Origin: a virus
Strand: one strand, 5' to 3'
IMG/VR virus record: IMGVR_UViG_3300024335_000023
Coordinates: 1-36,948 of that record
Length of the DNA stretch: 36,948 nt
The notes below the pieces were generated by a model. The model saw only the letters and a program-made list of their open reading frames with translations, made no database searches and was not told the origin of the DNA. Positions 1 through 36,948 of the stretch are shown piece by piece. Every line of letters starts with the position of its first letter. Position 1 is the first letter of the stretch. The translations under genes were made by a program, and so were the position numbers.

Positions 1-256
1 TTCTCCGTGGTGGCTCTGATGGAAGGGCGGCGATGACTTCGCGCCCGGTGGTTGTCACGCGCCAATGGTTTCCGCGCGTTGCAATTTCGAATGGCTTGTC
101 TTTCGGTGGCTCTGCCTGTTCCAGCCAGCCGCATTCCGCGAGGCTTAGAAGCGCAGATCCATGCACGCCCGTCTCGATGGACGTGAACGCGGTGTCTTGC
201 ACCTTGGCCAGCTTTTTAAGCGTCAGCCATCGTGATCGTGTTAGCTTGGGTTTCAT
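1..256 (-). CDS. Small conserved phage protein, 3' end cut by window start
   Basis: This is the left copy of the 86-residue gene that is complete at 36682-36942; here it runs off the window before its last residue and stop. Its ATG (256-254) overlaps the TGA of the NinB-like gene at 253-255, an ATGA junction that implies translational coupling. It has Glu in the AE/DPPKD segment where the right copy has Asp. The product is basic at the N-terminus (MKPKLTRSRW) and has a helix-rich middle with a TTGREV segment near the end, suggesting a small winged-helix-like fold. The function is unknown. Confidence 0.75.
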   Translation of the reverse strand, partial: MKPKLTRSRWLTLKKLAKVQDTAFTSIETGVHGSALLSLAECGWLEQAEPPKDKPFEIATRGNHWRVTTTGREVIAALPSEPPRR

Positions 257-262
257 ATAAAC
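1..262. repeat. Left copy of 262-bp terminal direct repeat (contig closure)
   Basis: Bases 1-262 match 36687-36948 except at three positions: 110 (c versus a), 113 (t versus g) and 158 (t versus c). The match ends exactly at the last base of the window, as expected when a circular or circularly permuted molecule is assembled past its own start. Two of the differences are silent in the gene that spans the junction and one changes Glu to Asp. This pattern suggests natural variation in a mixed population rather than random sequencing error. Confidence 0.93.
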
Positions 263-705
263 TCCTGTTCGTAGCGTAGCGCTTCGGGATCGGTCAGGCG
301 CACGCCTTGCGCCAGCCAGTGTTTTTGCATCTCATCCATAAACGCGTTCATCTGCTTAACCGTCATCAGCCGCGTCACTGGCAGGTCAAAGGCTTTGATC
401 GCGTCCAGTTTCTGTTCGTATGGTAGATGCTTCATAACGCGGTCATAAGAGGCCCTGAACGCCTCGTTCTCTGCCCGCAGGATTGGCACGCCGAAGCGCA
501 GCTTGCACTCTGCGCGGACATCTTCATGGGTCTGGTCGCCAAGCTGGGCCGATATGTCGGTGAACCAGCGTTGTGCCAGCCTATTCTGGACGTGTGAGCG
601 TAGTGCGCCTTGCGTCCACGTCACTGTCAGGGGCAGTTTGCGCCCCCGAAGCAACACCGACAGCGCGTCAACGTGTTCGGGTTCCCTGATGACTTTAGTC
701 GGCAT
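253..705 (-). CDS. NinB-like phage recombination protein
   Basis: The product has 150 residues, close to lambda NinB (Orf, about 146). The NinB family binds single-stranded DNA and supports phage recombination as a RecFOR-like mediator. Family-like features are the basic N-terminus, a VTWTQGALRS segment followed by QNRL (residues about 28-43), then the FGVPILR and YDRVMKHLPY segments, and PVTRLMTVKQMN before an acidic C-terminus. It starts at the ATG overlapping the stop of the coiled-coil gene (TGATG), and its own stop overlaps the next start, so it sits in a tightly coupled leftward operon with ERF. The family call is from remembered motif pattern; recombination function is supported mainly by context. 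Confidence 0.6.
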   Translation of the reverse strand: MPTKVIREPEHVDALSVLLRGRKLPLTVTWTQGALRSHVQNRLAQRWFTDISAQLGDQTHEDVRAECKLRFGVPILRAENEAFRASYDRVMKHLPYEQKLDAIKAFDLPVTRLMTVKQMNAFMDEMQKHWLAQGVRLTDPEALRYEQEFI

Positions 706-1403
706 CAGAAGGCTTCCTTTTCCGTCCAGCGTTTCACGCCCGCAATCTCTGCGCCCTTGTGGTTCTTGGCGACGTAGGCTTCGATGAAGGCGGTCACGGC
801 ATCGCGGTCGTTCTGAGCAATCCAGTGAAGTGCAGCGCGATGGTCCTCAATCTTGTAGTGGTGGACCGTGCGCATTCCCTTCACCGTGTCTTTTTGCTTG
901 GCACTGGCCTCCTGTGCCGCCTGCTGCGCCATAGCGGCTTTCTCAGCGGCATCTCGCTGCGCTTGGATGTCTGACGCCTGAGCGGCTCGTGCGGCCTCCT
1001 GTGCCTCACGCTTGGCCTTCTCAGCGGCTTCCCATGCGGCTCGCTTTTCTGCCTCCTTCTGGGCAGCGAGCGCGCGCTTGAACGGGTCTTGCGCCGCGAC
1101 AATTCCCTTGGAGATGCGTGCAAGGTCTTCCTGCGTAGGCTTCCACCTCGCCACCTCTGTTTTCCAAGCCTCATGCAGCGGCTTCGTGGCCTCATCGCGT
1201 GCGTCATTCACGTCTTTAATTGCGGACTTGATGGATTTTAGAAGGCTATCGGTGGCCTTTAGCTGGGCCTCATCCTGCACTGGCTCTCCGTCAAGCCAGT
1301 TGCCTGCTTCCTCAATAACATCACCGTAGGGCGCAAGTGCCACGTCGATTGGGTCGGGTGGGTTATTTCCGCCGATTGTGGCGCGTGGGTTTTCTTGTGT
1401 CAT
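705..1403 (-). CDS. Coiled-coil phage protein next to ERF
   Basis: The product has 232 residues. Residues about 50-100 are helical and charged. Residues about 100-165 form a long alanine-, glutamate- and lysine-rich heptad stretch (EKAKREAQEAARAAQASD type), almost certainly a coiled coil. The last 60 residues (from KGMRTVHHYKI) look like a separate small globular domain. AGGAGA lies 8 nt before the ATG. Proteins of this build often sit between a single-strand annealing protein and other recombination genes in alphaproteobacterial phages, so a role in recombination or DNA protection is plausible but unproven. I do not recognise a named family. Confidence 0.8.
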   Translation of the reverse strand: MTQENPRATIGGNNPPDPIDVALAPYGDVIEEAGNWLDGEPVQDEAQLKATDSLLKSIKSAIKDVNDARDEATKPLHEAWKTEVARWKPTQEDLARISKGIVAAQDPFKRALAAQKEAEKRAAWEAAEKAKREAQEAARAAQASDIQAQRDAAEKAAMAQQAAQEASAKQKDTVKGMRTVHHYKIEDHRAALHWIAQNDRDAVTAFIEAYVAKNHKGAEIAGVKRWTEKEAF

Positions 1404-1425
1404 GGTTATGTCTCCTATTTCGCCT

Positions 1426-2040
1426 CTAATATGGGATAGAATCTCCGTCGATGTCGGAATTGTCCGGCATGGTCAGGTTTTTTTTCGCTGCGTTCTTAGC
1501 CGCGACGACATCAGCGTGCGCTGCGGTAGGTTTGGGCAAGTTTGACCAGCGGTCTTTCAGGTCGTCCAAGCTGTCAGCCTGCGCGAGATATTCTGTGGCC
1601 TGCTTGATTGCCTGCGGGTCAACCTCGGGCGGCTTGGGCGCTTCGCGCTTCGGTGCAGCTTTGGACGCTGCGTTGCCATCGTCGTCTTCGGGGGCGATGC
1701 CGCAAAGACTTTCAATGCCGACGCGCTTTGCATAAGTCGTGGCCGACTTCATTCCCTGCATATCGTTTTTAGACACGATAAGCGGCACGTCGCAAAAGAT
1801 GTGCGTGTCGCTCTCACCGTGGCTCAGAGTGGTGCGCATCATGTTAGTGCCTTCCATAGGCACGATGCTGCTCCAGACTGAAACCCCGTTTTGGTTCAAC
1901 GCAGGCAGTGCAACCTGCATAACGTCCGCCAAGTCGGCGTACTTGCTGCGAAAGTGCGGGTTCACCGCTCCCTTGACCACAGGCCCCATTTCGGACTGCG
2001 CGGCGGCCAGTGCCGTATATACGTTCTTGTGTTGCGTCAT
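1426..2040 (-). CDS. erf: ERF family single-strand annealing protein
   Basis: The product has 204 residues. The first 120 residues carry the ERF signature: AAAQSEMGPVVKGAVNPHF, then SKYADLADVMQ, PALNQNGVSV, LSHGES, and the QGMKSATTYAKRVGIESL segment ending in an acidic EDDDGN. ERF proteins (P22 Erf family) form rings that anneal complementary single strands during recombination and circularisation of phage DNA. The C-terminus after about residue 130 is a proline-, lysine- and alanine-rich linker with a short helical tail, normal for the family. The start overlaps the upstream stop (ATGA). It probably works with the NinB-like protein and the SSB at 6691. Confidence 0.93.
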   Translation of the reverse strand: MTQHKNVYTALAAAQSEMGPVVKGAVNPHFRSKYADLADVMQVALPALNQNGVSVWSSIVPMEGTNMMRTTLSHGESDTHIFCDVPLIVSKNDMQGMKSATTYAKRVGIESLCGIAPEDDDGNAASKAAPKREAPKPPEVDPQAIKQATEYLAQADSLDDLKDRWSNLPKPTAAHADVVAAKNAAKKNLTMPDNSDIDGDSIPY

Positions 2041-2183
2041 TTCTGTGTCTCCCGTTTTGCGTTTAGGTCAGCCAGCGCCTTGCGCACCTGCTCAACCATT
2101 TCCTCTGCCGTGGCGTAGCTGCTTTCGCGCACGATGATTTGAATTTGCCCGATGCAGTAGGCTCGGTCCCATTCGCGGCTCAT
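2037..2183 (-). CDS. Small hypothetical protein (48 aa)
   Basis: This short gene fills the gap between the ERF gene and the 76-residue gene, overlapping both by 4 bp (ATGA at each end). The product begins MSREWDRAYCIGQIQ and ends KRETQK; most of it is predicted helix (EEMVEQVRKALADLN). The two exact overlaps within one operon are the main support. The function is unknown. Confidence 0.7.
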   Translation of the reverse strand: MSREWDRAYCIGQIQIIVRESSYATAEEMVEQVRKALADLNAKRETQK

Positions 2184-2410
2184 TCGAAGTCCAGCCCGTC
2201 GCACATGCTGTGAATTGCGTGCTGTAGGTCTGTCGGCAGCGAGGCTAACTTGACATCTACGCCCAAGATGGTGAGCGTCTGCACCTCGATTGTTTTATCG
2301 ATGACCGCTTCCCATGTAGGCGAGCCATGCACGCCGTAGCTGTCGGTCTCTGTCTCCGCGACGTAGTCAATCTCTATGTCGTCGCTGGCGTATTTTGCTG
2401 TTACTGTCAT
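2180..2410 (-). CDS. Hypothetical protein (76 aa), first gene of leftward operon
   Basis: The product is acidic and starts MTVTAKYASDDIEIDYV. A beta-rich N-terminal half (YGVHGSPTWEAVIDK) is followed by a helix (LPTDLQHAIHSMCDGLD). AGAGAGGT lies upstream of the ATG. Being first after the divergent promoter region, it is likely expressed early with the recombination genes. I recognise no family. Confidence 0.75.
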   Translation of the reverse strand: MTVTAKYASDDIEIDYVAETETDSYGVHGSPTWEAVIDKTIEVQTLTILGVDVKLASLPTDLQHAIHSMCDGLDFE

Positions 2411-2435
2411 TTTACATACCTCTCTTGACTGGCTC

Positions 2436-2465
2436 TTGATACCGCGCTACCCATGCGCTTGTAAA
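2436..2465. promoter_or_regulatory. Candidate divergent promoter read on both strands
   Basis: The 97-bp gap between divergent operons holds TTGATA (2436-2441), 18 bp, then TGTAAA (2460-2465) on the plus strand. Read on the minus strand the same bases give TTTACA, 18 bp, TATCAA. Either reading could serve as -35/-10 boxes (4-5 of 6 matches each), for the nuclease operon rightward and the recombination operon leftward. The call rests on box matches and position only. Confidence 0.4.
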
Positions 2466-2506
2466 CAGGAAAATGCAGCTAACCAAAAAAAGAGAGATGA
2501 GATACG

Positions 2507-2827
2507 ATGAAAGCAACGAACAAAGAGGGCAGAGAATTGGGATTTAGAGGACGCCATAAAAACCGCCGTGACGCCAACGAGGCCGACCTTGTAGCGGAAC
2601 TTCGCGCACACGGGTTTAGCGTTTACATGATGGACCAGCCGCTTGACCTGCTGGTGGGCTATGCTGGCCGGACGTACCTTGTCGAGATTAAGACGGAAAA
2701 GGGCAAGCTGACGGACCCGCAGCTTGAGTTCCTCGCGCACTGGCGGGGCGATGCAACCGTGCTGCGCACTAGCGCCGATGTGCAGTTATTCGCGCGGATG
2801 GTGAAGGGGGTTCCCTGCGATGGATGA
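2507..2827 (+). CDS. PD-(D/E)XK (VRR-NUC / Holliday-resolvase-like) nuclease
   Basis: The product has 106 residues. The nuclease core is visible: an N-terminal helix (EADLVAELRAHGFSV), Asp47 in PLDLLVG, then Glu60 and Lys62 in LVEIKTEKG, with Gln72 in the following helix (DPQLEFLAHWRGD). This D...ExK arrangement is the metal-binding active site of small phage endonucleases related to VRR-NUC and archaeal Holliday-junction resolvases. AGAGAGATGAG precedes the ATG. It opens the rightward early operon and overlaps the next gene by 8 bp. It may process recombination intermediates made by ERF; its substrate cannot be read from sequence. Confidence 0.8.
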   Translation: MKATNKEGRELGFRGRHKNRRDANEADLVAELRAHGFSVYMMDQPLDLLVGYAGRTYLVEIKTEKGKLTDPQLEFLAHWRGDATVLRTSADVQLFARMVKGVPCDG

Positions 2828-3023
2828 CCTACGCCCGACCATCCTGTCTTATCTCCGCATCATCCCTGCTGCCAACACCGACATGATTGCGCGCGAACTG
2901 GGCCTGTCGCATAGGGCAGTGCAGGACACGCTGCACCGAATGGACGATGCTGGCGACGTATTTTTGCGCTGCGGATGGTATCGGCTAAGTGAAGCTGCTA
3001 AGACCTCGCTTGCAAGAGGCTGA
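2820..3023 (+). CDS. Small winged-helix DNA-binding protein
   Basis: The product has 67 residues that look like one winged helix-turn-helix: ILSYLRIIPAANTDMIAREL as the first helices, LSHRAVQDTLHRMDDAG as the recognition helix, and VFLRCGWYRLS as the wing. No effector domain is present. It overlaps the nuclease gene, so the two are co-translated, and the structured RNA candidate begins just after its stop. It could regulate nearby promoters such as the one with an inverted repeat at 3523-3539. Confidence 0.7.
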   Translation: MDDLRPTILSYLRIIPAANTDMIARELGLSHRAVQDTLHRMDDAGDVFLRCGWYRLSEAAKTSLARG

Positions 3024-3025
3024 AA

Positions 3026-3476
3026 AGTGCTTTAGAAAGAAAAGCGGCGGCGAGTGCTACAAACACTGCGCCGCCTTGAAGGCGCGAAGTTCTGGGGAGT
3101 TCGTCCGCGCCTTGACCGAAGATATACCGTAGATACGGGCGCGCTTCAAGAACCCTCCTGACTTTTGACGCTTTGAAAGAAAAGCGAAGCAGAAACAGGC
3201 AGGCCTTTCCTCAATAGGTCTATTCACCGGGGACCAACCCCACCCCGTCTTGACCCGGTCCTAACTAGGCCAAGACAGAAGCGCGACAATAAACCCACCG
3301 ACCGATGCGCATACTGGCGTACAGTTCGGGGACCGAGAAATCGGGGCAGGAGAAAACCCTGCGGGCAGCGGCTGGCCACCGATAAAAGGCATCGCGTGGA
3401 TACGGTGAAGGAAGTGTTAGGGCTGTCCTGTATATCGGGGGCAGTAGCGGGGGACGGCTATTGTCTAAAGCTAACT
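3026..3476 (+). ncRNA. Candidate large structured RNA (about 450 nt)
   Basis: No plausible gene lies between 3024 and 3620, but 3026-3476 is full of helices. A closing helix pairs 3029-3036 (GCTTTAGA) with 3464-3471 (TCTAAAGC), extended by AGT 3026-3028 with ACT 3474-3476 across a 2-nt bulge. Inside are 3046-3056/3064-3075 (11 bp, one bulged G), 3079-3086/3106-3113 (8 bp), 3127-3138 (CCGT/ACGG), 3169-3186 (6 bp) and 3201-3206/3216-3221. Further on are 3229-3241, 3247-3252/3271-3276, 3313-3325, 3333-3344 (CCGA, GAAA loop, TCGG), 3346-3362, 3376-3399 (8 bp, one bulge) and 3421-3428/3452-3459. G-U pairs in the 3201 and 3421 helices work only if the plus strand is the RNA. I cannot match it to GOLLD, ROOL or another known class by eye. 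Confidence 0.6.
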
Positions 3477-3501
3477 CACTGATAAAAGTTACAAAAAGTT
3501 G

Positions 3502-3539
3502 TTGACCTTGACTTAGGTGTTTGCAATTATGCGAATTGC
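3502..3539 (+). promoter_or_regulatory. Candidate promoter with inverted-repeat operator
   Basis: TTGACC (3502-3507) is followed 17 bp later by AATTAT (3525-3530). The -10 region lies inside a perfect inverted repeat, GCAATT-ATGCG-AATTGC (3523-3539). This is a typical placement for a repressor site controlling the gene at 3621. The -10 match is weak, so the operator reading is better supported than the promoter. Confidence 0.4.
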
Positions 3540-3620
3540 GCGGCTAGGCTGATTCCCGAAAAGGTGGTTCTCCCCCACCCTGCCAGCGCATCATAGGGGG
3601 TGCGCCAAGGAGGGCGATTT

Positions 3621-4460
3621 ATGACTTGTATCAGTAAAGAAAAAGACAAGATTGAAGTCGAGATAATCATGTCAATGCTCATGCGTTCTGCGGGAAAGCA
3701 CTTGCACAAAGAGAAGAAAACTAAAGACAAAATTTTTTTGGACATGGGGGCGTTCTTAGAAAAGAAGCCAGAGTTTCCAAGTTCTTTCTATGTTTGTGAC
3801 AGGACTACTGATGAGCGTTTGTACACTACATCCCCAGAAGATATTGTTGTGTCTCCAGCCAAAGCAATCGGTGAGAGAATTGAAATAGCTTGTCTCGATG
3901 ACGGTGGTGTACTGAAGTGGATGTGTCTGAAGCCGATAAGGCCGCCAAAAGGAGTGGCTGCTATAACAAACATGCCTGTTGATTGGTTTTCTCTGCACTC
4001 AAGGAAATATGCCCCTGATGGATTGGATTGTTACGTCAAGCAGCCAATGGCAATCACTAAAGATGGCATTGTCTCAAGGATTAAGCCGTTAGGTTGGAGT
4101 GGGTTTGACTCTAAAAAATTTCAGTCGGAACAAACGGAATATTTGTGTTTGATACTTTCAGTGTTTGAGGATGCAGTTAGGTCAGACTCGTATCTTGCTA
4201 CTGTTGAAGAGCATGTAAAGTTGATGTTTCCTGTTGGGTCGGATGCTCTGAAGGCATTTTTCGCAATGCGTGATGGATATTGCAATACGCCAACGGGACG
4301 AAAAAACCCTATTTTGCACTGGTGTTCTGAGCATCTGAGGAAAACGGGAGGCAATCGTGCTTCTATTGTGTCAGCGCATAAGCGCGGGGCAACTGAGTTT
4401 GCATGTGGCCCGATGACGCTTACCATTCAGGAAAACGAGGGTTATTCAAAATATGCTTGA
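3621..4460 (+). CDS. Hypothetical protein, AT-richer than neighbours (279 aa)
   Basis: I chose the ATG at 3621 because AAGGAGG lies 7 nt upstream; an in-frame GTG at 3600 lacks such a site. The product starts MTCISKEKDKIEVEIIMSML, has a lysine-rich early region, a middle with several Cys and Trp residues, and ends in HKRGATEFACGPMTLTIQEN. I see no transmembrane segment or known catalytic motif. By eye the DNA is around 40-45 % GC, clearly lower than flanking genes, which suggests recent acquisition. It overlaps the next start by 8 bp, so it is read with the putative replication genes. The function is unknown. Confidence 0.75.
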   Translation: MTCISKEKDKIEVEIIMSMLMRSAGKHLHKEKKTKDKIFLDMGAFLEKKPEFPSSFYVCDRTTDERLYTTSPEDIVVSPAKAIGERIEIACLDDGGVLKWMCLKPIRPPKGVAAITNMPVDWFSLHSRKYAPDGLDCYVKQPMAITKDGIVSRIKPLGWSGFDSKKFQSEQTEYLCLILSVFEDAVRSDSYLATVEEHVKLMFPVGSDALKAFFAMRDGYCNTPTGRKNPILHWCSEHLRKTGGNRASIVSAHKRGATEFACGPMTLTIQENEGYSKYA

Positions 4461-4791
4461 AACCCCATCAGACATCTTGAGCCACCACGCATCGCACGAA
4501 GCCGTAGACAGCTTCATTTCGTGGCGGAAGAAAATCAGGAAGCCACTAACAGAGCGGGCGGCAGTTATGATTGCCGCAACGCTCCGTAAGATTAACGAGG
4601 ATAATGGAGACGCCACCGAGGCGCTTGACATGGCGCAGGAACACGGCTGGCAAACCATCAAACCAGATTGGTATTGGAGACAGAAAAATGGGAACGGAAC
4701 TAACAACAAAAATAGCAGCGCCGACGCCACGGTTGACGCAATCTCTTTCGCCGCAAGAGCGCATCGGACACCGAACGAAGATTGCTTTTGA
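4453..4791 (+). CDS. Putative phage replication accessory protein
   Basis: The product has 112 residues. Residues about 18-78 (FISWRKKIRKPLTERAAVMI through HGWQTIKPDWYWRQK) resemble the C-terminal helical module of phage replisome-organiser or DnaD/DnaT-like proteins, in which a positively charged stretch is followed by a GW motif. The last 34 residues (after NGNG) overlap the next gene by 104 bp in another frame and look like low-information readthrough. The true product may simply end there, or the pair may be a split or frameshifted version of a longer gene. The replication role is inferred from this similarity and from the neighbour. Confidence 0.6.
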   Translation: MLETPSDILSHHASHEAVDSFISWRKKIRKPLTERAAVMIAATLRKINEDNGDATEALDMAQEHGWQTIKPDWYWRQKNGNGTNNKNSSADATVDAISFAARAHRTPNEDCF

Positions 4792-5116
4792 GGTCGAGGT
4801 CATCATGCACAGTTATTGGCAGTCAACGCCACCAGAGCAGGTAAAGGCCGCTATCTTGGCTGACTGGTGCGATGCTCTTGAGGACTGGACGCAGGAGCAG
4901 GTGGTGTGGGCGCTACGGAAGTGGCGCAACGAGAACCCGAACAAACGGCCAAACGCGGGTCACATCTTGGCATTGATGAAGGAGGCGCGCGGGAAGAAGA
5001 TTGCGGCACAGCTTCCCAAGCAAGAACAGGACGACGCACGCGAGCGGGTCAGCGCAGATAGGGCGGCGGAGATTATGGCGCAGGCTGGTTTTAACATCCG
5101 GCGGTTTCCAAAATAA
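4688..5116 (+). CDS. Putative replication/helicase-loader-type accessory protein
   Basis: The product has 142 residues from the ATG at 4688, which has GGAGA 8 nt upstream. A longer reading back to 4571 is in frame but has no ribosome site and lies inside the previous gene. The middle (VKAAILADWCDALEDWTQEQ then VVWALRKWRNENPNKRPNAG) matches a common phage type in which a helical domain computes into a W...R..NP..RP.AG pattern, often found next to replication initiators. The C-terminus is charged and helical. The exact function is not recognised; replication is inferred from context. Confidence 0.65.
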   Translation: MGTELTTKIAAPTPRLTQSLSPQERIGHRTKIAFEVEVIMHSYWQSTPPEQVKAAILADWCDALEDWTQEQVVWALRKWRNENPNKRPNAGHILALMKEARGKKIAAQLPKQEQDDARERVSADRAAEIMAQAGFNIRRFPK

Positions 5117-5162
5117 TTGCGATTTGTGCGCAAAGCATGTTTACACGTTCGCAAACTTGCGA
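5117..5162 (+). promoter_or_regulatory. Operator-like inverted repeats with promoter candidate
   Basis: A perfect inverted repeat, TCGCAA-AC-TTGCGA, covers 5149-5162. A second pair of the same half-site, TTGCG at 5117-5121 and CGCAA at 5129-5133, lies 16 bp upstream. TTTACA (5141-5146) could be a -35 box with the downstream repeat filling the spacer. Two spaced operators over a promoter suggest repression, perhaps by one of the phage helix-turn-helix proteins (2820, 6342 or 8036). The half-site AATTGCG also occurs in the repeat at 3523-3540. Confidence 0.45.
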
Positions 5163-5197
5163 TAGTAAGGTGGTGTACCAATTAAGGAGACAAGAAA

Positions 5198-5353
5198 ATG
5201 ACAATCGCCATCAAAGACGCCGTAGAAACCATCAATCGCGTAGAAGCTGCAATGATTGCAGAGATGACTGATGCCCAATATTCCGCCTACATCTCGATTG
5301 CAGAAGAAGACCGCAAAGCAATGCTCTACGCAGCTTACAAAATCACACGCTAA
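5198..5353 (+). CDS. Small hypothetical protein (51 aa)
   Basis: A short gene with AAGGAG 8-10 nt before its ATG directly follows the operator-like repeats. The product starts MTIAIKDAVETINRVEAAMI and ends MLYAAYKITR; it is almost entirely amphipathic helix and acidic in the middle. Position right after a promoter and a good ribosome site support it as real. Its function is unknown; a small regulatory or inhibitory protein is possible. Confidence 0.7.
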   Translation: MTIAIKDAVETINRVEAAMIAEMTDAQYSAYISIAEEDRKAMLYAAYKITR

Positions 5354-5395
5354 TCAACGGGGGCTTCAGTCCCCAACACCAACCAAGGAAACGAC

Positions 5396-5881
5396 ATGAC
5401 AGAAATCACAATCTCTAACGTACACGACCGAGGCTTTGCCTTCGCAGTTACACCTACCGGCGAGCAAGTATTCATCCCGCCACACACGCTTGCAGGCAAC
5501 ACTCTGCGAGCTGGCGATACAATCAAGGCAGTGCTGGTGGTCAACCCGTCAGACCGTTCTGCGCACGGTACGCCTTGGATGGCGGTGCGGCTTGATGGTG
5601 ACGAAGAAACCGTCGCGCATGTGACCGACAGCAACCTCGCGGACGACATCGAGGCGCGTGACAAGGCGGTTCTGGAGACCGTGAATGAGAACGTCTACGT
5701 CACAACCGCCGAGATTGCCACGACGGTCGGCATTGACCCTAAGAGCGCAGGCAACAGCGCCTTGCGCCTGTTCAACGCTGGCAAGATTGCCAAGGCGGAC
5801 GTTTACGCCAAGCCCGGTCAGGCTCGGTCATCATTCACGCTCTGGGCGGCTGACGCCAAGCGCTTTGTGGAGGAAGCATAA
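5396..5881 (+). CDS. Cold-shock-like OB-fold plus winged-helix protein
   Basis: The product has 161 residues in two parts. Residues 1-67 resemble a cold-shock/S1-type OB fold: NVHDRGFAFAVTPTGEQVFI then AGDTIKAVLVVNPSDR, with the aromatic and glycine pattern of nucleic-acid-binding barrels. Residues about 85-160 form a helix-turn-helix (VYVTTAEIATTVGIDPKSAG then SALRLFNAGKIAKADVY). Such a protein could bind single-stranded nucleic acid and act in transcription or RNA handling early in infection. AAGGAA lies upstream of the ATG. Its stop overlaps the next start (TAATG). Confidence 0.7.
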   Translation: MTEITISNVHDRGFAFAVTPTGEQVFIPPHTLAGNTLRAGDTIKAVLVVNPSDRSAHGTPWMAVRLDGDEETVAHVTDSNLADDIEARDKAVLETVNENVYVTTAEIATTVGIDPKSAGNSALRLFNAGKIAKADVYAKPGQARSSFTLWAADAKRFVEEA

Positions 5882-6345
5882 TGTTGATGACAGCAGCGAC
5901 ATGCCTCGCCCTCGCAGTGTACCACGAGGCGCGTGGTGAAGAGATCGACGCACAGAAGGCCGTGGCCGAGGTGGTCCTGACCCGCGCAGCGCACAGCGAC
6001 TTCCCGATGACGGTCTGCGGTGTTGTGACTGAGCATCGCACGCCAGACACGCGCCCTTGGGCTTGCCAGTTCTCGTTCTACTGCGACGGCAAGAGCGACA
6101 CGCCTACCGACGCGACAGCATGGCTCACAGCGCAGGAGATCGCCCGTGAGGCCCTAGACGGTGACATTCTGGGGATTGGGGCCACGCATTACCACACGCT
6201 CGCTGTGAAGCCTGTTTGGCGGCACCAGCTTGAGGTCGTCGGCGTGATCGGCAGCCACGTTTTCTACAACGACGGTGGCTGCCATCTGCCAGCTTGCTCT
6301 GAGCGCCCAGTGATGCGGCCAGAGCGCAAAGAGGTGACGCAATGA
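5881..6345 (+). CDS. SleB-type cell wall hydrolase (Hydrolase_2 family)
   Basis: The product has 154 residues and matches the SleB/CwlJ catalytic domain throughout: LALAVYHEARGE with the catalytic Glu (residue 16), AVAEVVLTRA, VCGVV, CQFSFYCDGKSD, AWLTAQEIA, GATHYHTLAVKP and GSHVFY. The family cleaves peptidoglycan glycan strands as a lytic transglycosylase or amidase-like enzyme. I see no convincing signal peptide. It lies among early genes between a cold-shock-like gene and SSB, not in the lysis cassette at 33.3-34.5 kb, so this phage encodes two wall hydrolases. Its separate place suggests a job other than final lysis, or an alternative endolysin. Confidence 0.85.
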   Translation: MLMTAATCLALAVYHEARGEEIDAQKAVAEVVLTRAAHSDFPMTVCGVVTEHRTPDTRPWACQFSFYCDGKSDTPTDATAWLTAQEIAREALDGDILGIGATHYHTLAVKPVWRHQLEVVGVIGSHVFYNDGGCHLPACSERPVMRPERKEVTQ

Positions 6346-6686
6346 AACACTTAGACAAGGTGGCGGAATTGTATGCGAAGGGCCTTACGCAAGAACAACT
6401 TGAGAAAGAGTTAAACTTGTCTCGGTCATCAATTACAAAGCTAATATCAAGAGGCCGTGATGTTGGTATCATACCTCGGCGAGAACCCGTGACGCCTCAA
6501 GCAAAAATCAACAATCAGCTAATCAAATACAACGTATCGCGCGGCACGGTTTCTCAAATGCTTCTGCAAATGCCAGAAGATGCGCGGGTTTGGGTTATGG
6601 AGAGCGTGCCAAGAGGTGCGACCATAGCGGAGTTCACTGCGTCTATTTTGTTGGACGCTTACCACGACGAACATTCGGAAGGATAA
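6342..6686 (+). CDS. Helix-turn-helix protein
   Basis: The product has 114 residues. Residues 3-40 (LDKVAELYAKGLTQEQLEKE then LNLSRSSITKLISRGRDVG) are a clear helix-turn-helix of the sigma-like/recombinase type. The rest is helical, with MPEDARVWVMESVPRGATIA in the C-terminal half. It overlaps the hydrolase gene by 4 bp (ATGA) and lies 4 bp before SSB. It may be a transcription regulator of the early operon; the binding site is unknown. Confidence 0.75.
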   Translation: MKHLDKVAELYAKGLTQEQLEKELNLSRSSITKLISRGRDVGIIPRREPVTPQAKINNQLIKYNVSRGTVSQMLLQMPEDARVWVMESVPRGATIAEFTASILLDAYHDEHSEG

Positions 6687-6690
6687 AATA

Positions 6691-7080
6691 ATGTTTAATC
6701 TCACAATCGCAGGCAACGTGGGCAAAGACGCCCAGCTACGCCGCACGCAGTCAGGCGAGCCTGTTCTAGGCTTTTCGGTGGCCATTGACCAAGGCAAGGA
6801 CAAGAACGGCAACAAGCGCGACAGCGTATGGGTAAGCTGTTCAATCTGGGGCAAGCGCGCTGAGAGCCTAGAGCGCTACATCACCAAGGGCACAAAGATT
6901 GCTCTTAGCGGACGTCCCGGCGTTGATGTTTACGAAGGTCGTGGGCAGCTTAAACTGTCTGTCAACGAACTGACGTTCATGGGCGGAGGTCAGGAAGGCG
7001 GTCAACGCGATAGCGGTCAGAGTGGACAGCAAGGTGGCGGCTTTGCCAATGCTGACCTTGACGACGACTTGCCATTTTAG
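6691..7080 (+). CDS. ssb: Single-stranded DNA-binding protein
   Basis: The product has 129 residues. The N-terminal OB fold is typical: MFNLTIAGNVGKDAQLRRTQ, GEPVLGFSVAID, SVWVSCSIWGKRAESL, YITKGTKIALSGRP, then the LSVNELTFMG strand. A glycine- and glutamine-rich linker (about 93-118) leads to the acidic tip DLDDDLPF, the peptide that recruits partner proteins. It protects single-stranded phage DNA and would work with ERF and the NinB-like protein. AAGGATAAAATA precedes the start. Confidence 0.96.
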   Translation: MFNLTIAGNVGKDAQLRRTQSGEPVLGFSVAIDQGKDKNGNKRDSVWVSCSIWGKRAESLERYITKGTKIALSGRPGVDVYEGRGQLKLSVNELTFMGGGQEGGQRDSGQSGQQGGGFANADLDDDLPF

Positions 7081-7317
7081 ATGAAACCTTGGCGCGCAGG
7101 AGACCCGGTAGGGATGGGAGAGATATACCTTCCCGACGCCAAGTCTCAGGCCGCCTACGCCAACGCCTGCCGCGTGGCATTGATCGAAAGCGCAGCGCGG
7201 CACGCAATCAACCTACCCACGCTTCAACAGCGACGGGACTACATCAGCAAACAGCCAGCCGCTTCGGTGGATGCCCTCAAGGAAAGGATTAGAGAACTAT
7301 GGGAGAAACAAAAGTGA
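7081..7317 (+). CDS. Hypothetical protein downstream of SSB (78 aa)
   Basis: The ATG follows the SSB stop with no gap, which implies coupled translation. The product begins MKPWRAGDPVGMGEIY and is mostly helical, with QRRDYISKQPAASVDALKER and IRELWEKQK at the end. The C-terminal pattern (R..YI...P......LK..I..LW) is common in small proteins next to phage SSB or replication genes. I cannot assign a function. Confidence 0.75.
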   Translation: MKPWRAGDPVGMGEIYLPDAKSQAAYANACRVALIESAARHAINLPTLQQRRDYISKQPAASVDALKERIRELWEKQK

Positions 7318-7667
7318 GCAAGGAACTGACGGACAAAATGCGTGATAAGCTGGCGGCAGGTTTCGCTGCGGGCGACCGCATCGCGCAGCTTGAAGCTGAG
7401 AACAAACTCCTAAACGAGCAACTAGACGCAATAGAAGAGATGGGCACAGAGAGCCTCAACGCCCTGCCTGACTGTCTGATGCGGCTGGCTCCTGCACTGG
7501 TGGAAAATGATGAGTTAAAGGCCAAGCTGGCGAGGGCAGTGGATGCGTTTACCCGCATTGACGATTTGACGTGCCACAACATGCCAATGACCGCGAGAGA
7601 TGAACAAGCCGTCAACCGTGAAGCCCGCACCACCCTCGCAGAACTGAAGGGAGAGACAGATGAGTGA
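7314..7667 (+). CDS. Hypothetical coiled-coil protein (117 aa)
   Basis: Two starts are possible: GTG at 7314, which overlaps the upstream TGA and has GGGAGA 7 nt before it, or ATG at 7299 inside the previous gene. I prefer the GTG. The product begins MSKELTDKMRDKLAAG and contains a leucine/glutamate heptad stretch (IAQLEAENKLLNEQLDAIEE), likely a coiled coil. The C-terminus ends LAELKGETDE, and that coding DNA recurs at the end of the next gene. Confidence 0.65.
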   Translation: MSKELTDKMRDKLAAGFAAGDRIAQLEAENKLLNEQLDAIEEMGTESLNALPDCLMRLAPALVENDELKAKLARAVDAFTRIDDLTCHNMPMTARDEQAVNREARTTLAELKGETDE

Positions 7668-8043
7668 CTGTAAATGGCCCGATGGAACTTGTGCCTGCTA
7701 TGCCCAAGAAGCAGTAAAGCCTGACTATGCTGGGCGAGTATGGATGCACTGTGAGGAAGGGCTTTCAATGACCAAAGCGAGCATGTCTCGATTCGTGATG
7801 TTCTGCATTCGCAACCGCATCGAGATTGGCACTATTCACCTGTTCAACCCAAGCTACGAGCGCTGCCAAGTGTCAGCATCCTTACGTTTGAAGCCCGAAC
7901 AGTTCGCTGCGTTCGAGGCAGAGACAGGGGGCAAGCTGCGTAAACCACCACGCATCTCGCTTAACTCAAGCAGTCCAGCGGAAACCCTCGCAGAACTAAG
8001 CAGCGTTAGCTGCGCTAACTTGAAAGGAGAGACAGATGAGTAA
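7632..8043 (+). repeat. Duplicated gene-end/RBS cassette, second copy with hairpin insert
   Basis: ACCCTCGCAGAACT followed by GAAGGGAGAGACAGATGAGT (7632-7664) ends one gene and starts the next. The same cassette recurs at 7984-8043, split by a 24-nt in-frame insert (7998-8021) that contains a perfect inverted repeat, GTTAGC-TGC-GCTAAC (8005-8019). Each copy carries the ribosome site (GGGAGAGACAG or GGAGAGACAG) and ATGAG start of the following gene. Confidence 0.8.
7660..8043 (+). CDS. Hypothetical protein with Cys-rich N-terminus (127 aa)
   Basis: The product starts MSDCKWPDGTCACYAQE, then has an aromatic- and methionine-rich middle (RVWMHCEEG, SMSRFVMFCIRNRIEIGTIH). It ends with the duplicated ANLKGETDE tail, which includes eight extra residues encoded by the hairpin insert. 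AAGGGAGAGACAG lies just before its ATG. The N-terminal Cys spacing might bind metal, but too few residues fit a known finger. The function is unknown. Confidence 0.65.
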   Translation: MSDCKWPDGTCACYAQEAVKPDYAGRVWMHCEEGLSMTKASMSRFVMFCIRNRIEIGTIHLFNPSYERCQVSASLRLKPEQFAAFEAETGGKLRKPPRISLNSSSPAETLAELSSVSCANLKGETDE

Positions 8044-8248
8044 GAAGATACACACCGAGAACGAGGTCTATGCCATGCTCAACGCCGCATTGGCCAACCG
8101 CACGCAATCCAGCCTTGCGGATGAAATTGGCCTGAGCCGCTCATACTTCAACGAGATCATCCGCCGTCTGCGTCCGCCATCAAGCGAGGTGCTGCGCTAT
8201 CTAGGGCTGCGCAAACATGTTGTTTATGTCAGCCAAGACAAGGAATAG
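8036..8248 (+). CDS. Small Cro-like helix-turn-helix protein
   Basis: The product has 70 residues. ENEVYAMLNAALANRTQSSL and ADEIGLSRSYFNEIIRRLRP form the classical Cro/CI helix-turn-helix (helix 2 SLADEIGL, recognition helix SRSYFNEII). It carries no dimerisation or protease domain, so it is Cro-sized. The start follows the second GGAGAGACAG cassette. It is a candidate to bind the inverted repeats at 5117-5162. A structured RNA candidate begins 5 nt after its stop. Confidence 0.78.
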   Translation: MSKKIHTENEVYAMLNAALANRTQSSLADEIGLSRSYFNEIIRRLRPPSSEVLRYLGLRKHVVYVSQDKE

Positions 8249-8252
8249 AATT

Positions 8253-8338
8253 GCAGGGGCGGTGAATGTGTTGGCGCATTCGGTAGCTACGTCAGCCGGG
8301 AAGAAGTTACGACTGCAAAGCGAAAAGATCGCCCCTGC
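8253..8338 (+). ncRNA. Candidate 86-nt structured RNA
   Basis: Bases 8253-8263 (GCAGGGGCGGT) pair with 8328-8338 (ATCGCCCCTGC) in an 11-bp closing helix with one G-U. The second helix starts at once: 8264-8270 (GAATGTG) with 8275-8281 (CGCATTC), TTGG loop, one G-U. Both wobbles fit only the plus-strand RNA. The remaining 46 nt are open or weakly paired. It is not a tRNA: there is no T-loop consensus, no 7-bp acceptor and no anticodon arm. It lies between the Cro-like gene and a DUF6378-like gene; downstream, GCGCC-G-GGCGC (8351-8361) is a further small dyad. Confidence 0.5.
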
Positions 8339-8380
8339 CCGAACACACTAGCGCCGGGCGCAAACGATGGAAAGACCAAA

Positions 8381-8662
8381 ATGCACAGGACTGACATTCT
8401 CAGCACCGCCAACAGTTATATCACACAGGACCGCGCAGCGACGCACGGGGATGCCGAGGACAGTTTCTCCCAGATCGGGGCCGCATGGACGTGGTGGCTC
8501 AACGAGCGCCTCACTGCGCCTATTTCAGCGCATGACGTAGCTATGATGATGACGCTTTTTAAGCTGGCGCGCACCAAGGGCAATCCAACGCACATCGACA
8601 ATGCAATCGACGGCTGCGGATATCTCGCAATCGCTGGCGAATTGGCTACAGGCGATGACTAG
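8381..8662 (+). CDS. DUF6378-like phage protein
   Basis: The product has 93 residues. The pattern matches a widespread small phage family: ILSTANSYITQDRAATHGDA near the start, then FSQIGAAWTWWL, HDVAMMMTLFKLARTKGNPT, HIDNAIDGCGYLAIAGEL. The conserved R..HG, KLAR and D...D...Y positions suggest an all-alpha fold related to phage MazG-like or nucleotide-handling proteins, but the biochemical role is unknown. It overlaps the next gene by 8 bp. Confidence 0.75.
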   Translation: MHRTDILSTANSYITQDRAATHGDAEDSFSQIGAAWTWWLNERLTAPISAHDVAMMMTLFKLARTKGNPTHIDNAIDGCGYLAIAGELATGDD

Positions 8663-8855
8663 CAAGGTCGGAACAGCGCATGTAGCAATAGACGCAAGTG
8701 AAGCTGACATGGAGGTCGTGGCAGAGCTGTGCGAGTTCCTGCATGATACGTTTGAGCGGGAGATCGAGGATGGGACGACACCCGCCGAATTGGTTTTGGC
8801 GATCGGCACGGTCTTGTCATACATGTTTGGTGAAGACGACGGGCAGATGCACTGA
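8655..8855 (+). CDS. Hypothetical acidic protein (66 aa)
   Basis: I chose the ATG at 8655, overlapping the upstream TAG by 8 bp; a start at 8601 would lie 62 bp inside the previous gene. The product is acidic and helical (MEVVAELCEFLHDTFEREIE, PAELVLAIGTVLSYMFGEDD). I recognise no family. Confidence 0.6.
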   Translation: MTSKVGTAHVAIDASEADMEVVAELCEFLHDTFEREIEDGTTPAELVLAIGTVLSYMFGEDDGQMH

Positions 8856-8884
8856 TGGACGGCAACCCGTGATTTTGCTATTAT
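8856..8884 (+). promoter_or_regulatory. Candidate extended -10 promoter
   Basis: TGGACG (8856-8861), 17 bp, then TATTAT (8879-8884), which is preceded by TGC, an extended -10 element. It stands right after the preceding stop and 54 bp before the gpZ-like gene, so that gene and the following segment may be transcribed separately from the early operon. The -10 hexamer plus TG is good; the -35 box matches 4 of 6. Confidence 0.5.
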
Positions 8885-8892
8885 CACCTTGA

Positions 8893-8933
8893 CCGTTTCC
8901 GTCGGAGGGGGTCTGCCGTTTTCGTCGGAGGGG
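8893..8933 (+). repeat. Two 18-bp iteron-like repeats before the gpZ-like gene
   Basis: CCGTTTCCGTCGGAGGGG (8893-8910) and CCGTTTTCGTCGGAGGGG (8916-8933) lie 23 bp apart. They belong to the same family as the six copies at 9637-9765. The GGAGGGG end of the second copy also serves as the ribosome site for the GTG at 8938. Confidence 0.9.
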
Positions 8934-8937
8934 TCCA

Positions 8938-9636
8938 GTGCGATTATCTATCAGCGCCAACACGAAGGAGATGGAGGATCGCCTGACCAATCTGGTCATT
9001 AAGCAAATCCCGTTTGCTTTGAGCCGGACCGTCACCAAGGTGGCCACGCTCACCCGCGATGAGCAAATCTATCAAGAGTACAACAAGTTCTTTGAGATGA
9101 AGAACAAGCCGTTCTTTCGGTCTGTTCACTCCGTCGCTCCCGCCCAGCTTCGCTTCACCAAGCAGACAGGCGTGGCCGTAGCGTCGATCCAGAGGCAGGA
9201 CAGCCCGCGACCCGTTGGGACACTGCCAGCGCGCGGCGGTCGCAAGGCTAACACCACCTTCATGGAGAGGCACGCAAAGGGCGGGATTAAGACGCCCAAG
9301 GGGAAGTTCATTGCAGTGCCTATCAGCGGTGCCAACCTGCCTCGCAAGAAGGGTGGACGCGAAGCTGGTGCGATTTTTGAGGGCAAGAAGCCCAAGGCGT
9401 TGCTGCAAGGCCGTGGCTTTATCGTAAACACCAAGAAGGGCAAGTCAGTGCTGTTCCGTCGCGTAGGCAGGGGCAAGAAGTCCACCATCGAGGCGATGTA
9501 TCACTTGCAACCTTCCGCCTCCATCAAGGGCGGATACAACCCGGCAAGGGCAGCGCGCATCGGTGTAAAGAAACACTTCAAGCCGACATTCCAAGAAATG
9601 TTTGTCAAAGCGCTCAGGACTGCAAAACTTCGTTGA
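8938..9636 (+). CDS. gpZ-like minor tail / tail-completion protein (displaced)
   Basis: The product has 232 residues and starts at GTG 8938, 5 nt after GGAGGGG. The layout resembles lambda gpZ-type proteins. A helical start (IKQIPFALSRTVTKVATLTR) fits the family's AL...A... pattern. A basic middle (FIAVPISGANLPRKKGGREA) and a strand-rich part (GRGFIVNTKKGKSVLFRRVG) follow, and the end is helical (VKKHFKPTFQEMFVKALR). GpZ completes the tail top for joining to the head. In lambda it lies between FII and U; here those neighbours (18714 and 19031) overlap with no room between them, so this gene may be the missing member. The family call is tentative. Confidence 0.5.
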   Translation: MRLSISANTKEMEDRLTNLVIKQIPFALSRTVTKVATLTRDEQIYQEYNKFFEMKNKPFFRSVHSVAPAQLRFTKQTGVAVASIQRQDSPRPVGTLPARGGRKANTTFMERHAKGGIKTPKGKFIAVPISGANLPRKKGGREAGAIFEGKKPKALLQGRGFIVNTKKGKSVLFRRVGRGKKSTIEAMYHLQPSASIKGGYNPARAARIGVKKHFKPTFQEMFVKALRTAKLR

Positions 9637-9824
9637 CCGTTTGCCTCGGAGGGGCTTAACCGTTTGCCTCGGAGGGGTTGACCGTTTGCGCTGGAGGGGT
9701 CGTCCCGTTTTCGTCGGAGGGGGGTGCCGTTTTCGCTGGAGGGGGTGCCGTTTGCCTCGGAGGGGGTCGCTGCGGTGCAGAGACGGCCATGCTGCTGCGC
9801 AGAAACGTCCATGCTGCGGCGCGG
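9637..9824 (+). repeat. Iteron-like tandem repeats (six 18-bp copies plus two of another unit)
   Basis: Copies of CCGTTTnCnnnGGAGGGG lie at 9637-9654, 9660-9677, 9682-9699, 9705-9722, 9727-9744 and 9748-9765, start-to-start 23, 22, 23, 22 and 21 bp, about two helical turns. Two copies of a second unit, ACGkCCATGCTGCkGCGCrG, follow at 9783-9802 and 9805-9824, again 22 bp apart. Spacing near two turns is typical of initiator-binding iterons. The variable bases at positions 7 to 11 take only a few combinations. Confidence 0.9.
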
Positions 9825-9989
9825 CATGTGCAAGCCATTGATTTTATTGTGTTTTTTGGGATAGGGCGGAAAAATACGGGGCGCGGCGTATTTTTTGTGG
9901 AAAAGGCTTGGCAAGCGTTCGGGGCCGCCTTAGATAGGTTTTATCGCAATAACGCGAACAACGTACCTATAAGAAAGAAAGGCAAAACC
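9825..9989 (+). other. Gene-free AT-rich segment with DnaA-box-like site (candidate origin)
   Basis: After the repeats come T-rich tracts at 9837-9861 and 9890-9897, in a region otherwise GC-rich. TGTGGAAAA at 9896-9904 differs by one base from the reverse DnaA box TGTGGATAA. Iterons, AT-rich DNA and a DnaA box together are the usual parts of an iteron-type replication origin. No open frame with a good start covers 9637-9989. Confidence 0.4.
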
Positions 9990-10400
9990 ATGCGCAAACA
10001 AGTAAAATTCACTTTTCAAATTGGATACCAAACGGAATCGCGCGATTTTGAGGCCGCTATAGCATTCGCGGCGTCAATTCATTGCGGGGGATGCACCACC
10101 TCGAACAAAACCGGATTTTGGACGCAGGACGGCGCGTCACATGCAAAGCGGTTCACAGGCGCGTTGGAGCGTGAGCGCTGTTTTGAGCTTGAGCTGACCT
10201 GTGAGCTTTCCAAAGCCGAATCTGTCTTTGAGCTTATGCAAGCCGAAATTGCCGCCGCCGCCGCTGATTTTGGCGTCAATACAAACTGGGTGCATGTTTC
10301 AGAAATTCAGATGACCGGACGGCATTTCTCTATTGAGAAAATCAACGGCGCTCAAAATCAAAACGCTAACGTCGTTCAATTCAGCGAGGCCGCGAAATGA
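9990..10400 (+). CDS. Hypothetical protein (136 aa)
   Basis: The frame is open back to 9678 through the repeats, but the ATG at 9990, preceded by a purine-rich leader (AAGAAAGAAAGGCAAAACC), is the likely start. The product begins MRKQVKFTFQIGYQTE and has a beta-rich first third and a helical middle with a run of alanines (EIAAAAADFGVN). Two Cys in a CGGC pattern lie near residue 32. The upstream leader nearly matches that of the gene at 10582, which also starts MRK. The function is unknown. Confidence 0.7.
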   Translation: MRKQVKFTFQIGYQTESRDFEAAIAFAASIHCGGCTTSNKTGFWTQDGASHAKRFTGALERERCFELELTCELSKAESVFELMQAEIAAAAADFGVNTNWVHVSEIQMTGRHFSIEKINGAQNQNANVVQFSEAAK

Positions 10401-10537
10401 TACGCCGCACGATTTTCGAATTGCTTGCGTTCATGGGCATTATGCTTGTTTTGCTATCCCTTGAATTCACACCCACATCGGACGGCGGCTTAAACGTATT
10501 TCTAGGGCCGTTCGGATATCATTTCGCGCAATGGTAA
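10397..10537 (+). CDS. Small single-span membrane protein (46 aa)
   Basis: Its ATG overlaps the previous TGA (ATGA). The product MIRRTIFELLAFMGIMLVLL continues into SLEFTPTSDGG and ends FAQW, giving one hydrophobic helix with positive residues before it (N-in). It could be a small membrane-active phage protein, but nothing links it to lysis. Confidence 0.6.
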   Translation: MIRRTIFELLAFMGIMLVLLSLEFTPTSDGGLNVFLGPFGYHFAQW

Positions 10538-10581
10538 GGCCGCGCGCCATAATCAACCCAATAAGAAAGAAAGAAAGAACC

Positions 10582-10953
10582 ATGAGAAAAGAAACACGCA
10601 AAATTGCAATCGCATTCGCATCACGCAAGGCGGCCCGCGCCGCGCGCACCACGACTGACGGTAAGGCCGTCGAATTGCACGGGAACCGAATTGCATGGTT
10701 CACGCCGCAAGACACCGGAACCGGGCTAAATAACATAGCGTTTACTCTTGCGGGCTGGCCAAGCGTCACGACGCGCGAAAGACTGAATGGCATTTTGACC
10801 GTTCTTGGCTTTCCCTACGTTGGCATTGCGCAACGGCAAGGCCGACAATGGGTTGTCTATAAGGGTCAAAAGGTATGCGAGGTTGAGCCTAACGACGTGT
10901 TCACGTTGTCAGACTTGCGCCAATGGGTAGCGGAAAGCGAGGTGGCGGCATGA
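10582..10953 (+). CDS. Hypothetical basic protein (123 aa)
   Basis: I placed the start at the ATG 10582 because it follows the AAGAAAGAAAGAACC leader shared with the gene at 9990; an upstream in-frame ATG at 10531 lies inside the preceding gene. The product starts MRKETRKIAIAFASRKAARA, is basic and then beta-rich (GNRIAWFTPQDTGTG, QWVVYKGQKVCEV). I recognise no family; a nucleic-acid-binding role would fit the charge only loosely. Confidence 0.7.
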   Translation: MRKETRKIAIAFASRKAARAARTTTDGKAVELHGNRIAWFTPQDTGTGLNNIAFTLAGWPSVTTRERLNGILTVLGFPYVGIAQRQGRQWVVYKGQKVCEVEPNDVFTLSDLRQWVAESEVAA

Positions 10954-11120
10954 TTTCCCCCCCCATGACTTGTCGCAAGTGCGACGTGCGAAACCCTATG
11001 GTTTACTTTGCCCCGGTCGCGGTCGCGCCTTTCCCCGCAACGTGCATCTGCTTTGACTGCGCAAAGGCGCGCGGCTGGACCGATAGGGATGGCAATCTAA
11101 AGCCGGGTGTGACGTTGTGA
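10950..11120 (+). CDS. Small zinc-ribbon-like protein (56 aa)
   Basis: The ATG at 10950 overlaps the previous TGA (ATGA). The product has two Cys pairs, CRKC (residues 8-11) and CFDC (about 38-41), spaced as in a small zinc ribbon, plus a Cys in CIC just before the second pair. The tail is GWTDRDGNLKPGVTL. Small ribbons of this kind in phages bind nucleic acid or host proteins; no specific role can be named. Confidence 0.7.
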   Translation: MISPPMTCRKCDVRNPMVYFAPVAVAPFPATCICFDCAKARGWTDRDGNLKPGVTL

Positions 11121-11182
11121 GTGAGAAATCAATCAACGCCGCCGCGCTTGTTATCATGGCCTTGTTGCCCCTGTTCATCTAA
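11117..11182 (+). CDS. Possible 21-aa membrane peptide
   Basis: GTG at 11117 overlaps the previous TGA (GTGA). It encodes MSEKSINAAALVIMALLPLF plus Ile and stops just before the first terminator. The product would be a single hydrophobic helix. Support is limited to the overlap and the hydrophobic pattern. Confidence 0.3.
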   Translation: MSEKSINAAALVIMALLPLFI

Positions 11183-11191
11183 CTTGAATTG

Positions 11192-11214
11192 CCCCGCCAT
11201 TGCGCGGGGTTTTT
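11192..11214 (+). terminator. Rho-independent terminator 1
   Basis: CCCCGC (11192-11197), loop CATTGC, GCGGGG (11204-11209), then TTTTT. It ends the rightward operon that includes the zinc-ribbon gene. Confidence 0.85.
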
Positions 11215-11230
11215 CATATCTGACACCACG

Positions 11231-11255
11231 CCCGGCCATTGCGCCGGGTTTTTTT
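11231..11255 (+). terminator. Rho-independent terminator 2
   Basis: CCCGGC (11231-11236), loop CATTGC, GCCGGG (11243-11248), then TTTTTTT. The loop is identical to that of terminator 1, 39 bp upstream, so the two look like a duplicated tandem terminator. Confidence 0.9.
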
Positions 11256-11505
11256 GTGCCTTGCCCCGGCTTGCCCTATGCAAGCGCGACCCGGCGGACC
11301 GATAGGCCAGCACGCCAACGCGACCCGTGTGACGCCCTATGCACCGCGACCGCACCCAGCACCCATTAAAATCAGACTAGGCCACTCACGGGCGCTTATA
11401 TAGGCGCTGACGGGCTATTCTATGGCACGCGGCGCAACGGGTCCTATGGGGCGGAATGGCATGCGGGTACGCGGAGAGCGCATATGTTTCCTAGTCACAA
11501 AAAGT
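11256..11505. other. Candidate cos / terminase-binding region
   Basis: This gene-free stretch lies between the terminators and the terminase genes, where lambda-like phages carry cos. A composite direct repeat, GCCCTATGCA then CGCGACC, occurs at 11273-11291 and 11334-11351, and a third CGCGACCC at 11319-11326; these could be small-terminase sites like lambda R sequences. A 16-bp near-palindrome, GCGCTTATATAGGCGC (11392-11407, 7 of 8 pairs), might be the nicking site. The exact cohesive ends cannot be read. Confidence 0.4.
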
Positions 11506-11511
11506 TATGAT
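11506..11511 (+). promoter_or_regulatory. Possible -10 box for the late operon
   Basis: TATGAT matches the sigma-70 -10 box at 5 of 6 and lies 28 bp before the terminase small subunit start. The region 17 bp upstream (ATGTTT) is a poor -35 box, so an activator or a late sigma-like factor may be needed. Confidence 0.3.
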
Positions 11512-11539
11512 AAGGTCGTCTAACATCAAGGAGTTTGAT

Positions 11540-12013
11540 ATGGCCACGGTTCTGGAACTTGCCGAGCATCTGGGGATGTCGCACAAAAACGCTAACGAAC
11601 TTATCAAAAAGGGCGTTATCGAGGCAAAAGGCAGAGGAAAATACGACCTAGACGTTGCCCGAAAGCAGTATATCACACATGTTCGTGAGGTTGCGGCTGG
11701 TCGTGCTAAAGTCGGTGACTTGGACTTGCAGGAAGAGCGCGCTCGGTTGGCAAAGGAGCAGGCTGACGCGAAAGAGATGGAGAACGAGGTTCTGCGCGGC
11801 TCTTTGGTTGCGATTGAGGATGTCGCGGCTTCAATGGAGAAGCAGCTAACAAGGGTTCGCACGAAGTTGCTTGCCGTTCCGACGAAGGTTGCGCCTGAAG
11901 CGCACGCTTCATCGAACGTGAAAGAGGTCCAGCAACTACTGGAGGACGCAATTATTGAGGCGCTAAATGAGCTTGTCGGATACAGCCAAGAAGACACAGA
12001 GGAAGATACTTGA
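11540..12013 (+). CDS. Terminase small subunit (Nu1-like)
   Basis: The product has 157 residues from the ATG at 11540 (AAGGAG 7 nt upstream). The N-terminus is a MerR-type winged helix as in lambda gpNu1: MATVLELAEHLGMSHKNANE, then LIKKGVIEAKGRGKYDLDVA. A helical, charged middle (LQEERARLAKEQADAKEMEN) probably makes dimers, and the C-terminus would contact the large subunit. It would bind repeats in the cos region just upstream. Its end overlaps the large subunit by 47 bp. Confidence 0.85.
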   Translation: MATVLELAEHLGMSHKNANELIKKGVIEAKGRGKYDLDVARKQYITHVREVAAGRAKVGDLDLQEERARLAKEQADAKEMENEVLRGSLVAIEDVAASMEKQLTRVRTKLLAVPTKVAPEAHASSNVKEVQQLLEDAIIEALNELVGYSQEDTEEDT

Positions 12014-13817
12014 CGCTCGGCTTCGTGGAGCAATCACAGTATCTCTAAAGCCACCGCCGAGGCTGAATGTCAGCGATTGGGCGGACACCTATCGGCAGCT
12101 TTCCAGTGAGAGCAGCGCCGAAGCGGGGAAATGGTCAACGAGCCGTGCGGAATATCAGCGCGGCATGATGAACGCCGTGTCTGATCCTGACGTTGAGAAC
12201 GTGGTCCTGATGACTGCGGCGCAGATTGGCAAGACTGAGTTGATTAACAACGTGGTTGGTTATCACATCCACCAAGACCCGGCTCCGATGTTGGTGGTGC
12301 AGCCGACGCTTGAGATGGCGCAGACGTGGAGCAAGGACCGATTGGCTCCTGCTATTCGTGATACACCTGCTTTGAGCAACAAGATCAAGAACCCCCGCAG
12401 CCGAGACAGCGGCAACACTACGCTACATAAGGTGTTTTCTGGCGGTCATGTTACAGCATGTGGTGCTAACAGCCCATCATCTCTGGCATCTCGCCCTTGT
12501 CGGATCATCCTTTGTGATGAGGTTGACAGGTATCCTATCTCGGCGGGAACTGAGGGCGATCCTGTTGGGCTGGCCAAGCGTCGTTCTGCGACATTCTGGA
12601 ACCGCAAGATCATCTTGGTGTCCACGCCTACGGAAAAGGGTGCGAGCCGAATTGAGCAGGCTTACGAAGAGAGCGACAAGCGCAAGTATTTTGTTCCGTG
12701 TCCTGACTGTGGAGAGCATCAGGTTTTGGCGTGGTCCAATGTGCGTTGGGAAACGGATAAGCCGAACACAGCGGAATACACCTGCGAGCATTGCGGTTCT
12801 CTGTGGCCAGATGTGAAGCGGTTTAGGGCTATCAGGCAGGGCGAGTGGCGAGCAACGGCTGAGGGGGATGGAAAAACGGCAGGCTTCCATCTCAGCGGCC
12901 TGTATTCTCCGTGGACGCCTATGGCTGACACGGTTCGAGACTTCTTGGCGGCCAAGCGTGACCCGATGCGGCTCAAGACGTGGGTAAACACGTTTCTTGG
13001 CGAGACTTGGGAGGAGCAGGGCGATCAGATTGATGAGTACGACCTGATTGAGCGGCGCGAGGACTGGGGGCCTGATCTGCCGGATGAAGTTCTGATGCTT
13101 ACTGCCGGGATCGACGTTCAGGATGATCGACTTGAGTACGAGATCGTTGGCTGGGGCCGGGGTGAAGAGAGTTGGTCGATCCGGTATGAGACGCTTTACG
13201 GCGATCCGTCCACAGCGGAATTATGGATGCGCTTGGACACGGCTCTTGGCGAGATATATAATCACCCATCTCACGGCGAGATGGTGCTGAGATCGGCCTG
13301 TATCGACACTGGCGGCCACTACACGCAGCAAGTCTACAACTACGCTCGCCAGCGTGCAGGCAGGCGGGTGTTCGCAATTAAGGGTGTTGGTGGTGAGGGT
13401 AAGCCAATCGTAGGCAGACCGACGAAAAACAACATCGGCAAGATCAACCTGTTCCCGGTCGGCACGGACACGGCGAAGGAGTTGGTGTATTCTCGGCTGA
13501 AGATGCAGACGCCCGGCGAGGGATACTGTCACTTTCCGCAGGACCGCAGTGAAGAGTTCTTTCGGATGCTGACGGCTGAGAAGAAGATGACCAAATACTT
13601 CAAGGGCAGGCCGAAACGCGAGTGGGTGAAGATCAGATCGCGGAACGAGGCGCTGGATTGCAGGGTTTACGCGACTGCTGCACTGGCCATCCTGAACCTA
13701 AACTTGGAGACCGTTTACAAAAGGGCGCAAAATGGGCTATTATCACCAGATAAGGCGGCCCCCGCGAGGAGGCCGTCTATTCCGCGCAAAAACAGCTTCG
13801 TTCACGGGTACAAATAA
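11967..13817 (+). CDS. Terminase large subunit, lambda GpA family
   Basis: The product has 616 residues and matches GpA in order. An N-terminal segment (RLNVSDWADTYRQLSSESSA) is followed by a deviant Walker A at about 83-90 (TAAQIGKT) and Walker B at 179-185 (RIILCDE). A zinc-binding pair follows, CPDC at 245-248 and CEHC at 273-276. The C-terminal nuclease has acidic segments (LTAGIDVQDDRLEYEIVGWG, SACIDTGGH, NEALDCRVYA). It is the ATP-driven motor and the endonuclease that cuts concatemers, in this family at cos sites. That implies cohesive-ended virion DNA and a genome opened arbitrarily in this window. Confidence 0.96.
   Translation: MSLSDTAKKTQRKILDARLRGAITVSLKPPPRLNVSDWADTYRQLSSESSAEAGKWSTSRAEYQRGMMNAVSDPDVENVVLMTAAQIGKTELINNVVGYHIHQDPAPMLVVQPTLEMAQTWSKDRLAPAIRDTPALSNKIKNPRSRDSGNTTLHKVFSGGHVTACGANSPSSLASRPCRIILCDEVDRYPISAGTEGDPVGLAKRRSATFWNRKIILVSTPTEKGASRIEQAYEESDKRKYFVPCPDCGEHQVLAWSNVRWETDKPNTAEYTCEHCGSLWPDVKRFRAIRQGEWRATAEGDGKTAGFHLSGLYSPWTPMADTVRDFLAAKRDPMRLKTWVNTFLGETWEEQGDQIDEYDLIERREDWGPDLPDEVLMLTAGIDVQDDRLEYEIVGWGRGEESWSIRYETLYGDPSTAELWMRLDTALGEIYNHPSHGEMVLRSACIDTGGHYTQQVYNYARQRAGRRVFAIKGVGGEGKPIVGRPTKNNIGKINLFPVGTDTAKELVYSRLKMQTPGEGYCHFPQDRSEEFFRMLTAEKKMTKYFKGRPKREWVKIRSRNEALDCRVYATAALAILNLNLETVYKRAQNGLLSPDKAAPARRPSIPRKNSFVHGYK
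13714..13743 (+). promoter_or_regulatory. Internal promoter candidate before connector and portal
   Basis: TTTACA (13714-13719), 18 bp, TATTAT (13738-13743) lies near the 3' end of the large terminase gene, about 75 bp before the next start. Both boxes match sigma-70 at 5 of 6. It could raise expression of structural genes above terminase. It lies in coding sequence, so chance cannot be excluded. Confidence 0.4.
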
Positions 13818-14401
13818 TGGCAAATCTCTTTGATGCTGACAATGCCCCTGAAGGTGAGCCTTTGGAAATTGTCGTTGGAGACTTCCTCCAGTGGAAGCGT
13901 TCTGACTTGGTGGCGGACTATCCTCCGGCTGATTACTCTGCGGAATATGTGGCTCGTATCACTGGCGGCGGCTCTAATGAGATCAAGCTGACAGGGACGG
14001 AAGACCCCAAGTATTACCTTTTCACAGTGGACAGTTCCACCTCATCGGATTTTCTGCCCGGTTACTACCACTGGCAACTTGAGATCACCCAAACATCATC
14101 TGGCAACCGCATTGTGGTGGATCAAGGCGACTTTAACGCCCTCCCTGACCTTGATGACAATCAGGCTGATCCGCGCATCCATGCTGAAAAGATGATAACC
14201 AAGATTGAGACTATCTTGGAGGGCAAGGCTGACAGTGACGTGTCGAATTACTCGATTGCGGGACGGTCTTTGACCAAGATGACCTTTGAGGAGCTACTTG
14301 AGGCGCGAGATCGCTATCGCCGTGAGTTGGTCCAGCATGAGAACAAAGAGCGACTGAAGCGCGGCAAGTCTGGCGGCTCAACGATTAAGGTGAAGTTCTG
14401 A
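13817..14401 (+). CDS. Head-tail connector with gpW-like C-terminus
   Basis: The product has 194 residues in two parts. Residues about 15-115 are a beta-rich, Ig-like domain (LEIVVGDFLQWKRSDLVADY, KYYLFTVDSS, GYYHWQLEITQTSSGNRI). It resembles the N-terminal domain of the 107-residue protein at 32983. Residues about 122-194 look like lambda gpW: helix MITKIETILEGKADSDVSNY, hairpin SIAGRSLTKM, helix FEELLEARDRYRRELVQHEN. The position between terminase and portal is that of W in lambda. It overlaps both neighbours by one base. The fusion of the two domains is the odd feature. Confidence 0.7.
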   Translation: MANLFDADNAPEGEPLEIVVGDFLQWKRSDLVADYPPADYSAEYVARITGGGSNEIKLTGTEDPKYYLFTVDSSTSSDFLPGYYHWQLEITQTSSGNRIVVDQGDFNALPDLDDNQADPRIHAEKMITKIETILEGKADSDVSNYSIAGRSLTKMTFEELLEARDRYRRELVQHENKERLKRGKSGGSTIKVKF

Positions 14402-15873
14402 TGGGTATTCTCGACGTGTTCCGCCGCAAGGAAAAGCCTACTCAGAAGCGGAACTACGCCGCAGCGAATAAGGGTCGGTTGTTTGCTGACTTTGTGGGAA
14501 GCAACCGCAGCGCGGACAGCGAGATCAGGTGGGCGCTAAACGAACTGCGCAACCGCTCACGCGATCTAGAGCGGAACAACGAATACTTCCGTCGTTACTT
14601 GCAGCTTTTGCGGACCAATGTCGTTGGTGACAAGGGTTTCCGGCTTCAGGTGAAGGCGGTCAACCCTGACGGGTCGCAGGATGTCGCAGGCAGCCAGATT
14701 ATTGAGGATGCTTGGTCTGAGTTCGCTCGCTTGGGTGGCCCGACTGTCAGCGGCAAGATGAGCCTGATTGACCTTGAGAACCACATCATCAGCGCGATGG
14801 CCCGCGATGGAGAGGTTTTTCTGCGTATTGTGCGCTCAAACACGCTCCGGCACGGTATCGGGGTTCAGATTATTGAGCCTGATCGTGTTGATGAGGAAAT
14901 GAACGAGCGGTATCGCAACGGCAACGATGTACGCATGGGCATTGAGTTGGATAATTTCCGCCGCCCGATTGCCTATCACGTCTTGCTGAATCACCCCGGC
15001 GATTACGACTACACGACGCTGGCTACAGGCACAAAGCGTGCGCGCGTTCCTGCCTCTGAGATTATGCACATCTACCGTCAGGAGCGTGCCGACCAAACGC
15101 GAGGCGTTCCGTGGTCATCTGCGGCTATTGCTGCCCTAAAGATGCTTCATGGCTATCGTGAGGCCGAACTTGTCGCAGCCCGCACTGGTGCAGCCAAGAT
15201 GGGTTTCTTTACGTCCCCCACGGGCGATGGCTTCACTGCTGACGGTTACGAGGACACTCATACGCCTATCTATGACGCTGAGGCTGGTACGTTTCACCAG
15301 TTGCCTGCGGGTGTTGACTTTAAGCCGTTCGACCCGACGCACCCGACATCGGCCTTCGCTGACTTTGAGAAGTCTATCCTTCGCGGCATCTCTGGTGGCT
15401 TGGGCGTCAGCTATACGTCACTGGCGAACGACCTTGAGGGAACCAGCTACTCATCCATCCGTCAGGGTGCGCTTGAGGAGCGGGACTTCTACCGCACCTT
15501 GCAGACTTTCATGGTGGACCACTTCCTTGACCCGCTATACCGCGTCTGGCTGGATCACGTTACAGGCTTTGCGCTAATCCCGATTACGGGGCCGGGCAAG
15601 TATGAGAAGTTCAGCCGGACATTTACGTTCCGGCCTCGCGGTTTCCAGTGGGTTGACCCGCTCAAGGAGATCAACGCGGCGGTTGTGGGCTTGCAGAACG
15701 GCATCTTGAGCCACAGCGACATTGCTGCGAACTACGGTCGGGACGCTCAAGAGACCTTTGCGCAAATTCAGCGCGACAATCAGGACGCGGCTCAATATGG
15801 CCTGACGATGGCCTACCAGCCGTTTGGCGACAAGCAGCCCGTGCCAGCGGAGGTTGAAGATGGCGACGTATAA
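14401..15873 (+). CDS. Portal protein, lambda GpB family
   Basis: The product has 490 residues and matches the lambda-type portal: an NRSADSEIRWALNELRNRSR segment, then LERNNEYFRRYLQLLRTNVV, ARDGEVFLRIVRS, IEPDRVDEEMN, ASEIMHIYRQERADQTRGVP with WSSAAIAAL. Near the C-terminus are FEKSILRGISGGLGVSYTSL and YSSIRQGALEERDFY. It forms the dodecameric ring at the capsid vertex through which DNA is pumped and to which the tail attaches. The GVP motif and the FEKSILRGIS stretch are diagnostic. Confidence 0.96.
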   Translation: MGILDVFRRKEKPTQKRNYAAANKGRLFADFVGSNRSADSEIRWALNELRNRSRDLERNNEYFRRYLQLLRTNVVGDKGFRLQVKAVNPDGSQDVAGSQIIEDAWSEFARLGGPTVSGKMSLIDLENHIISAMARDGEVFLRIVRSNTLRHGIGVQIIEPDRVDEEMNERYRNGNDVRMGIELDNFRRPIAYHVLLNHPGDYDYTTLATGTKRARVPASEIMHIYRQERADQTRGVPWSSAAIAALKMLHGYREAELVAARTGAAKMGFFTSPTGDGFTADGYEDTHTPIYDAEAGTFHQLPAGVDFKPFDPTHPTSAFADFEKSILRGISGGLGVSYTSLANDLEGTSYSSIRQGALEERDFYRTLQTFMVDHFLDPLYRVWLDHVTGFALIPITGPGKYEKFSRTFTFRPRGFQWVDPLKEINAAVVGLQNGILSHSDIAANYGRDAQETFAQIQRDNQDAAQYGLTMAYQPFGDKQPVPAEVEDGDV

Positions 15874-18307
15874 GCCGAACAAAGGCATGGTTGAGGCTGC
15901 CGAGCGTGCGCTTGAGTGGCGTCGTGAGTATGGCCGAGGCGGAACTGATGTTGGCGTTGCCCGCGCCCGAGACATATCCAACGGTAAGGACTTGTCTGAA
16001 AGCACTGTGAAGCGGATGTATTCGTTTTTCAGCCGCCATGAGAACAACAAGTCAAAACACTATTCGGCCAAAGAGACAGACGGTGGCCCGACTGCGTGGC
16101 GGATCGCTTGGGATTTATGGGGCGGAAACGCAGGATTTTCTTGGTCCAAAGGGATTGCTGAGGGTTTGGATGATGAGCGGTCTGTGCAAGTTGACGCAGA
16201 TTGTGATATTATGGCTCAAGCAAATGAGGATTGCGCTATGACTGATGAAAATAGAGCCGAGCCTGACGGCTTGAGCGTAGGCGACTACGTTCAGTGGGAC
16301 AGTTCTGGCGGGCAGGCATACGGTCGCGTTGATCGCATCGAGCGTGACGGGCAGATCGAGGTTCCTGACGCTGACGTAGTTGTGAACGGCGACGAGGACG
16401 ACCCTGCGGCTTTGATTGAAGTCTACCGTGAGGGCGAAGATGGCTGGGAAGCCTCGGGCGTTATGGTCGCTCACCGTTTTAGCACTCTCACAAAGACCGA
16501 TGAGCGTGGCTACAAAGACAAAGACCGCTTCAGCCGCGATGACATGAAGACACGCGCTATGGACGGCGCTGCGGACGTGATTAACGAGGAAACTCGCACA
16601 GTTCGCATCGCAATCTCTAGTGAGGCTCCTGTTGAGCGTAGCTTCGGTGCGGAAATTCTGGACCACAACGAGACATCCATTGACCTTGAGTTCGCTCGGT
16701 CGGGTCGGATGCCTCTCTTGCTGGACCATGATCCACGTCAGCAAATTGGCGTGGTTGAGAACGTAAGCCTTGATGGGTCGAGCCGCGTGCTGCGGGGAGA
16801 TGTGCGTTTCGGAAGGAACGGACTTGCCAAAGAGGTTTTCGATGATGTGATGGACGGTATTCGTTCTAACATCAGCGTTGGCTATGCAGTCAACAAAATG
16901 GACCGTGAGGGCAAGGATAGCTACCGTGTTTCCTCTTGGTCGCCAATGGAAGTTTCTGTTGTTTCTATCCCCGCTGACAGGACAGTCGGAGTGGGCCGGA
17001 GCGCGGATGACGACCTTCAGACCCGTAAACCTGCAACACCTCTAAAGGAGGATGCTACCATGACTGAGAATACTCAGATCGACATGGAAGCGGTGAAGGC
17101 CGAAGCTGCCCGTTCCGCTGCCAAAGAAACTGCCGAGATGTACCGTCTCGCCAGCAAGCACAACAAGCGTGACCTCGCTGACAAAGCTATCCAAGATGGC
17201 AAGTCGCTGGCCGAGTTCCGTGGCGACCTTCTGGACGTTATCGGCACAAAGCCTCTCGATGACAGCGAGATCGGCATGAACAAGCAAGAAGTTCGTAACT
17301 TCTCGCTGATGAAGGCCATCCGCGCGATGTCCAACCCAAGCGACCGCAAGGCGCAAGAAGCTGCTGCTTTCGAATTTGAAGCCGCTGCCGAAGCTGCCAA
17401 GCGTGACGGTGTTGACCCACAAGGTCTCTACATCCCGTCCGACGTGCGCCGTTCTTGGGACTTGTCGAAGCGTGACATGAACACCACAGATGACGCAGCG
17501 GTTATCGCTGAAGACTTCCGTGGCGGTGATTTCATCGACGTTCTGCGCAACGCTTCGTCCGTGATGCAAGCTGGTGCAACCATGCTGACTGGCCTTCAGG
17601 GTGATATCAAAATCCCCAAGAAGACTGCTGCATCGGCTGCTGGCTGGATCGCCACTGAAGGTGGTGCTGCTTCTGAGAGCGAGCCTACACTCGGCCAAGT
17701 CACCATGTCCCCCAAGACACTTGGTGCCTTCACCGACATCACTCGCTTGATGATGATGCAGTCCAGCTTGGACATCGAAGCCCTTATCCGTAACGACCTC
17801 TCGGTCGCTATTGCTCAGGCAATGGACCTCGGTGCGCTTGCAGGCTCCGGTGCTTCCGGTCAGCCCACAGGCATCAAGAACGTGTCCGGCATCAACGCGC
17901 CAACATCGTTCGCTGGTGTGAACCCAACCTTTGCCGAAGTAGTGGCAATGGAGACCGCTGTTGCCGAGGACAACGCTCTGATGGGCAACCTCGCATACAT
18001 CCTGCCAGCAGGCATGTACGGCGCTCTGAAAACGACGACCAAAGACTCCGGTTCCGGTCAGTTCGTTGTTGAGCCGGGCAACACGATCAACGGTTATCGC
18101 TCGATTGTATCGAACCAAGTCACCGCTGGTGATCTGTACTTCGGTAACTTCAGCGACCTGCTGATCGGCATGTACGGTGGCCTCGACATCACAGTCGATC
18201 CCTACACCAACTCGACAAGCGGCACCGTTCGCATCGTCGCACTGCAAACGATGGATGTCGCGGTTCGCCACGCTGTATCGTTCGCATACAACAACGACGG
18301 CGCATAA
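15860..18307 (+). CDS. Fused head polyprotein: N-domain, Tudor-like domain, S78 protease, major capsid
   Basis: The product has 815 residues in one open frame from the ATG at 15860 (GGAGG 7 nt upstream, overlapping the portal end). Residues 1-95 are a small basic domain common in phage head proteins. Residues about 127-215 resemble a Tudor-like barrel (GLSVGDYVQWDSSGGQAYGR). Residues about 225-395 are an HK97-type S78 prohead protease, with His290 in LLLDHDPRQQIGVV and Ser339 in RSNISVGYAV as likely catalytic residues. Residues 401-815 are an HK97-fold major capsid protein: a helical delta-like region, then LYIPSDVRRS, LTGLQGDIKIPKKT and AGSGASGQPTGI. The protease would free the capsid part. 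Internal starts at Met401 and perhaps Met127 could yield separate products. Confidence 0.93.
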   Translation: MATYKPNKGMVEAAERALEWRREYGRGGTDVGVARARDISNGKDLSESTVKRMYSFFSRHENNKSKHYSAKETDGGPTAWRIAWDLWGGNAGFSWSKGIAEGLDDERSVQVDADCDIMAQANEDCAMTDENRAEPDGLSVGDYVQWDSSGGQAYGRVDRIERDGQIEVPDADVVVNGDEDDPAALIEVYREGEDGWEASGVMVAHRFSTLTKTDERGYKDKDRFSRDDMKTRAMDGAADVINEETRTVRIAISSEAPVERSFGAEILDHNETSIDLEFARSGRMPLLLDHDPRQQIGVVENVSLDGSSRVLRGDVRFGRNGLAKEVFDDVMDGIRSNISVGYAVNKMDREGKDSYRVSSWSPMEVSVVSIPADRTVGVGRSADDDLQTRKPATPLKEDATMTENTQIDMEAVKAEAARSAAKETAEMYRLASKHNKRDLADKAIQDGKSLAEFRGDLLDVIGTKPLDDSEIGMNKQEVRNFSLMKAIRAMSNPSDRKAQEAAAFEFEAAAEAAKRDGVDPQGLYIPSDVRRSWDLSKRDMNTTDDAAVIAEDFRGGDFIDVLRNASSVMQAGATMLTGLQGDIKIPKKTAASAAGWIATEGGAASESEPTLGQVTMSPKTLGAFTDITRLMMMQSSLDIEALIRNDLSVAIAQAMDLGALAGSGASGQPTGIKNVSGINAPTSFAGVNPTFAEVVAMETAVAEDNALMGNLAYILPAGMYGALKTTTKDSGSGQFVVEPGNTINGYRSIVSNQVTAGDLYFGNFSDLLIGMYGGLDITVDPYTNSTSGTVRIVALQTMDVAVRHAVSFAYNNDGA
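16226..16240 (+). promoter_or_regulatory. Possible internal ribosome site and start, Met127
   Basis: GAGGA (16226-16230) lies 7 nt before an in-frame ATG (16238-16240) at the beginning of the Tudor-like domain (MTDENRAEPDGLSVGDYV). It is weaker than the site at Met401 and may be fortuitous. Confidence 0.3.
17044..17062 (+). promoter_or_regulatory. Strong internal ribosome site for free major capsid protein
   Basis: AAAGGAGG (17044-17051) lies 8 nt before an in-frame ATG (17060-17062) at the exact border between protease and capsid domains. Initiation here would give a 415-residue protein (MTENTQIDMEAV), a normal HK97-family precursor length. This is the best Shine-Dalgarno sequence in the late operon, and it explains how capsid subunits can far outnumber the protease. 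Confidence 0.75.
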
Positions 18308-18320
18308 TGACGCTATCATG

Positions 18321-18342
18321 GGGAGGGCTTCACGGCCCTCCC
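18321..18342 (+). other. Strong hairpin after the capsid gene
   Basis: GGGAGGGC (18321-18328), loop TTCACG, GCCCTCCC (18335-18342) is a perfect 8-bp stem 13 nt after the capsid stop. No T-run follows, so it is more likely an mRNA-stabilising or attenuating hairpin than a full terminator; it would protect the abundant capsid message. Confidence 0.65.
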
Positions 18343-18363
18343 TACCCCACAAAGGAGAAACCC

Positions 18364-18585
18364 ATGCCTCACGTCATTCTGAAGTCCTGCGTAGCTGGCG
18401 GCCAACGCCGTAATGCTGGCGACATTGTTGAATTGTCGGTGGATGAGGCGTCTCAGCTTTTGGCAATGGGTCGTGTGTCAGTCGCACCTGAGCCTAAGCC
18501 CGTTATTGATACGAACCGTTCCGTTGGCTTGCAGGCTAGTAAAGCCTCGCCAGTGAAAAAGCGTGGTAAGAAAAATGCAGATTAA
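18364..18585 (+). CDS. Small head protein (73 aa), paralogue of next gene
   Basis: AAAGGAG lies 8 nt before the ATG at 18364. The product starts MPHVILKSCVAGGQRRNAGD, continues IVELSVDEASQLLAMGRVSV and ends in a lysine-rich tail. The fold pattern (VxLK...G..R..G....L....A..LL..G.) is that of small proteins found between capsid and head-tail connectors in lambda-like phages, some annotated FI-like. The next gene repeats the same pattern. A role in DNA packaging or head completion is inferred from position. Confidence 0.7.
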   Translation: MPHVILKSCVAGGQRRNAGDIVELSVDEASQLLAMGRVSVAPEPKPVIDTNRSVGLQASKASPVKKRGKKNAD

Positions 18586-18739
18586 GTTGCTCAAGAAGGC
18601 CCAGTGGAATGGTCAAACACGTCGCGTCGGTTCTATCCATGAAGTTGACGACGCCACTGGCTCTAAGCTGCTAGAGCGCGGCTTGGCCGAGGTTTACGAT
18701 CCATCGGAGGTCAATGATGCCCCTGCCACTGACGAGTGA
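18575..18739 (+). CDS. Small head protein (54 aa), second paralogue
   Basis: The ATG at 18575 overlaps the end of the previous gene by 11 bp. The product MQIKLLKKAQWNGQTRRVGS continues IHEVDDATGSKLLERGLAEV and ends DAPATDE. It aligns along its length with the first 40 residues of the previous product (LLK...G..RR.G....VDDA...LL..G.), so the pair looks like a tandem duplication. It overlaps the next gene by 26 bp. Confidence 0.65.
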   Translation: MQIKLLKKAQWNGQTRRVGSIHEVDDATGSKLLERGLAEVYDPSEVNDAPATDE

Positions 18740-19031
18740 CCTTGAGACCATTCTGAGCCTTGATGAGTTCGCGGTTGTGGCAAACTACCAGCGCAAGAAC
18801 GCTGCGGGCGACAGCCAGATCAACGTGATTTTCGACAACGAGACTGTTCCTATTGACGCTGGCGGCTTTGTTCAGGTCCATGAGGAGCAGCCTCGCGTGA
18901 GTTGTCGCACATCAGACATTCCTTATATTTCTGAGACGGACCAAATGCTCATTCAGGGTATTCTTTACACGGTGCGGGCTTGGGTGCATGACGGGACAGG
19001 AATGACCGTTGTGCAGTTGGAGAAAACCTAA
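18714..19031 (+). CDS. Head-tail connector, lambda FII-like
   Basis: The product has 105 residues; the start is ATG 18714 or 18717, with CGGAGG 6-9 nt upstream. It is a beta-rich protein: DEFAVVANYQRKNAAGDSQI, NVIFDNETVPIDAGGFVQVH, PRVSCRTSDIPYI, LIQGILYTVRAWVHDGTGMT. This is the pattern of the head-tail stopper/attachment family that includes lambda gpFII. It seals the portal and docks the tail. The next gene starts at its last base. Confidence 0.75.
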   Translation: MMPLPLTSDLETILSLDEFAVVANYQRKNAAGDSQINVIFDNETVPIDAGGFVQVHEEQPRVSCRTSDIPYISETDQMLIQGILYTVRAWVHDGTGMTVVQLEKT

Positions 19032-19474
19032 TGCCCCATGTCCGCCAGCAAATTCGAGACCGTATCGCGTCTGACCTGAAAACTGGCGTGCCGCTGGTGA
19101 GAAACCGCGTCTACACTTCGCGGGTCTACCCTTTGACGGCATCCGACCTTCCGGCGGTTACGGTTCATACTGGCACAGAAACATCGTCTCTGATGGCGAT
19201 GGGGACTGTCACCCTTACACGCAGTGTGTCGATCAGCGTTGATGCTTATGTCCGCGCGACAGACAGCTTTGATAACGACGTTGATGCGATCTGCGTTCAG
19301 ATTGAGGACGCACTTGGTGGCGACTTCAGGCTTGGCGGCATTGCCAAGGATATTGTTCTAACTGGCACTGAGATTGACTTCAGTGGCGAGGCAGAGCAGC
19401 CCGTCGGCATCGCCCGATTAACTTTCGATGTCCGATATGTTACAAGCATTGAAGACGCAAGCACGGCCAGATAA
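19031..19474 (+). CDS. Tail terminator, lambda U-like
   Basis: The product has 147 residues: MPHVRQQIRDRIASDLKTGV, NRVYTSRVYPLTASDLPAVT, VHTGTETSSL, a beta stretch with TRSVSISVDAYVRA, and helix VDAICVQIEDALGG. The LPAV.V and long-helix pattern matches the tail terminator family (lambda gpU, TrP1), which caps the finished tube at its head end. Its place right after the FII-like gene agrees. Confidence 0.8.
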   Translation: MPHVRQQIRDRIASDLKTGVPLVRNRVYTSRVYPLTASDLPAVTVHTGTETSSLMAMGTVTLTRSVSISVDAYVRATDSFDNDVDAICVQIEDALGGDFRLGGIAKDIVLTGTEIDFSGEAEQPVGIARLTFDVRYVTSIEDASTAR

Positions 19475-19486
19475 CAGGAGGCTCCT

Positions 19487-19879
19487 ATGGCTACACATAC
19501 CGGCAGCGAAGGGACCGTCAAGGTCGGCACCGACGCAATCGCAGAAATCCGCTCTTTCAGCATTGAGGAAAGCGCAGATACACTTGAAGACACCAGCATG
19601 GGCGACACAGCGCGGACCTACAAGTCCAGCTTGACGACCTACACAGGCTCTATCGACGTTTTGTGGGATGAGAGCGATACCGCAGGCCAAGGCGCGTTGA
19701 CTATCGGCGCTGAGGTGACGTTGAACCTGTATCCTGAAGGCGACACATCTGGCGACACATACCTTTCTGGTTCCGCCATTGTCACAGGCCGCAGTGTAAA
19801 TTCCTCGTTTGATGGTCTGGTGGAAATGTCTATTTCGGTGCAAGGTAACGGCGCACTGACCACCTCCACGGTGGCATAA
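19487..19879 (+). CDS. Major tail tube protein
   Basis: The product has 130 residues, beta-rich and Thr/Ser-rich: GSEGTVKVGTDAIAEIRSFS, EESADTLEDTSMGDTARTYK, YTGSIDVLWDESDTAGQGAL, NLYPEGDTSGD, then VNSSFDGLVEMSISVQGNGA. This is the usual sequence pattern of small tail tube proteins in phages with flexible tails. It stands between the tail terminator and the chaperone genes. AGGAGG lies upstream of the ATG. Confidence 0.85.
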   Translation: MATHTGSEGTVKVGTDAIAEIRSFSIEESADTLEDTSMGDTARTYKSSLTTYTGSIDVLWDESDTAGQGALTIGAEVTLNLYPEGDTSGDTYLSGSAIVTGRSVNSSFDGLVEMSISVQGNGALTTSTVA

Positions 19880-19893
19880 CCAGAGGAAAAACC

Positions 19894-20238
19894 ATGAGCA
19901 TTGCCAAGCGTATCGCGGCTAAACGGTCGGAACAGGAACGCAGCTTTGCTGAGGTTGAAGAATGGGGCGAGGCGGATGAGCCGCTTCGCCTTTTCTTTGG
20001 CCCGGTAACGGCACGAGACATTGAGAAGGTTCAGCGCAAGCACCCGAACTTTCTGACGAACACAACGATGGGCGCGATGGTCGAGATGATTATTGCCAAG
20101 TGTGAGGATGAGGCTGGTGAGAAGGCGTTTACGCTTGAGGACAAACCAATCCTCATGGGTGAGCCTATCAACGTCATCGCCAAACTGTTCGGGAGCGTTT
20201 TCGCATCTGACAGCGTTGAGGATCACGAAAAAAACTAA
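19894..20238 (+). CDS. Tail assembly chaperone, short form (gpG-like)
   Basis: The product has 114 residues: MSIAKRIAAKRSEQERSFAE, acidic EEWGEADEPLRLFFGPVTAR, KHPNFLTNTTMGAMVEMIIA and an acidic C-terminus. Size, charge and position between tail tube and tape measure fit the short tail chaperone (lambda gpG). It ends in GAA AAA AAC TAA, and the A AAA AAC heptamer can shift the ribosome back one base into the next frame. The chaperone keeps the tape measure soluble and recruits tube subunits. Confidence 0.85.
   Translation: MSIAKRIAAKRSEQERSFAEVEEWGEADEPLRLFFGPVTARDIEKVQRKHPNFLTNTTMGAMVEMIIAKCEDEAGEKAFTLEDKPILMGEPINVIAKLFGSVFASDSVEDHEKN
20229..20235 (+). other. Programmed -1 frameshift site A AAA AAC
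   Basis: A AAA AAC lies in the correct phase, immediately before the zero-frame TAA (20236-20238). A -1 slip continues as CTA AGG AGC GAC CCA TTT AGG and then enters the frame of the 43-residue segment from 20256 without a stop. The long product would have 164 residues, equivalent to lambda gpGT. An AAGGAG stretch just downstream could also allow separate initiation at 20256. Confidence 0.85.
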
Positions 20239-20387
20239 GGAGCGACCCATTTAGGATGAACTTGGTCACTTTGGCAGACCGTTTGCACAAGACGATTGCC
20301 GAGATTGAGGAAATCACTCTTTCAGAGTATAATGAGTGGGTCGCATATTTTGGCTTAATTGAGGAACGGCAACACAATGGCAAATGA
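20235..20387 (+). CDS. Tail assembly chaperone frameshift extension (gpT-like)
   Basis: This segment, read after the -1 slip, adds 50 residues, including MNLVTLADRLHKTIAEIEEI and SEYNEWVAYFGLIEERQH. The EW.AYF.L..ER pattern is typical of the second reading frame of tail chaperone genes in many phages. An ATG at 20256 in the same frame could also be used. The stop overlaps the tape measure start by 11 bp. Confidence 0.8.
   Translation, partial: LRSDPFRMNLVTLADRLHKTIAEIEEITLSEYNEWVAYFGLIEERQHNGK
20305..20333 (+). promoter_or_regulatory. Promoter-like sequence before tape measure
   Basis: TTGAGG (20305-20310), 17 bp, TATAAT (20328-20333), a perfect -10 with a 4 of 6 -35, lies 44 bp before the tape measure start. 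It is inside chaperone coding sequence, where codons for SEYNEW happen to spell TATAAT, so coincidence is possible. Confidence 0.35.
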
Positions 20388-22224
20388 GATCAACATTGTA
20401 GTGTCGGCTCAGGTTGGCGATGCGACCAAAGGCTTGATGCAGGTTCAGCAACAAGTTCAGCGCGTTGACCGCCAGATTAAGAACTCCACAAAGGTTCTTT
20501 CCTCTAACGCCAATCAATACAACCGCAACGCTGTGGCTACAAACAAGTGGGCCAAGGGCGCGCTTCAACAAGCGGGTTATCAGGTCGGTGACTTTGCGGT
20601 TCAGTTGAGTGGTGGCCAGAACGCGCTTCAGGCTTTCGGTCAACAGGGTTCGCAGCTTCTTGGTATCTTCGGCCCTGTTGGCGCTGTTCTTGGCGCGGGT
20701 GTGGCAATCTTCGCCGCGTTCGGTGTGGCTGTTCAGCGGTCTGGTGCAGAAGTCTCTGAGATGGGAAAGGCGCTTGGTGTTTTACAGGAGCCGCTTTCTC
20801 AAGTTGCAGGTGCGGTTAAAGGTCTGACATCCTCGTTTGGCTCTGCGTTCCCGACGCTTGTCCAAAACATCGACACGGCATTGATTGCGGTTGGCTTGTT
20901 CGCAGGGTTGACGGTGGCAAAGATGGTGCCGTCTATGCTCGCGGCATCTGGGGCCAGCACGATTTTGTCCTCTGCCATGATGACTGTTCGCGCTTCAATT
21001 CTGGCGGCTTCACTATCAGCCGGAAAGTTTACCTTTGGCATGGTTGCGTTAAGGTCTGCTGCTTTGCTGACTGGCGCTGCGTTCAAAGCCGTAGGCGCAA
21101 TTCTTATGAGGTTTCTGCCCATAGCCGTTCTTGTGGGGCTGGCGAAAATGGTTGAATTATTCATGCGGCTTATGAAGGGTGCCGGGGGATTTGGTGAGGC
21201 AATGCAACTTCTAGGTGAGTTGTTTTCATCTGTTTTAAGAGGAATGTTGACGGCTGCAACATATCTGCCTGATGGAATGAAAGCTGTTTGGGAGACAATA
21301 AAGGCTGGCTTTATGGGAACAATCTTGTTTCTGCAAAAGTCATGGGCTGACTTCCTGCATAGCGTATCTCGCTCCGTAAATGAGATGCCCGGTGTTCCTG
21401 ATTTTGTTAAGCAGTTTTTAGGGACTGAAGCCATTATGGCTGGGTCAAAAGTTTACGAACTTGAGGCTGCCGTAAATTCTCTCAAAGAATCTGCCTCTGA
21501 TATGCGCGGAGACGCTTTGTCAGGGATAATTGCGTCATTTGACGGCACTAAAGAGGCTTACGATAAGATAAAGCAAGCCATCAAAGACGGCACCGAGGAA
21601 GTGACTATTTTCGGTGACGCTACAGAAAATGCGGCGATAAAGGGGGCTAATGCCCTGAAGGATCAGCTTACTCCCGCTATGAAGCAAGCTATTGCTGTAG
21701 GCGACATGGTTGGCAACTCTATGGAGAACGCCATGATGTCTATCGTTGACGGCACCAAGTCGGTGAAAGATGCCTTCAAGTCTATGGCGTCTGAAATCAT
21801 CAAGGAGTTGTATCGCATCTTCGTGGTCAAGAAGATCACGGGCATGATTTCTAGCTTCATCGCTGACCCCGCTATGTTTGGGGGGCTAGGCGGCACATCT
21901 CCTGTCAACGGAAGCGTGATGCCTACAATGCGGCCTTCTGGCGTTCGTGCTATGGGCGGACAGGTCACGGGCAACAAGGCGTATATGGTTGGAGAGCGTG
22001 GGCCTGAGATGATCGTGCCTAGCCGGAACTCTCATGTTGTTCCTAACAACCAAATGGGCGGCGGCGGCGTCACAGTGGTGCAAAACATCAACGTCAGCAC
22101 GGGCGTGCAGCAAACCGTCCGCACCGAGATTAGGACGCTCATGCCGCAGATCGCGGACGCGGCCAAGGCGGCTGTCGCTGATGCCAAGCTGCGCGGCGGC
22201 TCATACGGAAGGTCTTTTGCATAA
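20377..22224 (+). CDS. Tape measure protein
   Basis: The product has 615 residues from the ATG at 20377. An N-terminal coiled coil (LMQVQQQVQRVDRQIKNSTK) is followed by YQVGDFAVQLSGGQNALQAF and hydrophobic stretches around residues 93-120 (GIFGPVGAVLGAGVAIFAAF) and about 240-255, then helical charged segments. Its C-terminal part (MGGQVTGNKAYMVGERGPEM then IVPSRNSHVVPNN) is typical of tape measure proteins. It sets tail length and is ejected at infection. By eye, the middle (about 21120-21680) is AT-richer than the rest. Confidence 0.93.
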   Translation: MANEINIVVSAQVGDATKGLMQVQQQVQRVDRQIKNSTKVLSSNANQYNRNAVATNKWAKGALQQAGYQVGDFAVQLSGGQNALQAFGQQGSQLLGIFGPVGAVLGAGVAIFAAFGVAVQRSGAEVSEMGKALGVLQEPLSQVAGAVKGLTSSFGSAFPTLVQNIDTALIAVGLFAGLTVAKMVPSMLAASGASTILSSAMMTVRASILAASLSAGKFTFGMVALRSAALLTGAAFKAVGAILMRFLPIAVLVGLAKMVELFMRLMKGAGGFGEAMQLLGELFSSVLRGMLTAATYLPDGMKAVWETIKAGFMGTILFLQKSWADFLHSVSRSVNEMPGVPDFVKQFLGTEAIMAGSKVYELEAAVNSLKESASDMRGDALSGIIASFDGTKEAYDKIKQAIKDGTEEVTIFGDATENAAIKGANALKDQLTPAMKQAIAVGDMVGNSMENAMMSIVDGTKSVKDAFKSMASEIIKELYRIFVVKKITGMISSFIADPAMFGGLGGTSPVNGSVMPTMRPSGVRAMGGQVTGNKAYMVGERGPEMIVPSRNSHVVPNNQMGGGGVTVVQNINVSTGVQQTVRTEIRTLMPQIADAAKAAVADAKLRGGSYGRSFA

Positions 22225-22823
22225 TGGCTATCACCTACCCCCTTTCGCTGCCGACAGTTGCAGGAATACGATCTGTTGAGTTCAGGGCGTCAAATGCGGT
22301 GGCATATAGCGCATCGCCGTTCACGTTCTCTGGTCAGGCGCACAAGTATCCCGGTCAGATGTGGATTGCGGACATAACCCTGCCCCCAATGAACAACAGG
22401 GCCGATGCAGAAGAGTGGAACGCCTTTCTGCTGTCTCTCAACGGTCAGGCTGGCACGTTTCTTCTGGGCGATCCGAATGGCACGGCATTGATGGGCACCG
22501 CATCAGCCTGCACGATCACGGGTGACGCTGGATCAAACACTGTCAGCGCAACGGTCCCCAATGGTGAAACGCTCTTGCCGGGTGACTACATCCAGCTTGG
22601 CACAGGGGCGGCGTCACGCTTGCATAAGGTCACGCAGACCTACACGGGGACGGGATCGGCGGCTGATCTTGAGATTTGGCCGTCACTGCGCACGGCGGCA
22701 TCGAGCGTTTCGGCTACGCTTTCGGACTGCAAGGGTGTATTCCGGCTTTCCAGCAATGAAACCGGCTGGGCGGCTGACATCCAGCAATACTCCATCACCT
22801 TTGGCGCACGCGAGGCGATATGA
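22224..22823 (+). CDS. Distal tail / minor tail protein
   Basis: The product has 199 residues, beginning MAITYPLSLPTVAGIRSVEF. It contains SPFTFSGQAHKYPGQMWIAD, PPMNNRADAEEWNAFLLSLN and GTFLLGDPNG, then a variable beta part, and ends IQQYSITFGAREAI. The first half has the pattern of distal tail proteins that form the ring at the tail end, where the tape measure exits. Its position directly after the tape measure fits. Overlap with both neighbours (one and four bases) shows tight coupling. Confidence 0.75.
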   Translation: MAITYPLSLPTVAGIRSVEFRASNAVAYSASPFTFSGQAHKYPGQMWIADITLPPMNNRADAEEWNAFLLSLNGQAGTFLLGDPNGTALMGTASACTITGDAGSNTVSATVPNGETLLPGDYIQLGTGAASRLHKVTQTYTGTGSAADLEIWPSLRTAASSVSATLSDCKGVFRLSSNETGWAADIQQYSITFGAREAI

Positions 22824-23422
22824 GCATTATTCCCACAGAGCTTGCCACGGCATTGGCGCAGGGCACGGTTCAGCCGTTCTACGCTGTTGAGTTCCTGCTA
22901 GACGACACTAGCGGCACGCGGGCTGACCAAGCGGGCTATGTGGGCAACCGTGCGATCCGCCTGTGGTCTGGCTATGGCGAGCGGACGATTGACGGAGACA
23001 CCTATCTTGGCTCGGGCGATCTGATGACGATTGGCGACGTTGAGACGGTCGCGGACATGTCGGCACCTGCCATGAATATCACGCTCAGTGGGATGCCGGG
23101 CGACATTGTCAGCTTGGCGCTGCAAGAGCCGTATCAGCGCCGCGACTGCCGAATTTACTTCGGGGCGATTATCAACGCGGCGGGCGATCATTCTGTGTTC
23201 ACGGCCTATGTTGGCGAACTGAACAAGATGACCATTCAGGACGAGGCCGAAAGCGGCACAATCAACGTCCTGATTGACAGCAAGATGGTTGAGGCACAGA
23301 AGTCCAGCAATCGCCGTTACACCAGCGAAAGCCAGAAATCGCGCTACAGCGACGACACGTTTTTTGACTATGTGGCGCTAATTCAGGATGCGGAGATCGT
23401 ATGGGGCCGGAAAAGCGCTTAA
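22820..23422 (+). CDS. Tail hub protein, DUF2163-like
   Basis: The product has 200 residues. Key segments are TELATALAQGTVQPFYAVEF, GNRAIRLWSGYGERTIDGDT, YLGSGDLMTIGDVETVADMS, MPGDIVSLALQEPYQRRDCR, and the closing strand SGTINVLIDSKM. This resembles the DUF2163-type hub protein encoded before the NlpC/P60 peptidase in alphaproteobacterial phages and gene transfer agents. It probably forms the tail hub between distal ring and tip. Confidence 0.75.
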   Translation: MSIIPTELATALAQGTVQPFYAVEFLLDDTSGTRADQAGYVGNRAIRLWSGYGERTIDGDTYLGSGDLMTIGDVETVADMSAPAMNITLSGMPGDIVSLALQEPYQRRDCRIYFGAIINAAGDHSVFTAYVGELNKMTIQDEAESGTINVLIDSKMVEAQKSSNRRYTSESQKSRYSDDTFFDYVALIQDAEIVWGRKSA

Positions 23423-23820
23423 GCGCCTATCTCAAGGCCGTCAGGGACGTTCCCTTTGCGTGGGGCACACATGACTGCCTGACGTTCACGAATGAAGCGT
23501 GGCGGGCGATGTACGGTCACGGATGGGCTGATGACTGGATAGGGCGTTATATGCTAGAAACGCCATATGGAACGCGGCTGATGCGCCGGGAACAGCTTCG
23601 GGCGGAGTTCGGTCACTTTTCGTTTGATGCTGCGGTGGATGAAAAGCTGACGCGCGTGACGCATGTGCCTCCGCGTGGTGCGCTTGTGGCGACGGACAAG
23701 GTTCGGCGCTGGGCTATTGGCTACGGGCTGGGCATCTGCGTTGGGTCTAAGTGCGCGTTTCTATCTGACAAGGGTGTGATATACTCGCCCGTAACCAGCA
23801 TTGCGAGGGCTTGGGTATGA
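23401..23820 (+). CDS. NlpC/P60-like tail peptidase (DUF6950 type)
   Basis: The product has 139 residues. PFAWGTHDCLTFTNEAWRAM places Cys26 as the likely nucleophile of an NlpC/P60-like cysteine peptidase, as in the small tail-associated family DUF6950. VPPRGALVAT and GICVGSKCAFLSDKGVI match the later strands. In related tails this enzyme cuts cell wall peptides during DNA entry. It overlaps the hub gene by 22 bp and has GGAG just upstream of the ATG. Confidence 0.8.
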   Translation: MGPEKRLSAYLKAVRDVPFAWGTHDCLTFTNEAWRAMYGHGWADDWIGRYMLETPYGTRLMRREQLRAEFGHFSFDAAVDEKLTRVTHVPPRGALVATDKVRRWAIGYGLGICVGSKCAFLSDKGVIYSPVTSIARAWV

Positions 23821-26627
23821 CACCGTTGAGAAAGCAGCTATTCGGCACAACGATGATTGTGCGCGACCCGGTGACGATTGGCGTAGCGCTTGGGGCGTCC
23901 GCCACAACGGGCGTTGTTATTGGTGGTACTCTTGTTGCAAGTTACGCTGCTATTGTAGGATATATCGCCACCACGCTTGTCACATCATGGGCGATGTCTG
24001 CGCTCGCACCTAAGCCTGACTTTTCTACGTCTGGCACAAGCGGGCTGCTCGTCAATGGCCGCGATCCTGCGGCACCTCACGACTTTGTTTACGGTCAGGC
24101 GCGTAAAGGCGGGGCGATCACCTATTACGAGTCCACCGGGACAAACAACAAGTTCCTGCACCAAGTGCTTGTCTTGGCCGGGCACGAGGTTGAGGAGATC
24201 GGTGACATCTACATCAACGATGAGGTGGTCACGCTTGATGTTGACGGCTTTGTCACTGGCGACAAGTGGAAGTCCAAGATCAGGATCAATAAGCACCTTG
24301 GCGATCAAACGACCGCCGACGCTGATCTTCTGGCTGAGAGCAACCAGATCACGGGCAGCTTTGTCGGTAACGGCATTGCCTATCTGTACATTCGGTTCGA
24401 ATATGACCAAGAGGTTTTTGCCAATGGCCTTCCTCTGATCACTGCCGTAGTGAAGGGCAAGAAGGTCTATGACCCCCGCAGCGATACGACCGCATACAGC
24501 GCCAACGCGGCCCTGTGCGTGCGTGACTATCTCACGGCGGCCTATGGCCTCAAAAGCACAGACATTGACGACACGGCGTTCTCTGTGGCCGCCAACGTGT
24601 GCGATGAGGCTGTTGCGCTTGATGGTGGCGGGACAGAGCCTCGCTACACCATGAACGGCGTTCTGACGGCCAACACAAAGCATAGCGACATCTTGAGTCG
24701 GATGATGACGGCCTGCGCTGGCACGCTGTTCTGGGGTGGCGGTAAGTGGCAGCTAGTTGCGGCTGACTATACCGCACCAACCAAGGTTCTGACGCTGGAC
24801 GATCTGCGCAGCGGGATCAATCTCGACACGCGGACCAACCTGCGCGACCAGTTCAACGCGGTGCAGGGTGTATTCAACAACGCCGAGGCGCGGTGGATCA
24901 CGGCAGACTATCCCCCGTTCAAGTCGGCGGCCTTTGTGGCTGAGGATGGCGGCGAGGAAACAACGCTTGACCTAGAGTTACCTTTGACTACCAGCGCGGC
25001 GACTGCGCAGCGGATTGCTAAGCTGACGCTGTTCCGTGGGCGAGAGCAGATGACGCTCACGGCTGACTTCGGCATGAACGCGCTCGATGTTGAGGTGGGC
25101 GAGATCATTGCCCTGACGATTGACCGCTACGGCTGGGATGAAAAAGAGTTTGAGGTCGTCGGCTGGAAGTTCGGCCCCAACCAAGACGCAGGCGATCTGC
25201 GCGTAACCCTGACGCTGCGGGAAACGTCTGAGGCGGCCTTTGACTGGAACGCTGAGGAAAAGGCAATCATATCGAACAACAGCAACCTGCCATCTGCATT
25301 AGATGCGCCAGAGGTCGGCCTTTCTCTGGACTCTGAGTTGCGCGTGGCCAACGAGCAAGTGGTCGGTGCCTTAATAATGAACGTCACATCATCAAGCCCG
25401 TTTGTTTCAAGGTTTGAGGTTCAGTTCAGAAAAAGCGGTGACACAGAGTGGACTGTTGCTGGCCAAGCCTCTGGCAACCGTTTTGAGGCTATTGGCGTTT
25501 CTGACGGCTTTTTTGATGTGCGCGCAAGGGCAATCACAAACCTTGGTGTGCGTGGCGATTTCAATACAATCACTGACTTTTATGCCTCTCTGTTTGGGCC
25601 AGCGCCGGAGTCTGTCACAAATTTTGCTGCCAATGTAGTCGGAAACACCCTTCATTTAAGCTGGGAGCCAGTGAGCGATCTGGACCTCTCCCACTACAAG
25701 GTCAGGTACTCCCCTGAAACAAGCGGCGCATCATATCAAAACGCCATTGATGTTTTGAAGAAAATCAGCAGGCCCGCTAACAGCATTACAATGCCAGCAA
25801 AGGTTGGGACGTACTTTATCAAGGCAGTTGATAAGCTCGGAACGCCTTCTGAGTCCTCCTCTTCTATTGTTGTTCTCACCAATACGGCTGATGTTGAATC
25901 ACTCAACGTGGTTGAGACTCAAGTTGAGCATCCATCGTTCCTTGGCAGCAGAACTAAGGTGGCGCGGGTAGCAGCGGAAGGTGGGGGCTTCTACATCACC
26001 CTTGATGCTGGTGAGTTGAGCGGAGTTTACGAATTTGAAGATTACGTTGACTTGGGCCACAAATATATAAGCCGAGTTCAATCTGAAGTGCGTATTTCGC
26101 TTATTGACTATGTGAACGACTTTGACTCTGCCACTGGGCTATTTGATGCCCGCGAGGGTGATTTTGATGGCGACCCATCTCAGTTCGATACCATAAGCGC
26201 TAGAACTCAAGTCAGCTTTACTGATGATGATCCATCGGGGACACCAGCTTGGTCGGATTGGCAGGACTTTTTTGTAACAGACATTTCAGCTCGCGCGCTT
26301 CGGTTTAGGGCAGTTCTTGAGTCAATAAGCACTGCAAACGCCCCAAAGATTGATCAATTAAGTGTCGAAGTTGATATGCCTGACCGCGTTGAGAGTGAAG
26401 ACGACATCACCTACACTGGTAGCCACGTTGTGACATTCCCATCTGCATTTAACGCGCCTCCTTCCATTGGGATTGCTGCGTCATTGGCAGATGGGGACCG
26501 TTATGTTATTAGTGGGAAAAGCCGGACAGGTTTTACAATCACGACCTACACCGGAGCTTCTGTAAGCACCAACGCTGTCACTTTTGATTATGTGGCAAAA
26601 GGATATGGCAAGGAACTGAGCGCATGA
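23817..26627 (+). CDS. Tail tip / host-specificity protein (J-like)
   Basis: The product has 936 residues from the ATG at 23817, overlapping the previous TGA. An N-terminal hydrophobic stretch (GVALGASATTGVVIGGTLVA and onward) is typical of tip proteins in phages and gene transfer agents. The central part has the J-like fold (VNGRDPAAPHDFVYGQARKG, GHEVEEIGDIYINDEVV, LVAADYTAPTKVLTLDDLRS, GEIIALTIDRYGWDEKEFEV). A fibronectin type III domain lies near residues 600-690 (VTNFAANVVGNTLHLSWEPV). The C-terminal third is beta-rich and AT-richer, as expected for the variable host-contact part. Confidence 0.9.
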   Translation: MTPLRKQLFGTTMIVRDPVTIGVALGASATTGVVIGGTLVASYAAIVGYIATTLVTSWAMSALAPKPDFSTSGTSGLLVNGRDPAAPHDFVYGQARKGGAITYYESTGTNNKFLHQVLVLAGHEVEEIGDIYINDEVVTLDVDGFVTGDKWKSKIRINKHLGDQTTADADLLAESNQITGSFVGNGIAYLYIRFEYDQEVFANGLPLITAVVKGKKVYDPRSDTTAYSANAALCVRDYLTAAYGLKSTDIDDTAFSVAANVCDEAVALDGGGTEPRYTMNGVLTANTKHSDILSRMMTACAGTLFWGGGKWQLVAADYTAPTKVLTLDDLRSGINLDTRTNLRDQFNAVQGVFNNAEARWITADYPPFKSAAFVAEDGGEETTLDLELPLTTSAATAQRIAKLTLFRGREQMTLTADFGMNALDVEVGEIIALTIDRYGWDEKEFEVVGWKFGPNQDAGDLRVTLTLRETSEAAFDWNAEEKAIISNNSNLPSALDAPEVGLSLDSELRVANEQVVGALIMNVTSSSPFVSRFEVQFRKSGDTEWTVAGQASGNRFEAIGVSDGFFDVRARAITNLGVRGDFNTITDFYASLFGPAPESVTNFAANVVGNTLHLSWEPVSDLDLSHYKVRYSPETSGASYQNAIDVLKKISRPANSITMPAKVGTYFIKAVDKLGTPSESSSSIVVLTNTADVESLNVVETQVEHPSFLGSRTKVARVAAEGGGFYITLDAGELSGVYEFEDYVDLGHKYISRVQSEVRISLIDYVNDFDSATGLFDAREGDFDGDPSQFDTISARTQVSFTDDDPSGTPAWSDWQDFFVTDISARALRFRAVLESISTANAPKIDQLSVEVDMPDRVESEDDITYTGSHVVTFPSAFNAPPSIGIAASLADGDRYVISGKSRTGFTITTYTGASVSTNAVTFDYVAKGYGKELSA

Positions 26628-28111
26628 GCCAAAATGACTTTAACCTAGCGAACCAAGGCTTCCCGACGATGCGGTCGGACATGAACTCTGCCTTTCAAGC
26701 GCTAGCTTCCAACTCAAGCGGTGCTACGGCCCCATCCATCACATACGCTTATCAGTGGTGGTATGACACGGGCACAAATATCCTGAAGATGCGAAACTCC
26801 AACAATGATGCGTGGATTTCGATTTCATTTTTTGACCAAACCGCTGATGCGTTTCGCATCCTTGACGACACTCAGGTTGTAAATACTTCTGGCACCCAGA
26901 CAGGTTTGATCGGGGATCAGGCAACAGCTACTTGGGAGACCGGCACCGGCACAACAGAAAGCCTTGTGTCGCCCGCTAAGGTCAAGGCGGCGATTGATGC
27001 CTTGGCCTCTGGTGGTGGTTTTACTTACGATGCAGTGTCAGGTGCTACCCAAGACCTTGATGTAGGTTCCTTCAACTTCTTCGATGGCGGTACACCTACC
27101 ACCAACATTACAATAGCTTTTAGTAACGTCCCAACTGAAGCAAGGTGGACTTGGACTGCTGAGGCGAATACACTTTATCAGCCTTATGACGTTAATTACC
27201 TAACGTACTCAGGCACCAGTTTTCAGCTCTCTACGGTTGAGAGAGACGGCCTGTTTTTCAAATCTGACGGCACAGTAATGTATATCTTGAATAGAATAAG
27301 CGAGATTGTTGAGCAATACGACTTATCTACCGCTTGGGATATTACAACGGCTACAGCTAATGGTACTTACGCCATCCCTAGTCCATCTAATTGGATTGAA
27401 AGAGGCTTATTTTTTAAGTCCGATGGTACTAAAATGTACCTAGCCACCAATGAAAACATTCTCAACGCTCCTAGTCGAGTGTACGAGTACAACTTATCTA
27501 CTGCTTGGGATATTACAACGGCATCTTTCGATAGTTACCTATCAACATCAAACCAAGATGATTACCCTACAGGCTTAGCTTTTAAGACTGACGGCACTAT
27601 ATTTTATCTGCTCGGATCGCAAAATAAAACAGTGTACCAATATACACTGTCTACCGCTTGGGATATTTCAACAGCATCTTATGCTAGTAAATCTTATTCT
27701 GTAACAGCCCAAGAAACTTCACTTAAGTCTTTAGTGTTTAATGACGATGGCACTAAAATGTATGTCGCTGGTTCTGTTGAAGACACCGTATATGAATACG
27801 ATTTATCTACTGCTTGGGATGTTTCAACAACATCTTATAGTGGTTCATCACATGACTTTAATGTTAGCGGAGGCATCACAAGCCCAACTGGTATGTATTT
27901 TAAGCCTAACGGAGAGGAGCTTTTTGTTCTTTGCGGTAATACTGATGCTGTTTACAAATACGACACCGGTGAAAACTACACAATAACTGTGCCTGCCTCT
28001 GTTCAAAACCCACCAAGAGCTGCTCTCGGTAAATTAAATCGTATTACATACGACTTCTACACTGCCGATGGCGGTACTAACGTCTACCTTATCGGTGAGG
28101 AGGTCACCTAA
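26624..28111 (+). CDS. Tail fibre with beta-propeller-like repeats
   Basis: The product has 495 residues. Residues 1-125 match a common fibre N-terminus (MSQNDFNLANQGFPTMRSDM, QWWYDTGTNILKMRNS, SLVSPAKVKAAIDALA). Residues about 205-450 hold five units of 52-56 residues, each with an FKSDGTKMY-like strand, four of them followed by V.EYDLSTAWDISTAS. This is the look of a beta-propeller. The repeat DNA (about 27240-27990) is near 40 % GC by eye, well below the rest, suggesting acquisition or module exchange. A sugar- or protein-binding role at the host surface is likely. Confidence 0.85.
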   Translation: MSQNDFNLANQGFPTMRSDMNSAFQALASNSSGATAPSITYAYQWWYDTGTNILKMRNSNNDAWISISFFDQTADAFRILDDTQVVNTSGTQTGLIGDQATATWETGTGTTESLVSPAKVKAAIDALASGGGFTYDAVSGATQDLDVGSFNFFDGGTPTTNITIAFSNVPTEARWTWTAEANTLYQPYDVNYLTYSGTSFQLSTVERDGLFFKSDGTVMYILNRISEIVEQYDLSTAWDITTATANGTYAIPSPSNWIERGLFFKSDGTKMYLATNENILNAPSRVYEYNLSTAWDITTASFDSYLSTSNQDDYPTGLAFKTDGTIFYLLGSQNKTVYQYTLSTAWDISTASYASKSYSVTAQETSLKSLVFNDDGTKMYVAGSVEDTVYEYDLSTAWDVSTTSYSGSSHDFNVSGGITSPTGMYFKPNGEELFVLCGNTDAVYKYDTGENYTITVPASVQNPPRAALGKLNRITYDFYTADGGTNVYLIGEEVT

Positions 28112-28524
28112 TGGAACTTGTAAAAGTCATTGATGGGCAGCCTAAGCCCTACACCGAAGCCGCCTTCCGTGCCGACAACAAACACACAGTCTACGGCAAG
28201 GTCGTCTCTGCACGACACCTCAATGCGCAGGACGTATACCGGGTGCGGACACTTCCAAAGCCCTCAGAGTTAGGCAAGCGTGCTGTTCCTCAAGCATTGC
28301 CCACACAGGTCAACGGCGAGTGGGTGTTGGATTGGGACTTGGTTCCTCTCAGCGCTGACGATGCACGGGCGCTGCGTGATGACCTGCTAGTCCAATCTGA
28401 CTGGACACAGGTGTCCGACGCCCCAGTTGACCAATCGGCATGGGCAACCTACCGCCAAGCGCTGCGGGACGTTCCAGATCAGGCTGGCTTTCCGAGCGAA
28501 ATTGCTTGGCCAGTCCAGCCGTGA
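28111..28524 (+). CDS. Tail fibre assembly-type protein
   Basis: The product has 137 residues. The C-terminal third, ALRDDLLVQSDWTQVSDAPV followed by WATYRQALRDVPDQAGFP, is the signature of phage tail fibre assembly/chaperone-like proteins (XkdW or DUF4376 type). The N-terminal part (KVIDGQPKPYTEAAFRADNK) is a small beta domain. It starts at the last base of the fibre gene (TAATGG), and so probably helps fold the fibre at 26624. Confidence 0.8.
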   Translation: MELVKVIDGQPKPYTEAAFRADNKHTVYGKVVSARHLNAQDVYRVRTLPKPSELGKRAVPQALPTQVNGEWVLDWDLVPLSADDARALRDDLLVQSDWTQVSDAPVDQSAWATYRQALRDVPDQAGFPSEIAWPVQP

Positions 28525-28560
28525 TACACTGCGCGCTATACACAATCACAGGAGGCCGTT

Positions 28561-28932
28561 ATGGCTACACTAAATGATCGCGTGTTCGACAACGGCCTCA
28601 CCGTTCTTGACACCGAAGCGAACAAAATCGTCATCACCTCGCAAGAGGCTACAACCTTCACTGAAGCTAATGTGACCTACGCCCTTGGTGATAGCACGTC
28701 GCTTTCCATCGGCGCACCACAGGATCGCTCAGGCGGTGGCCGTGAGGTTGTCGTGGCGGCTATCACAGATGGCTCAGTGACAGGCACAGGCACCGCAACG
28801 CACTACGCTATTGTCGACACTGTAAACAGCCGCTTGCTGGCCACTAGCACGCTCACAGCGTCGCAGTCGGTAACATCGGGCAACACGTTCACGCTGTCGT
28901 CTGTCTCCATCGGCATCCCTGATCCAGCCTAA
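28561..28932 (+). CDS. Small virion protein, fibre region (123 aa)
   Basis: AGGAGG lies 8 nt before the ATG. The product begins MATLNDRVFDNGLTVLDTEA, is beta-rich and Thr/Ser/Gly-rich (RSGGGREVVVAAITDGSVTG) and ends VSIGIPDPA. Proteins of this type lie between fibre genes in many phages, probably as short structural connectors. A TACACT box with TG before it (28525-28530) might be a weak promoter upstream. Confidence 0.7.
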   Translation: MATLNDRVFDNGLTVLDTEANKIVITSQEATTFTEANVTYALGDSTSLSIGAPQDRSGGGREVVVAAITDGSVTGTGTATHYAIVDTVNSRLLATSTLTASQSVTSGNTFTLSSVSIGIPDPA

Positions 28933-28944
28933 GAGGTTCAACAG

Positions 28945-30909
28945 ATGGTCACTCTCGTAAACAGAGCCAAAGTCGCCACTGCCACCACTGGCACAGGCAC
29001 AGTAAGTCTTGGCGCTGCCGAGGATGGCTATCAAACCTTTGCCGATGCTGGCCTCACTGGCAACGAGGATGTTCGCTATACGATTGAGGATGGCGACGAT
29101 TGGGAAATTGGCACGGGCGGCATCAACGGTGCCGTCTCGGAAATGTCTCGGACGCTTATTGAAAGCAGCACGGGATCAAAACTTAACCTATCCGGCAACG
29201 CTGTTGTTTATGTGACAGCCGCCGGGCAGGACATCGTTCAACCTTCTGACCTTGCCACAGTGGCCACCACAGGCGCTTACAGCGACCTCTCAGGCTTACC
29301 TACGCTTGGCACGGCTGCTGCTGCGGACACTGGCGACTTCGCCACTGCTGCGCAAGGCTCGCTTGCTGACACCGCAGTGCAGCCCAATGATAGCCCTACA
29401 TTCGGCTCAGTCACCGTCACAGGCACGGTTGATGGCCGAGATGTTGCTGCTGACGGCTCCAAGCTAGACGGTATTGAGGCGGGCGCAAACGTCACTGATA
29501 CAGCCAACGTCACAGCCGCAGGCGCATTGATGGACAGCGAGGTCACAAACCTTGCGCAAGTCAAAGCGTTCGACAGTGCGGACTATGCTACAGCCGCTCA
29601 AGGCTCGCTGGCGGACAGCGCTACGCAACCGGGCGACAACATCTCCACGCTGACAAACGATGCAGGCTACACGACCAACGTGGGTGACATTACGGGTGTG
29701 ACCGCAGGTAGCGGCATCTCAGGTGGTGGGACATCTGGAACTGTCACCGTATCACACGCTGACACATCGGCTCAAAGCAGCGTCAACAATTCGGGTGCAA
29801 CGGTCATCCAAGACGTCACGCTTGATACATATGGCCACGTCACTGGTCTTGGCTCAGCGACTATCACGCCAGCAACCATTGGCGCTCTCTCCACATCAGG
29901 GAAAGCCGCAGACAGCAACTTGCTTGATGGCCTTGACAGCACTGCCTTTTACCTTGCGTCTAATCCAAACGGCTACACCAGCAATGTCGGTGACATTACT
30001 AATGTAAGCGCTGGAACTGGTTTGTCTGGTGGTGGTTCCTCTGGCAGCGTCACGCTAAATGTTGACCTCTCAGAGTTGACCGACATGACGGCTGGCATGA
30101 TTGGGACAGATGAGTTTATTGTTCTGGACGCTGGTGCAGATCGCCGCAAAGCTGCAAGTGAAATTGGCCTGAGCATATTCAACAATGACGCTGGCTTCAC
30201 CACGAACGTGGGCGACATCACTGGAGTGACAGCGGGGTCTGGCATCACTGGCGGCGGTTCCAGCGGTACGGTCACAATCAACCACGCTGACACGTCCAGC
30301 CAATCGTCTGTAAACAATAGCGGGGCGACTTTTGTTCAGGATGTGACTGTTGATGGCTTTGGTCACGTCACTGGTCTTGGATCGGCCACGATTAGCCCCG
30401 CAACGATTGGGGCAGCTACATCGGCGCAGGGTTCTCTGGCAGATAGTGCGACACAGCCCGGCGATAACATTTCAACGCTTACCAACGACGCTGGCTATAC
30501 GACAAACGTCGGGGACATCACAGGCGTAACCGCAGGGGCGGGCATAACTGGTGGTGGCACAAGTGGCACGGTAACAATCAACCACGCCGATACGTCGTCT
30601 CAGGGTTCGGTAAACAACAGTGGAGCTACTGTTATTCAGGACGTGACGCTGGATACATATGGCCACGTCACTGGCTTGGCATCCAGAAGCCTTACCGCAA
30701 GCGACGTTGGCGCTGCTGCTTACAGTCAAGGCACATCAGATACGGGTTACTTTGATGTGCCATCTGGAACAACGGCGCAAAGACCGTCTTCGCCAACAGT
30801 GGGTATGATCCGTTACAATTCAAGTCGCGGCTGCTTTGAAGGTTACACCGCTTCTGGATGGGTTAATATGTCGCCAGTACAGTTTGATGATGTAGGCAGC
30901 ACATCCTAA
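28945..30909 (+). CDS. Tail fibre with glycine-rich repeat blocks
   Basis: The product has 654 residues. A standard N-terminus (VNRAKVATATTGTGTVSLGA, MSRTLIESSTGSKLNLSG) is followed by repeat blocks of about 80-95 residues. These contain TNVGDITGVTAGSGISGGGT, VNNSGATVIQDVTLDTYGHV and STLTNDAGYT; three near-full copies start around 29640, 30180 and 30465, with one partial around 29970. Their codons have drifted apart more than the protein. The C-terminus (YFDVPSGTTAQRPSSP, GMIRYNSSRGCFEGYTASGW) is the usual pre-receptor or trimerisation tail. It would form a trimeric fibrous shaft. Confidence 0.88.
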   Translation: MVTLVNRAKVATATTGTGTVSLGAAEDGYQTFADAGLTGNEDVRYTIEDGDDWEIGTGGINGAVSEMSRTLIESSTGSKLNLSGNAVVYVTAAGQDIVQPSDLATVATTGAYSDLSGLPTLGTAAAADTGDFATAAQGSLADTAVQPNDSPTFGSVTVTGTVDGRDVAADGSKLDGIEAGANVTDTANVTAAGALMDSEVTNLAQVKAFDSADYATAAQGSLADSATQPGDNISTLTNDAGYTTNVGDITGVTAGSGISGGGTSGTVTVSHADTSAQSSVNNSGATVIQDVTLDTYGHVTGLGSATITPATIGALSTSGKAADSNLLDGLDSTAFYLASNPNGYTSNVGDITNVSAGTGLSGGGSSGSVTLNVDLSELTDMTAGMIGTDEFIVLDAGADRRKAASEIGLSIFNNDAGFTTNVGDITGVTAGSGITGGGSSGTVTINHADTSSQSSVNNSGATFVQDVTVDGFGHVTGLGSATISPATIGAATSAQGSLADSATQPGDNISTLTNDAGYTTNVGDITGVTAGAGITGGGTSGTVTINHADTSSQGSVNNSGATVIQDVTLDTYGHVTGLASRSLTASDVGAAAYSQGTSDTGYFDVPSGTTAQRPSSPTVGMIRYNSSRGCFEGYTASGWVNMSPVQFDDVGSTS

Positions 30910-30928
30910 TTTGCTCGGAGTAAGCTAA

Positions 30929-32983
30929 ATGCTTGGATTTTCGCCCCTAGCTTCTGCGCCTCTGGCTGATGACGGGGCGATTATCGTCTACCTGATAAAT
31001 GCTGATGGCATTGTCACTGGTCAGGTTGTTGTTGGTTCTTCTGGTCTATCCCAAGAGCATGACATCTCTGCGGAGGGTTTGACGACAGGATCGCCTCTTA
31101 TTGGGTCGTCAACGGTTGTTCAGTCTCATTCTCTGGCACCTAGCGCCATTGCCACGGGCCAGCCATCCGTTCCCGCCATTACTATGTCGGAGCAGGAAAC
31201 GCTTAACGCCGATCCAATCGCTTCCGGTATTCCGTCTGTGGGGCAGTCTGCCATTGAGCAGAGCCACGACCTATCTCTCGTGGGCATTACTACGGGCCAG
31301 CCTGTTATCTCTGCGGCTGTGTTCTCTGAGGATGAGACACTCGCAGGTCAGCCCATTGTTACTGGGTCGCCTACCGTCGGTTTTGCAGATGTTGCACAGA
31401 CGCATATTCTGAGCCTGTCAGCTATTGTAACGGAAACCCCTGTTGTCGGTTCGCCTGACGTTGCGCAAGAGCATGACCTAACGGCGCAAGGCATTGCAAC
31501 AGGTGTGCCTTTCGTTAGTTCCTCCGGCATTGATCAAGAGCATGACCTGACGGCAACGGCTATTGCTACGGGTCAGCCGTCCGTGCCTGCCATTACGATG
31601 GCCGAGGATGAGACCTTTGCCGCCGATCCTATCATCACAGGTCAGCCTGCTATTGGCTCAAGCGCAATCGTGCAGGATCAGGACTTGTCGGCGGATGGTG
31701 TGGCGACTGGTGCGCCTGTCATTGGCGCTGCAAGTGTTGATCAAGAGCATGATCTGACAGCCAGTGGCATCACGACAGGTCAACCTGTTCTTGGCCTAGC
31801 GACCGTCACGCTCACAACGCAAGTTTTTGCGGATGATATTACTTGCGGTCAGCCTATTGTTTTGGCGTCGTCTCTTGAGCAAGAGCATGACTTAAATCTT
31901 GTCGCAATCACTACGGGCCAGCCGACAGTTCCGGGCGTTACTATGTCGGAGCGCGAGACATTTAATGCCGATCCAATCACATCCGGCCAGCCTACGGTCG
32001 CGGCATCTGCCGTTTCTCAAGATCAAGTAATCAGCGCTTCCGACATCACCACGGGTCAGCCTGTCATTGCGTCACCTTCGATTTCCCAAGATCAAGGCTT
32101 ATTTGCTGACGATTTAATATCTGGTCAAGCACTTGTCGGCTCGCCTCAAATTTTGCAGGACCACGACCTTGGCCCCACTGCTATCCTTACGGGGCAACCA
32201 GAAATCCCCGGCATCACAATGTCGGAGCAGGAGACGCTACAGGCCGATCCAATCGTTTCGGGTGTTCCGACAATCGACAGTGGGTCGCTAGAGCAGCAAC
32301 ATGCGCTAAACGCTACCAGTATTGTCACGGGCCAGCCTATTGTCGCGGCCAGCACAATCGCCCAAGAGCATGAACTCAACCTGTCCGCCATCACGACTGC
32401 GGCACCGTCTGTCCCCGGCATTACAATGTCGGAGCGCGAAACTCTTAACGCTGACCCGATTGTCTCCGGCATTCCGTCTGTTGGATCGCCCAGCATTACG
32501 GAAGACAACGCTCTACTGGCTGATGGCATTGCCACAGGGCAGCCTGTTGTTGGTTCGTCGGTTGTTGTTCAAGGCCATGTCCTAGTCGCGGCCAACATCG
32601 CCACAGCGCCCGCCACAGTCGCATCTGCTGTCATGGCGGTGGAGAGTGTCCTAGAGGGCGACAGCATCACCACAGGGCAGCCTAGCGCCTCTGAGGCGGC
32701 TATTAAGCAGCAGCACAGCCTGACGGGTGGCAGCATAGAAGCTGGACAGCCTGTTGTGCAGCCATCGACCATGCAGATCGTCTACGTTTTCGCGGGCGAC
32801 GACATCACGACGGGCCAGCCTATCGTCGGCTCTCTGGCGATCAACGCAAGCGGACGACGCGAGGTCCACGTTTCCGACCCGTCAAACAACGTGGCGCTGG
32901 TGACTATAGGCTCAAATGCGTGTATTGTGTCAGAAATTACACCCAACAGAGTGTTGGTTTCTGACGCAAACGAGGCGGCCTGA
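30929..32983 (+). CDS. Repeat-built fibre-like protein (26 x 23 residues)
   Basis: The product has 684 residues: a 27-residue lead (MLGFSPLASAPLADDGAIIV), 26 units of exactly 23 residues, and a 59-residue tail that begins with a degenerate unit and ends in VSEITPNRVLVSDANEAA. The unit is roughly I-x-TGQP-x-V-xxxxx-x-(Q/E)-(E/D)-x-x-L-x-A-x-x, as in ITTGQPVVG. Such regular short repeats build a beta-solenoid or a stiff fibre. A weak GGAGTAAGC sequence precedes the start. It is probably a structural virion protein of the tail tip; I do not recognise a named family. Confidence 0.8.
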   Translation: MLGFSPLASAPLADDGAIIVYLINADGIVTGQVVVGSSGLSQEHDISAEGLTTGSPLIGSSTVVQSHSLAPSAIATGQPSVPAITMSEQETLNADPIASGIPSVGQSAIEQSHDLSLVGITTGQPVISAAVFSEDETLAGQPIVTGSPTVGFADVAQTHILSLSAIVTETPVVGSPDVAQEHDLTAQGIATGVPFVSSSGIDQEHDLTATAIATGQPSVPAITMAEDETFAADPIITGQPAIGSSAIVQDQDLSADGVATGAPVIGAASVDQEHDLTASGITTGQPVLGLATVTLTTQVFADDITCGQPIVLASSLEQEHDLNLVAITTGQPTVPGVTMSERETFNADPITSGQPTVAASAVSQDQVISASDITTGQPVIASPSISQDQGLFADDLISGQALVGSPQILQDHDLGPTAILTGQPEIPGITMSEQETLQADPIVSGVPTIDSGSLEQQHALNATSIVTGQPIVAASTIAQEHELNLSAITTAAPSVPGITMSERETLNADPIVSGIPSVGSPSITEDNALLADGIATGQPVVGSSVVVQGHVLVAANIATAPATVASAVMAVESVLEGDSITTGQPSASEAAIKQQHSLTGGSIEAGQPVVQPSTMQIVYVFAGDDITTGQPIVGSLAINASGRREVHVSDPSNNVALVTIGSNACIVSEITPNRVLVSDANEAA
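31010..32803 (+). repeat. 26 tandem 69-bp coding repeats
   Basis: Each 69-bp unit codes one 23-residue repeat, with no length change over 26 units. Units 3, 9, 14, 18 and 21 (starting 31148, 31562, 31907, 32183 and 32390) form a distinct sub-type with (S/T/E)(V/I)PxxTMxExETxxADP. The nucleotide sequence varies widely between units, so the array is old or under selection for sequence diversity. Confidence 0.92.
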
Positions 32984-33306
32984 TGACTTTTTATATTAAG
33001 CAAAACGACACAAGCCCGTCCATGCTGGCTACACTGCAAGACGCCAACGATACAGCGGTGGACATCACGGGCGCGTCAGTGCGCTTCCACCTTCGGCCTA
33101 TCAGTTCTAGCACGGTCAAGGTTGACGCTCCGGTCACGATTGTCACGGCTGATGAGGGCATCGTGCGCTATGATTGGGATGCAGCGGACACGGACACGAT
33201 TGGATCGTATCAGGCTGAGTTCGAAGTGACCTACGCTGACGGCAGCATCGAGACCTTCCCGAATGACGGCTATATCAGGGTTCAAATTATCTCTGACATC
33301 GCGTGA
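32983..33306 (+). CDS. BppU-N-like baseplate/fibre protein (107 aa)
   Basis: MTFYIKQNDTSPSMLATLQD then ITGASVRFHLRP, EGIVRYDWDAADTDTIGSYQ and AEFEVTYADGSIETFPNDGY form the Ig-like domain found at the N-terminus of receptor-binding baseplate proteins (BppU). Here only this domain is present. It may be an adaptor joining the repeat fibre to the tail. The N-terminal domain of the gpW-like protein at 13817 has a similar beta pattern. It begins at the last base of the repeat gene. Confidence 0.75.
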   Translation: MTFYIKQNDTSPSMLATLQDANDTAVDITGASVRFHLRPISSSTVKVDAPVTIVTADEGIVRYDWDAADTDTIGSYQAEFEVTYADGSIETFPNDGYIRVQIISDIA

Positions 33307-33315
33307 GGCTGATCT

Positions 33316-33555
33316 ATGGACACTCTATCCCTGCTCAAAACACTCTGGCCAATCGTTGTCGGTTTCATTGCGTTTCTGGTCTGGCTGATCCGCTTGGAGG
33401 GTCGGTCGATTGAGAATAACAAAGAGATCAAGCGGCTCTGGTCGCAGCGCAAAGAGGACTTGGAAATGTCCCGTCAGTCGCGCGAGGACACGAATAAAAT
33501 GCTCGGCGAGATACGCGATGACATCAAGGCGCTGATCGCCAAAGTCGGAAAATGA
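33316..33555 (+). CDS. Membrane protein with coiled coil, lysis cassette
   Basis: The product has 79 residues. One transmembrane helix (about 8-26, LKTLWPIVVGFIAFLVWLIR) is followed by a long charged helix (KEIKRLWSQRKEDLEMSRQS then MLGEIRDDIKALIAKVG) that should form a coiled coil in the periplasm or cytoplasm. This layout resembles inner-membrane spanins (Rz-like) or XhlA-type accessory proteins. Its position at the start of the lysis cassette favours one of these. It overlaps the next gene by 4 bp. Confidence 0.75.
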   Translation: MDTLSLLKTLWPIVVGFIAFLVWLIRLEGRSIENNKEIKRLWSQRKEDLEMSRQSREDTNKMLGEIRDDIKALIAKVGK

Positions 33556-33788
33556 CACCGGAGTGGCTGAACCGCTGGCGCATCTGGCCACGGCTCATCA
33601 TCACGCTTTACGGGATCGCCTTCTACCGCACTACCGAATGGTTTATGGCGCTGCCTGACCCGACAAACGCGCAGGCAGGCTTTGTCAGCGTCATCGTTGG
33701 TGCAGGCGCAGGTTTCTTTGGGATATACGTCAATGGCAAAGCATCTAGCTCTAGTGTGCCTTCTGATCGCTCTGACGGGCTGCGGTAA
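33552..33788 (+). CDS. Candidate holin, two membrane helices
   Basis: The product has 78 residues: MTPEWLNRWRIWPRLIITLY begins the first membrane helix, then EWFMALPDPTNAQAGFVSVI leads to a second (VGAGAGFFGIYV) and a polar tail. Two short hydrophobic helices, small size and place before the endolysin fit a class II-like holin. The W...W.MALPDPT.AQAGF segment recurs in many alphaproteobacterial phages at this position. The ATG overlaps the preceding TGA. Confidence 0.75.
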   Translation: MTPEWLNRWRIWPRLIITLYGIAFYRTTEWFMALPDPTNAQAGFVSVIVGAGAGFFGIYVNGKASSSSVPSDRSDGLR

Positions 33789-34068
33789 GCTGCCCATCGG
33801 TCTTGGCGGTGGACCTAACGTCGCAGCCAATACGCAGGTCGGGCGCGAGAACGTGCAGCAAGCGGTGGCGCAGCAGACCCGTACAAACGCCGGACGCGAC
33901 ATCATCACAACGCAGCGCGAGGTAGAAGCCCAACAAGTTGAGGCGGTTACGATCAACAACGACCGCCTGCCCGTTTGGTTGATTGTCGCTCTTGTGGTAG
34001 GATGGCTTGCACCTAGCCCCAATGAAATCGGGCGCGGGTTGCGCGGATTGTTCACCAGAGGGAAGTGA
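33733..34068 (+). CDS. Lipoprotein with C-terminal membrane helix, unimolecular-spanin-like
   Basis: The product has 111 residues from the ATG at 33733, 56 bp inside the holin gene. The N-terminus is a lipoprotein signal (KHLALVCLLIALTGC, lipobox LTGC with Cys17), and residues about 80-93 (PVWLIVALVVGWLA) form a membrane helix near the C-terminus. A lipid anchor in the outer membrane plus a helix in the inner membrane is the layout of unimolecular spanins such as phage T1 gp11, which fuse the membranes in the last lysis step. The linker of about 60 residues is glutamine- and arginine-rich. Confidence 0.75.
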   Translation: MAKHLALVCLLIALTGCGKLPIGLGGGPNVAANTQVGRENVQQAVAQQTRTNAGRDIITTQREVEAQQVEAVTINNDRLPVWLIVALVVGWLAPSPNEIGRGLRGLFTRGK

Positions 34069-34069
34069 C

Positions 34070-34522
34070 ATGGGTTTTCACTTATCGAAACGCAGCCTGA
34101 GCCGATTGGCTGGCGTGGATGAGGATTTGGTCGAAGTCGTGAAATACGCCATCACGGTCACAAAGATTGACTTCGGCGTCACCTGCGGCGTGCGCACCGT
34201 GGCAGAGCAGAAGGCTCTTGTGGCCAGCGGTGCCAGCCAGACGATGAAGTCCAAGCACCTTGAGGGCCGCGCTGTTGATCTCGTCGCCTACATCGGCCCG
34301 CGCGTGTCGTGGGAATTAAACCTATACGACGACATCGCTGACGCTATGAAGGAAGGCGCAGTTGTCAAAGGCGTTGATCTGCGCTGGGGAGCGGCATGGC
34401 ACATTCCTGACGTGCGGTTCTGGGACGGCACGATGGAGGATGCAATGAACTCTTATATCGACAGCCGCAGGGCGCAGAACAAACGCGTTTTTTTAGACGC
34501 CGTCCACTTCGAATTGAACTGA
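34070..34522 (+). CDS. M15-family endolysin (L-alanyl-D-glutamate peptidase type)
   Basis: The product has 150 residues. The zinc-site motifs of VanY/M15 peptidases are present: SKHLEGRAVDL with His63 and Asp70, and DAVHFEL with Asp143 as likely catalytic acid and His146 as third ligand. The N-terminal TCGVRTVAEQ segment is typical of phage members such as T5 Lys. It would cut the peptide stem of peptidoglycan after the holin opens the inner membrane. GGGAAG lies just before the ATG. Confidence 0.93.
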   Translation: MGFHLSKRSLSRLAGVDEDLVEVVKYAITVTKIDFGVTCGVRTVAEQKALVASGASQTMKSKHLEGRAVDLVAYIGPRVSWELNLYDDIADAMKEGAVVKGVDLRWGAAWHIPDVRFWDGTMEDAMNSYIDSRRAQNKRVFLDAVHFELN

Positions 34523-34539
34523 GCCGAAGGGGATCAGCC

Positions 34540-35643
34540 ATGACGCCGAAGCAGCAAGAGGCGCTCGACGCGCTGGCCAAGCACGGGACGCTCAGAGCCG
34601 CAGCCAAGGCGCTCGGTATCAATCACACCAGCCTGAGAGATCGCCTAAAGCACGCACGCAGGCATCAAGAGGCTGACCCGTCAATCAAGGCTGCGATGGC
34701 ATCTGTTGGGATGCAGGATGCCTCTGTGTTGCACTCTGGCTGGGTCAAGACCGATGAGGCCAGCCTGTATTTCAAGATGCCTCAGAGCGACACGTCTGGC
34801 GACAAGCTGGCGACGATTAAGGAGTACGTCGAAGGGCTAGAGCCTATCACTGTGCCGCCTCGTTCGGCTGATCCGGTCAACGACGATCTTCTGACAGTCT
34901 ATCCAATCCCCGATGCTCACATCGGCATGAAGGCGTCTGAGCGGGAAACGGGCGAAAACTACGACACCGACATCGCGGTTGAGCGCATTAGGTCTGGCAT
35001 TGGTGACTGCGTGGACGCATCGCCCGCATCGTCCGAGTCAGTCATCATCGCGCTGGGCGATCTATTGCACGCCAATGACGGGACCAACGCCACCCCCGCC
35101 AGCAAGCACGTTTTGGATGTTGATGGTCGGCACTATCAAAACCTTGAGGCTGCGATTTACGCCATTGCCTGCGCCGCTGAATTGGCCGCACAGAAGCACG
35201 AGAAAGTCACGGTTGTGATCCAGAGGGGCAATCACGACCAAGAGGCTTACATGGCTGTGATGTTTGCCTTGGCTGAGCGTTACCGCAACGAGCCACGCAT
35301 CACGGTGCAAAAACATCCCGGCGAGTTTTTTGTCTATCAGTTTGGCCAGTGCCTCATTGCATCTCAGCACGGCGACAAGGCAAAGGCGGAGCGGCTTGTC
35401 ATGCACTTGGCAGACCAGTGGCCGAAGATGTGGGGCGAAACGCGCCATCGATACTACTTCACCGGGCACCTGCATCACAGCCGCTTACAGGACGTAGGAG
35501 GCGTGCAGGTTGAGCAGTTGCGGGCTGTCAGTGCCAGAGACGCCTACGCGGCTACACACGCCTATTCTGGGCGCTCTGAGATGCAGGCGATCACCTATCA
35601 CAAGGATCGGGGCGAAATCAGCCGCCATCGGGTGCTGTTTTGA
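34540..35643 (+). CDS. Metallophosphoesterase with helix-turn-helix N-terminus
   Basis: The product has 367 residues. Residues 1-40 are a helix-turn-helix (EALDALAKHGTLRAAAKALG, INHTSLRDRLKHAR). Residues about 117-350 carry all five calcineurin-like motifs: Asp125 and His127 in DAHIGM, GD174 in ALGDLLHAND, RGNHDQ (230-233), QHGD (277) and FTGHLHH (310-312). The fold hydrolyses phosphodiesters. With a DNA-binding N-terminus it may be a nuclease (SbcD/Mre11-like) used in late DNA processing. It follows the endolysin by 17 bp. Confidence 0.9.
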   Translation: MTPKQQEALDALAKHGTLRAAAKALGINHTSLRDRLKHARRHQEADPSIKAAMASVGMQDASVLHSGWVKTDEASLYFKMPQSDTSGDKLATIKEYVEGLEPITVPPRSADPVNDDLLTVYPIPDAHIGMKASERETGENYDTDIAVERIRSGIGDCVDASPASSESVIIALGDLLHANDGTNATPASKHVLDVDGRHYQNLEAAIYAIACAAELAAQKHEKVTVVIQRGNHDQEAYMAVMFALAERYRNEPRITVQKHPGEFFVYQFGQCLIASQHGDKAKAERLVMHLADQWPKMWGETRHRYYFTGHLHHSRLQDVGGVQVEQLRAVSARDAYAATHAYSGRSEMQAITYHKDRGEISRHRVLF

Positions 35644-35672
35644 GAATTGCTTACCCTGTGTTACTCTAGGGC

Positions 35673-35861
35673 ATGTTTAGCCCGCTGATCCTCATTTGCT
35701 CTATATATGGCCAGTGCCACACGCCTGCCGCGCCAGTGTTTGCGGGGCGTGAATTATGCGAGGCAGAGACCGAGGCTTACATTCTGAGCATTGAGACCAA
35801 TATCCCGCCGGACATGTTTGTGGTAGATTGGGCCTGCCATGAATGGTCTGTGGGAGCGTAA
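35673..35861 (+). CDS. Small Cys-containing, possibly secreted protein (62 aa)
   Basis: The product begins MFSPLILICSIYGQCHTPAA and contains CEAETEAYILSIE and FVVDWACHEWSVGA. A short hydrophobic start and four Cys residues (9, 15, 29, 54) suggest export and disulphides. TTGAGA-16-TACTCT (35640-35667) resembles a promoter but would leave almost no leader. The function is unknown. Confidence 0.6.
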   Translation: MFSPLILICSIYGQCHTPAAPVFAGRELCEAETEAYILSIETNIPPDMFVVDWACHEWSVGA

Positions 35862-35904
35862 GTGCGCGACGCAGGCAAGGGAGGGGGACCACGCCGCGCG
35901 CCTC
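35862..35904. other. Convergent gap between rightward and leftward operons
   Basis: The 43-bp gap holds a possible weak stem (GGAGG at about 35880 with CCTCC near 35901) without a T-run on either strand. I see no standard terminator, so convergent transcription may run through or stop by other means. Confidence 0.5.
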
Positions 35905-36258
35905 CTACATATCACCAAGCAGCCGCTTTACCAAAGGCAAATATCCGTAATCGGGTCCGTGCTTGTCGCGCCACGTTTGCTTGCCGTTGTGGATCGCTTC
36001 CGGGCCGTCTTGATGGTGAGCTTTGCATAAGGGGATGACATCGAAGTCACTGGCCTTCCGGCTGCCGTAACGGCTGTGAATGCAATGGTGGGCGTCTGAG
36101 GGCGGCGGAGAGCCACATATCACGCACGGGAGGGCCTTTACCCGTCTCATGTGTTCTAGGGCTTCCTGACCCGCCTCTGAGGCTCTGTAGGCCCTGCGCT
36201 TGGCCGAGACTTTGCGCAGGGGTGTTTTTTGTTTAAGCGGGCTGCGCCTCAAAGCCAT
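35905..36258 (-). CDS. HNH nuclease (Ref/NinG-like)
   Basis: The product has 117 residues. A basic N-terminus (ALRRSPLKQKTPLRKVSAKR) is followed by a zinc-HNH core: Cys45 and Cys48 in CVICG, His57-His58 in SDAHHCIH, and Cys78 with His81-His82 in PLCKAHH, then HNGKQTWRDKHG. It resembles small phage HNH proteins such as NinG or Ref (a RecA-dependent nuclease of P1). It ends the leftward recombination operon, consistent with a recombination or packaging nick. The choice between these families needs a profile search. Confidence 0.82.
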   Translation of the reverse strand: MALRRSPLKQKTPLRKVSAKRRAYRASEAGQEALEHMRRVKALPCVICGSPPPSDAHHCIHSRYGSRKASDFDVIPLCKAHHQDGPEAIHNGKQTWRDKHGPDYGYLPLVKRLLGDM

Positions 36259-36440
36259 TTTTCCCAGCGGTTGCAGTCAGTGTTGACCTGCTTTGCCAGT
36301 ACATAAAGATCAGAGACGCGACCTTTGGATGCCTTCGCTCGGTTGATTGCGGCTTCTATGCGAATGCGCTCAGGGTAAAGGCGATCAAGTTTGCGACGTG
36401 CTATAGGCCGCATGATCGGGGTTAAGAGCCAGCGCATCAT
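36249..36440 (-). CDS. Hypothetical basic helical protein (63 aa)
   Basis: The start is ATG at 36440 or the next ATG; it overlaps the GapR-like stop by 4 bp and ends 10 bp inside the HNH gene. The product is basic and helical (MMRWLLTPIMRPIARRKLDR, IEAAINRAKASKG). The function is unknown. Confidence 0.65.
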   Translation of the reverse strand: MMRWLLTPIMRPIARRKLDRLYPERIRIEAAINRAKASKGRVSDLYVLAKQVNTDCNRWEKWL

Positions 36441-36685
36441 AGCCCCAGTGCCTCTCGGTACAGTTCCTCTATCGCTTCCTCCTCGGCGCGCTCATCTGCT
36501 TCCTTCTTGCGAAGCGCGACGATCTTGCGGATGGTCTTGGTGCAATAGCCGCGAGACTTGGCATCATCGTAAATCTCTTTGCGCGCCTCAGTTTCGTCAG
36601 CAATAGCCGCGTTTTGATGCTCGATGCGTTCGACGATCTGGCGAAGTTCGTCGGCAGTGACTGCGAATGTGTCTGTCATGGTCAT
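36437..36685 (-). CDS. GapR-like (DUF2312) DNA-binding protein
   Basis: I chose the ATG at 36685, which overlaps the upstream TGA, giving 82 residues; a longer reading through the upstream gene is in frame but unlikely. The product MTMTDTFAVTADELRQIVER then IEHQNAAIADETEARKEIYD, DAKSRGYCTKTIRKIVALRK and EEEAIEELYREALGL matches the GapR/DUF2312 pattern. In Caulobacter, GapR wraps overtwisted AT-rich DNA and supports replication elongation. A phage copy might guide replication or mimic host chromosome organisation. The family is largely alphaproteobacterial, which helps place the host. Confidence 0.85.
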   Translation of the reverse strand: MTMTDTFAVTADELRQIVERIEHQNAAIADETEARKEIYDDAKSRGYCTKTIRKIVALRKKEADERAEEEAIEELYREALGL

Positions 36686-36942
36686 GTTCTCCGTGGTGGC
36701 TCTGATGGAAGGGCGGCGATGACTTCGCGCCCGGTGGTTGTCACGCGCCAATGGTTTCCGCGCGTTGCAATTTCGAATGGCTTGTCTTTCGGTGGATCGG
36801 CCTGTTCCAGCCAGCCGCATTCCGCGAGGCTTAGAAGCGCAGACCCATGCACGCCCGTCTCGATGGACGTGAACGCGGTGTCTTGCACCTTGGCCAGCTT
36901 TTTAAGCGTCAGCCATCGTGATCGTGTTAGCTTGGGTTTCAT
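36682..36942 (-). CDS. Small conserved phage protein (86 aa), complete copy
   Basis: This is the full copy of the gene that is cut at the window start. The product begins MKPKLTRSRWLTLKKLAKVQ, followed by FTSIETGVHGSALLSLAECG and WRVTTTGREVIAALPS, which reads as a winged-helix-like unit (helices, then a wing with TTTGREV). In the closed genome it stands between the NinB-like and GapR-like genes, overlapping both by 4 bp. It may be a small DNA-binding protein of the recombination operon. Confidence 0.8.
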   Translation of the reverse strand: MKPKLTRSRWLTLKKLAKVQDTAFTSIETGVHGSALLSLAECGWLEQADPPKDKPFEIATRGNHWRVTTTGREVIAALPSEPPRRT

Positions 36943-36948
36943 ATAAAC
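36687..36948. repeat. Right copy of 262-bp terminal direct repeat
   Basis: It matches bases 1-262 except at 36796, 36799 and 36844. The overlap closes the genome at about 36,686 bp and joins the leftward operon across the ends. Confidence 0.93.

Follow-up and report, generated by a model that had tools for sequence, protein, structure and literature searches.

A large structured RNA with a predicted three-strand element in phages and other mobile elements of Rhodobacteraceae

What is the intergenic stretch around positions 3026 to 3476 of this virus record of 36,948 bases (the window, by which we mean the whole stretch of DNA analysed)? A sequence-only reading had described it as gene-free and as a candidate for a large structured RNA on the plus strand, comparable to the phage RNAs GOLLD and ROOL in size and density and possibly of a new class. 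Our analysis leads us to favor, with a probability of about 0.6, a stand-alone trans-acting two-state RNA gene of about 430 nt that occurs in mobile elements of Rhodobacteraceae. That a real structured RNA is present we regard as next to certain.

The structural genes of the window resemble those of Roseobacter phages, such as CRP-811. Upstream of the RNA are a nuclease gene and then a small helix-turn-helix ORF ending at 3023. Downstream are a 279-amino-acid ORF (3621-4460) without family assignment and an O-like replication gene, and the terminase genes are about 8.5 kb away from the RNA. No tRNA was found in the window, and neither ARAGORN nor an Rfam search with cmscan detected a tmRNA there. 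The region is gene-free as described: positions 3024 to 3600 carry no conserved protein frame, and any given frame stays open across the RNA in at most 16 of 39 relatives.

In Rhodobacteraceae, we found about 60 relatives of the RNA, carried by phages, phage-like satellites and small integrating elements. The closest relative, in an IMG/VR phage (L003), is 98.6% identical over 3044-3478. The RNA is more conserved than the neighboring genes, as the nuclease gene of L003 is 89.4% identical to that of the window (75.5% at third codon positions), the neighboring ERF gene 88.3%, and a small ORF 76.6%. The match stops near 3478, and beyond it L003 carries a different, shorter gene. A distant match (64% over 258 nt) lies on a plasmid-borne element of Rhodobacteraceae S2214. 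A pattern of the shared core matched 22 viral and 57 genomic stretches, about 30 of which share the flanks too. Most of the remaining matches, including those in Bacteroidota, Planctomycetota and Pseudomonas, have no conserved flanks and were taken as chance.

We built two covariance models, R1 for the core and R2 for the H1 domain. Under strict filters, R1 matched 16 of 395 genomes from the family to which a Ruegeria centre belongs; of 385 genomes of the class, it matched that centre alone. The distribution is sporadic. Every R1 member had R2 just upstream (39/39). In an independent test, viral contigs were scanned with H1-domain patterns that excluded the core, and 61 new contigs were searched with both models. 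The same 21 contigs matched R2 and R1, with R1 just downstream. The INPHARED phages yielded no convincing relative. A related phage (L004) has the nuclease gene (71% identity) and the downstream replication gene without the RNA, which is therefore an accessory part. Relatives are present in the cultured strains Shimia gijangensis, Cribrihabitans marinus, Roseovarius marisflavi and Ruegeria, in which expression, structure and phenotype can be examined directly.

The following limits were assigned to the RNA and the sites around it.

3044-3471, plus strand: structured RNA with putative ends (conservation with L003, models R2 and R1, fold z of -3.59).
3010-3038, plus strand: putative promoter, TTGCAA (3010-3015), a 17-nt spacer and TAGAAA (3033-3038), with the same layout in L205, L193, L043, L025 and L029.
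3502-3530, plus strand: promoter-like site separating the RNA from the next gene, with TTGACC and AATTAT 17 nt apart; the scan found 1 site versus 0.3 expected.

The RNA probably runs from about 3044 to about 3471, approximately 430 nt; we infer its 3' end near 3471 from conservation only, and no terminator was found after it. In the full-length relatives, TTG is aligned in all six, upstream of hairpin A and 17 nt ahead of a -10-like hexamer. The hexamers, read by eye, are TTGCAA-TAGAAA in the window, TTGCAA-TAATCT in L205, TTGCCT-TACAGT in L193, TTGTAG-TAGAAG in L043, TTGACT-TAAAAA in L025 and TTGACT-TAAGAA in L029. A scan for strict consensus promoters did not flag 3010-3038.

The sequence-only reading had closed the RNA with a perfect 8-bp helix between its two ends (3029-3036/3464-3471). 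Only the window and L003 have this helix in perfect form. L043 has a mismatch in it, L025 and L029 retain part of it, and L205 and L193 have lost it, with no compensating changes. Its 5' strand overlaps the conserved -10 box of the putative promoter and would thus probably not be transcribed. When the helix was cut open (3044-3471), the fold was not weakened (z of -3.59). Because of the promoter overlap and the missing covariation, we concluded that this helix is not part of the predicted RNA. A further helix, between UCG after the core and CGG, was discarded as well, since by eye it is lost in relatives.

The plus strand of 3026-3476 folds at -175.4 kcal/mol, better than 100 of 100 dinucleotide shuffles (z of -3.51); the minus strand reaches a z of -2.64 against dinucleotide shuffles. 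The helices contain 42 G-U cells versus 8 A-C cells. A-C cells are what wobble pairing on the opposite strand would give, and the excess of G-U cells therefore identifies the plus strand as the functional RNA, in line with the strand first proposed. Within it, we predict an organization that had been missed, comprising a 5' domain specific to a subfamily, the H1 domain, and a core that combines a pseudoknot with a three-strand element. The hairpins outside the H1 domain and core helices are as follows.

3046-3075, plus strand: hairpin A, 3046-3056/3064-3075; four relatives each have a different arm pair in its inner stem, which is weak evidence alone.
3079-3113, plus strand: hairpin B, 3079-3086/3106-3113; six different arm pairs in six relatives.
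3127-3138, plus strand: hairpin C, 3127-3130/3135-3138; 23/24 paired versus 19.6 shuffled, with 14 of 2,000 shuffles as high.
3169-3186, plus strand: hairpin D, 3169-3174/3181-3186; 36/36 paired versus 31.6 shuffled, with 28 of 2,000 shuffles as high.
3201-3221, plus strand: hairpin E, including the G-U pair 3203/3219; by eye, the pairing seems to be kept with other letters.
3333-3344, plus strand: GAAA tetraloop hairpin, 3333-3336/3341-3344, in the window sequence and variable in relatives.

Hairpins A to D make up the 5' domain, which is specific to the subfamily of the window and covaries among the six full-length relatives. Hairpin B is paired in 39 of 42 cases versus 19.0 shuffled, a level reached by 3 of 2,000 shuffles. 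Several helices named at the outset are indeed present in the sequence: the 11-bp stem 3046-3056/3064-3075, the GAAA tetraloop closing CCGA/TCGG (3333-3336/3341-3344), and the hairpin with the G-U pair 3203/3219. Another, 3421-3428/3452-3459, can form in the window but by eye is not kept in L205 or L043; relatives retain other pairings of 3423-3428 instead. The features of the core are listed here together with the H1 domain.

3226-3301, plus strand: H1 domain (model R2), with helix H1 at 3247-3252/3271-3276 followed by the conserved sequences AGAAGCGCGAC and AACCCACCG.
3339-3451, plus strand: core domain, matched by model R1 with 102.3 bits; about 60 members.
3346-3362, plus strand: hairpin H6, 3346-3350/3358-3362; both sides change in 4 of 5 pairs, in each of the two sets.
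3363-3368, plus strand: 5' copy, GGGCAG, just before the core; pairs with the middle strand as H7a.
3369-3390, plus strand: pseudoknot, S1 3369-3371/3379-3381 and S2 3375-3377/3388-3390.
3423-3428, plus strand: middle strand, CUGUCC, complementary to both copies.
3439-3444, plus strand: 3' copy, GGGCAG, after the core; pairs with the middle strand as H7b.

Covariation was compared with shuffles and slid partners, controls in which the tree is not modelled. For H1, 86 double-changed cells were counted versus 20.6 shuffled and 15 to 26 with slid partners, and each of the seven modelled pairs shows changes on both sides. In the core, H6, H7a, S1 and S2 together were 98.3% paired, with 68 double-changed cells versus 13.9 shuffled and at most 9 with slid partners; the independent set of 21 was 96.7% paired, with 31 double-changed cells versus 10.6. 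The models to which the underlying alignments were fitted include H6 and H7a (R1) or H1 (R2), which favors those helices; S1, S2 and H7b lie outside both models, and H7b, absent from every model, covaries too. The third pair of S1 varies between GC, AU and UA, S2, supported by few changes, has one double change, and the covariation of both is thin in the independent set. Covariation of the H1 domain and of the core helices taken together goes far beyond the controls. These comparisons show the H1 domain, hairpin H6, stem S1 (through one covarying pair) and the three-strand element, in which both copies are complementary to the middle strand and change along with it.

The three-strand element was sought in unaligned sequences under a rule of at least 5 of 6 pairs for each copy. 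The rule fits 37 of 39 members in the first set and 20 of 21 in the independent set, or 57 of 60 overall, a count that is not a probability, the search having kept the best-scoring triple per sequence; three of the 60 members do not fit it. In all but two members, both copies have the same sequence and vary in concert (GGGAAG, GGGCAG, GGATAG, GGAAGG, GGCAAG, GGCAGG and GGACAG). For L031 and L091, the script picked a G-run for the 3' copy, and the copies of L082 differ at one letter. Since H7a and H7b are mutually exclusive, the RNA would either switch or pair its copies between molecules. Forced folds, computed without the pseudoknot, favored H7b over H7a by a median of 5 kcal/mol, so that H7a would need help from binding or tertiary contacts.

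The surroundings of the RNA differ among elements. In the phages, it follows the nuclease gene in the window and L025, and the gene downstream is variable. Overall, the downstream genes are unrelated and include the 279-amino-acid ORF, a ParB-like gene, methyltransferases, TerL, TerS and host genes. TerL is directly downstream of the RNA in L031, L033, L038, L039, L074, L130 and L131, and TerS in L021 and L057. The next gene is on the same strand in the window, L025, L026, L040, L021 and the TerL group. L130 combines an integrase, an AlpA-like protein, the RNA, TerL, HNH, capsid, protease and portal within about 10 kb (several roles assigned by eye), with no tail genes recognised, and resembles capsid-forming satellites. 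The TerL-HNH-capsid block is shared by L031, L033, L038, L039, L074 and L131, and L039 additionally has a tape-measure-like ORF.

Other elements are as small as about 6.4 kb and have little but recombinases around the RNA. They encode a serine recombinase (PF00239, PF07508), two tyrosine recombinases (PF00589) and a gene that we call X, and the RNA is divergent, at the far end. In these elements, tRNA-fMet lies at the other end from the RNA, intact in L126, L128 and L129 and as its 3' part in L071, L082 and L127. Here the RNA is at the element end, before unrelated host genes, and no recognisable packaging gene is found beside it. The sequence ahead of the tRNA in L128 looks like the end of a 5S rRNA. 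We also considered whether the tRNA-fMet elements use the 3' end of the RNA as their attachment site. Conservation does end at this point, but no empty site was found (the assembly breaks at the tRNA side), and the idea was dropped.

Unrelated downstream genes, the promoter-like site after the RNA and the element-end positions together argue for an independent gene that acts in trans from its own promoter, and we consider this probable. It could instead be a cis-acting leader (a riboswitch, attenuator or antitermination RNA), with the core as aptamer or polymerase-binding element, H7a as closing stem and H7b as expression platform. Aptamer stems that compete with a hairpin are usually laid out in this way, as 5' copy, middle strand and 3' copy. 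In many phage loci (the window, L025, L026, L040, L021 and the TerL group) the RNA and the next gene share a strand, and several next genes are methyltransferases. Yet a leader would have to serve unrelated genes from which a promoter-like site separates it, would be long for such an RNA at 430 nt, has no T run after H7b, and in the tRNA-fMet elements would stand at the element end ahead of unrelated host genes. We therefore judge a leader unlikely. A role in packaging or packaging competition, in the manner of phi29 pRNA, used by phages and borrowed by satellites, seems quite improbable. It would suit the copies directly upstream of TerL or TerS, but not the window, with its terminase genes about 8.5 kb distant, or the tRNA-fMet elements, with no recognisable packaging gene beside the RNA. 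Like phi29 pRNA, the RNA is found in phages and several copies adjoin terminase genes, but it has no terminase linkage in the window. The size and fold of phi29 pRNA also differ from those of the window RNA.

The remaining explanations carry little weight. Inverted repeats of a DNA-level element, such as a packaging site, an attachment site or a replication origin, might mimic an RNA, and the location next to terminase genes and at the termini of integrating elements would fit one. We hold this to be very improbable, since G-U cells outnumber A-C cells 42 to 8, and a pseudoknot with mutually exclusive helices is unexpected in a DNA site. A large compact fold in phages recalls a ribozyme or an intron remnant (group I or II intron, RNase P-like or HEARO-like), but the position is between genes and not within one, and no Rfam model matched at E values up to 10 in the window and L031; such an origin is more remote still. 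Finally, the minus strand too folds better than its shuffles (z of -2.6), as chance folding of a G+C-rich stretch might produce. Covariation in about 60 relatives and conservation above that of the neighboring genes refute chance folding, to which we assign practically no probability.

For the preferred reading, an independent trans-acting RNA, we propose a two-state exchange as the working principle and give it even odds. The pseudoknot core sits between the 5' copy and the middle strand, so that binding may decide which copy holds the middle strand. With a ligand or protein occupying the core, the 5' copy and middle strand would close as H7a beneath it; with the core unoccupied, the middle strand would form hairpin H7b with the 3' copy. 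One copy would always be free in either state. The free strand or the exposed core might then act on a host, phage or competing-element target, a step that is speculative. An extension that we offer tentatively, and think somewhat unlikely, is a device common to phages, capsid-encoding satellite-like elements and recombinase-based elements, in which the two near-identical strands compete for one partner strand, either intramolecularly, as a switch gated by binding to the pseudoknot core, or through strand-swapped RNA oligomers, and which is used against the host or each other. The three-strand exchange element can be tested by simple swap mutants.

Large structured phage RNAs are few. GOLLD, a large structured RNA found in phages and prophages, is better conserved in its 3' part than in its 5' part, and ROOL is a large structured RNA with pseudoknots, also of phages and prophages (PMC12286853). 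The RNA described here likewise occurs in phages and viral contigs, as GOLLD does, but is about 430 nt long, compared with more than 800 nt for GOLLD and about 660 nt for ROOL. ROOL lies near tRNA islands. In the present family, the window has no tRNA, tRNA-fMet stands at the far end of three elements, and L036 contains tRNAs. We have not seen a three-strand element described for GOLLD or ROOL, and neither Rfam model matched, at gathering score or at E values up to 10. The smtA motif ('Soda Lake RNA') is a covarying bacterial RNA of more than 350 nt near a methyltransferase gene (PMC11109978). It shares with some loci here the large size, the covariation and the neighboring methyltransferase gene, but is reported only in Thioalkalivibrio; we set it apart by description, not by sequence. 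Riboswitches and attenuators likewise have a compact conserved core, and the 3' strand of its closing stem can instead pair with a copy located downstream. They differ from the present RNA in its unrelated downstream genes, likely own promoter, much greater length and lack of a T run after the alternative hairpin.

With cmscan, no Rfam family reached its gathering score in the window, and none was found for the RNA in the relatives tested or, at E values up to 10, in the window and L031. Riboswitch models did not match in these two at E values up to 10, and the Rfam models of group I and group II introns, RNase P and HEARO gave no match. Matches to AgrB and HOXA11 in the relaxed search were far below threshold and were rejected. 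A resemblance to the SAM-I core (CUGGCC...GGCA) was set aside too, as no SAM riboswitch reached an E value of 10. We are very confident that the class is absent from Rfam. We found no description in the openly licensed papers searched, and an earlier publication elsewhere is possible. The RNA thus seems to form a new class among the large phage RNAs, similar in kind to GOLLD and ROOL but a member of neither. The original proposal of a large structured plus-strand RNA is borne out by strong covariation and by conservation above that of the neighboring genes, and its suggestion of a new class agrees with the searches.

Additional observations concern sequences related to the core and the genes around the RNA. 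The core without the H1 domain was seen in L023, L032, L034, L035, L041, L073, L076, L090 and L022, the sources being Hyphomicrobiaceae, Beijerinckiaceae, viral contigs and a Cupriavidus plasmid. The first eight, from other alphaproteobacterial orders, are only tentatively regarded as kin of the RNA, having been fetched with the core motif itself. The match on the Cupriavidus plasmid is weaker still (E of 0.2).

The slot after the RNA (3479-4460 in the window, 6973-7287 in L003) holds the 279-amino-acid ORF in the window and an 82-amino-acid ORF in L003; in L025 it holds a ParB-like ORF (by eye), and in L040 a DNA methyltransferase. A general link to methyltransferases and SAM was considered and rejected, as it was seen in four loci only. 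Gene X belongs to a family of about 200 to 320 amino acids and is divergent from the RNA in 11 loci. It lies at -1416 to -583 relative to the core in L127, has relatives in L036, L061, L066, L071, L091, L124, L126, L128 and L129, and gave no convincing match in Pfam or PADLOC. Just after the RNA in L127 (about 10659-10729, minus strand) is a dispersed intergenic repeat of about 50 to 70 nt, with copies in many Ruegeria genomes. In the window, the int-alpA sRNA family has a sub-threshold match at 3538-3600 (28.7 bits versus a gathering score of 35.8), beginning about 7 nt past the promoter-like site at 3502-3530. L025 has an int-alpA RNA above threshold at 5515-5579.
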